Shown piece after piece: positions 1-44,725 of a stretch of DNA of 44,725 nt (positions within the stretch are counted from its first letter, which is position 1; every line of letters starts with the position of its first letter). This DNA is from Chloroflexota bacterium (GTDB lineage: Bacteria; Chloroflexota; Anaerolineae; Aggregatilineales; J027): the NCBI GenBank assembly GCA_003697365.1, contig RFGP01000063.1, positions 1 to 44,725 of the forward strand, in the 5' to 3' direction. The notes beneath the pieces are model-generated. The model did no database searches. It was not told where the DNA came from and saw only the letters and a list, made by a program, of their open reading frames with translations. Position numbers and translations under genes: made by a program.

Positions 1-879
1 GACCATTGTTCCAAAACCAACAGGAACAATAATTTGTGACCACAAATCATTGCCATACATGACTGGGTATAAACGAAGCAACAGATAGATACCCGCTTTT
101 ACCATTGTTGCAGAGTGAAGATAAGCGCTCGCTGGTGTAGGAGCACTCATCGCGCCGGGCAACCAAAAGTGAAAAGGAAATTGCGCGCTTTTGGTAAAAG
201 CTCCTAGCAAAATAAGTAACAAGATAGCTGTATACCAATCATGATCAACAAGCTGCTTGGTATGAAGAATAGTAGCAAGGTCAGTGACAAATCCTGTGCC
301 GTTAATTTCAGCAACGGCAAGTCCAAGTAATACAAGTCCGCCAATAAGCGCTAAGCCACCACCACCAGTAATGATAAGCGCCTGTAAGCCACCAAAGCGC
401 GCTTCTGGGTCTTTGTCACCCTTAAAACTGATGAGCAAGAACGAGGTAATGCTTGTGAGTTCCCACATGATAAACATCGTAATGATGTTTCCGGCAATCA
501 CAAGCCCAAGCATTGCCCCTGCAAACGTCATCAGAATTGTGTTAAAGCGAGTTTGTTCATCTTTATCTTCAAAATAATAGCCTGAATAGAAAAATATGAT
601 TGCGCCGATGCCGCTGATAATTAACGAAAACAGCAAAGAAAGGCCATCAAGATAGAATGAGGCATTAATTCCTAACTCAGGCATCCATTCAATCGTGCGG
701 CTGACATTTTGGTTACCTTCTACATAAGGAAAATAACCAATAAACGCGATAAACAACAGTAACATAGCGCCTGTTGTTAGTGCTGTTTGTGCTGTTTTAG
801 GGAGCCAACGGCGCACTTCTGGAATTGCTAATAGAAGTGCAATTACAAAAGGCACTGCATTTAGAACGAGTATATCCAT
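1..879 (-). CDS. Mrp-type Na+/H+ antiporter subunit A / NuoL-like proton-translocating membrane subunit (N-terminal part; runs off the window edge)
   Basis: Reverse-strand open frame from ATG at 879 to the window edge: MDILVLNAVPFVIALLLAIPEVRRWLPK...WMPELGINASFYLDGLSLLFSLIISGIGAIIFFYSGYYF...MFIMWELTSITSFLLI...GAFTKSAQFPFHFWLPGAMSAPTPASAYLHSATMVKAGIYLL. Carries hallmark antiporter-family (Proton_antipo_M) motifs. Confidence 0.9.
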   Translation of the reverse strand, partial: MDILVLNAVPFVIALLLAIPEVRRWLPKTAQTALTTGAMLLLFIAFIGYFPYVEGNQNVSRTIEWMPELGINASFYLDGLSLLFSLIISGIGAIIFFYSGYYFEDKDEQTRFNTILMTFAGAMLGLVIAGNIITMFIMWELTSITSFLLISFKGDKDPEARFGGLQALIITGGGGLALIGGLVLLGLAVAEINGTGFVTDLATILHTKQLVDHDWYTAILLLILLGAFTKSAQFPFHFWLPGAMSAPTPASAYLHSATMVKAGIYLLLRLYPVMYGNDLWSQIIVPVGFGTMV

Positions 880-1142
880 AATATTTTTTGTATCGCTCTC
901 CTACAATGACTTGCAGCTAATTGCCACATACATTCATACCAAGACGAATCGAGGTTAGCACTGATCAGAGTATATGTCGATGATTAAAGGCTTAGATTGT
1001 TGCTTTGCACAACGCAGGCGACGGGTACTACGACGTATTAAAAGATAGCGGTAGATACTAAAATCCATTCCTAAATACAAGCTAAGTGGAAGATGAAATT
1101 TACATGAGTTAGACTTTAATATGTTACTTCCCAACATACTTA

Positions 1143-1152
1143 TGCTATAATG
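1143..1152 (+). promoter_or_regulatory. Putative extended -10 promoter element (TGCTATAATG) upstream of the cysM-like operon
   Basis: TGcTATAAT matches the extended sigma70 -10 consensus; -35 is weak (TTACTT near 1124). The same 10-mer occurs upstream of tatA at 11253. Confidence 0.5.
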
Positions 1153-1215
1153 TTGTTATCAAAACTGAATGTAATCAAGGGTCATCTTTTACCTAATGAT
1201 GAAATACCTTTATTG

Positions 1216-1276
1216 CGCTTGTTGTTGTTGTGAGAAGCAGGAGGGCATCCGCTAGAGCTCGCAACAAACACAAGCT
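1216..1276 (+). other. Long imperfect hairpin in the leader/intergenic region
   Basis: GCTTGTTGTTGTTGTGAG ... CTCGCAACAAACACAAGC are near-perfect complements, with a nested AGC-a-GGA...TCC-GCT helix inside. Confidence 0.55.
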
Positions 1277-1303
1277 AACCAAGTTCCTAATAGACAATTA
1301 GCT

Positions 1304-1392
1304 AAAAACCAGCAGCTTAAGCGTGGTATACCTCCTGCGGCAAAGCCGTAGCGTTGGATCAGACCACGCTTTTTAACACCTGCTGGTTTTTT
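1304..1392 (+). terminator. Multi-stem structured element ending in a T-run (terminator or attenuator)
   Basis: AAAAACCAGCAG (1304-1315) pairs with CTGCTGGTTTTT (1380-1391); nested AAGCGTGGT (1319-1327) with ACCACGCTT (1363-1371); nested CGGC-AAA-GCCG (1338-1348); ends in TTTTTT. Confidence 0.55.
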
Positions 1393-1432
1393 GGTTTAAA
1401 TCAAGATGATTCACTGATAGATAGGAATAGTT

Positions 1433-2380
1433 ATGGTCTCGCTTATACAACAAGCTATCCAAGTAAAACACTTAACTGAGAGCATAGGGAAAACCCCACT
1501 CATTGGGTTTCAAAGAATCACAGATCACCTCCCTGCTAATGTGCAAATTTTGGCGAAAGCAGAATGGCAAAATCCGGGAGGAAGTGTTAAAGACAGAGCA
1601 GCCCTCAATATCATTACGTCAGCAATAAAAGAAGGAAAACTAGGCCCAAATATCACGTTACTCGATAGCACAAGCGGAAATACAGGCATTGCCTATGCCA
1701 TGCTTGGTGCAGTATTAGGCATTAAAGTTCATCTATTTGTGCCCGCTAATGCGAGTCCAGAGCGCATAAAAATATTACGCGCTTATGGCGTGCATCTCAC
1801 ACTTACTGATCCTTTAGAAGGATCAGATGGCGCTATTTTGGCTGTACGTCAACTTGCTGAGGCTGAACCCGACCGCTATTTCTATGCAGATCAATACAAT
1901 AACCCAGCTAATTGGCAGGCACATTACAATACCACTGCGCCCGAAATTTGGGAGCAAACACAAGGTGCTATTACACACTTTGTCGCAGGTCTAGGCACAA
2001 CAGGAACATTTACTGGAACGGCTCGTCGGCTAAAAGAATTCAATTCATCTATTGAGGCTATATCAGTCCAACCCGATTCTCCCTTTAATGGTCTAGAAGG
2101 GCTGAAGCATATTCCTACTGCCATACGTCCCGGTATTTATGATGAGACTTTGGCCGATCGAAATTTAGAAATTGGTACCGAAGAGAGCTACCAAATGGCA
2201 CGCCGACTTGCCCGTGAAGAAGGCTATTTAGTAGGAATTAGCTCAGCTACAGCGATGGTTGCAGCATTGAAGATCGCTGAAGAAGTCGCAAAAAGCGGAC
2301 GTTCAGCAACCATTGTGACCATTTTTCCTGATAACGCTTACAAGTACCTTAGCGATGCGTTCTGGACAAGTGAACTATGA
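1433..2380 (+). CDS. cysM: PLP-dependent cysteine synthase, CysM-like
   Basis: ESIGKTPLIGF; NPGGSVKDRAA (PLP lysine); DSTSGNTGIAYA; GLGTTGTFTGTARRL; VGISSATA. Neighbours encode JAMM, Ubl and E1 proteins as in CysO-dependent cysteine synthesis. Confidence 0.9.
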   Translation: MVSLIQQAIQVKHLTESIGKTPLIGFQRITDHLPANVQILAKAEWQNPGGSVKDRAALNIITSAIKEGKLGPNITLLDSTSGNTGIAYAMLGAVLGIKVHLFVPANASPERIKILRAYGVHLTLTDPLEGSDGAILAVRQLAEAEPDRYFYADQYNNPANWQAHYNTTAPEIWEQTQGAITHFVAGLGTTGTFTGTARRLKEFNSSIEAISVQPDSPFNGLEGLKHIPTAIRPGIYDETLADRNLEIGTEESYQMARRLAREEGYLVGISSATAMVAALKIAEEVAKSGRSATIVTIFPDNAYKYLSDAFWTSEL

Positions 2381-2805
2381 AACTCTTGTTGCCCAACGAG
2401 CTTTACCCAAATATCGTATCTCATCTGTGTTCAACTTACCCAAACGAAGGTGGCGGCTTTTTAGTTGGCAAGATACACCAAGACGAACAACGAGTTGTTG
2501 AAGAAATTTATCCCGTTGAAAACACCTTTGCTGAACAAGAGCAATTTCATCGTTTCTTAGCAGAGAGCAGCGCTTATCAACAAATCGAAGACATGGCCGA
2601 TGCGCGCGGTTTAACATTGCTGGGCTATTATCATTCTCACCCTAATGTAGCAGCAGTTCCATCTGAATATGATCGCATTCATGCATGGCCATTTTTTGCC
2701 TATTTGATCGTCTCAATACGAAACAATCAAGCTGTTGAAGAACGCCTTTGGCAGCTTTCTCAAGATCGAAAGTCCTTCATTGAAGGCGAGCTATTGTTTA
2801 TCTAA
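2377..2805 (+). CDS. JAMM/MPN+ metalloprotease (Mec+-like)
   Basis: Complete JAMM motif HSHPNVAAVPSEYD (HxHx7Sx2D) with an upstream Glu (NEGGG). ATGA overlap with the cysM-like gene. Confidence 0.9.
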   Translation: MKLLLPNELYPNIVSHLCSTYPNEGGGFLVGKIHQDEQRVVEEIYPVENTFAEQEQFHRFLAESSAYQQIEDMADARGLTLLGYYHSHPNVAAVPSEYDRIHAWPFFAYLIVSIRNNQAVEERLWQLSQDRKSFIEGELLFI

Positions 2806-2847
2806 AAACAACACACACAACACCTAACAATTAAGGAGAATTTTTCA

Positions 2848-3573
2848 ATGCCTACAATCAAAATTCCTACCCCGTTACGTACCTATACTGGCGGAAATGC
2901 CGAAATTGAGGTCAGTGGCAATACTGTTGCGGCTATTTTAGAGGATTTGGTCGCGCAATATCCTGATCTGAAGCAACATCTTTTCCATGAAGGTCAGCTT
3001 CGTGATTTTGTGAACGTATTTATTGGTGAAGATGATATTCGCGAACGCGATGGTATCAATACGGCCGTGCAAGCAACAGATCGTTTACGTATTATCCCTA
3101 GTATTGCCGGAGGGACAGATGAAGGCATATTAAGCCAAGTTGATCATAGCGCGATCCGCACAAATCAAGCAGCAATTATCACTCTACTGTTGTTTGCATT
3201 TATTGTGCAACTACCATTGCTTGTTGGGTTTGTTTCTTTAACGCTATTCATTGGCACAATGAATGAGCGTTTGAACTTGTTTAAGCTGCTATATCAAAGT
3301 GTTTTGCGCCCACGCGGTATTCTCAAACCTGATATTAAACCTGATAATCCTGAGCCCCATCGTTTTTCTCAAGGACTTGGTGCCACATTCACAGCCTTAA
3401 GCACGCTATTTCTAATCATAAAACTCTCAGTAATTGGGTGGGGGTTGGCATGGCTTGTTATTGTGTTAGCGGGCTTAAATTTATTCACAGGTTTTTGCGC
3501 AGGCTGCTTTGTATATTATCAACTTAGCAAACACAACGTGCGCGGATTTAACAAGCGTCCCATACGTATATAA
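2848..3573 (+). CDS. Ubiquitin-like MoaD/ThiS/CysO-type sulfur-carrier domain fused to a DUF4395-like membrane domain
   Basis: Residues 1-89 read as a MoaD/CysO beta-grasp domain ending ...DRLRIIPSIAGG, followed by TM segments (IITLLLFAFIVQLPLLVGFVSLTLFIGTMNERLNLF) and RFSQGLGATFTALSTLFLI...GLNLFTGFCAGCFVYYQL, which resembles DUF4395. Confidence 0.82.
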   Translation: MPTIKIPTPLRTYTGGNAEIEVSGNTVAAILEDLVAQYPDLKQHLFHEGQLRDFVNVFIGEDDIRERDGINTAVQATDRLRIIPSIAGGTDEGILSQVDHSAIRTNQAAIITLLLFAFIVQLPLLVGFVSLTLFIGTMNERLNLFKLLYQSVLRPRGILKPDIKPDNPEPHRFSQGLGATFTALSTLFLIIKLSVIGWGLAWLVIVLAGLNLFTGFCAGCFVYYQLSKHNVRGFNKRPIRI

Positions 3574-3584
3574 AGAGGTATGCC

Positions 3585-3986
3585 ATGCTAGAACGATTAT
3601 TCATAGTTGTTTTCATTATTACGGCTTTCGTTGCAGCATATTATCTATTCAAATATTGGCAACTTAAGCAAGTGCAAGCACAGGCAAAACTTGGCGATGC
3701 TCTAATGAATGAAATACCCGAAGGTCAGTCAGCGATTTTGTACTTCACGGCTGAGTGGTGCAGTGTTTGCAAACTCCAACAACAACCCGCAATGCAGCAA
3801 TTTATAGCTGAAAACCCAAATGTTAAAGTCGTTACCATAGATATAGAGGTTATGCCAGAAGTAGCGCAACGATGGCATATCCTGAGTTTACCAACCACCA
3901 TCATTCTAGATAAAAAGCATGTCCCAATTGCTATGAATCATGGTGCAGTATCTGCTCGCAAACTTGCCCAACAATTGGAGAGATAG
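3585..3986 (+). CDS. Membrane-anchored thioredoxin-like protein
   Basis: N-terminal TM (LFIVVFIITAFVAAYYLF) then FTAEWCSVCKLQQQPAMQQF (CxxC) and LSLPTTIILD (cis-Pro loop). Confidence 0.88.
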   Translation: MLERLFIVVFIITAFVAAYYLFKYWQLKQVQAQAKLGDALMNEIPEGQSAILYFTAEWCSVCKLQQQPAMQQFIAENPNVKVVTIDIEVMPEVAQRWHILSLPTTIILDKKHVPIAMNHGAVSARKLAQQLER

Positions 3987-3992
3987 ATTCAT

Positions 3993-5183
3993 ATGACAGT
4001 TTCATTAATTCACGCAACTGATGTCGAATTATCACATGAGGAAATCAAGCGCTATAGTCGGCATTTGATCATGCCAGAAGTTGGCATAGAAGGACAGAAA
4101 AAACTTAAAGCCGCTAAGATTTTATTGGTCGGTACAGGCGGACTAGGTAGCCCAACAGCCATGTATTTAGCAGCAGCTGGCATCGGCACACTAGGACTTG
4201 TCGATTATGATGTTGTCGACGTTACGAACCTACAACGCCAAATCATTCATGGTACAAAAGATGTTGGTGTCCCTAAAATAGAATCTGCTGCCTCTACGCT
4301 TGCTGATTTGAATCCTCATGTGAAAATTATCAAGCATGAAGTGCCACTAACAAGCGAGAACGCACTAGAAATCATCAAAGATTACGACATCGTTATCGAT
4401 GGCACAGATAATTTTCCTACACGATACCTCGTTAATGATGCCTGTGTAATGCTGGGCAAAGTAAATATTTACGGCAGCATCTTTCGCTTTGAGGGGCAAG
4501 TTTCCGTATTTGGTGCCGAAGATGGCCCATGTTATCGTTGCTTATTTCCTAGCCCTCCACCACCCGGCTTAGTTCCAAATTGCGCCGAAGGCGGTGTTCT
4601 AGGAATTTTGCCCGGTACCATTGGCACTTTACAAGCAACTGAAGCCATTAAAATAGTGCTTGGTATTGGAAAACCGCTTATTGGTCGATTACTGCTATAT
4701 GATGCGTTGGAAATGAGCTTTGATTTTGTCAAAGTAAAAAAGAATCCCCATTGCCCCGTCTGTGGAGAAAACCCCACAATTACAGGTCTGATAGATTATG
4801 AGCAGTTTTGCGGGATGCCTGCACATGATCACAGCCAACACACTGATCTAACACCAGAGGTAATTATCCCCGCTATTTCCGTCAAGCAACTAAAATCACG
4901 TCTTGATAGCGGAGAGCAACTCGTAATTATTGATGTACGTGAAGCACATGAGCGTGATATTAGTGCCCTTGATGTTGCTATTCATATACCCAAAGGGGAA
5001 GTCAGGCAGCGTCTTAGCGAAATTCCACACAATGTTCCAGTGGTTGTCCATTGCCGTACAGGTGGACGTAGTGGAGAAGTCGTAAAATGGCTTATGGAAG
5101 AAGGCTACACCAATGTCGTTAACCTTGCAGGAGGCATTAACGCATGGGCGCGCTTAATTGATCCAAGTATTCCTGAGTATTAA
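3993..5183 (+). CDS. moeZ: MoeB/ThiF-like E1 adenylyltransferase with C-terminal rhodanese domain (MoeZ-like)
   Basis: RYSRHLIMPEVGIEGQKKLKAAKILLVGTGGLGSP; DGTDNFPTRYLVNDAC; CPVC zinc motif; rhodanese loop VVVHCRTGGRSGEVV. Confidence 0.93.
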   Translation: MTVSLIHATDVELSHEEIKRYSRHLIMPEVGIEGQKKLKAAKILLVGTGGLGSPTAMYLAAAGIGTLGLVDYDVVDVTNLQRQIIHGTKDVGVPKIESAASTLADLNPHVKIIKHEVPLTSENALEIIKDYDIVIDGTDNFPTRYLVNDACVMLGKVNIYGSIFRFEGQVSVFGAEDGPCYRCLFPSPPPPGLVPNCAEGGVLGILPGTIGTLQATEAIKIVLGIGKPLIGRLLLYDALEMSFDFVKVKKNPHCPVCGENPTITGLIDYEQFCGMPAHDHSQHTDLTPEVIIPAISVKQLKSRLDSGEQLVIIDVREAHERDISALDVAIHIPKGEVRQRLSEIPHNVPVVVHCRTGGRSGEVVKWLMEEGYTNVVNLAGGINAWARLIDPSIPEY

Positions 5184-5206
5184 TTCAAAATCTATTTTGA
5201 TACACT

Positions 5207-5236
5207 ACAAGGCGCGGAGATAAAACCGCGTCTTGT
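5207..5236 (+). promoter_or_regulatory. Intercistronic RNA hairpin (11-bp stem) between the moeZ-like and rhodanese genes
   Basis: ACAAGGCGCGG-agataaaa-CCGCGTCTTGT, one G-U pair; no downstream T-run. Confidence 0.55.
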
Positions 5237-5260
5237 AACTTATCTTGGAGAGAAGAAAAC

Positions 5261-5599
5261 ATGAGTAACATTCAGAATATTAGCCCCACACAGCTAAAAC
5301 AACGCATTGAGCAAGGTGAGGAATTTATACTGATTGATGTTCGTGAAGATTGGGAATTAGAAATTAGTCGTTTAGATGCAGCCCAACAAATTGTGCTCCA
5401 CACGTTACCTGAGCGCGCTGAACAAGAAATCCCTAAAGACAAGCCTGTCGTGTTTATTTGCCGTAGTGGTGGAAGAAGCCTACAGGCAGCGCTTTTTTTG
5501 GCACAAAACGGATGGGATACACAATATTTATATAACCTAGATGGGGGAATTTTGCGTTGGGCTCAAGAAGTAGACCCAACGCTGCCCACAAACTATTAA
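5261..5599 (+). CDS. Rhodanese-like sulfurtransferase
   Basis: FILIDVREDWELEISRL; active-site loop CRSGGRS; LDGGILRWAQEVDPTLP; upstream SD GGAGAG. Confidence 0.92.
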   Translation: MSNIQNISPTQLKQRIEQGEEFILIDVREDWELEISRLDAAQQIVLHTLPERAEQEIPKDKPVVFICRSGGRSLQAALFLAQNGWDTQYLYNLDGGILRWAQEVDPTLPTNY

Positions 5600-6750
5600 A
5601 CCAAAAATTCTACCGAACTGCCTGCTGTTGGTTCGCAAACATAAAATTCTGCTTGCAAGCCAGTGGCAGCAGCATATTGTTCTTTTACAGCATCCACAAA
5701 GCCTGAAACTTGCTCACGCTGAACAAGACTTACAGCACAACCGCCAAAACCACCCCCCATGATGCGCGCACCAAAGCAGGCTTGATGTTGACGCGCTTTT
5801 TCAGTGAGAATGTCTAGCTCTTGGATTGAAACCTCATAATCATCACGTAAGCTATAATGGCTATTGTTGATCAGTTCGCCAGCTTGTGTTAAGTTTTCAC
5901 TCATTAAGACATCTCGCATTTTAAGTGTGCGCTCGTTTTCTGTTACTACATGCCGAGCACGCCGCAACAGAACATCGCCTAATGTCGATGCATATTGATT
6001 CACTAAGTCCAAAGTTGCGTCTCTTAATGATTTTACCCCTAAAATTTTCGCGGCATCCTCACATTGCTGGCGACGCAAAGCATACTCAGAATCTACAAGT
6101 TGACGTGGCTTCATCGAATTGATGACAACGATACTTGCTTGCTGAGGAATAACTACTGGTTCGGTCTCTAAAGAACGACAGTCTAATAGGATAGCGTATG
6201 GCCCTTCAGGAATGGCTGAAGCCATCTGATCCATTACCCCTACTGGCACACCAGTGAATTTGTGCTCAATATCTACTGCCAACAAAGCCTTCTGTTTTTG
6301 GGTATAACGGTTGTCCCCCAAAAGTGCTAACACAGCCTCAATCGAGGCTACGCCAATTGCAGCCGAAGAGGACATCCCACCGCCAATAGGTATATCGCTA
6401 CCGATCAAAATATCTGCACCACAAGGGTTTTGCCCTTGTTGTTGCATCAGCCACCATGCCCCTCGAATATACGTTGTCCAATGAGGCCAAATTGGTTCTT
6501 GAACTTGATTAGTCGGAATACTGACAAGTTCATCACCATAATCGATTGTGAAGACACAGATTTGGTCGTCCTCACGTGGGGCCACTGCCATCCAGACCGC
6601 GCGGTTTACAGCAAGTGGCATAACAAACCCTTCGTTATAATCCGTATGCTCACCGATGAGATTTGCACGGCCGGGAGCACGTACTAAATATTGCGCGTCA
6701 TGCCCATACACTTGGGCAAAACGCGCTAATACAGTCTCACGAATTGTCAC
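5596..6750 (-). CDS. galK: Galactokinase
   Basis: VRAPGRANLIGEHTDYNEGFVMPLAV signature; IPIGGGMSSSAAI; MGGGFGGCAVSLV. Confidence 0.96.
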   Translation of the reverse strand: MTIRETVLARFAQVYGHDAQYLVRAPGRANLIGEHTDYNEGFVMPLAVNRAVWMAVAPREDDQICVFTIDYGDELVSIPTNQVQEPIWPHWTTYIRGAWWLMQQQGQNPCGADILIGSDIPIGGGMSSSAAIGVASIEAVLALLGDNRYTQKQKALLAVDIEHKFTGVPVGVMDQMASAIPEGPYAILLDCRSLETEPVVIPQQASIVVINSMKPRQLVDSEYALRRQQCEDAAKILGVKSLRDATLDLVNQYASTLGDVLLRRARHVVTENERTLKMRDVLMSENLTQAGELINNSHYSLRDDYEVSIQELDILTEKARQHQACFGARIMGGGFGGCAVSLVQREQVSGFVDAVKEQYAAATGLQAEFYVCEPTAGSSVEFLV

Positions 6751-6777
6751 AAACGTAGACTCCTTATATATATTCTG

Positions 6778-7815
6778 TTAAGAAAAACGTTCTGATGGCA
6801 ATTCTCTCAGGCGTTCCGCAGCAGATTCAGGTGTAATATCTCGCTGGGGTGTACCGAGCATTTCATAGCCCACCATAAATTTACGAATAGTAGCACTGCG
6901 TAGCAATGGCGGGTAAAAATGCGCGTGTAAGTGCCAATGTGGTTGTGGCCCACTGTTTACAGGCGCTTGATGAAACCCCATACTATAAGGAAACATTGTA
7001 CGGAACAAATTATCATAGCGAATAGTAATGGCTGAGAGCGCAGTAGCTAAGCCATCACGTTCTTCAGAAGTGAGCTCATGTAAATAAGCAACTGCACGCT
7101 TAGCAATGAGCAATACTTCAAATGGCCACACTGCCCAATAAGGCACCACGATCAGCCAATACTCATTTTCATAAACAACTCTTATTTGCTGTTGTAATTC
7201 AACTTCAACGATTTCAGAAAGTAATGTTTTTCCATGTTGCTCAAAATAAGCACGCTGTGTAACGTCTTCTTTGCTCACTTCACGCGGCAGGCGTTCTGTT
7301 GCCCAAATTTGACCATGCGGATGAGGATTAGAAGCCCCCATTGCCTGACCTTTATTTTCAAATATCTGAACATAAGTCAGCCAATCGTTTTGAGCTAAAT
7401 CAAGCGTTTGTTCTCCCCACATATCAACGACAGCTCGAATGCGCTCAACTGGCATATGCGCAAGCGTCCAATCATGACGTGGAGAGAAACAAATGACGCG
7501 ACAAATCCCGCGTTCAGGTTGCAATTGATAAAGCGGGTGACTATTGTCAATGTGACTTGTATCACCGAGTGTGGGCAATAAAGCAGGAAAATCGTTATCA
7601 AAAACAAAAACGCCATCATACTTAGGATTTTGTACGCCCCCTACTCGTGCATTGCCGGGACACAAATAGCACGTCGGATCATAGGTAGGACGTTGCTCAT
7701 CTGGAATATCCTCAACTTGGCCTTGCCACGGACGCTTGGCACGATGAGGACTTACCAAAATCCACTCATTAGTAAGCGGATTTAGTCGCCGATGTGGATA
7801 TTCATAAATTGTCAT
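6778..7815 (-). CDS. galT: Galactose-1-phosphate uridylyltransferase
   Basis: [66 protein letters not shown]. Confidence 0.96.
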
Positions 7816-7835
7816 TGAACTTATGCCTTGCTTAA

Positions 7836-8258
7836 TTAGCTCTCATCACCGCCAGAGCTACTGTTATTAAGTTGTTCGCGCATGGCTGCTTCATTAGGCA
7901 CAAGTGTCAGTCGTTCAGTTAAACCGACCATGCTAAACAATTTGCGGTAATGCGACGATAAGCCATAGGCATAAACCTTCCGCCCAGCACGGGTTGCATC
8001 TTCTACCAAGCTAATAACTAACCCAATGCCAGCACTATTCAAATAATCACTGTTTTCAAAATTCATTGCCAGCGTTTCTACTTTATTGACTGCAAGATGA
8101 TTGTAAGCGGCATACGCTGATTCACGTGTTTGCGCTACAACATCACGCGGAAAATCGAGAAAACCCAACTTATCTTCTTGACGATGAGTGACTTCCTTAG
8201 AAGCCATTAGCGCCTCCATACTCTCAGAATTATAAAATTGCAATCTTTCTATATACAA
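7836..8258 (-). CDS. STAS-domain anti-sigma factor antagonist
   Basis: [66 protein letters not shown] fold with the conserved DSxG-like serine region. True start may be internal. Confidence 0.85.
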
Positions 8259-8287
8259 CTATAACATCAACTTATTCAAAATGCCTA

Positions 8288-11239
8288 TCATTCACTTTCA
8301 TCAACCCATTCTTCTTCATCTGCCTTAGCGACATCCTCTTCAGAAGAATTGGCCCCATTAAGGAAAATCGTCATGCGTATTTCATTACCTTCTGGTGAAC
8401 GCGACACCTCGAATTCATCCATCAGATTCTGCATGAAGAACAATCCCCAACCGCGTGTTGAATCTTCACGCCCCGGCGCAGGCAAGGGGTTCGGGATAAT
8501 TTGCCGCCCGCGATCTTGCACACGAATTTCGAGATGCTCATCAGATGCGCTCATCATAACTGTAACCGATGTCGCTTTATCTTCTAGGTTACCATGCTCA
8601 ATGGCATTCATTACAGCTTCGGCAACAGCGGTTTTGACATCTTCTACTTTTTCATCAGGAAAGCCCATCTGCTTTGCAAGTGCTTCAGCAGCACTACGTG
8701 CTACCTTCTCAAAGCCCAAAATACTTGGAATGAAGATTTCTACGTTTTCTCGTGGCATGACGTATTCCTCATCAATTAATGGTTCACTAGCAGAAAGTTG
8801 TTGAGTAAGAACTGTTATTACATTCGTTTTATTCTCAAGCACTAAATTAGTGCTGTCTTCAATAGCTGTGGTTGGGGTCGCGCCATTGGTCGTAGATACT
8901 GCACCTACTGTTACTTCCGAAGTTTGAATCACCATAATGGTTAGGTCATCTTGTGCGTCTTGACCTGCAAGATGACGATTAACGGCATTCAATATGCGAT
9001 CACGCGCACCATAAGCGTCAATATCGGGTGGAAAAGTTTCTAATAACGCCTCTAGGCGCTCAAAACCAAAAAAGTCACCGCGAGGGTCTTGGGCCTCAAT
9101 AATACCGTCGCTGAACAGTACCATCATAGAACCGGGCGGCAGTTTAACAACACGTTGTGAGTAGTTTGTACGTTGTGATGCCCCCAGTGGATACCCACCA
9201 ACATCGACAAAGTCCCAAGGTTGTGTTGGGGTACGCCAATAAGGTTGAACCATACCAGCATTTGCAATCGCAATCTCATATTTTTCAGGGTCAAAAATTG
9301 CAGCGATAAGCGCGCTATTCATTTGTACTTGTAACAGACGTTCCAACAAGCGCTCATTGAGGCGATTGAGCAATGCCCCCGGCTCTCGATACCGAACCAC
9401 TTCATCACGTAATGCTGTCGTCAGCACCGCCATAATCAGTGCTGCAGGCATCCCCTTACCACTAACATCTCCTACGAAAATACCAACTTTTCCGTCAGGA
9501 AGCGGAATAATCTGGAAATAGTCTCCGCTAACTTGACGAGCAGGTTTTGACTCAAAAGCCATTTGTAAATGTGGAAAGTTAAATGCTTCATCAGTCGGTA
9601 GCAAGCTCGATTGAATGGTACGAGCAAGTGCTAATTCACGCTCAAAACGAGTTACATCGCGGTCATGCAAACGTGCATTTTGTAGTGCCACGCTCGCCTG
9701 ATCAGCAAAGGCCTCTGCCATTTCAATATCATCTTCAGAAAAAGCGCGAATTTTGCTGCTGTTAACATTCAAAACACCAACAAATTCATCTCGCATTCGT
9801 AACGGAAGGCCCATCCACGATTTAATATCGCTACCTTCCATTGCACTCCAACGAGGATCAACACTTGTATCATCAATAATCACTGGGCGACCTGAAGTAA
9901 TTACTTCTCTTGCTGCAGCTGTTTCTTCAATTGAAAAGATGCGATTTGCATGTTGTTCGACATCTTCACCCTGATGAGCAGCAACTTCTAGCTCACCGCG
10001 ATTATTTAATAATAGGATTGAAGCGCTGTAATAGGGAATAATCTTCCGCAACTCGCTTAAAACTTCTTCCATTACCTCTTCAAAGTTTAGCGTAGAATTC
10101 AATGCGCGCGAAACTTCAAGCAAAGTACGGGTGGCACGCTGCATGGAAGATTGTTCTTGGCGCTCGCCAATTTCTCGCAAAAGCTGCCTAAAGCCCACGA
10201 ACGCAAACGTTAAGAGGAGTAGTACAGCGCCAACAGCAATCATAAAAATTGTCCGAAGGTCAGCAGCAATAAGCTCGCTGGCTTCACGACTATCTCGGCT
10301 GACAAGAACAATAAATTTTCGCCCTAATAACGTCGCAGGCGAGAACGTCCCATTATATTCAGTATCGCCAAGTTGATATGTTTGTGATGTGGTGTCATTG
10401 ATAGCAATGATCTCACGTCGCTCAAAGACATCAGCGGGCGTTCCCGCTAAAAGCGCTGCCCCAGAACGGAAAATGAGATTTCCAGAATAATCAAATATCC
10501 ATATTTGACCCGTTTCAGTTTGATCAAGGTCAGCAATAACATCTGCCAACACATCTGCCATTGCCGCCTCAATATCAATTTCGTGCGCTAAAAATTCAAC
10601 AGTACTACTTCGGGTAATAAAAGGTGTAATTAAAACATAAGTTGCTGATGAGGGATTATCAGAACGCGAAGCTCTGTAAAATAAGCGCGTATCTGCAATC
10701 ATGCCTGATTCAGTGCCTGCAAGGCTAATCTCATTAAGTGCTTGCATCGCCCCATCAGGCAACGTAAAAGGAATAACATCGCTCTCTACACCATCAGGTC
10801 GCCATAAACGTCGTGCAGCCAAACCTGAAGGTTCATCAGGATCAAGACGAAATTGTACTACGCTGCGGGTAATGCCAAAGCGGCCATTTTCCGTTATATT
10901 GTTCCCAATAGCGATAAGAGCATCATTATCGTCTCTGCGGGCAATAGATTGAATTGCCTCGTTTTGCGAAAGTTGAAACGACTCAATACTCAATTGCGTA
11001 AAATAAGCCTCTACTTGCCGCGCAGCAGAGTTTGCAATTTGGTTTTGCTGTGTTTGAAATTGTTCTTGGACTGTTTCAGAAATAACATTACTAGCCAATA
11101 ATGTTACGCCGGCAATCATTGCCAATACAATAACAAGCCCCACAACAAAACCCACTAAATAGGTAAATGGTATTTGTTTGAACACGAAACCATTGCTCCC
11201 ATAAAACCACTCTCGCGTGAATGCTAAAAAGTATAACAT
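8288..11239 (-). CDS. Multidomain transmembrane sensor: extracytoplasmic domain, GAF, SpoIIE/PP2C phosphatase, HATPase_c anti-sigma kinase
   Basis: N-terminal TM and a second TM near residue 330; GAF-like WSAMEGSDIKSWMGLPLRMRDEFVGVLNV; PP2C FVGDVSGKGMPAALIMAVL...LFSDGIIEAQDPRGDFFGFERLEALL; C-terminal AVAEAVMNAIEHGNLEDKATSVTVMMSAS (HATPase N-box). Confidence 0.9.
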   Translation of the reverse strand: MLYFLAFTREWFYGSNGFVFKQIPFTYLVGFVVGLVIVLAMIAGVTLLASNVISETVQEQFQTQQNQIANSAARQVEAYFTQLSIESFQLSQNEAIQSIARRDDNDALIAIGNNITENGRFGITRSVVQFRLDPDEPSGLAARRLWRPDGVESDVIPFTLPDGAMQALNEISLAGTESGMIADTRLFYRASRSDNPSSATYVLITPFITRSSTVEFLAHEIDIEAAMADVLADVIADLDQTETGQIWIFDYSGNLIFRSGAALLAGTPADVFERREIIAINDTTSQTYQLGDTEYNGTFSPATLLGRKFIVLVSRDSREASELIAADLRTIFMIAVGAVLLLLTFAFVGFRQLLREIGERQEQSSMQRATRTLLEVSRALNSTLNFEEVMEEVLSELRKIIPYYSASILLLNNRGELEVAAHQGEDVEQHANRIFSIEETAAAREVITSGRPVIIDDTSVDPRWSAMEGSDIKSWMGLPLRMRDEFVGVLNVNSSKIRAFSEDDIEMAEAFADQASVALQNARLHDRDVTRFERELALARTIQSSLLPTDEAFNFPHLQMAFESKPARQVSGDYFQIIPLPDGKVGIFVGDVSGKGMPAALIMAVLTTALRDEVVRYREPGALLNRLNERLLERLLQVQMNSALIAAIFDPEKYEIAIANAGMVQPYWRTPTQPWDFVDVGGYPLGASQRTNYSQRVVKLPPGSMMVLFSDGIIEAQDPRGDFFGFERLEALLETFPPDIDAYGARDRILNAVNRHLAGQDAQDDLTIMVIQTSEVTVGAVSTTNGATPTTAIEDSTNLVLENKTNVITVLTQQLSASEPLIDEEYVMPRENVEIFIPSILGFEKVARSAAEALAKQMGFPDEKVEDVKTAVAEAVMNAIEHGNLEDKATSVTVMMSASDEHLEIRVQDRGRQIIPNPLPAPGREDSTRGWGLFFMQNLMDEFEVSRSPEGNEIRMTIFLNGANSSEEDVAKADEEEWVDESE

Positions 11240-11252
11240 AGTTTGTTTCTTG

Positions 11253-11262
11253 TGCTATAATG
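11253..11262 (+). promoter_or_regulatory. Putative extended -10 (TGCTATAATG) upstream of tatA
   Basis: Identical 10-mer to 1143-1152; about 50 bp upstream of the tatA start. Confidence 0.5.
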
Positions 11263-11310
11263 GGACTCAAGGATTTTGTAAAAATTTAAAGTCAAGGAGA
11301 TTTGGTAAAG

Positions 11311-11493
11311 ATGGGTAGCTTAGGCCCAACAGAGCTTATTATCATTCTTGTTATTGTAATCTTACTTTTTGGCGTAGGGCGTGTTTCCCGTCTTGGCGGT
11401 GAGCTTGGTAGCGCTATTCGTGAATTTCGCAAAGGGCTACAAGGTGAAGAAGCAACAACTACCGCCGGAGAAACCAAACAGGAAGATAAATAA
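11311..11493 (+). CDS. tatA: TatA/E-family twin-arginine translocase subunit
   Basis: MGSLGPTELIIILVIVILLFGVGRVSRLGGELGSAIREFRKGLQGEE; SD AAGGAG 10 bp upstream of the ATG at 11311 (the ORF-track start at 11302 is a TTG). Confidence 0.93.
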   Translation: MGSLGPTELIIILVIVILLFGVGRVSRLGGELGSAIREFRKGLQGEEATTTAGETKQEDK

Positions 11494-11578
11494 AATCATT
11501 TCTAATAACATTAATTTAAGCAACCATAGTTTATCAACGCTACTACAACGAAATACTACAAAATCATACTGTGTATCG

Positions 11579-11587
11579 TGTTATAAT
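11579..11587 (+). promoter_or_regulatory. Putative extended -10 (TGTTATAAT) upstream of the mutase gene
   Basis: TGTTATAAT about 47 bp upstream of the ATG. Confidence 0.4.
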
Positions 11588-11633
11588 TTTGGCAAAGTTT
11601 GCATCTGCCAAATATTTATAAGGATACAGAGCT

Positions 11634-13316
11634 ATGGTTGCATATCAATTATTGAACGAGCTCCAACAACAACGTGAACGCTGGGAATCTACTACTCTTA
11701 GAAAAACGCTTGAAGCAATGCCTGAAAGGCGCGAGACCTTCATCACAGAGAGTAGTCGTCCTGTTGAGCGTTTATATACCCCGCTAGATATTGCTGACAC
11801 AGATTATTTAGAACATATTGGATTCCCCGGTGAATATCCTTTCACACGTGGAGTTCATGCTACGGGGCATCGGGGTAAGTTATGGACAATGCGCATGTTT
11901 GCAGGCTTTGGAACAGCCGAAGATACCAATGCGCGTTTCAAATACCTACTATCACAGGGTAACATGGGGCTAAGCGTCGCTTTCGATCTACCAACACTAA
12001 TGGGGTATGACACAGATGCTCCTGAAGCATTAGGAGAATTTGGCAAGTGCGGTGTTGCTATCTCATCCCTTAAAGATATGGAAATTTTAATGGATGGAAT
12101 TCCCTTAGGTGAAGTTTCGACCTCAATGACGATTAACAGTCCCGCAGCAGTCATTCTAGCGTTTTACATTGCCGCCGCCGAAAAACAAGGCGTACCCATG
12201 TCTCAATTACGCGGAACATTACAGAATGACATTTTGAAGGAATTTACAGCACAAAAAGAATATATCTTCCCTCCAGAGCCTTCAATGCGACTTGTGACAG
12301 ACACGATTGAATTTGCCACAAAACACATGCCTAAGTGGAACACGGTCAGCGTCAGTGGGTATCATATACGTGAAGCGGGAAGTACGGCTGCTCAAGAACT
12401 TGCTTTTACTTTACTGGATGGTATGGAATACGTCCGTTGGGCAATTGCGCGCGGTCTAAATGTCGATGATTTTGCGCCACGCATATCATTTTTCTTCAAT
12501 GTTCATAATGACTTTTTTGAGGAAATCGCCAAACTTCGGGCGGCGCGGCGAATCTGGGCACGAGAAATGCGCGAGACGTTTGGCGCAAAGAACCCACGTT
12601 CTTGGTTATGCCGTTTTCATTGCCAAACGGCAGGCGTATCTTTAACTGCTCAGCAGCCTGAAAACAACATTGCGCGTGTAGCTATTCAAGCCCTCGCGGC
12701 GGTGCTTGGTGGTACACAATCTCTCCATACTAATAGCATGGATGAAGCATTAGCGCTACCTTCTGCAAAAGCCGTCACAATCGCCTTGCGCACTCAGCAA
12801 ATCATCGCTCATGAGACAGGAGTCGCCAATACTGTTGATCCGTTAGGTGGCTCTTATTTTGTTGAATATTTAACCAACCAAATGGAACGAGAATTTTACG
12901 ACTACAAACAGCGCGTAGAAGATTTAGGCGGTGTTTTACCAGCTATTGAAGCTGGGTTCTTCCAACAAGAGATCGCCGATTCAGCGTTCCGTCATGCTCA
13001 AGAAGTAGAGCGAAAAGAACGAATCATTGTAGGGGTTAATGAGTATGTAGACGAAGATGAGGTATTGGAAATCCCGTTACTTGACATTGATCCAAAAGGC
13101 TATGATCGCCAAGTTGAACGCTTACAAACCATTCGCCGTGAACGTGATCAAGAACGCGCGCAAAATGCACTATCAGCTTTACGTAAAGCCTGCGAAGGCA
13201 CAGAGAACGTCATGCCCTACTTGTTAGAATGCGCTCATGCATATTGTACATTGCAAGAAGCAGTTGATGTGATGCGTGATGTTTTTGGTATCTATCAAGA
13301 ACAACACATCATCTAA
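11634..13316 (+). CDS. Methylmalonyl-CoA mutase large subunit (catalytic barrel, no B12-binding domain)
   Basis: [92 protein letters not shown]; ends about 560 aa without a DxHxxG cobalamin motif. Confidence 0.95.
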
Positions 13317-13328
13317 AAATTTAGTTTT

Positions 13329-13356
13329 GGGGATGGTTTTTGCCATCCCCCTCTTT
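13329..13356 (+). terminator. Hairpin terminator after the mutase gene
   Basis: GGGGATGG-tttttg-CCATCCCC followed by ctcttt. Confidence 0.6.
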
Positions 13357-13388
13357 AATTGAAATAAAATTTATTGGAGATTTTCAAG

Positions 13389-15155
13389 ATGGTCACTTAT
13401 TTAGATCGCCCATGGTTAAGTAACTACGATGAACATGTTCCGCATTCTTTAGCACCATATCCTGATTGGACAATTCCAGATTTGTTAAAAATGGCGGCGG
13501 CAGAAATTCCAAACACTCCGTCGATCATTATGCCTTCCCATCTCCCACTTATCGGAAACGTTGCCAAGATTACTACCTATCAGCAACTCTACGAACAAGC
13601 GAATGCACTAAGCAACGCTCTTCTAAGCGATGAATTTGGTCTAAAGAAAGGCGATCGCGTCGCTATTTTATTGCCGAACAGTGCAGCGTTTGTTATCTCA
13701 TGGTTTGGTATTTTAGGCGCAGGAATGGTTGCAGTAGGTATTAACCCAACATATCCCCCCGAACGTATTGCAGAGATGCTGCGCGATTCAGGGGCAAAAG
13801 CCATCATTACACTTAGCCTTTTTTACAATAGCTTAAAACAAGTGCGTTCCCAAACCCCGCTAGAGAAGATAATCGTAGCGTACATTAAGGATGATTTTCA
13901 TGGGTTGGCAAAGTTCCTCTTCGGATTAACGCGCGAGAAAAAAGACGGTCATGCTGTGCAAGTGGACACAGGCGATTATGTCCTAAGTGATTTGTTGCGT
14001 CGCTATCCTAAAACCCCACCCGCCATTGAAATTAAAAATACAGACTATGCTATTTTCCAATATACTGGTGGCACAACAGGCCCCAGTAAAGCTGCTGTTT
14101 CTACACATAGCGCCATTGTTGCGAACACTTTACAACAAAACGCATGGCTTAGTGGCACACAAAAGAGCGAGGCGGGTAGAAAGATGCTAGCCGCTATTCC
14201 CTTCTATCATGTCTTCGGCATGATTTCTGTCATTGCTAGTTCTATCACAGCCAGAGCTACAATGGTGATTGTGATCAATGCCCGTGACATTGATAATTTG
14301 TTGAATATTATCAACACTTATAAGCCTCATATTTTTCACGGTGTACCAGCGCTCTATAATGCCATCAATGTTCACCCTAGTGTCCAATCGGGCAAAATTG
14401 ACCTATCCTCAATTGAATATTGTTTAAGTGGTTCAGCGCCTTTACCACGCCCTACTAAAGATCAGTTTGAAGCATTAAGTGGTGGCAAGTTAATTGAAGG
14501 GTATGGCATGAGTGAAGCCCCTACTGCGACACATTGCAACCCTCTAAATGGGGAAAATCGCCCCGGTTCAGTGGGATTGCCTTTGCCTGATGTACTCTGT
14601 CGTATTGTTGATCCAGAAGAACCATTACGCGAGCTGCCAGTTGGTGAAGTGGGCGAAATTGCCATTCATGGCCCACAACTCATGTCACACTATCATGAGC
14701 GCCCAACTGAAACCCAAAATACAATTGTGACCGATGAAGAAGGACGACGTTGGCTGCTTACCGGTGACTTAGGGCGCATGAGTGAGGATGGATACTTCTA
14801 TATCGTTGATCGTAAGAAGGATATGGCGCTCATTGGTGGATTTAATGTATATCCTAACCAAGTTGATCAAGTCCTCAATGAGCACCCAGCAGTAGCGGAA
14901 GTGGCGGTAGGAGTTATACCACACCCCGAAAAAGTTGGGCAAGAAGCCCTAAAGGCATGGGTTGTTGTCAAAGAAGGCATGTCTGTTACCCCAGAAGAAC
15001 TTATGGAATTTGCCTCTCGCAAACTTGCCCGATATGAGATTCCTTCTCGTTATGAATTTATTGATAGCTTGCCTCGCACAGCTGTTGGAAAGATTTTGCG
15101 ACGCGAGCTAATTCGACGAGAACTAGAACAACAAGAGCAACAACATTCGTCCTGA
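13389..15155 (+). CDS. Long-chain fatty acid--CoA ligase / AMP-forming acyl-CoA synthetase
   Basis: YTGGTTGPSKAAVSTHSAIVAN; EGYGMSEAPTATHCNP; LTGDLGRMSEDGYFYIVDRKKDMALIGGFNVYP; LPRTAVGKILRRELI. ATG at 13389 has SD TTGGAGA. Confidence 0.94.
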   Translation: MVTYLDRPWLSNYDEHVPHSLAPYPDWTIPDLLKMAAAEIPNTPSIIMPSHLPLIGNVAKITTYQQLYEQANALSNALLSDEFGLKKGDRVAILLPNSAAFVISWFGILGAGMVAVGINPTYPPERIAEMLRDSGAKAIITLSLFYNSLKQVRSQTPLEKIIVAYIKDDFHGLAKFLFGLTREKKDGHAVQVDTGDYVLSDLLRRYPKTPPAIEIKNTDYAIFQYTGGTTGPSKAAVSTHSAIVANTLQQNAWLSGTQKSEAGRKMLAAIPFYHVFGMISVIASSITARATMVIVINARDIDNLLNIINTYKPHIFHGVPALYNAINVHPSVQSGKIDLSSIEYCLSGSAPLPRPTKDQFEALSGGKLIEGYGMSEAPTATHCNPLNGENRPGSVGLPLPDVLCRIVDPEEPLRELPVGEVGEIAIHGPQLMSHYHERPTETQNTIVTDEEGRRWLLTGDLGRMSEDGYFYIVDRKKDMALIGGFNVYPNQVDQVLNEHPAVAEVAVGVIPHPEKVGQEALKAWVVVKEGMSVTPEELMEFASRKLARYEIPSRYEFIDSLPRTAVGKILRRELIRRELEQQEQQHSS

Positions 15156-15166
15156 AAATTGAAAAA

Positions 15167-15185
15167 GGGGAGGCAAACACTCCCC
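15167..15185. terminator. Bidirectional hairpin between convergent genes
   Basis: GGGGAG-gcaaaca-CTCCCC preceded by AAAAA, between the convergent ends of acyl-CoA ligase and response regulator. Confidence 0.55.
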
Positions 15186-15187
15186 CT

Positions 15188-15865
15188 CTAACTCTCATCC
15201 TCCGATAAATCAACATAACGCTCTATGTGATTTTTTACTGCGAATACTGCTGCCTCAGCACGATTAGTGACATGCAGGGCGCTTAAGATTTTACCAACAT
15301 AATTGCGTACAGTGCCTTCACCTAGATAGAGCTTTTGCGCAATTTCTCGATTCGTTAATCCGCGTGCAATCAAAGCTAAGATATGCAATTCTCGCTCGCT
15401 GAGCTCGGCAAACACTGAAGCCTCTTTAATATGAGCTGCCTCACGCACTTCATTAAGCAACGTTTGAGCAACAGCAGAATCAATAACCGCTTCTCCGCTG
15501 ACCACACGCAAAATATCTTCAACCAACTTTGAACTATCAACGCGCTTCAAAACATAGCCTACTGCACCAGCGCGTACAGCATCCATGACAAGTTCATCTT
15601 CAGCATAGGATGTGAGCATGATCACGCGCATCTGTGGATGCTTTTTCAGAATCTGCTCACATGCCTCAATACCAGACATTCCGCCCGGCATTCGGATGTC
15701 CATTAATACAACATCAGGTTCGTAAGCATCAGCTTGACGAATTGCCTCTTCCCCACTGCTCGCTTCTGCGACCACAATAAAATGGGGTTGATTATCTAAT
15801 ATAGCACGCAAACCAGCACGTACTACGGCATGATCATCTACAATAAGCAGGCGATAGTGCGACAA
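15188..15865 (-). CDS. NarL/FixJ-family response regulator (REC + LuxR HTH)
   Basis: LLIVDDHAVVRAGLRAIL; DVVLMDIRMPGGMSGIE; LSERELHILALIARGLTNREIAQKLYLGEGTVRNYVGKILSAL. Confidence 0.95.
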   Translation of the reverse strand: MSHYRLLIVDDHAVVRAGLRAILDNQPHFIVVAEASSGEEAIRQADAYEPDVVLMDIRMPGGMSGIEACEQILKKHPQMRVIMLTSYAEDELVMDAVRAGAVGYVLKRVDSSKLVEDILRVVSGEAVIDSAVAQTLLNEVREAAHIKEASVFAELSERELHILALIARGLTNREIAQKLYLGEGTVRNYVGKILSALHVTNRAEAAVFAVKNHIERYVDLSEDES

Positions 15866-15982
15866 CGTTATTACCTCTGTCCTTAATTTTTAATGACAAA
15901 CTACTCATTACATAGATTCTATTGTATCGTATGCTAAACTATTGTGTAGCCTCTGAAAATATTATCATACTGAAGGTGTTTA

Positions 15983-17128
15983 ATGAAGTTTTCAGCAGAC
16001 ATCTCTCAAATACAAGCCTTAACCGAAGCAGCAACCAGTGTTTTTCGAGAGTTAGATTTGCCGCGTACATTACAGAACATCGCCGACATTGCACGTGAAA
16101 TGGTGGGCGCTAAATATGCTGCCTTAGGTGTACCTTCACGTGATGGTAGCGGTTTGCGCGCATTCATAGCATCTGGCATGGATAAACAGCTTATTACTAA
16201 GGTTGAACATGAGCCTCATGGGAGAGGTTTATTAGGTGCCCTGCTACAAATAGACCATCCCATACGTTTAGAAAACATACAAGATGACCCCCGTTCTGTA
16301 GGCTTCTGCGATAATCATCCAGTGATGACCAGCTTTCTAGGGGTACCGATTATTGGTCGCAACAAACAGCGGCTGGGCAATCTTTATATTAGCGATCGTA
16401 TTGATGGGCGGCCATTTGACGAATTTGATGAAAATTTACTCGTTTTATTTGCTTCTTTTGCTGCCATAGCCATCGAAAACTCCCAACTTCATCAAAAACT
16501 ACAAGCCGCAGCATTACGTAATGAGCGAGATCGAATTAGTATGGAGCTTCACGATGGCATTATTCAAGAGATCTATGCTGTTGGCATGAAACTCGAAATC
16601 TTGCGCGGCATGATCCAGTTAGACGAAAAAAGCAAAACACACTTTATGCAAATTGTTGATAACCTAAATTCAATTATTGAAAATATTCGCATCTATATTC
16701 GTAATTTGAATAATGCCAATGTGGTGCAAGCAGTTTCCTTCCAACAACAGATAGAAAACTTAGTTGAGCATTTTCGTGCTTTTTCAGGAATTGCGGTCAA
16801 CCTTAACTTACCCGATACTCTCCCCAATTTAACTGATAATCAACGCCATTCTTTATCTCAAGTAATTCGAGAGGCACTTGCCAACATCGCACGTCATGCA
16901 CAAGCTACCCAAGCAAGCGTTATGATGAAGATAGAGGATGAAGAGTTATATTTGTCGATAGAAGACAATGGAATAGGCATGGATCCGTCTAAAATTCATG
17001 ATAACAGTCATTTTGGCTTAGGGAATATGGAACAACGCATTCGACGCTTGCATGGTTTCATGAATATTATGAGTGCGCCCAATCAAGGAACAAAAATTCA
17101 GATCATCATCCCAATTAAAGTAACTTAA
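15983..17128 (+). CDS. GAF-domain sensor histidine kinase (HisKA_3/NarX-type)
   Basis: N-terminal GAF; NERDRISMELHDGIIQEIYAVGMKLE (HisKA_3 phosphoacceptor His); SQVIREALANIARHAQATQASVMMKIEDEELYLSIEDNGIG (HATPase). Confidence 0.93.
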   Translation: MKFSADISQIQALTEAATSVFRELDLPRTLQNIADIAREMVGAKYAALGVPSRDGSGLRAFIASGMDKQLITKVEHEPHGRGLLGALLQIDHPIRLENIQDDPRSVGFCDNHPVMTSFLGVPIIGRNKQRLGNLYISDRIDGRPFDEFDENLLVLFASFAAIAIENSQLHQKLQAAALRNERDRISMELHDGIIQEIYAVGMKLEILRGMIQLDEKSKTHFMQIVDNLNSIIENIRIYIRNLNNANVVQAVSFQQQIENLVEHFRAFSGIAVNLNLPDTLPNLTDNQRHSLSQVIREALANIARHAQATQASVMMKIEDEELYLSIEDNGIGMDPSKIHDNSHFGLGNMEQRIRRLHGFMNIMSAPNQGTKIQIIIPIKVT

Positions 17129-17215
17129 TGGCTTGCCAACGCTCGCTAATCTCATCATAATGGGTGACATGATTCTATAAATTGCATTATACTAACTGGA
17201 TAGCAAGGGTCACCC

Positions 17216-18064
17216 ATGTCTGGAATTAATGTACTTGTAGCTGTACCGTTACGTGAAACTGTGCGCTATCGTGACAAATTATCTACTGAGCCTAATTTTA
17301 ATCTCACAATGGTGACTAACCTCGAACAGGTTCAAAATACGCTTTCAGAGCGTGTCGCAGGGACAAGTGTTCTGGTCATCGATAATCGTCTTGGGGATAT
17401 TCATACACTCATCAAAAATCTTAGGCTAAAGTATCCACACTTGTTAATCATTGAGATTGATGAGGAAGCCGATTTTAGTTTACCCGGCCAAGCAGATGAT
17501 GTTTCCAATACACCGTTTGAAAACGATGAGCTCATCAAAAAAATTAAAACACTAGTGGAAGATAGGCGACTTGAAACACTACGGGCAGATTCGCTGCCTT
17601 CAGTGCGTTCAGTGGCCAAGGCGCTCATGCAAGCAAAAGGCTCACTTGCTAAAACTCGCGCCGCAGTAGATGCCATTGCCGAAATGGGATACGACTACGT
17701 CGCATTTTTTAATGTTACGCCTACCGACCCCCCTAGCATGTCATTAGTGACACAAGTTGGTGATGAGCAAATAACCCGTATGGCACCAACAAAGTTAAGC
17801 TATGACAAAACGATTGTAGGTTGGACGGCTCAGACAGGGCAAGCAAAAATTTTCCAAAAAGAAGACGAGCTCAATCATCCCTTTGTTGCTCGTGGGCGCT
17901 TTAAAGAAGGATTATGTGTTGCCGTAGGTAATAACATTCGTTTCGGCGTTATTATGGCTTGTCATAATGATCCTGAGCGTAGCATCAGCACTGAATCATT
18001 GCTACAAGTTGAACTGATCGGCGCACAACTTGCTAGTGCACTTGCCCGCGAAGCCAATACGTAA
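17216..18064 (+). CDS. Receiver-like (possibly degenerate) plus GAF-domain regulatory protein
   Basis: N-terminus VLVAVPLRETVRYRDKL...VLVIDNRLGDIHTLIKNLRLKYPHLLIIEI resembles a CheY-like fold without a clear DD pocket; C-terminus YDYVAFFNV...GWTAQTGQAKIF...GVIMACHNDPERSISTESLLQVELIGAQLASAL resembles GAF. Confidence 0.65.
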   Translation: MSGINVLVAVPLRETVRYRDKLSTEPNFNLTMVTNLEQVQNTLSERVAGTSVLVIDNRLGDIHTLIKNLRLKYPHLLIIEIDEEADFSLPGQADDVSNTPFENDELIKKIKTLVEDRRLETLRADSLPSVRSVAKALMQAKGSLAKTRAAVDAIAEMGYDYVAFFNVTPTDPPSMSLVTQVGDEQITRMAPTKLSYDKTIVGWTAQTGQAKIFQKEDELNHPFVARGRFKEGLCVAVGNNIRFGVIMACHNDPERSISTESLLQVELIGAQLASALAREANT

Positions 18065-18078
18065 AGGGATGCTTATAG

Positions 18079-19071
18079 ATGTCTTTTTACATAGCAATTG
18101 AAGGAGTTATTGGGGTTGGTAAAACCACCCTAGCTCGCTATTTACATCAAGAATTTGGCGGAGAACTATTACTTGAAGAATTTGAAGATAATCCATTTCT
18201 GGCAAAGTTTTATCAAGATCGAGCACGTTACGCTTTTCAGACCCAAATTTTCTTCTTATTAAGCCGTTATAACCAACAACAACGTCTTAATTATTTAGAA
18301 CGCCCCATTATTAGCGACTATATTTTTGCAAAAGATCACTTATTTGCTCAGCTGAATCTTAGTGGTGACGAGCTTAAAACTTATGAGCGTGTTTATAATG
18401 CATTAGCAGCAAATATCATAAAACCTAATCTTGTAATTTATTTGCGCGCCAACACGCCTCTGTTAATGTCGCAAATTGCACGACGTGATCGCCCTTATGA
18501 ACGTAACATGGATGCTGAATACATTGAACAACTGCGCGTCGCTTATGATCAATTTTTCAATACTTATATTGAAACCCCATTGTTGACGATAGACATGACT
18601 AATTTTGATTTCGTCCAAAATGAAAGCGACCGTACATTCATTATTCAACAGGTACGCAGCGCATTAGGTTATGGGCCACAACAGCCCGTACTTCCCGGTA
18701 TTGATGCATCCTCTTCTATAAAAGGAACTTATCAAAATATTGTCGATCCTCTTCAAATAGAAGCAACTCCACGACGTTTAGGAGATTTTCAACGCTTCCA
18801 TCATGCCTTTGATGCTCAAAAAGGATTCAGTACAGATGTTTTTCTAAATTTTACCCTTCTACAGGAAGAAATTGGTGAGCTTGCAAAAGCGCTTGTACAG
18901 TGGGCTCGTACAGTAGAGCACGAAGGAATTGAAAACGCTTCTACAGTTGAATTGCGCGATGAATTTGCTGATGTTTTAGCTTTTTTATTAAAGCTAGCGA
19001 ACTATGTTGGCATTGATTTAGAAACAGCTTACATCGAAAAAATGAAATTGAATCAAAAACGCTCATGGTAA
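18079..19071 (+). CDS. Deoxynucleoside kinase fused to a C-terminal MazG-like nucleotide pyrophosphohydrolase domain
   Basis: P-loop IEGVIGVGKTTLARYL; LEEFEDNPFLAKFYQD; RDRPYERNMDAEYIEQL; C-terminus LLQEEIGELAKALVQWARTVEH...ELRDEFADVLAFLLKLANYVGIDLETAYIEKMKLNQKR (MazG EExxE...ExxD). Confidence 0.88.
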   Translation: MSFYIAIEGVIGVGKTTLARYLHQEFGGELLLEEFEDNPFLAKFYQDRARYAFQTQIFFLLSRYNQQQRLNYLERPIISDYIFAKDHLFAQLNLSGDELKTYERVYNALAANIIKPNLVIYLRANTPLLMSQIARRDRPYERNMDAEYIEQLRVAYDQFFNTYIETPLLTIDMTNFDFVQNESDRTFIIQQVRSALGYGPQQPVLPGIDASSSIKGTYQNIVDPLQIEATPRRLGDFQRFHHAFDAQKGFSTDVFLNFTLLQEEIGELAKALVQWARTVEHEGIENASTVELRDEFADVLAFLLKLANYVGIDLETAYIEKMKLNQKRSW

Positions 19072-19697
19072 ATACAAAAAACGCCCAACTTATCGCTATT
19101 GCGGGAAATATTGGCGTTGGTAAAAGCAGTTTAGCCAAACGCCTAGAAGAACATTTCGGGTGGCAATGTTTGCTTGAAAGTGTTGACGAAAATCCATATC
19201 TTGCGGATTTCTATACGGACATGAAACGCTGGAGTTTTCATTCCCAGATATATTTTTTATCGCGGCGCTTAGAACAATATCAACAACTGGCAACAGCTCA
19301 AAAGCCAGTCATCCAAGATCGAACTATTTATGAGGATGCTGAAATCTTCGCACATAATCTTTATGTACAAGGATATATGACCGACCAAGACTATAAAACT
19401 TATCAGCATTTATACAATGGTGTACAGTTTTTATTGCCGCCGCCAGATGTATTGATTTATCTACGAGCCTCTGTAGGCGTTTTAGCAGAACGTATTGCGC
19501 AGCGCAGTCGTGATTATGAGCGTCAAATCTCTATTGAATACCTAGCACAACTAAATACGCGCTATGAAGAGTGGGTCTCTACTTGGCAACGTTCACCGAT
19601 TATCTATATCGACTGTACAAGCCTAGATTTTGTAAACAATAAACGAGACTTTGAAAGTATTTTGCAACAACTGCCGCGTACACTGTTGAATACTTAG
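19065..19697 (+). CDS. Deoxynucleoside kinase (second paralogue)
   Basis: IAGNIGVGKSSLAKRLEEHFGWQCLLESVDENPYLADFYTDMKRWSFHSQIYFLSRRLEQYQ; QDRTIYEDAEIF; IAQRSRDYERQISIEYLAQL. Overlaps the upstream CDS by 7 nt. Confidence 0.92.
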   Translation: MVNTKNAQLIAIAGNIGVGKSSLAKRLEEHFGWQCLLESVDENPYLADFYTDMKRWSFHSQIYFLSRRLEQYQQLATAQKPVIQDRTIYEDAEIFAHNLYVQGYMTDQDYKTYQHLYNGVQFLLPPPDVLIYLRASVGVLAERIAQRSRDYERQISIEYLAQLNTRYEEWVSTWQRSPIIYIDCTSLDFVNNKRDFESILQQLPRTLLNT

Positions 19698-19739
19698 GTC
19701 AATCATGCCTTTAGCACATCCTCAAAAGGAAGTTTCCGA

Positions 19740-20402
19740 ATGAAAATTGAACGTGATAATGAACAGTGGCTAACTCATCTTAGAAATAACGATACACTTC
19801 AACAAGCTGCCGCCATAGAAGACCTTCAAGACTACTTACAACGTGGCATCTATTATTACCTGAGCCGAGAACGCAGCGATCTATCAAGCTATCCTTCTGA
19901 GGAACTCAAGCAAATGGCACAAGATTTTGCCCAAGACGCAATACTTCGTATTTTAGACAATTTAGATTCTTTTCGTGGTGATAGTCGCTTCACGACATGG
20001 GCGATGAAAATTGGTACACGCACAGCAATTAGTGAACTTCGGCGGGCGCGCTACAAAGATTTTAGTCTTGATGATTTAACCGCTGATGGTGAGCTAATGG
20101 TTGGCTTAGACAGAAGTGATCCCAACCAAGTGCCGCCCATCACTCCCGAACAATTCACCGAACGTAATGATGTGATGAAAATATTGGGGAGCGCTCTAAA
20201 CGAAGCCCTGACTGATCGCCAACGTGCTGCCCTAGAAGCAGTGGTCTTAAAAGGTATTCCTATAGATGTTGTCGCAGATCAACTTGATACAAACCGCAAT
20301 GCGCTCTATAAATTGCTACATGATGCGCGCAAAAAACTTCGTAACCATCTCGAACAACAAGGTGTACAGCTCGAATATATTATGCGTTTATTTGAGAATT
20401 AA
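19740..20402 (+). CDS. RNA polymerase sigma-70 family factor, ECF-like
   Basis: DFAQDAILRILDNLDSFRGDSRFTTWAMKIGTRTAISELRR (region 2); LTDRQRAALEAVVLKGIPIDVVADQLDTNRNALYKLLHDARKKLRNHL (region 4). Confidence 0.9.
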   Translation: MKIERDNEQWLTHLRNNDTLQQAAAIEDLQDYLQRGIYYYLSRERSDLSSYPSEELKQMAQDFAQDAILRILDNLDSFRGDSRFTTWAMKIGTRTAISELRRARYKDFSLDDLTADGELMVGLDRSDPNQVPPITPEQFTERNDVMKILGSALNEALTDRQRAALEAVVLKGIPIDVVADQLDTNRNALYKLLHDARKKLRNHLEQQGVQLEYIMRLFEN

Positions 20403-21172
20403 GAGTATGGTGGCAACCAACCAAAAGGCGTTTCATCTAGCGGATCAGTTGATACATCAGCAAAGGAAGGCGCTATCGGTGAGTATAGCAGCGTTTGGTT
20501 TGTCCGATGACGTGCCGCAATACGCCGCAAATGATGAGCATATAAAATTCGCTCCTGATATTGAGTTGAGTTAAGTGCAATTGCAGCAATACCACGAGCA
20601 GCTATGTCTGCTGAGAGCGGTAAATAACGTCCCAAGCTCATGTTAAGCGGAAAAAAACGCCCTATAAAACTGGCAAAACTAAGCAAAGGGTGCCCTTGTG
20701 GCGCAAATAGAGCTGGCGCTCTCACTATAGCCCAACCCACACCACTATTCTGTAGATAAGTTTCTGCATCACGCTTATTGCGCACATATTCCCCAGAAAC
20801 TTCTAGGGGGCGCACAACTGTACTCAACAGCACTACAAATAACACCCCATCACTAATAGCCATATTAATCACATTACGTGCAGGCACCAAGTTAAGTTGA
20901 TAGTGCGTCAAACCTTCAAATGGCTTAGCGCGTGTACTTCCTACAAGATGAATGATAACTTGATGATTACGTGCACGTCCTTTAAGACTAGCTTTATTCC
21001 ATACATCTGCAGATACAATCTCTACATAATCAGTAAGCGGTTGTATCAGATCAAGGCGTTCTGGATGCACCAGTGCTGTCACTTTTGCACCAAGCGCTAA
21101 TAAATTAGAGATCACGCGATACCCTAAAAAACCCGTAGCGCCTGTCACCATCACCCGTGTTGGCGTGATCAT
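20399..21172 (-). CDS. NAD(P)-binding SDR/epimerase family protein (NDUFA9-like)
   Basis: RVMVTGATGFLGYRVISNLLALGAKVTALV; VEIVSADVWNKASLKGRARNHQVIIHLVG; extended SDR fold. Confidence 0.85.
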   Translation of the reverse strand: MITPTRVMVTGATGFLGYRVISNLLALGAKVTALVHPERLDLIQPLTDYVEIVSADVWNKASLKGRARNHQVIIHLVGSTRAKPFEGLTHYQLNLVPARNVINMAISDGVLFVVLLSTVVRPLEVSGEYVRNKRDAETYLQNSGVGWAIVRAPALFAPQGHPLLSFASFIGRFFPLNMSLGRYLPLSADIAARGIAAIALNSTQYQERILYAHHLRRIAARHRTNQTLLYSPIAPSFADVSTDPLDETPFGWLPPYS

Positions 21173-21969
21173 GAACGATTTGCTCCATCAGAATGGCTAT
21201 GATTGAGTTGCCACTTATCTAGCTCAGTCAGAAATTCGTGACGAGTCATATCAAGGTGAATAGGTGTTACTGAAACGTAGCCATGATGCACAGCCCAAAT
21301 ATCAGTCCCAACTTCTTCAATATCACCAATAGGAGGTGAACCTGCTATCCAATAATAGGGCTTGTTGAAGGGATCATAGCGCGTATCTAAGAGATCGCGA
21401 TAGATACGTCGCCCTTGACGTGTAGGCTTGATCCCCATAATAGGACGCTCTGCTGATGGAAAATTTACGTTAAGCACAGTTTGATGCGGCAATCCATTTT
21501 CAAGGACTTGCTCTATGATTTGCTGAATATAAGGCTTGCAATGGCTATAATCCGCATCAGGGCGACGATCATCTAAAGAGAATGCAACCGCCAAATAGCC
21601 AAAGATTGCTGCCTCTAAGGTTACACTCACCGTACCGCTATACGTCAAATCTTGCCCTAAATTAGGGCCATTGTTGATGCCAGCAACAACAATATCAAAT
21701 TGAGTATCTACTAATCCCATCAAAGCAAGGGCTACACAGTCAGATGGCGCGCCATCAACTGCATATGCTTGAACCTGTGGAGGAAAAACGCTTGCCGTTG
21801 GAACAGCACGTAATGGTTTATGTAAAGTTTTACGATGCCCGCTTGCGCTCTGATTATCTTTGGGAGCTACGACAACTACTTCTCCCCCAAAGCTAAGAGC
21901 AACATCTACAAGGGTACGCAATCCGGGAGCAAAAATCCCATCATCATTAGAAACTAATATATTTGGCAT
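21169..21969 (-). CDS. surE: 5'/3'-nucleotidase SurE
   Basis: MPNILVSNDDGIFAPGLRTLVD; VVAPKDNQSASGH; VDGAPSDCVALAL; SGINxGPNLG-like AGINNGPNLGQDLTYSGTV. Confidence 0.96.
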   Translation of the reverse strand: MPNILVSNDDGIFAPGLRTLVDVALSFGGEVVVVAPKDNQSASGHRKTLHKPLRAVPTASVFPPQVQAYAVDGAPSDCVALALMGLVDTQFDIVVAGINNGPNLGQDLTYSGTVSVTLEAAIFGYLAVAFSLDDRRPDADYSHCKPYIQQIIEQVLENGLPHQTVLNVNFPSAERPIMGIKPTRQGRRIYRDLLDTRYDPFNKPYYWIAGSPPIGDIEEVGTDIWAVHHGYVSVTPIHLDMTRHEFLTELDKWQLNHSHSDGANRS

Positions 21970-22001
21970 ATTTCCCTTGATTCTAATTCTAAGTGAGCTC
22001 T

Positions 22002-22406
22002 CTATTCACCAAATAAAGACATTTGCGAAATTTTCTGTGGTTTTGAAGGCGTTGAAGATTCTTCTACCAATGCAACTTCACCTTCTTCAACAGTGGGCTG
22101 TTCCTCTGTTGGCTCAGCTTCCACTTGTTCAAGCAAGTCTGCATTATCGACTTCGGGTACTTCTATAAAGGCCACATCATCATGAATTTGAGATTCGGTT
22201 GGTTCTGAAACAAGAAACGTGTCTTCACTTGATTCTGCCTCAGAATGCCATTTTTTGATTTCAGCTAAGGAAATACCAGCTTCTACAAGTACTTTTTCCA
22301 ATGTTGGCTGGGTAATTTCATCACCTGTCTGAATAACATGAAGATAGTGCGCATACAAGCAATCTTGCCATTCTTCAAAAAAGACACTACGTCGTTTATT
22401 GCTCAT
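22002..22406 (-). CDS. Hypothetical protein with acidic low-complexity C-terminus
   Basis: From the internal ATG at 22406: MSNKRRSVFFEEWQDCLYAHYLHVIQTGDEITQPTLEKVLVEAGISLAEIKKW...; this start lies just downstream of the preceding gene's stop region. Confidence 0.6.
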   Translation of the reverse strand: MSNKRRSVFFEEWQDCLYAHYLHVIQTGDEITQPTLEKVLVEAGISLAEIKKWHSEAESSEDTFLVSEPTESQIHDDVAFIEVPEVDNADLLEQVEAEPTEEQPTVEEGEVALVEESSTPSKPQKISQMSLFGE

Positions 22407-22407
22407 C

Positions 22408-23817
22408 TCACACAATCTCCACTTGCTCATGCATATCTGGAATTTGAACATCCATAATCTCTAATTCTGATTGTAGCCGCTTTTGCAAAACAGTTGCAGG
22501 CTCAAGCTCGCCATGCACTAAGAAAATTTGGCGCGGACGTTTTTGCATTCCTGCTACCCACTCTACAAGTTCGTTACTATCAGCATGACCCGACAATGCA
22601 TTAAGGGTATGAACCTCTGCGCGAACATTGTATTCTTGCCCAAAAATTCTCACAGGCGTGATCCCATCAACCAAGCGTCTTCCCAATGTATCAGGGGCTT
22701 GCCAACCAGTAATTAATATCACATTGCGTTCATCTTCTATGCGATTCTTGAGATGATGTAGAATTCGCCCTGCTTCAGCCATCCCACTGGCACTAATGAC
22801 AATGAATGGCCCATCCATTGTATTGAGAGCTTTGCTATCTTCTACTTTACGAGTGTAAGTTAACAAATCAAAGCCGAAGGGGTCTTCATCATCATAATGC
22901 AACATATATTCACGTGTTTCACGGTCATAAACTTCGGGGTGTTGGCGAAAGACAGCTGTTGCATCAATAGCAAGCGGCGAATCTACAAAAATAGGAATAC
23001 GTGGAAGTTCACCAGTACTATACATTTTTTGTAACTCATAAACTAACTGTTGGGTACGACCAACAGCAAAAGCCGGTACTACAAGTACACCTTTTGTTCT
23101 ACAGACATGTTGTATCACAGATTTTAAAGTTTGATCAGTTACATCGATGGGCTCATGAACGCGATCCCCATAAGTACTTTCCATAATAAGCACATCAGCA
23201 TAATCAAGGATGGTAGGGTCTCTCAAAATAGGTAACCCCTTACGCCCTATATCACCACTGAAGACAAGACGAATATCGCGCCCAGCATCGTGATCATTTA
23301 CATCAAGTACTACGCAAGCGCTGCCTAGCATGTGTCCAGCGTCATAGAAAGTCAGTTCAATACCTTCAAGTATTTCACGCGAACGACGATAACTCATTGA
23401 GACAAAACACTCAATACTTTCAAAAGCATCATCTTGCGTATAAAGAGGTTCAACGGGGTCTTCATGAGGCTTGCGTTTTTTGTTCACCCATTGCGCATCT
23501 TTCTCTTGAATATGACCACTATCCGGTAACATCGTTGCGCATAAATCACGAGTTGCATGGGTTGCATATATAGGGCCTGTATAACCGTTTTTCACTAAAC
23601 TAGGAATGTTGCCACTGTGATCGATATGCGCATGAGATAAAATCACAGCATCAATATGAGTAGGTGTAAAAGGAAAATTACGATTGCGTTCAAAAGCAAG
23701 TTTGCGTTTGCCTTGATAAAGACCACAATCAAGTAAGATGCGATAGCCGTTTACTTCAACTAAATGCTGAGAACCTGTGACAGTGCGTGCTGCCCCGTGA
23801 AACGTAATCTTCATCAA
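22408..23817 (-). CDS. Metallo-beta-lactamase/beta-CASP RNA-processing nuclease (CPSF/YSH1-like)
   Basis: ITFHGAARTVTGSQHLVEVNGYRILLDCGLYQG; LSHAHIDHSGNIPSLV; DAGHMLGSACV; FSGDIGRKGLPIL; SGMAEAGRILHHLKN; LSGHADSNELVEW. Confidence 0.94.
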   Translation of the reverse strand: MMKITFHGAARTVTGSQHLVEVNGYRILLDCGLYQGKRKLAFERNRNFPFTPTHIDAVILSHAHIDHSGNIPSLVKNGYTGPIYATHATRDLCATMLPDSGHIQEKDAQWVNKKRKPHEDPVEPLYTQDDAFESIECFVSMSYRRSREILEGIELTFYDAGHMLGSACVVLDVNDHDAGRDIRLVFSGDIGRKGLPILRDPTILDYADVLIMESTYGDRVHEPIDVTDQTLKSVIQHVCRTKGVLVVPAFAVGRTQQLVYELQKMYSTGELPRIPIFVDSPLAIDATAVFRQHPEVYDRETREYMLHYDDEDPFGFDLLTYTRKVEDSKALNTMDGPFIVISASGMAEAGRILHHLKNRIEDERNVILITGWQAPDTLGRRLVDGITPVRIFGQEYNVRAEVHTLNALSGHADSNELVEWVAGMQKRPRQIFLVHGELEPATVLQKRLQSELEIMDVQIPDMHEQVEIV

Positions 23818-23819
23818 AA

Positions 23820-24968
23820 TTATCCTTCAATGTTCCCCAAAACAGATAAGATTTCATTAGCATATATTTTACGTCTATGTGGCCATAAATCGGTAATGCG
23901 TGCAAGCTCGTCATGAGAAGCGGGAGCAGAATAAGCTAGTGCCCAAAGGGCATCTCTAGGCAGAATAATATCGCTTTCAACCCCTCGTTCAGCGGCTTTG
24001 TGTTTACGCCATTGATGAAGCAGTTGGTAACGTACCAACACTTGTTCATCAGGCCTTGATATATTAGCAGGTGGCAAAGGCACAGGGTCAGAGAGACTTT
24101 GCAAAATCACCCGTAAAAGTGCTTTTGCATAGCGCTGTAACAAAGTTCGAGACACATTTTGCACTTGCATCATTTCATCATAATTGCGTGGGGATGCTTC
24201 GGCGATCGCGATCATCTCCTGATCTTGCATGATTTTGAATGGTGGTGTATCACGCTGCATAGCCTTTTTCTCGCGCCAGATGTATAAAGCACGTAAGTGC
24301 TTGAGCCCTTGCTCAGACAAATATTGTGCGGCACGTATACGCCAAAATCCTTCTGGGTCAAATTCTTTGAGTGGAATAATAGTTTTCGTCAATTGCTGAA
24401 AATATTCATTCGCTTCTTCCCAATAGCCAGAAGCAATCAATTGTTCTCGCATTATATCTCGCAAATCAAGAAGGTAATGGGTGTCATATTGTGCATAAGC
24501 TAGTTTCTCTGCAGATAATGGGCGCTTCGACCAATCAGATTGTTGATAACGCTTATTGAGCTTTATGCCAAACTGAGAACGCAATATTGAGGCAAGTCCA
24601 ACTTTGGGCCAACCTAAGGTTCTTGCTGCAATGTAAGTATCAAAAATATTGTTAAACTCAAAACCGTAATCACGTCGTAATGCTCCTATATCTGCTTCTG
24701 CAGCATGAAAAACGATTTCAATATGAGGAGCAGAAAATACAGCCTCAAGTGGTGCGAGATCGTCTATACTCAATGGGTCAATAATAAAATCTTTAACACA
24801 CTCACTTTGACGAACCGAAAGCTGAATCAAACATACACGCCCATGATAAGCATATAGGCTATTTGACTCAGTGTCACAAGCAATAATAGACTTATTCAAT
24901 AAAAAAGTAACTAAATCTTGCAACTCTGTATTAGTAACAATAAGTTGTGCAGGTGATGGTTTTCGCAT
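23820..24968 (-). CDS. rnd: Ribonuclease D (DEDDy exonuclease + HRDC)
   Basis: IACDTESNSLYAYHGRVCLIQLS; VFHAAEADIGALRRDYG; DWSKRPLSAEKLAYAQYDTHYLLDLRD; HRDC-like KHKAAERGVESDIILPRDALWALA. Confidence 0.93.
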   Translation of the reverse strand: MRKPSPAQLIVTNTELQDLVTFLLNKSIIACDTESNSLYAYHGRVCLIQLSVRQSECVKDFIIDPLSIDDLAPLEAVFSAPHIEIVFHAAEADIGALRRDYGFEFNNIFDTYIAARTLGWPKVGLASILRSQFGIKLNKRYQQSDWSKRPLSAEKLAYAQYDTHYLLDLRDIMREQLIASGYWEEANEYFQQLTKTIIPLKEFDPEGFWRIRAAQYLSEQGLKHLRALYIWREKKAMQRDTPPFKIMQDQEMIAIAEASPRNYDEMMQVQNVSRTLLQRYAKALLRVILQSLSDPVPLPPANISRPDEQVLVRYQLLHQWRKHKAAERGVESDIILPRDALWALAYSAPASHDELARITDLWPHRRKIYANEILSVLGNIEG

Positions 24969-24981
24969 AATTCACCTTTAT

Positions 24982-25899
24982 TTATAGCCATCCCCGACGA
25001 TAAAAAATAAATAACATTCCCAAAGCCATTGTTAACATAGTCATCATAATTAACCCAAACGCAATCGGCGAGTCTTGCAGAGGAAGCATAACATTCATGC
25101 CATAAATTCCACTCACCAATGTAAGCGGCATCATGATAACAGAGATAACGGTCAAAATTCGCATAATGTCATTAGTATATAAATTCGCCAATGTATTTGC
25201 GGTTTCAGCCAAGCCTTGCACCACTTCACCATGATACATGATCAAGTCAGTGGCTTTATTCAAGTGGTCTAAAATATCGCCAAAATACACATCTAATTCA
25301 TCACGAATAAAGGCACGTTCCACTTGTTCCAAGCTTTGTAATATAGCAACCTGTGGCTGTACAATACGCCGCAAAGAAATAATGTCACGGCGTATAATCG
25401 CAAGCTCTTCAACAATACGGCGCTCTTTGTCTATGAAAATATCTTCTTCCAAGCTACGAATATTAGCATCAATTTTGTATAGCATAGGAAACAAATAGTC
25501 GACTAAATGATCTATAACGCCATAAAAAATTTTACTAGCGCCCCGACTCATATACTGTTCACGTACAGCAGGGTCATTTTTACAGCTTTCAAAAAAGTGC
25601 TCAAGCGCCTTTAGTTTTCCATCATGTGCTGTAATTAAATAACCACTCCCTACGAAAATATCAACCTCAGAAGGACGGCTAATTCGGCGCACCGGATCCC
25701 AGATAGGAAATTGCATTACGACGAATAGATAATCATCATATTCATCAAGTTTGGGGCGTTCAATTGTAGACATCAAGTCTTCCAAATCAAGCGGGTGGAA
25801 GTGAGGATATTCTTGACGCAGATATTCCACATCTTCCCAAGTAGTATTCACAATATTTGTCCATGTAACTCGCTTGTATTGAATTAACTCAATCGCCAT
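24982..25899 (-). CDS. corA: CorA-family Mg2+/Co2+ transporter
   Basis: C-terminal IYGMNVMLPLQDSPIAFGLIMMTMLTMALGMLFIFYRRGWL (GMN motif, two TMs). Confidence 0.95.
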   Translation of the reverse strand: MAIELIQYKRVTWTNIVNTTWEDVEYLRQEYPHFHPLDLEDLMSTIERPKLDEYDDYLFVVMQFPIWDPVRRISRPSEVDIFVGSGYLITAHDGKLKALEHFFESCKNDPAVREQYMSRGASKIFYGVIDHLVDYLFPMLYKIDANIRSLEEDIFIDKERRIVEELAIIRRDIISLRRIVQPQVAILQSLEQVERAFIRDELDVYFGDILDHLNKATDLIMYHGEVVQGLAETANTLANLYTNDIMRILTVISVIMMPLTLVSGIYGMNVMLPLQDSPIAFGLIMMTMLTMALGMLFIFYRRGWL

Positions 25900-25942
25900 G
25901 CATCTGATTATCCTCGTAATTTTTCGTTATTAAACATTGTCA

Positions 25943-26989
25943 TTATAGCTGACTAAGTGCCCAAGCGGCATGTTCTTGAATCAAAGGTGATGGATCATCC
26001 AACAATCTTTTAAGTGGTGCAGAGAACATTGGCAATTTAGAATTCCCCGCAGCAATGCAAGCATTTCTAACCAAACGTTCGCGTTTAATCCGAAAAATGG
26101 GTGTCTTCTGAAAACGTTCAGCAAATGCATCATCATTGAGCGCCAATAGTTCAGCTAATGGTGGGGCTATCGTATCAGCGCTATGCGGAAAAAACGAGGG
26201 TTCATACGTTTGCACGGCAAATCGGTTCCATGGGCAGACTTCTTGGCATATATCACAACCGTAAATCCAGTTGCCAATTTTTGACCTTAATTCAATAGGA
26301 ATTGACCCTTTTAGTTCAATTGTTAGATAACTAATACATCGCCTAGCATCTAATATATAAGGTTTTGGAAAGGCTTCTGTCGGGCACGCAGCCATGCAGC
26401 GCGTACATTTTCCGCACATTGTTTCACGATGCGGTTGATCGTATTCATGATCATCAAAGCGGTAAGTAGTTAAGATTTCACCCAAGAAAAAATAAGAGCC
26501 ACGTTTAGGATGAATGAGCATTGTATTTTTGCCTACAAAACCAAGATTAGCTTGCTGAGCATGACTGCGCTCTAAAATAGCTCCTGTGTCAACATATACA
26601 CGATAGTTGACAGGTTGTTGTATTTGAGTCTGTAACCACTCTGCCAGCTGTTTTAAGCGAGGCTGCATAACATCATGATAATCTACGCCCCAAGCATAAC
26701 TGGCAATACGCCCGCGAGTAGGATCAAATATGAGTTCTTGTGGCGGTTGTAGCGTACTATAATCTAATGCGACAATGATTAAAGATTGCACGCCATCAAG
26801 AATGATATTTAAGTCTTGCCGCCGCACACGCCGATCTTCACGCGCTAAATATTGCATTTGCCCATGCATATTGTGATCAATCCAAACCAAGTATGCATCT
26901 AAGGTAGGAGAAGGTTTTGCAGGCGTGATGCCAACCCGATTAAAGCCCAACTTAAGGGCATATTCTATCAATCGTTTCTTCAAAGTCAT
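25943..26989 (-). CDS. queG: Epoxyqueuosine reductase
   Basis: Two 4Fe4S clusters CGKCTRCMAACPTEAF and CDICQEVCPWNRF; YVDTGAILERSHAQQANLGFVGKNTMLIHPKRGSYFFLGEILT. Confidence 0.96.
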   Translation of the reverse strand: MTLKKRLIEYALKLGFNRVGITPAKPSPTLDAYLVWIDHNMHGQMQYLAREDRRVRRQDLNIILDGVQSLIIVALDYSTLQPPQELIFDPTRGRIASYAWGVDYHDVMQPRLKQLAEWLQTQIQQPVNYRVYVDTGAILERSHAQQANLGFVGKNTMLIHPKRGSYFFLGEILTTYRFDDHEYDQPHRETMCGKCTRCMAACPTEAFPKPYILDARRCISYLTIELKGSIPIELRSKIGNWIYGCDICQEVCPWNRFAVQTYEPSFFPHSADTIAPPLAELLALNDDAFAERFQKTPIFRIKRERLVRNACIAAGNSKLPMFSAPLKRLLDDPSPLIQEHAAWALSQL

Positions 26990-27014
26990 GAGGCTACAAA
27001 TCCTTGATTAAGAT

Positions 27015-27040
27015 ACAAAAAGGTCGGTGTGACCCGACCT
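27015..27040 (-). terminator. Intrinsic terminator downstream of the sulfite-oxidase-like gene
   Basis: On the minus strand AGGTCGG-gtcaca-CCGACCT-TTTTGT. Confidence 0.75.
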
Positions 27041-27065
27041 CTAGTGATTTCTAAATTACAAATGA

Positions 27066-27725
27066 CTAGAAAAAGCCACCGCTATAGCGCTCTTCTCTCC
27101 AAACATTTGCAATATTGTTATATCCTGCATTTTCCCAGAAACCGGGGCGATCTTGCGCTGTAAATTCAAGGCCGCGAATCCACTTTCCCCCTTTCCATAA
27201 ATAGCGATCCGTGTCACTTTTTTGGCCGGGCAAAGCGCCCATCAAACCACGTAGAGGGTATCCATGTTCAGGATCAAGCGGTTTGTCATCATACTTAAAT
27301 GCTAACAAAAAATTATCTGCTAAGACTGCATCAAGTGAGGTGTTAGTAGTGTAACCAAACTCACAATGCTGGATGCAAAACTTAGCTTCAGGTTTGAGTT
27401 TGATCAATCCTTGTTCAACAAGATCGCGTACATGTACCCCTTCCCACACAGTATCAAATTTGCTCCAGCGCGTTACACAGTGCAAATCATAAACAACTTT
27501 ACGACGAGGAAGCTGCATAAACTCTTCCCATGTCCACGTTACTTCTTCCTCAACAAGACCAAAAACACGGAATGTCCAATTATCTAATGTCTCATACACA
27601 GGTACAGGCCCATAATGTAAAATAGGAAACTTCAAAGTTACTGACTGGCCGGGTGGAAGCCGCCCTTCTTGCTTCACTTTTTGCTCTAGGGCACGGCGCT
27701 CTGCATAATCTTTGAACATATTCAT
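27066..27725 (-). CDS. Sulfite oxidase-like molybdopterin-dependent oxidoreductase (cytosolic)
   Basis: FRVFGLVEEEVTWTWEEFMQLPRRKVVYDLHCVTRWSKFDTVWEGVHVRDL (Mo-ligand Cys in LHCVTRWS); PLDPEHGYPLRGLMG; KWIRGLEF. Confidence 0.92.
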   Translation of the reverse strand: MNMFKDYAERRALEQKVKQEGRLPPGQSVTLKFPILHYGPVPVYETLDNWTFRVFGLVEEEVTWTWEEFMQLPRRKVVYDLHCVTRWSKFDTVWEGVHVRDLVEQGLIKLKPEAKFCIQHCEFGYTTNTSLDAVLADNFLLAFKYDDKPLDPEHGYPLRGLMGALPGQKSDTDRYLWKGGKWIRGLEFTAQDRPGFWENAGYNNIANVWREERYSGGFF

Positions 27726-27925
27726 TTATCCTTTGCTTGACAACTTGTGCAATATATTTAATCTTACCCCACCAACATTGATGTAATCTTAACGCAGAAC
27801 TTTACTTGGTTGTGTATATTTTTTGGCAAACAACATCCACACACTAGGAAAGCCCACTATCCATCGCTACAATACCGACGTTCAAAATATCAAAATTAAG
27901 CACAAACTATGAGGAATTATCTATC

Positions 27926-29089
27926 ATGACAGAAAGACGTGGACTTAACCGTTCTCAACTTATCGCTACGGGCATTGGCATAGTAATCTCGTCTATCTTT
28001 ATTATTACTCTTGTCTTTCCACGAGCAGGCTTGTCTACACAAACCGTTGATACATTGGATAACGAAGATACTTCATCTTTTCAAGTACGTTCAGCATTAG
28101 AAGGCATTGAAAATACTCGCCCTTATGTGCATCCTACGGGGCTATTTCAATCCTATCAGCCAGCTAGCCCCGCTTGGCAAATTTTAACGAGTGACACAAA
28201 TTTTGTGGTTGTTGGTGATCGCCAAGTCGTTGAAGCGCGTTTTCGAGGAAATCAAAGCTGCGGTGTCATCCACTTTATTGTTGAAACAAATGCACCCAAT
28301 AGCATTGATGAACTGAACAACAGCTTAAATACGGATTACTTCAATGTGGCTTGGGGCAGTTATGGGGCATGGGAATTACTCAACCGTGAAATCGACGGAG
28401 ACCGTATTGTGGCCGAATTCAGTTTACGACAACCTGCTGATTTTGGAACACTTTGCCCCGAAAAATATCATGCCCGAACGGTGAGTTGGCTGGCAAATGG
28501 ATTAACCCATCATGTTCGTATGGTCGTGCGAGAAGAAGACAAAGACGCTTTAGAACGCTTAGAGCAACTATTAGTCCCCACTTTGGTTAGCTATCCTAAC
28601 AACATTGCCACTGTTGATAATGCATGGCGCGTACAAACAAGCACTGATCAAACTTATTTTGTTGTGATCCCTCAAACGTGGGGACGCGATCCGCTTTCAA
28701 CTTCTGATCGCCTTATTTATACAGACAATATCCGCTTTCAGTTAACAACAGAGAAGTTTGAGAACACCCCGCTAGCAGATGAAACAGCAGCTAGAGATTG
28801 GGTTGTTGCCAATACACCATCCAATGCTGAAATTCTGAGCAGCCGCACAGTACAACAACCTTATGCCATCGGCTATCAGTTTAGCTATCGTTTCACCAAT
28901 TCTGAAGGCGAGAGTACAAGCGGCATTTTTGTTCTGCTCAATGATGCCGACAATGTACTCTATACAGGTGATATGCGTGTAGCAGATGTTGATGTTGATC
29001 TACTTGAAACAAGCCCTGAGGAAATCGAGCTTACCATTGATGTGCGAGAAGTGGCAAATGCCATCACAGTGATGGCACCTCTCTCATGA
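27926..29089 (+). CDS. Hypothetical membrane-anchored/extracytoplasmic protein
   Basis: Single N-terminal TM (LIATGIGIVISSIFIITLVFP), then a soluble 360-aa domain; no family recognised. Confidence 0.75.
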   Translation: MTERRGLNRSQLIATGIGIVISSIFIITLVFPRAGLSTQTVDTLDNEDTSSFQVRSALEGIENTRPYVHPTGLFQSYQPASPAWQILTSDTNFVVVGDRQVVEARFRGNQSCGVIHFIVETNAPNSIDELNNSLNTDYFNVAWGSYGAWELLNREIDGDRIVAEFSLRQPADFGTLCPEKYHARTVSWLANGLTHHVRMVVREEDKDALERLEQLLVPTLVSYPNNIATVDNAWRVQTSTDQTYFVVIPQTWGRDPLSTSDRLIYTDNIRFQLTTEKFENTPLADETAARDWVVANTPSNAEILSSRTVQQPYAIGYQFSYRFTNSEGESTSGIFVLLNDADNVLYTGDMRVADVDVDLLETSPEEIELTIDVREVANAITVMAPLS

Positions 29090-29104
29090 AAGACAATCTG
29101 GGGG

Positions 29105-31024
29105 TCAGGGATAAGGCACTGGCCCCAGTCTCACTTTTTTCTCCACTACATCCTGACCGCTAACTCTCATAATATCATCAGGATGAATTGCTTGAATGGA
29201 TAGTGTCCACTCAACGGGCATAGATACAGGGGGTAAAGGCAACAAAATTACATCGTGAATGACATCTTCATTTTGCCAACAAGTAGATAGATAGTTGCCT
29301 TGCTGCGGATACCATCGTAATGGTTCTGATGTGACATCGCCATCTTGCTCATTATAAGCCTCTGCAAGAAGTTCAAATTGATAAGGCCGCTCCGTAGGAA
29401 CATCGCCATTCCAAACAAGCTCTAGTGTGATTGTTTGGTTTGATGGATCCGCAATGTAGCGATACCCCTCTAGTTCAAAAGCGCCTTCATACTGTTCACT
29501 GTCGAAACGCGCATCAACATCTATGAGTGGCAAGTGTGCAATTTGGGGCACGTCTTGACGTGGCCCTTCAACAGGTGGAGTCATATCAAAACGCACAACA
29601 GGCAACACTGTTCCCATCACCACAACAGTCATCAATTGAGCAACTAGTAGAGGATAGTCCCATCGTGCTGATTGTTCTGAAAGATAATTAATGCCCATTA
29701 AAAGTAAGAAAGGCACTAAAAATAGCCAAATTCGAGCAGATTCAGCACGAGTAATGCCTGAAATATCCAATACAACAACAGTGGCTAACCATGCCAAAAC
29801 AAGAATGTCTACTTGATTAAGTGGCGCATTACGCTGCCAATGCTGAAAAACCTTCCAAACTCCGACCACGCCAAGAGCGACAAGCGGCCAACCTGCAAAC
29901 ATCAACATATCGTAGACATGCAAAACAAGCCAAACCCAGTAGTTACGCTCAATATCAAGGTGTTGATCAAAAGTTACAGCAAGTAGATCAAAAGGTGTAT
30001 TCCCACTGTACAGCCAAAAGATGAACCAAATACTCGTTAACCCTATACCAAAATAGATACCAACAGCTATTGGCCATGTCCAATGACGAGTTTTACGTTC
30101 GATAAAATACCAATACGCTAGGGTATAAAATCCTAATAAGCCTAACACGGGCAACACCGCAAAGTTCAGGAATGTCATCCACGACATTAAAACACCTGAT
30201 AAAAATATCCATATAGGCATATTAAATTGGAGTCCGCGTAATAGCGTACTAAATGTTAACAGGGCAAGCAGAGGGTAGAGCGTGTTCCATGTGGGGGCAA
30301 AAAGCAATAAGGAAGGCACTAGCGGCCACCACATCGCAAGGCGCAAGGCCAATTGTTTTGTTGCCCCCAACTGCTTGGCTACCGCAAAAATTGGCAATAC
30401 AGCAAAAGCTGCCCAAAGCGGCATGAGCATTCCAATTCCAGCGCTCACAATTTCCCCACGCGAGTACTCCATTACTGGTAGGGTCGTGCATTGATAAGCG
30501 CGAAGAAAGCGACTCGTCGGCTTTGATATGGGGGTAATCGGATCAGTAGCTTCAGCTATCCAATAATGAACGAGTGCTTTACCCGGCGGGCTGGTTGTAA
30601 AATGGGTGATAGTTAGGTCATTGGCTTCGCGCATAATGTCTGGCCAACGTTCTAAGGAATGATGTACCCCTTCCTCAGCTAAAAAGCGCGTTGCAACAGT
30701 GCTAGCTCCTGTTTGAACAGGTGAAACTGTGTGCGAAAAAAGCATAAAAAAAGGATCATTACGCACATTCTGTATGCCTAAACACAGTACAAAACCGCCT
30801 AATATTGCCCAAAGAAGCCCTAGTTTGATGTTTATACGTTCTCGTAATTGCCATGTACCGATACCATATATCAGCACGAGAACAAACAACACACCAATAG
30901 CCGACCAATTTTGAGGTGCAGCATATGGCCATTGCCATCCCCAGCCACCGCGCAGTTGTGGCAATATATCAAACCAAAGTAGAGCAAGAAACAGTATGGT
31001 AAAACCGAGTACCCATTTCCGCAT
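29105..31024 (-). CDS. Polytopic membrane protein, putative glycosyltransferase (GT39/GT87-like topology)
   Basis: Many TM helices (FTILFLALLWFDILP; VLFVLVLIYGIG; ILGGFVLCLGIQ; ...) and a C-terminal soluble beta-rich domain. Confidence 0.65.
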   Translation of the reverse strand: MRKWVLGFTILFLALLWFDILPQLRGGWGWQWPYAAPQNWSAIGVLFVLVLIYGIGTWQLRERINIKLGLLWAILGGFVLCLGIQNVRNDPFFMLFSHTVSPVQTGASTVATRFLAEEGVHHSLERWPDIMREANDLTITHFTTSPPGKALVHYWIAEATDPITPISKPTSRFLRAYQCTTLPVMEYSRGEIVSAGIGMLMPLWAAFAVLPIFAVAKQLGATKQLALRLAMWWPLVPSLLLFAPTWNTLYPLLALLTFSTLLRGLQFNMPIWIFLSGVLMSWMTFLNFAVLPVLGLLGFYTLAYWYFIERKTRHWTWPIAVGIYFGIGLTSIWFIFWLYSGNTPFDLLAVTFDQHLDIERNYWVWLVLHVYDMLMFAGWPLVALGVVGVWKVFQHWQRNAPLNQVDILVLAWLATVVVLDISGITRAESARIWLFLVPFLLLMGINYLSEQSARWDYPLLVAQLMTVVVMGTVLPVVRFDMTPPVEGPRQDVPQIAHLPLIDVDARFDSEQYEGAFELEGYRYIADPSNQTITLELVWNGDVPTERPYQFELLAEAYNEQDGDVTSEPLRWYPQQGNYLSTCWQNEDVIHDVILLPLPPVSMPVEWTLSIQAIHPDDIMRVSGQDVVEKKVRLGPVPYP

Positions 31025-31079
31025 AGTTATCTATCTATCCGCAAAACCATGTATAAAATAGGGAGCAAGTGTAGCGAGT

Positions 31080-31994
31080 TTAGAGGGCCGTTTCAATAAC
31101 ATGAACAACAATGTGGTGTATCGCTTGGCTGCCGTCAGGTTTGGGGTGCTGTTGTCGTAAATATTGGGTGAAGCCTCGTTCATCAGTTGCACGTACTGCG
31201 ATCTGATAGCTACCCGCTATTGGCGGTTGCCATTCAACAGACCATTTTATCGCAGCAAAAGGATATGAGGCTGGATATAGCAATGTGGGCATCCAACCAC
31301 GTTCATTGATATTTACTTCAACTTTTGTGATGCGCCTACCTCCAGCGAAAGCAATGCCTTCAATTTGAATTGTACGAGAGGCAATACGTGCTTGATGATG
31401 TGGAGATAAAATAATCGCGTGAGTTTGCACAATTCCGCGTGGTGACCACCCTAACCGTTCCCAATCATCTTGTTCGTAACTATCAGTAAACTCGATGCGG
31501 GTAATCCATTTGGGCATTTTATAATCATATACAAAAGGAACAATGAGTCGCGCAGGGTAACCATGCTCAGAGGATAATGTTTCTCTATTCATCTTCAAAG
31601 CCAATAAAGTTTGAGCATGAGACAGAAATTCCAACTCAATGCGCACCATACGCCCATCTGCACTATAAATATTTGCATAACGTGCTTTTGAAGAAACATG
31701 AAGTTTATCAAGTAAATAGTTAAATGGGATGCCTTCCCATCGAGCTGTGCCAAAGAAGCGGCCACCTGTGGGATTGGCAATGGACATAAGCGTTTGGATA
31801 CGTTCTGATTGTGGTAAAGAAACTAATTCTTGATATGAAAAAGTGTTCGGCTGTTGCACAAGTCCCCCCATATGCAAAGACCAACTTGTGGTACTTACAT
31901 TTGGCGGAGATACATCGTAAGGGATAAAGAATTGCTCAATAGGTGTGATCTGTGGTAACGAAGAGCGCCCTAAGAGAAATGTACGTCGATTCAT
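31080..31994 (-). CDS. Sulfite-oxidase/YedY-like fold protein lacking the Mo-ligating Cys
   Basis: WSLHMGGLVQQPNTFSYQELVSLPQSERIQTLMSIANPTGGRFFGTARWEGIPFNYLLDKL; SSEHGYPARLIVPFVYDYKMPKWITRIEF; C-terminal Mo-co dimerisation-like domain. TLMS replaces the usual TLxC. Confidence 0.82.
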   Translation of the reverse strand: MNRRTFLLGRSSLPQITPIEQFFIPYDVSPPNVSTTSWSLHMGGLVQQPNTFSYQELVSLPQSERIQTLMSIANPTGGRFFGTARWEGIPFNYLLDKLHVSSKARYANIYSADGRMVRIELEFLSHAQTLLALKMNRETLSSEHGYPARLIVPFVYDYKMPKWITRIEFTDSYEQDDWERLGWSPRGIVQTHAIILSPHHQARIASRTIQIEGIAFAGGRRITKVEVNINERGWMPTLLYPASYPFAAIKWSVEWQPPIAGSYQIAVRATDERGFTQYLRQQHPKPDGSQAIHHIVVHVIETAL

Positions 31995-32524
31995 CTGTTT
32001 ATGCTTGCCGAACGAATTAGTAAGCCGCGTACTATGACAGCCATTCCTAACATCATCAGCAAAATGCCGACTACTGTTTCCTGAAAATCAGCGATAGATT
32101 GTGTATCTAATAGTAGGCTTATACTCACGCCAGCGATACCACTACCCAGCACAAATGCTGCAGAATCACGCCGCAACAATGCTCCCAACATCCAAAGAAT
32201 AGCGCCTCCTAAAGTGACTGACGGCCACCATATTGTAGCATCACCTTGTATCAATCCTAAGTTTAGCAATGTGAAAAACACACCTCCAACCATCAATGCT
32301 ATTGAGAGCACAAATAAGCTGAAACGCGGAATACGCAATCCACGGGTGCGACGACGTGGACGACGTGGCGGGCGTGGTGGATCGCTATATTCATCAGTTG
32401 GCACTAAAGCCTGAGTTTCAGGAATAATGCCCTCAACGATATTCTCTTCTTCCTGCTGTGCTTGTTGGGCCAACTCTTGCGGTCGCACAACACGTGGGCG
32501 TGAACGAAATGGAGGTTGTTGCAT
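31991..32524 (-). CDS. Hypothetical membrane protein (Pro/Arg-rich cytosolic N-terminus, four TM helices)
   Basis: ATG at 32524: MQQPPFRSRPRVVRPQELAQQ...PPRPPRRPRRRTRGLRIPRFSLFVLSIALMVGGVFF...; ATGA overlap with the downstream gene. Confidence 0.7.
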   Translation of the reverse strand: MQQPPFRSRPRVVRPQELAQQAQQEEENIVEGIIPETQALVPTDEYSDPPRPPRRPRRRTRGLRIPRFSLFVLSIALMVGGVFFTLLNLGLIQGDATIWWPSVTLGGAILWMLGALLRRDSAAFVLGSGIAGVSISLLLDTQSIADFQETVVGILLMMLGMAVIVRGLLIRSASINR

Positions 32525-32603
32525 AGGAATACATTCTCCACGCAAATAAGGGTTTGTTTAGCATATTTTACACTATTATATCTGTTAATACAGAAGTATT
32601 GCT

Positions 32604-33902
32604 TCACTCCATCCAATCATCTTGCATAGATTGGCGGCGAGCACGTTTCTTTGAGCTTTTTTTAGTTGCTTTGTTTCGTCGGCGATGATGTTTATCTGCA
32701 TCCATTTTGACCAGCAAAGGCTGAAACTCACCCACAATATCGACAAGGTCTTCTTGGGCAGCCATAATGTTCCGAATGTTTTTATAAGCGCCCGGTGTTT
32801 CATCAAGGCTAGCCGAGAGCAGTTCTACACCATGTTTCTTTAATTGGCGCTCTACTTCATCCCATTCAAAACGTTTATATGCTTGTTGGCGACTAAACTG
32901 CCTTCCTGCTCCATGCGAGGCGCTATATAAGGCATCGGTGTTTCCTTTCCCACGCACAACAAAACCCGCATCTCGCATAGTTCCCGGAATTACACCATAC
33001 ACTCCCAAATTAGCGGGCGTGGCCCCTTTACGATGCACGTATAAAGTACGTCCATCATGTTCTTCTTGCCATGCAAAATTATGATGATTTTCTACGCCAC
33101 CTAATACTTCTAGCCGCAGCGCTTCTGTAATTCGTCGATGAATAATAGCGTGATTAGCGCTTGCGTAACGTCCTGCTAATTGCATCGCACGCCAATAGGC
33201 CTGTCCCCAATAGCTATTCATATCAAGCCAAGCAAGATGCTTGTATTCTTTGGGCAATTCAGGATGCTGACTCATGGCAATTTGGGTGAAATGATTTGCG
33301 ATTTGGAATCCTAACCCTCGACTGCCACTATGACTTAGCAAGGCTAAATATTTACCTGATGGAATATTCCCAAAAGTTCGTGAGCCTTCACCGACATCAC
33401 TTTCATCACCAACTATATCTTCATGGACAATCAGCGTACCAAATTCAACAAAATGATTCCCCGATCCACTGCTACCTAATTGCCGCCATGCTAAATCCTT
33501 TAAATCACGCGCAATGTCTAGCTCATTGAAGGTTGGGTCTTGCATTACAGGATGATCTTGGCGTACAGAAAGCTCTCCGCCAGCACCAAAACAGGTATTA
33601 TCTTCAATGGCCTTGCGGAACTTATCGCGCTTTTGCCCCAATATATGGGGAGATACATTAAACACAGTTAGACGCATTCGGCAGGCAATATCCACACCAA
33701 CTGCATATGGGATGACAGCGTTTTCTGTGGCTAGCACTCCACCTATGGGTAATCCATAACCTGTATGTGCATCTGGCATAAGGACACCACGTACCGCAAT
33801 AGGTAAACGTGCTGCCCTCTCCATTTGGTCTATAGCTGAAGGCTCTATATATGAAGCCCCCCAAATAGAATAGGGAACAGGCTTTTCTCTTAATTGTTCC
33901 AT
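32604..33902 (-). CDS. rtcB: RtcB-family RNA-splicing ligase with basic C-terminal tail
   Basis: VLMPDAHTGYGLPIGGVLATENAVIPYAVGVDIACRM; LGSSGSGNHFVEFG; SHSGSRGLGFQIANHF; SASHGAGRQFSRQQA; tail HHRRRNKATKKSSKKRARRQS. Confidence 0.93.
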   Translation of the reverse strand: MEQLREKPVPYSIWGASYIEPSAIDQMERAARLPIAVRGVLMPDAHTGYGLPIGGVLATENAVIPYAVGVDIACRMRLTVFNVSPHILGQKRDKFRKAIEDNTCFGAGGELSVRQDHPVMQDPTFNELDIARDLKDLAWRQLGSSGSGNHFVEFGTLIVHEDIVGDESDVGEGSRTFGNIPSGKYLALLSHSGSRGLGFQIANHFTQIAMSQHPELPKEYKHLAWLDMNSYWGQAYWRAMQLAGRYASANHAIIHRRITEALRLEVLGGVENHHNFAWQEEHDGRTLYVHRKGATPANLGVYGVIPGTMRDAGFVVRGKGNTDALYSASHGAGRQFSRQQAYKRFEWDEVERQLKKHGVELLSASLDETPGAYKNIRNIMAAQEDLVDIVGEFQPLLVKMDADKHHRRRNKATKKSSKKRARRQSMQDDWME

Positions 33903-33974
33903 CTTAATATCCTCTCACTCTATATGAGTTTAAGATGGTTTATTAAAACTGTCAATGGCTCTTAAGAGACCAAA

Positions 33975-34262
33975 CTATTCTGTTGGGGTCTGTGTTTCAT
34001 CCATTGGCGCTGCTTCTGTGGGCTCTTCATCCGTAGATTGTTCAGATTCCATATCAGTTGATGTTTCTGAGGATTCTGTTTCATTTTCAGAAGTGTTCAT
34101 CACATCATCCACTTCTGTTGTGAAATTATCTTGAGCGTGATCATCACGGATCGTAATCACAACTAGCATTCCAACAGGTACAAGAAAAACAAACAACAAA
34201 GTTGCGATCACAAGCGCACGAATTTCGTTATTAACAGTCTTTTTACGTGATTTCTTTGCCAT
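33975..34262 (-). CDS. Small single-TM protein with acidic Ser/Thr/Glu tail
   Basis: MAKKSRKKTVNNEIRALVIATLLFVFLVPVGMLVVITIRDD then a low-complexity acidic tail. Confidence 0.6.
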   Translation of the reverse strand: MAKKSRKKTVNNEIRALVIATLLFVFLVPVGMLVVITIRDDHAQDNFTTEVDDVMNTSENETESSETSTDMESEQSTDEEPTEAAPMDETQTPTE

Positions 34263-34351
34263 GTAATTTAAACCTCTCCATTTAATGGGTATTAGGTATC
34301 TACGTCACCCATTGTAACCGTGATTTTGATGCTATCAAGTCGTTGTCCAAA

Positions 34352-35542
34352 TTAATTTACCTGAAAATCAAATCGTGCTACTTGCAATCTTTCCAGCGTT
34401 TCCCAGTCAATTTCTCCTATTTCTCCTGAAGGAACGATCACTGTGCCATCAGTACGGAGCGTGGGTAATGGATTAATGATGTCCTGTTGGTAATAAGGTT
34501 GGGGTTGCAGATGATCGCCGGGCAAATTAAATGCTGAATGAGCTGCAAGACTAATGTTCATCCATTTACCTAACCCCGTTTCAAGCATTCCGCCCACCCA
34601 GCAAGGCACTTGGTGTGCTTGGCAATAGGTCGCAATGCGTACACTCTCCCAATATCCGCCAACGCGCGGCGGTTTTACGTTAATAACCAAGCGTTCCGAA
34701 ACTTCAAATAATCGCCATAAATCAATAGCTTGGCGCACATCGTTTAGATCGCGAATGCTTTCATCTAAACAAATAGGGGTTTTTAAATTATGCTCCGCCT
34801 GAAAACGAGCATGGTCTAGCAAGCGATTTTCGGCAAAAGGTTGCTCAATGAGTAGAAGATCAAGCTCATCGAGTGTTTTAAGTGCGGCAATATGTTCAGA
34901 TAAAAACGGATCATAAGCCGTATTAGCATCTGCTTGAAGCATAATATTCGGATATTGGTTGCGTATTGCTTCTAAAACAATCCTATCAAAACCCGGCCAT
35001 ATTTTCACCTTCAAACGTTTAAAGCCAGCTTGTATAGCTCGTTCTGCCCGCTCTAGTACATCATCTAGTGTTTTCGCACCTATGCTGAAACCCGCTTGTA
35101 CTGACTCAGCACGTCCTCCCCACAGACTTGCTAGTGCAACATTTTTTTGTTGTGCGACTAGATGCCAATAGGCTGCTTCCAAGCCACATTTTGAAAACCG
35201 ATGTCCTTTAACAGGCTTAAAAATAGACTCTAAATCGTCGAAGCAGCAAATAACCCCCTTCAGTTGCTCAGACACTGTCGGGATTAAAAAACGCTGTAAA
35301 ACATCCAAATCAGCCCACAAATAATTTTCATCATACATTGGTGCAGCCATAGATGGTGTTTCACCAATTCCTACTAATCCGTCCTGTGTCCTTAACATAA
35401 CAAGAAGCGTGTCACGCTCGTCTTGTCGTCCAAAAGATGTGATAAAGGGCTTCTGTAACTTCAAACGTAACTGAATCACAGAAAGCCACGTTAATTGTAA
35501 TGGTTCATGTGTTGGGGCTTGTGGAAGCTGAAAAAGAGACAT
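34352..35542 (-). CDS. menC: Enolase-superfamily o-succinylbenzoate synthase / N-succinylamino acid racemase
   Basis: GFKRLKVKIWPGFDR (KxK), MLQADANTAYD, LLLIEQPFAENRLLDHA, TPICLDESI, VINVKPPRVGGYWESVRI, CWVGGMLETGLGKWMNISLA. Confidence 0.92.
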   Translation of the reverse strand: MSLFQLPQAPTHEPLQLTWLSVIQLRLKLQKPFITSFGRQDERDTLLVMLRTQDGLVGIGETPSMAAPMYDENYLWADLDVLQRFLIPTVSEQLKGVICCFDDLESIFKPVKGHRFSKCGLEAAYWHLVAQQKNVALASLWGGRAESVQAGFSIGAKTLDDVLERAERAIQAGFKRLKVKIWPGFDRIVLEAIRNQYPNIMLQADANTAYDPFLSEHIAALKTLDELDLLLIEQPFAENRLLDHARFQAEHNLKTPICLDESIRDLNDVRQAIDLWRLFEVSERLVINVKPPRVGGYWESVRIATYCQAHQVPCWVGGMLETGLGKWMNISLAAHSAFNLPGDHLQPQPYYQQDIINPLPTLRTDGTVIVPSGEIGEIDWETLERLQVARFDFQVN

Positions 35543-36604
35543 TCACTGCTCCTTCAATTGAAAGATATAAAAACTTTGCTGATGTGTAGCATCTGTAATT
35601 GTTCGGATAAGGCGATATATACCAGATCGATGTTCAACCCAAGCAAACGCGGGATCAGGAACTGTATCCGTATCTACTTTAGGAATCTCCGCATTTAAAA
35701 GCCTAGAACAGACTTCTCGCACAGTAGCACGATATTCTTGGGCTTCATTGGGCTTAGTGGCTGCTAATTGATCGATGTCATATGGAATAGGTAGTTTGAT
35801 TAACGGCCACCGTTCATCAATAGCTGTTTGCACATTTACAGGTGTAGCCGTAGGCACGTCTTCTAGGTTAAATACAATGGGTTTGGCTTTGCCATGAATA
35901 TGTGCTTGCACTGAAGAATCAGTAAAATTCCAGCGCACCACAAAACGATCAGAAGGCACATCCCCATATAATTTTGTTTTTAAAGCGCCATATTTATTGA
36001 TCTTGTAGCGTTCAGCAAAAGCGCCTAATTTGTTGAAATTAAGATATGCATTCACCGAGCGCATAGGGTCAAATGTCCATTCAGCAGCATGATGCCCCGT
36101 GTTCAAGGCAGCATAAGCCTGCAATAGCTTCATATCGCGCGCAATACCGCTCTTGCGTACACTGGGATGAACAGCTAAAAAGCGCGAAGCTAAAATACCA
36201 TTACGTGCACCGTATCCTAAAACAAAACCTAACCATCCCTCTGCTGTTAATCCTGTTTCAGCACGGTATGCTATGCCCATACTCCCCCCTGTTTCAACCA
36301 AGTTAGACATGTCCAGCGCTGACGTGAGATCTGACTCCTCCAAGCCCCACACAGAATGTTGTAAAGCATTAATCACGCGCAACCCCGATAATTGAATATC
36401 ATTCCACTGAAAGAATTGGTTCGCGTGTTGCCAGTCAAGCTGTGTGTAATATACCTCACCGATATGCGGATATGATTTTTGCCACGAAAATTCACCATGA
36501 TGGTTTATCGGAACACCATCCCGCAGGCGAAAACCAAAATGTGAAGGATGAAAGGCTTGCATAGCAGATGCTATCGCAGATGGTGTTGTAGTAAGGTCTA
36601 CCAT
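35543..36604 (-). CDS. GNAT-superfamily acyltransferase (COG3375-like), paired with OSBS/NSAR
   Basis: GWLGFVLGYGARNGILASRFLAVHPSVRKSGIARDMKLLQAYAALNTGHHAAEWTFDPMRSVNAYLNFNKLGAFAERYKINKYG; immediately abuts the menC-like gene. Confidence 0.82.
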   Translation of the reverse strand: MVDLTTTPSAIASAMQAFHPSHFGFRLRDGVPINHHGEFSWQKSYPHIGEVYYTQLDWQHANQFFQWNDIQLSGLRVINALQHSVWGLEESDLTSALDMSNLVETGGSMGIAYRAETGLTAEGWLGFVLGYGARNGILASRFLAVHPSVRKSGIARDMKLLQAYAALNTGHHAAEWTFDPMRSVNAYLNFNKLGAFAERYKINKYGALKTKLYGDVPSDRFVVRWNFTDSSVQAHIHGKAKPIVFNLEDVPTATPVNVQTAIDERWPLIKLPIPYDIDQLAATKPNEAQEYRATVREVCSRLLNAEIPKVDTDTVPDPAFAWVEHRSGIYRLIRTITDATHQQSFYIFQLKEQ

Positions 36605-36728
36605 CTTAAACTCCTCAAAATAAATGTAACTTTATCTTCCATGCTCTAACTTATGATGAGCTTAACAAATTATGCCATACTACAAAGGCAGTACCCATTT
36701 TCTATCTACGAGAGGAGAATATTTTCAC

Positions 36729-37637
36729 ATGGACGTTGCAATGATTGGGCTAGGCAAAATGGGAGCCAACATGACCAAGCGCTTATTACAAGGCGGGCAT
36801 CGTGTTGTTGCATTTGATTTGAACGAAACAGCAATTCAAGCTGCTGAAGCTGAAGGAGCAATCGGTGCGCGTGAATTGGCTGAAATTACAAACCATCTTA
36901 CTAGCCCACGTGTTGTATGGGTTATGGTACCTTCAGGCGACCCCACTGAGAACACGCTTCGACAGTTATCAGAATTGCTATCTCCAAATGACATCATCAT
37001 AGATGGCGGCAACAGTAACTATAAAGATACCCTACGCCGCGCTGAAATGTTAAAAGCAAAAGGCATTCACTTTATCGATGTGGGAACAAGTGGGGGTGTT
37101 TGGGGATTAAAAGAAGGTTACAGCATGATGGTTGGTGGTGATAAAGAAGCCGTTGATCAAATTATCCCCATATTAAAAACATTGGCACCTTCTCCTAGTA
37201 CAGGATGGGGGCATGTTGGGCCAAGCGGCGCGGGGCACTTTGTTAAAATGGTTCACAATGGCATTGAATATGGCATGATGCAGGCTTACGCCGAAGGGTT
37301 TGAGATTCTGAAGTCTAAGGAGCAATTTGCGCTAGACTTGCACCAAATCGCTGAAATTTGGCGTTTTGGAAGCGTGGTGCGCTCTTGGTTGCTCGATCTA
37401 ACGGCAAATGCACTAGCAGAAGACCAAGAACTTTCGGGAATCAAGGGATGGGTGGCCGATTCTGGTGAGGGCCGCTGGACTGTTTTTGAAGCCATTGATT
37501 TAGATATTCCAGCGCCGATTATTACCTTATCATTAATGGCACGCTTTGTTAGTCGACAAGAAGAAAGTTACGCAGCCAAACTACTCGCTGCGATGCGTAA
37601 TCAGTTTGGCGGGCACGCCATAAAAACTGATAAGTAG
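36729..37637 (+). CDS. gnd: 6-phosphogluconate dehydrogenase, decarboxylating (short form)
   Basis: [105 protein letters not shown] at 36729 with SD AGAGGAGA. Confidence 0.95.
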
Positions 37638-37648
37638 GAGGAAATATC

Positions 37649-39091
37649 ATGACTGAAGCAACAAACTTCATCATTTTCGGCGTAAGCGGTGATTTAGCAC
37701 ATCGCAAGTTAACCCCTGCTTTGTATAACTTATATCGTAAGAAGCGCTTACCTGAAAAATTCCGAATTATTGGCTTTGCTCGCCGAGATTGGTCTCATGA
37801 AAAACTGCGTGAATCTTTAGAGGCAGGTACGCGCGAGTTTTCAAACAGCACTTTTGATGTCGAACTTTGGAAAACTTTCTCTGAAAACATTTATTATGTG
37901 CGAGGTGATCTGAACAATGTCGACGATTTTGGTAAACTAAAACAGTTTTTGGAATCGCTTGGACAGGGCAATAACCTTTATTACCTTGCTACTGCACCCG
38001 AATTTTTTATGCCAGTTGCTCAAAATCTAGCAGCACATCAGCTGAACGTTGAAGATGGTTATTGGCGGCGTATGATTATTGAGAAACCCTTTGGGCGCGA
38101 TCTTGAATCAGCACGTCAATTAAATCAGGCATTACACAAAATCTTTGAGGAGTCTCAGCTTTATCGTATTGATCACTATTTAGGGAAAGAAACCGCTCAA
38201 AACATTCTGTTTTTCCGCTTCACCAACACCATTATTGAGCCACTTTGGAATCGCAACTTCGTTTCTAATGTTCAAATTACAGTTGCCGAAGCAGTAGATG
38301 TTGGTGATCGTGCTGGTTATTATGACAATTCAGGCGTACTACGCGATATGTTCCAAAATCATCTGCTCCAATTGCTATCCCTTGTCGCTATGGAGCCCCC
38401 TATCTCTTTCAAAGCTGACGACTTGCGTAATGAGAAGGCAAAAGTATTACGTGCTATTCGCCCTATAGAATTATCGAATACAGTGCGCGGGCAATATGAA
38501 GGATATGCCAATCTAGAACGGGTTCGTCAAGGAACACAGACCGCAACTTATGCGGCGCTAAAGCTCTATATCGATAATTGGCGCTGGCAAGGCATTCCAT
38601 TTTATCTGCGATCAGGAAAAGCGCTGGCGAAGAAATCCAGTGAAATTAGTATAGTGTTCAAAAGGCCGCCGCATCGCATGTTTGAAGTACTAGAGCAACA
38701 GAAAGTTCACTGTAACGTGCTGAGCTTATGTGTTCAGCCAGATGAAGGTATTCATCTAAAACTAGAGGCAAAGGTGCCAGATTCACAGCAAGAAACACGC
38801 TCCGTGAATCTAAAGTTTCATTATGCGGACTCATTTGAAGACATCATAATTCCTGATGCCTATGAACGCCTATTGCATGACGCATTAAATGGAGATGCTG
38901 CTTTATATGCACGCAGCGATAGCATAGAAACAGCATGGCAAATTATTGATCCCATCATTCAAGGTTGGGAAAACGATCCCAATGCGCCACCGCTTCAAAT
39001 TTACCCTGTTGGCAGTTGGGGGCCTTCAAATGCTGATGATTTACTCGCAGTTGATGGGCATCATTGGCGACAAGAATGCGGAAATCATTAA
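37649..39091 (+). CDS. zwf: Glucose-6-phosphate 1-dehydrogenase
   Basis: [66 protein letters not shown]. Confidence 0.97.
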
Positions 39092-39093
39092 CC

Positions 39094-39807
39094 ATGATCC
39101 ACATAGCTAACTCACCAGAGCAACTTGCAATTGACGTAGCAGAATGGTTAGTTGGAGAGGCAGATGCTGCAATAGTGGCACGTGGGCGCTTCACTTTAGT
39201 AGCTTCTGGCGGAACAACATCTCGTCTTACTTACGAAACGCTTGCACAGCCTATCTATCAAAGGCGAATTGACTGGTCTCGTACCTATATATTTTGGGGA
39301 GATGAGCGCACTGTTCCACCAAATCATCCTGATAGCAATTATGGCATGATGTACGAAGCCTTATTGCGCCATATTCCTATCTCTCCTGAGCATATTTTTC
39401 GTTTGCGAGGAGAAATTGAGCCTCATCATGCTGCGGATGAATATGAGCGACAAATTCGCACTTTTTTCGGAGATGAAGCACCGTGTTTTGATGTTGTTTT
39501 GTTAGGAATGGGAACTGATGGTCATACAGCATCCTTATTTCCTTACACAGAAGCCTTAAAAGCAAATGATCAACTCGTTGTAGCCAATTTTGTGCCTAAG
39601 CTCAATACTTGGCGATTGACCATGACAGCACCAATGATCAATGCCTCAAGGCAAGCAGCTTTTATTGTTACTGGAAAAGCAAAGGCGGCCATGTTACACA
39701 CTGTATTACATGGCCCACACGATCCACAGCAATGGCCCGCCCAAATGATACAAGACCCGTTATGGTTTTTAGATGCTGAAGCCGCTTCTGAATTAGACAC
39801 ACCATAA
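39094..39807 (+). CDS. pgl: 6-phosphogluconolactonase
   Basis: FTLVASGGTTSRLTYETLA; IFWGDERTVPPNHPDSNYGMMYEALL; VVLLGMGTDGHTASLFP. ATG at 39094 directly follows the zwf stop. Confidence 0.96.
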   Translation: MIHIANSPEQLAIDVAEWLVGEADAAIVARGRFTLVASGGTTSRLTYETLAQPIYQRRIDWSRTYIFWGDERTVPPNHPDSNYGMMYEALLRHIPISPEHIFRLRGEIEPHHAADEYERQIRTFFGDEAPCFDVVLLGMGTDGHTASLFPYTEALKANDQLVVANFVPKLNTWRLTMTAPMINASRQAAFIVTGKAKAAMLHTVLHGPHDPQQWPAQMIQDPLWFLDAEAASELDTP

Positions 39808-39811
39808 ACAA

Positions 39812-39840
39812 AAAAGCGCCCCAAATGAGGCGCTTCTATT
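39812..39840. terminator. Bidirectional intrinsic terminator between pgl (+) and the nuclease gene (-)
   Basis: AAAAAGCGCC-ccaaatga-GGCGCTTctatt between convergent genes. Confidence 0.8.
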
Positions 39841-39858
39841 ATCAACTTGGTATTCTTC

Positions 39859-42800
39859 TTATTGCGGGAAGATGCAAGTATCCATATTCTGCGTAAGCGT
39901 TGCCGTACCTGTGCCACAGGCATATTCATAGGACACTGAACGACAAGCGCCATTAGCTGGATTACGAAGTTGAACCAAAACTTCAGTATCGTTTGGATCT
40001 AATGGATTACCTGCGTTCGGACTACGCGGATAGCCCGGAACAATGGGATCAAATGGTGAAACAAAATAGTTGAGACTAAATCGTAAGCTAGCAAGGAATG
40101 GTGGTGTGATCAAATTTCCTAGCCGCAACGATGCCATTACTTCATTATTACTAATGAAGACCGCAGAGATCTCATATTGTGTTGATGTCGCAACATTTTC
40201 AAACAGCGTCACCACTCTTGCTGTGATGTGATTGCAACTTGCACGTGCTTCAGTTGTACCTGAAGGTTGACCTGTCGTGGTTGACACTAAATACCCATTT
40301 GGCAACGTACCAGCGGGATTATATGCTGCATCAATAGTGTCAATACAAACAAGGCCATTTAAAACCTCAATGCGCGCATAATTGCGGTATAAGTTGGTGG
40401 TTGAACCCGTTCGTGTATCAACACCTAGTGAGCCATTAGTATCAATGGGGGAAGCGCCAATGCCACCCGGAATTTCAAGGTTATATTGGCCACCACCGGG
40501 TTGTGTAATGTGAGTAACACTAATCGTTGTGCCATCAAATGGAACGGCAAGTGTAGCAAGTGGGCTAGTTGAACACAAAGCTGTGCCACCCGAAGCAACA
40601 GCAAATGGCGTTTCTACCCAATCCCCAATACGGAAGACTGTTGCATTATCACTTTCAGATTCATGGCGTAGGTTCAAGCCAATCACAAGCGGGTCGTGGT
40701 CTGAAGAACGGTAAGCGTTGGGTTCGTATAAATAAGCAGGATATACTTCAGAGCTTGATTCACCAGAAGTTTGTATATTGTCATCATAGCCACGCTGATT
40801 AGGTTCATCAGAATTGATGTGCCATTCAGCGACATCTGATACTTGCCCTAGTAACGCACTGCTAGCGATAGCATGATCAAGATACCCTGCTTCACCAAAG
40901 AAGGTATATGAGTAGGCTATATTTCCGGGGCCTATAAAGGCTTCAATCAGATCGGTATAGTCATCGCCATTACCAGCAACATCATCCGCACCTTCTTCAA
41001 TCGCGCGAATGGGGTCTTCTTGAGCATAAGCGTTGAGATCACCAACGATCAAAAAGTCTGGATCACCACTGCCCGTTGGGTCTGTCGCTAACCAATCAAC
41101 AAGTGCTTCGGCGGCGTTTGTACGTGTCGTATTACAGTTACCTTGAATTGGATCATCATCCGGCGCGCCACAAGCACTACCTTTAGACTTAAAGTGATTC
41201 ACTACAAGTGTAAAACGTCCACCAAAATTATCATCAAACGTTTGTGCTAGCGCTGGACGATTACGAGTGGTATCAAAACGTGGATCGTCGGCTTCAGTTA
41301 AAATCTCAAAATTGCCGACAGGAGTCACCACAGCGGGCTTATAGATAATGCCAACTTTAATTGCATCAGCTCCAATGGTGCCTGTCTCAATGAAGGTATA
41401 GGGGCCACACCCTGACTCAGCATTTAGGAGATCAACTAAAGTCTCAATAGCGCTAATATTTCCTGCGTCTGCTTCATTCTCTAACTCAACAAGGCCCGCA
41501 ACGTCCGCGTTAATCTGGCAGATAGTCGCTACAATTTTAGCGGCTTGTCGATTAAATTCTTGCAATGTATCTGCACCACGAGGTGTGGGGAATCCACCGC
41601 CTGCTCCATCACCATTAAACCAATTTTCGACATTGAAGCTGGCAACTGTCAATTGACCGTTGATAGTTGGTGCAGGTGTGCGTGGGTTTGCATTTGTCCA
41701 GACAGGTGTTGTTGTCGGACGCAAACGATAGTTACTGAAGCCATACCCTAAGGTACCTGTAACTTGGGGGGTTGTGAACCCATTACGAAATTCGGATGAA
41801 GTAGTGGGAATGTAGGGGACATTACCGGGCGTGTTAACATCAAGCGTGCCATCGGATAAGTCATCAACAAGCAAGCGATTACGTGCATTTTGATCACGCA
41901 ACGCTGTTTCTTGAGACGAGCCCGGCAGGTAAACGTTTGTGGGGTTAAATAAGCGACCGCTAGATACTGTAATTTCGCCAAAGCGCCCTAAGTTAAACAC
42001 ATCACTGACGGTCAGCTCACCACCTGATTGGCCCGTCACAGTAATGAGCATACCCTCGTAATTTTCCCAGTCATTAACGTCAGCGATAGGTAACTCAACA
42101 AATGTGGGGGCAATGCTACCATCATTGCCACTATCAACAATGTTTGTAGCAGAGATTTGTGTTTGACCGAAGGCTTCACTAACGGTACCTGTAACTTGAA
42201 CGATGTCTCCTACATTCACATCGAGCAAAGTAGATGGATCATATACGAAAATACCATCTGATGTGAGAGGGTTGCCGTCTCCTGTGGCATCTTGCATGTA
42301 GAAACCATTAAGTGTGGACTGTAAATCGTTTGTTACCACACCTTCTACTGTAAACGGCCCAGCATTTCCGAATAATGAACCATTCTCTTGTAGATCATAA
42401 ATACGTGTTGGCGCAACCGGGCCAGTCACTTGGAAGCTAAATACATAATTATCTGGAGTCTCAGGCGTGCCATCACCATCACCATCTAAAGTGAGACTAG
42501 AAGGCAAATCAATATCCGTGATATTTGCGCTCAATAATGTGACGGTACAGTTATCACTATTATTGAAATTTACGGATGGATCAATTGTCACAGTCTGCGT
42601 GCCGCTTACTGTAAACGATATATTTGTTGCATTACAAGTAATTGTGGCGCTTGCAGTGGTGAAACTCACAGGTTCATTAAATTGAATGACGATATTACTA
42701 TCTACCGCGACACCTGTATCACCATTTGCTGGGGATGTTGAAATGACCAATGGTGCAGCATCCGCTGTACCAAGTGTATTAACTGCTAAATGGGTATTCA

Positions 42801-43998
42801 CTGCCTCAATGCGAGTGGCAACAGAAACAGAATCTGGTGCACCTTCTCCCGGTTGACCGCTTGTACCAAAATCTTGTCGTACCCAATCAGCGGTGGTATC
42901 TGTATCAATGCCGTTTGGAATGCGAGATGCACCACCGTAGGAGAATGTAATCCCATCAAGGCCGGGCGTAAGAACGACCGTACTGTAAACAACGTCAGAA
43001 GGCCCACCATCGCTTATAGCGACCGAATCAACAATGCTCGTCCAAGGGGTAGAATCAAAAATACCATCATCATTGGTATCTAAGTCAGTACCATATACAC
43101 CCGTGAAATTTTCAACCAATAATAAGGTGATTGTGCCGTTTTCAAAAGCGTTGGTTAAGTATCCTGTTCCCCAAAAGCCATTCGCATCGGTTGTTCCTAT
43201 TAGCTCAGCTTGATCAATAACACCAGTATTGCCTTGATCCCCTTCAATCTCAAGCAATGTATATGTAGACAGCGATGTATTAGGTGTGAAGAAAATCTCA
43301 ACAAATTCTGCATCATCCACCCCATCGTGGCTAATGTTAAATTCATTGATAACCGGCGTTGTAACACAGCTCCATGTCCCAAAAGGAACATTAGCGGCAT
43401 GACCTGCTGCATCTAAACCGTCTAGAACACCATTGCCCGGTATCGTCCAATTGCTAGGGTTCCAACCACCATCTGGGCCTGTGCAGTCGTTGCGATACAT
43501 ATAAGAGTCTCTATATATGTCTGTTGGGTCTTGTTGCCATACTTGATCAATGACAACGTCATTCCCATCACGTATCTGAAAACCATCATTACCATTGCCG
43601 TTAATTTGGTTACTAATCAAGGCACGATTGGCAAAGTCACCAGATGTTCCAAATACAGCATCAAATTGATTTACTCCGTTGTTACCAGAGCCAATGAGAT
43701 ATACAAACGCATCCGTATAACTACCGCTAAGAGTCCCTACCTGTGAAAAAGCCCCACCATTACTAGAGCGATAAAGCGTCCATGTTGATAAGTCCACCGT
43801 TCCTTCAACATAGAGCTCTATGGCTTTGGGCGTTCCCCCCGACAAATCCCCATCGACAATTCCAGTAATCCGAACTGTGCCAGCAGCTTCTGCCACTTGT
43901 GGTGCAGTGGGCTGGAACGTGAAAGTCAGTCCGCCAACGATAATTGTTAAAAGTAACAAGTAAATATAGCGTCGTTTCGATATGTGCAATCTGAGCAT
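39859..43998 (-). CDS. Large secreted multidomain endonuclease/exonuclease/phosphatase protein (ExeM/NucH-like)
   Basis: Signal peptide (IYLLLLTIIVGGLTFTFQPTAPQVAEAAG); LTD-like AIELYVEGTVDLSTWTLYRSS; Big/SbsA-like STSPANGDTGVAVDSNIVIQFNEPV; OB-like VEGVVTNDLQSTLNGFYMQDATGDGNPLTSDGIFVYDP; EEP core LTVASFNVENWFNGDG...GLVELENEAD...VVNHFKSKGSACG...IVGDLNAYAQEDPI...DHAIASSAL...SSDHDPLVIGL. Confidence 0.92.
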   Translation of the reverse strand: MLRLHISKRRYIYLLLLTIIVGGLTFTFQPTAPQVAEAAGTVRITGIVDGDLSGGTPKAIELYVEGTVDLSTWTLYRSSNGGAFSQVGTLSGSYTDAFVYLIGSGNNGVNQFDAVFGTSGDFANRALISNQINGNGNDGFQIRDGNDVVIDQVWQQDPTDIYRDSYMYRNDCTGPDGGWNPSNWTIPGNGVLDGLDAAGHAANVPFGTWSCVTTPVINEFNISHDGVDDAEFVEIFFTPNTSLSTYTLLEIEGDQGNTGVIDQAELIGTTDANGFWGTGYLTNAFENGTITLLLVENFTGVYGTDLDTNDDGIFDSTPWTSIVDSVAISDGGPSDVVYSTVVLTPGLDGITFSYGGASRIPNGIDTDTTADWVRQDFGTSGQPGEGAPDSVSVATRIEAVNTHLAVNTLGTADAAPLVISTSPANGDTGVAVDSNIVIQFNEPVSFTTASATITCNATNISFTVSGTQTVTIDPSVNFNNSDNCTVTLLSANITDIDLPSSLTLDGDGDGTPETPDNYVFSFQVTGPVAPTRIYDLQENGSLFGNAGPFTVEGVVTNDLQSTLNGFYMQDATGDGNPLTSDGIFVYDPSTLLDVNVGDIVQVTGTVSEAFGQTQISATNIVDSGNDGSIAPTFVELPIADVNDWENYEGMLITVTGQSGGELTVSDVFNLGRFGEITVSSGRLFNPTNVYLPGSSQETALRDQNARNRLLVDDLSDGTLDVNTPGNVPYIPTTSSEFRNGFTTPQVTGTLGYGFSNYRLRPTTTPVWTNANPRTPAPTINGQLTVASFNVENWFNGDGAGGGFPTPRGADTLQEFNRQAAKIVATICQINADVAGLVELENEADAGNISAIETLVDLLNAESGCGPYTFIETGTIGADAIKVGIIYKPAVVTPVGNFEILTEADDPRFDTTRNRPALAQTFDDNFGGRFTLVVNHFKSKGSACGAPDDDPIQGNCNTTRTNAAEALVDWLATDPTGSGDPDFLIVGDLNAYAQEDPIRAIEEGADDVAGNGDDYTDLIEAFIGPGNIAYSYTFFGEAGYLDHAIASSALLGQVSDVAEWHINSDEPNQRGYDDNIQTSGESSSEVYPAYLYEPNAYRSSDHDPLVIGLNLRHESESDNATVFRIGDWVETPFAVASGGTALCSTSPLATLAVPFDGTTISVTHITQPGGGQYNLEIPGGIGASPIDTNGSLGVDTRTGSTTNLYRNYARIEVLNGLVCIDTIDAAYNPAGTLPNGYLVSTTTGQPSGTTEARASCNHITARVVTLFENVATSTQYEISAVFISNNEVMASLRLGNLITPPFLASLRFSLNYFVSPFDPIVPGYPRSPNAGNPLDPNDTEVLVQLRNPANGACRSVSYEYACGTGTATLTQNMDTCIFPQ

Positions 43999-44186
43999 AA
44001 ATAGAGTTTTTCCTTACAAACTAAAAAACAAACATTGTCTCAATGTTTTTATGTTGAATCGACTTACATAAAACAACGATGAATTATATATCCAATAAGT
44101 TAAGTAGGGGTAAAAGTAACGGGCAAATTACCTAAAATTTTCCAATTGATCAGAGAACATAACATTTTTTTACACTTCCTAAACAC

Positions 44187-44214
44187 TTAAAAATCTGTTA
44201 AATCTCGTTTAAGT
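44187..44214 (+). promoter_or_regulatory. Tandem direct repeats with exact 11-bp period, candidate PhoP/PhoB-type response-regulator site
   Basis: TTAAAA-atctg-TTAAAT-ctcgt-TTAAGT, possible fourth half-site TTCCTA at 44176-44181; upstream of TTGCAA-N16-TATAGT. Confidence 0.45.
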
Positions 44215-44229
44215 TTTTCACAAACTTGT

Positions 44230-44257
44230 TTGCAAGGCAAAAATCATTCGGTATAGT
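44230..44257 (+). promoter_or_regulatory. Putative sigma70-type promoter for the lipoprotein gene
   Basis: TTGCAA (44230-44235), 16 bp spacer, TATAGT (44252-44257); CDS starts at 44310. Confidence 0.5.
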
Positions 44258-44309
44258 TAGTTGAAAATAACGTTTAGCTTAAAGTCTATATTGGGTTGGA
44301 GTATGGGTT

Positions 44310-44725
44310 ATGAAATTAAATCGATTATTTTTAGTATTGGCTATGATCCTACTAGCTGCCTGCAGTAGTGGTTTTCCTACTGTAGCGCCCCCTCAACAAA
44401 CCGAAACTCGTGAAGCAATTTATGCATTAACTGCAGAAGCACCAGTTGAAACTGTTGAAACTATAGAAAGTGTACCCGTAGAAGAAGCATCGCCTACAGG
44501 GGTAGCTGTTGCTCAAGAACCTTCGGAAACGCCTATTACCAACTTATTTGAGTTAGAAACGAATACGCCAACACGAACTCCAACCAGTACCAACACCCCA
44601 ACAGAAACGGCAACAACGCCACCAACCGATACACCTGTTACAATGGCAACAAGCACAGACATTCCTACTGAAACCCCTACGGATGAACCAACTCACACCG
44701 CAACAATGACCAATACCGCCACCAA
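44310..44725 (+). CDS. Putative lipoprotein with Thr/Pro/Glu-rich low-complexity linker (truncated at window end)
   Basis: MKLNRLFLVLAMILLAACSSGFPTVAPPQQTE...; lipobox LLAAC; open to the window end; ...TNTPTRTPTSTNTPTETATTPPTDTPVTMATSTDIPTETPTDEPTHT. Confidence 0.85.
   Translation, partial: MKLNRLFLVLAMILLAACSSGFPTVAPPQQTETREAIYALTAEAPVETVETIESVPVEEASPTGVAVAQEPSETPITNLFELETNTPTRTPTSTNTPTETATTPPTDTPVTMATSTDIPTETPTDEPTHTATMTNTAT

Follow-up and report, generated by a model that had tools for sequence, protein, structure and literature searches.

Introduction

In Mycobacterium tuberculosis, MoeZ charges the ubiquitin-like (Ubl) sulfur carrier CysO, CysM adds O-phosphoserine to yield CysO-Cys, and Mec+ cuts off the cysteine (PMC3227635). 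An operon type that combines ThiS/MoaD, E1-rhodanese, JAB and cysteine synthase genes, named type 4c, has been described and includes Chloroflexus (Iyer et al. 2006, PMC1779556).

Several carriers are made with their diglycine (GG) inside a longer chain. DR0402 (DRJAMM) of Deinococcus radiodurans cuts a MoaD-MoaE fusion, leaving Gly at the new C-terminus, and the fusion's activity depends on DR0402 (PMC8832034). The M. tuberculosis MoaD-MoaE fusion, MoaX, must be cut after GG by a protease that PMC4326299 leaves unnamed. The JAMM-type protein QbsD is reported, in work cited by PMC6006322, to expose the GG of the capped carrier QbsE, and for the capped carriers PtmS2 and PtmS3 uncapping by the JAMM protein PtmS1 has been proposed (PMC6006322). 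Fusions of a Ubl to its own E1 are also known, as MoaD-MoeB (PMC11237513) and Ubl-ThiF (PMC1779556).

Here we analyse a CysO-type carrier domain that is fused to a DUF4395 membrane domain, encoded in a 44,725-nt stretch of a Chloroflexota genome (hereafter the window). Comparisons across related operons lead us to propose that the fusion is probably a CysO carrier precursor, cut at Gly89-Thr90 by the adjacent JAMM and feeding a cysteine route.

The fusion and its operon

The fusion is encoded by one intact 241-aa frame with an ATG start (2848-3573, + strand). IPSIAGG occupies residues 83-89, and the codons of Gly88-Gly89 (3109-3114) close the Ubl domain; the encoded product runs beyond GG through an 8-residue linker, and its C-terminus is not GG. 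The CxGC motif of the DUF4395 domain is formed by Cys217 (codon 3496-3498) and Cys220 (codon 3505-3507). A preliminary description, made from the letters of the window, had recognized a MoaD/CysO-type domain ending in IPSIAGG, a frame continuing without a stop into a DUF4395-like region with a CxxC, and a JAMM gene immediately upstream. Profile and structure comparisons bear out all three points (Table 1), and the JAMM gene ends 42 bases before the fusion.

Table 1. Coordinates of the fusion's parts and of the surrounding genes in the window
Feature	Position	Strand	Evidence and remarks
Cysteine synthase, CysM-like, PLP enzyme, first operon gene	1433..2380	+	PALP E=1.7e-69; NCBIfam cysM 348 bits (below the 394 cut-off); solved CysM 2bhs E=1e-63
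JAMM/MPN+ metalloprotease, Mec+-like	2377..2805	+	Prok-JAB E=2.6e-21; solved relative 2kcq E=1.6e-16
CysO-type ubiquitin-like sulfur carrier domain, residues 1-89, ends IPSIAGG	2848..3114	+	Pfam ThiS on residues 4-89, E=4e-10, above the curated cut-off; closest solved relatives by sequence CysO of Amycolatopsis (4n6e_B) and M. tuberculosis (3dwg_C), top Foldseek matches CysO in agreement; proposed cut after G89
Linker TDEGILSQ	3115..3138	+	without in-frame start codon; first half in low-pLDDT stretch
DUF4395 membrane domain, four long hydrophobic helices, CxGC at 3496-3507	3139..3573	+	Pfam DUF4395 (PF14340) on residues 98-227, E=1.5e-30, 106.6 bits against a cut-off of 24.5
Membrane-anchored thioredoxin (WCSVC)	3585..3986	+	Thioredoxin E=1.7e-11; domain predicted cytoplasmic
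MoeZ/MoeB-type E1 adenylyltransferase with C-terminal rhodanese	3993..5183	+	ThiF E=4.4e-83, Rhodanese E=8.7e-17; MoeZ/MoeB models
Stand-alone rhodanese, possible sulfur donor	5261..5599	+	Rhodanese E=1.2e-15

In an AlphaFold2 model of the fusion, residues 86-94 are the least confident inner stretch (pLDDT <50), as would be expected of a loose and accessible linker. A search of plasmids gave no match spanning most of the fusion. Within 3109-3133 of the window, the two glycine codons, GGA and GGG, together read as a Shine-Dalgarno-like GGAGGG, a few bases before an ATG at 3119 that lies out of frame and meets a stop after 4 codons. Some relatives with separate genes likewise have the GG codons at the position where a DUF4395 ribosome-binding site would lie, and the GGAGGG near 3109 is possibly a relic of a separate DUF4395 start.

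The neighbouring genes all lie on the + strand and follow the order that is conserved in Anaerolineae (cysM, JAMM, Ubl, DUF4395, membrane thioredoxin, MoeZ-like E1-rhodanese). With a ThiS/MoaD, a JAB, an E1-rhodanese and a cysteine synthase, the genes at 1433-5183 correspond to operon type 4c; their order recurs in most homologous loci. The JAMM protein carries the zinc-site motif HSHP(x6)SxxD, with E24 (2446-2448), H86-S-H88-P (2632-2643), S96 and D99; among operon homologues, E24 is kept in 76 of 77 and H86, H88, S96 and D99 in 77 of 77. The window's genome encodes a second JAMM-like protein of 177 aa (L227 3617-4150, G000:C17), alone beside a gyrA/parC-like gene.

None of the six operon proteins scanned contains an E2-like domain. 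The fusion may act like a ubiquitin precursor, yet we do not class it as ubiquitin.

Fused and separate forms among relatives

We searched the phylum (400 genomes) and the class (396 genomes), and additionally scanned named genomes; the named relatives are nearly all Anaerolineae or other Chloroflexota assemblies. In the cysM-jamm-ubl-duf4395-trx-moeZ operons, Ubl and DUF4395 are mostly adjoining separate genes. An in-frame fusion was present in eight of the searched phylum and class genomes, the window's included, and in 15 of 66 JAMM operons of the named-genome scan (about a fifth), the rest being separate; the possibility raised beforehand that homologues might always be separate is thereby removed. 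After removal of overlaps there are 17 fusion loci, nearly all from different Anaerolineae assemblies, with two sharing one assembly. The survey of this architecture and of its co-occurrence with JAMM, which the preliminary description had suggested, has a uniform outcome: a JAMM gene stands in the operon of all 17 (15 of 15 named loci, the window and G318), and P[STA][IVM]AGG is kept in every one.

On a tree of JAMM, Ubl and E1 from 77 genomes (a quick tree with SH-aLRT support only), the DUF4395 fusion has at least 7 separate origins. The window's sister genus has the split form, with GGR and then a stop. The linkers of the 17 fusions are 3-17 residues long and have no common sequence. In 10 of them (the window and 9 of the other 16) there is no in-frame ATG, GTG or TTG between GG and the DUF4395 core, so that DUF4395 can be made there only within the fusion; its separate translation from an internal start is thus ruled out for these loci. 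An internal start is possible in the remaining 7, being an ATG in only one of them.

A second kind of fusion forms a separate clade. In L086, L088, L092 and L097 (G283, G304, G325 and G152), a CysO-type Ubl is in frame with a MoeZ-like E1-rhodanese, and PSVAGG lies inside the chain, about 90 residues from its start; a JAMM gene lies upstream in three of these genomes and elsewhere in the genome in G283. These Ubl-E1 fusions follow the same pattern as the DUF4395 fusions.

One fusion locus (L063/L338 in G522, assembly OLB13) has a break of the Ubl frame near residue 47 and its JAMM in two pieces. On these grounds it should be read as a sequencing error or a decaying locus.

Tails past the diglycine and the presence of JAMM

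Among CysO-type carriers encoded in JAMM operons, 68 of 80 extend beyond GG (29 by 1-3 aa, 28 by 4-60 aa and 11 as fusions) and 12 of 80 end at GG, in genomes that were drawn partly through CysO matches, so that sampling was not random. Up to GG the sequence is nearly fixed; after GG the tails are unrelated to one another, and several are simply out-of-frame translations of the following gene (GRWASGRSITQR in L048, for instance). Some JAMM loci encode a second Ubl paralogue, which ends at GG in 13 of 13 cases. It ends in ASAAGG, ASISGG and the like and lies upstream of cysM (many of L073-L081, L085, L093-L095, L361, L373 and L375). Given the 12 tailless CysO carriers and the uniformly GG-ended second paralogue, JAMM allows tails without enforcing them.

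As a tail-free control, the remaining ThiS/MoaD proteins from genomes with JAMM proved unsuitable, since many of the MoaD are MoaD-MoaE fusions and several of the ThiS carry 2-residue tails. We therefore used genomes without JAMM instead. From 40 Chloroflexota genomes with no or a weak Pfam Prok-JAB match, 24 had ThiS-family proteins, and 65 proteins were examined; of these, 62 have nothing after GG, 3 carry a single extra residue and 0 have at least 4, in genomes that are mostly draft assemblies, at least 95% complete, some with weak Prok-JAB matches (G862 at 1.7e-7). In two of the three exceptions the extra residue is Gly and may belong to the motif.

In JAMM-containing genomes, by comparison, 115 of 193 ThiS/MoaD proteins have tails (Fisher 1.5e-16 against the JAMM-less set, relatedness ignored). 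When counted by taxonomic family, tails of at least 2 residues are present in 17 of 22 JAMM-containing families versus 0 of 9 JAMM-less ones (Fisher p=1e-4, the families being not fully independent). Within the one family that has both kinds of genome, 17 of 64 proteins have any tail with JAMM versus 0 of 19 without (p=0.009). For the MoaD-like class alone the numbers are 28 of 51 versus 0 of 25 (p=5e-7), the tailed ones being largely MoaD-MoaE fusions. Together these statistics control for relatedness only partly.

MoaD-MoaE fusions, with about 157 residues after GG, are common in JAMM-containing Anaerolineae relatives (L161 at G000:C154 and many of L137-L160), and the window's own genome carries one. 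ThiS proteins with GG and exactly two further residues (AK, SV, TW, LV, MW) are found in L201, L202, L203, L207 and L208 of JAMM-containing genomes. In L217 (G318:C65:42600-47700), a ThiS-like domain ending in ISGG is in frame with an Era-like GTPase, with 300 residues after GG.

The membrane partners

DUF4395 and the membrane thioredoxin stay operon partners even when the Ubl is a separate gene. Both DUF4395 cysteines are invariant in 43 sequences, and an AlphaFold2 model built with 43 sequences has a mean pLDDT of 95.8. A fold search of the PDB and viral models with DUF4395 returned nothing below E=0.8, and searching PDB sequences with a profile likewise gave no match.

Positive-inside charge counts place the N- and C-termini of DUF4395, together with the thioredoxin domain (the latter counted over 44 homologues), on the cytoplasmic side. 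By this rule of thumb, they would face the compartment in which E1, CysM and JAMM are expected to work. Our guess is that DUF4395 and the thioredoxin have a thiol or sulfane-sulfur role.

Proposed maturation of the carrier and its alternatives

In the proposed mechanism, the cytoplasmic Ubl domain would be made with the DUF4395 membrane domain at its C-terminus, and JAMM would cut the Gly89-Thr90 peptide bond to give a free, GG-ended carrier. DUF4395 would stay in the membrane beside its thioredoxin, and the freed carrier would be adenylated and thiocarboxylated by the MoeZ-like E1-rhodanese. The charged carrier would then pass its sulfur to CysM, yielding CysO-Cys, whose Gly|Cys bond JAMM would cut to set cysteine free.

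A JAMM that cuts Gly|Cys in each cycle would also be able to remove other extensions. Because it would have to cut the peptide bond after GG at each turnover, any extension past GG would be tolerated; consequently, the stop codon after GG would be dispensable, stops would drift and fusions with the following gene would recur. A dispensable stop predicts tails where JAMM exists, repeated fusions and an invariant GG.

The preliminary description had left two outcomes side by side, either cleavage after GG, plausibly by the JAMM, or a permanently tethered domain that has lost the canonical chemistry. Comparative genomics argues strongly for the first (the GG is invariant, JAMM is in all fusion operons and tail drift is almost absent without JAMM) and disfavours the second. 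A tethered Ubl would act without a free C-terminus, for example by docking E1 or CysM at a membrane sulfur source, and the constancy of DUF4395 and the membrane thioredoxin as partners, even of a separate Ubl, makes a membrane-side role plausible. However, a domain released from thiocarboxylate chemistry should lose its GG, which all 17 fusions retain; E1 and JAMM are still intact; and in the window's genome only the fusion, a MoaD-MoaE fusion and a partial match were found, with no other CysO-type protein. We consider permanent tethering unlikely.

Cleavage by another protease is also improbable. The enzyme that cuts MoaX has no name in PMC4326299 and the window's genome has its second JAMM-like gene elsewhere, either of which would suit a protease outside the operon, but it is the operon JAMM that accompanies all 17 fusions, and genomes without JAMM have hardly any tails. 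The remaining explanation, that a sequencing or assembly error merged two genes, could draw on the draft state of the assembly (220 contigs) and on the separate genes of the sister genus. Against it stand 17 fusion loci with differing linkers, 10 of them lacking an in-frame DUF4395 start, and a clean open frame; a missed stop or frameshift near 3114, the concern voiced beforehand, is incompatible with these loci and this intact frame, and we reject such an error as extremely improbable. Cleavage of the fusion by its operon JAMM is thus the reading that we carry forward.

A wider generalization is conceivable, and we offer it tentatively, as something that may well not hold. In Anaerolineae and their relatives, JAMM could be the general maturation protease of Ubl sulfur carriers, making the stop after GG neutral wherever JAMM is present, so that what follows a carrier's GG could be a random tail, DUF4395, MoaE or the carrier's own E1. 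The release of a membrane-tethered CysO precursor could then couple the supply of carrier to a membrane sulfur/thiol module.

Should this cleavage take place, maturation of the carrier and release of the product would both rest on a single metalloprotease reaction, which would explain, on genome data alone, why tails on bacterial ubiquitin-like proteins come and go freely. It would also offer a model for the origin of the fused ubiquitin precursors of eukaryotes, as fusions cost nothing where JAMM is present, and it would link DUF4395, an uncharacterised membrane family, to protein-thiocarboxylate cysteine synthesis.

Comparison with known systems

The preliminary description regarded JAMM processing of such a precursor as an undescribed bacterial route. 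This was overstated, as JAMM-type exposure of a buried carrier GG has been described in bacteria for QbsD and for DR0402/DRJAMM. The general idea that JAMM matures capped or fused carriers is not new, and the DUF4395 cap is a variant of it. In the mostly open-access literature, we came across neither a carrier capped by DUF4395, nor a report that such a cap arose repeatedly, nor a genome-wide link between JAMM and tails.

QbsE/QbsD and PtmS2/PtmS3 likewise combine residues after GG with a JAMM-type protease in the same genome, adjoining in the case of PtmS2. Unlike the carriers here, their caps are one or two residues long and they belong to natural-product pathways. The MoaD-MoaE fusion cut by DR0402 and MoaX have, as here, a GG buried in a two-domain protein, and for DR0402 it is a JAMM that makes the new C-terminal Gly. 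There, however, the carrier is joined to a soluble partner, MoaE, from the same enzyme, whereas the fusion here joins a membrane domain, DUF4395, to a CysO-type carrier. MoaD-MoeB and Ubl-ThiF involve other carriers, whereas the Ubl-E1 fusions found here are CysO-type with PSVAGG inside the chain.

Eukaryotic ubiquitin precursors and an archaeal ubiquitin precursor, the latter processed by the JAMM enzyme CsRpn11, are Ubl proteins whose C-terminal extension is removed by a deubiquitinase-type enzyme, as is proposed for the fusion here. Unlike for those precursors, the operon here has no E2/E3-type conjugation partner, and a sulfur carrier is the most likely product.

A further close counterpart is the CysO/CysM/Mec+/MoeZ system of M. 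tuberculosis. The same four activities are encoded here, the Ubl domain is closest to CysO, and Mec+ is a JAMM-type enzyme that cuts Gly|Cys. Unlike in the M. tuberculosis route, most carriers here are capped after GG, by 1-50 residues or by a whole domain, and DUF4395 and a membrane thioredoxin are additional members of the operon.
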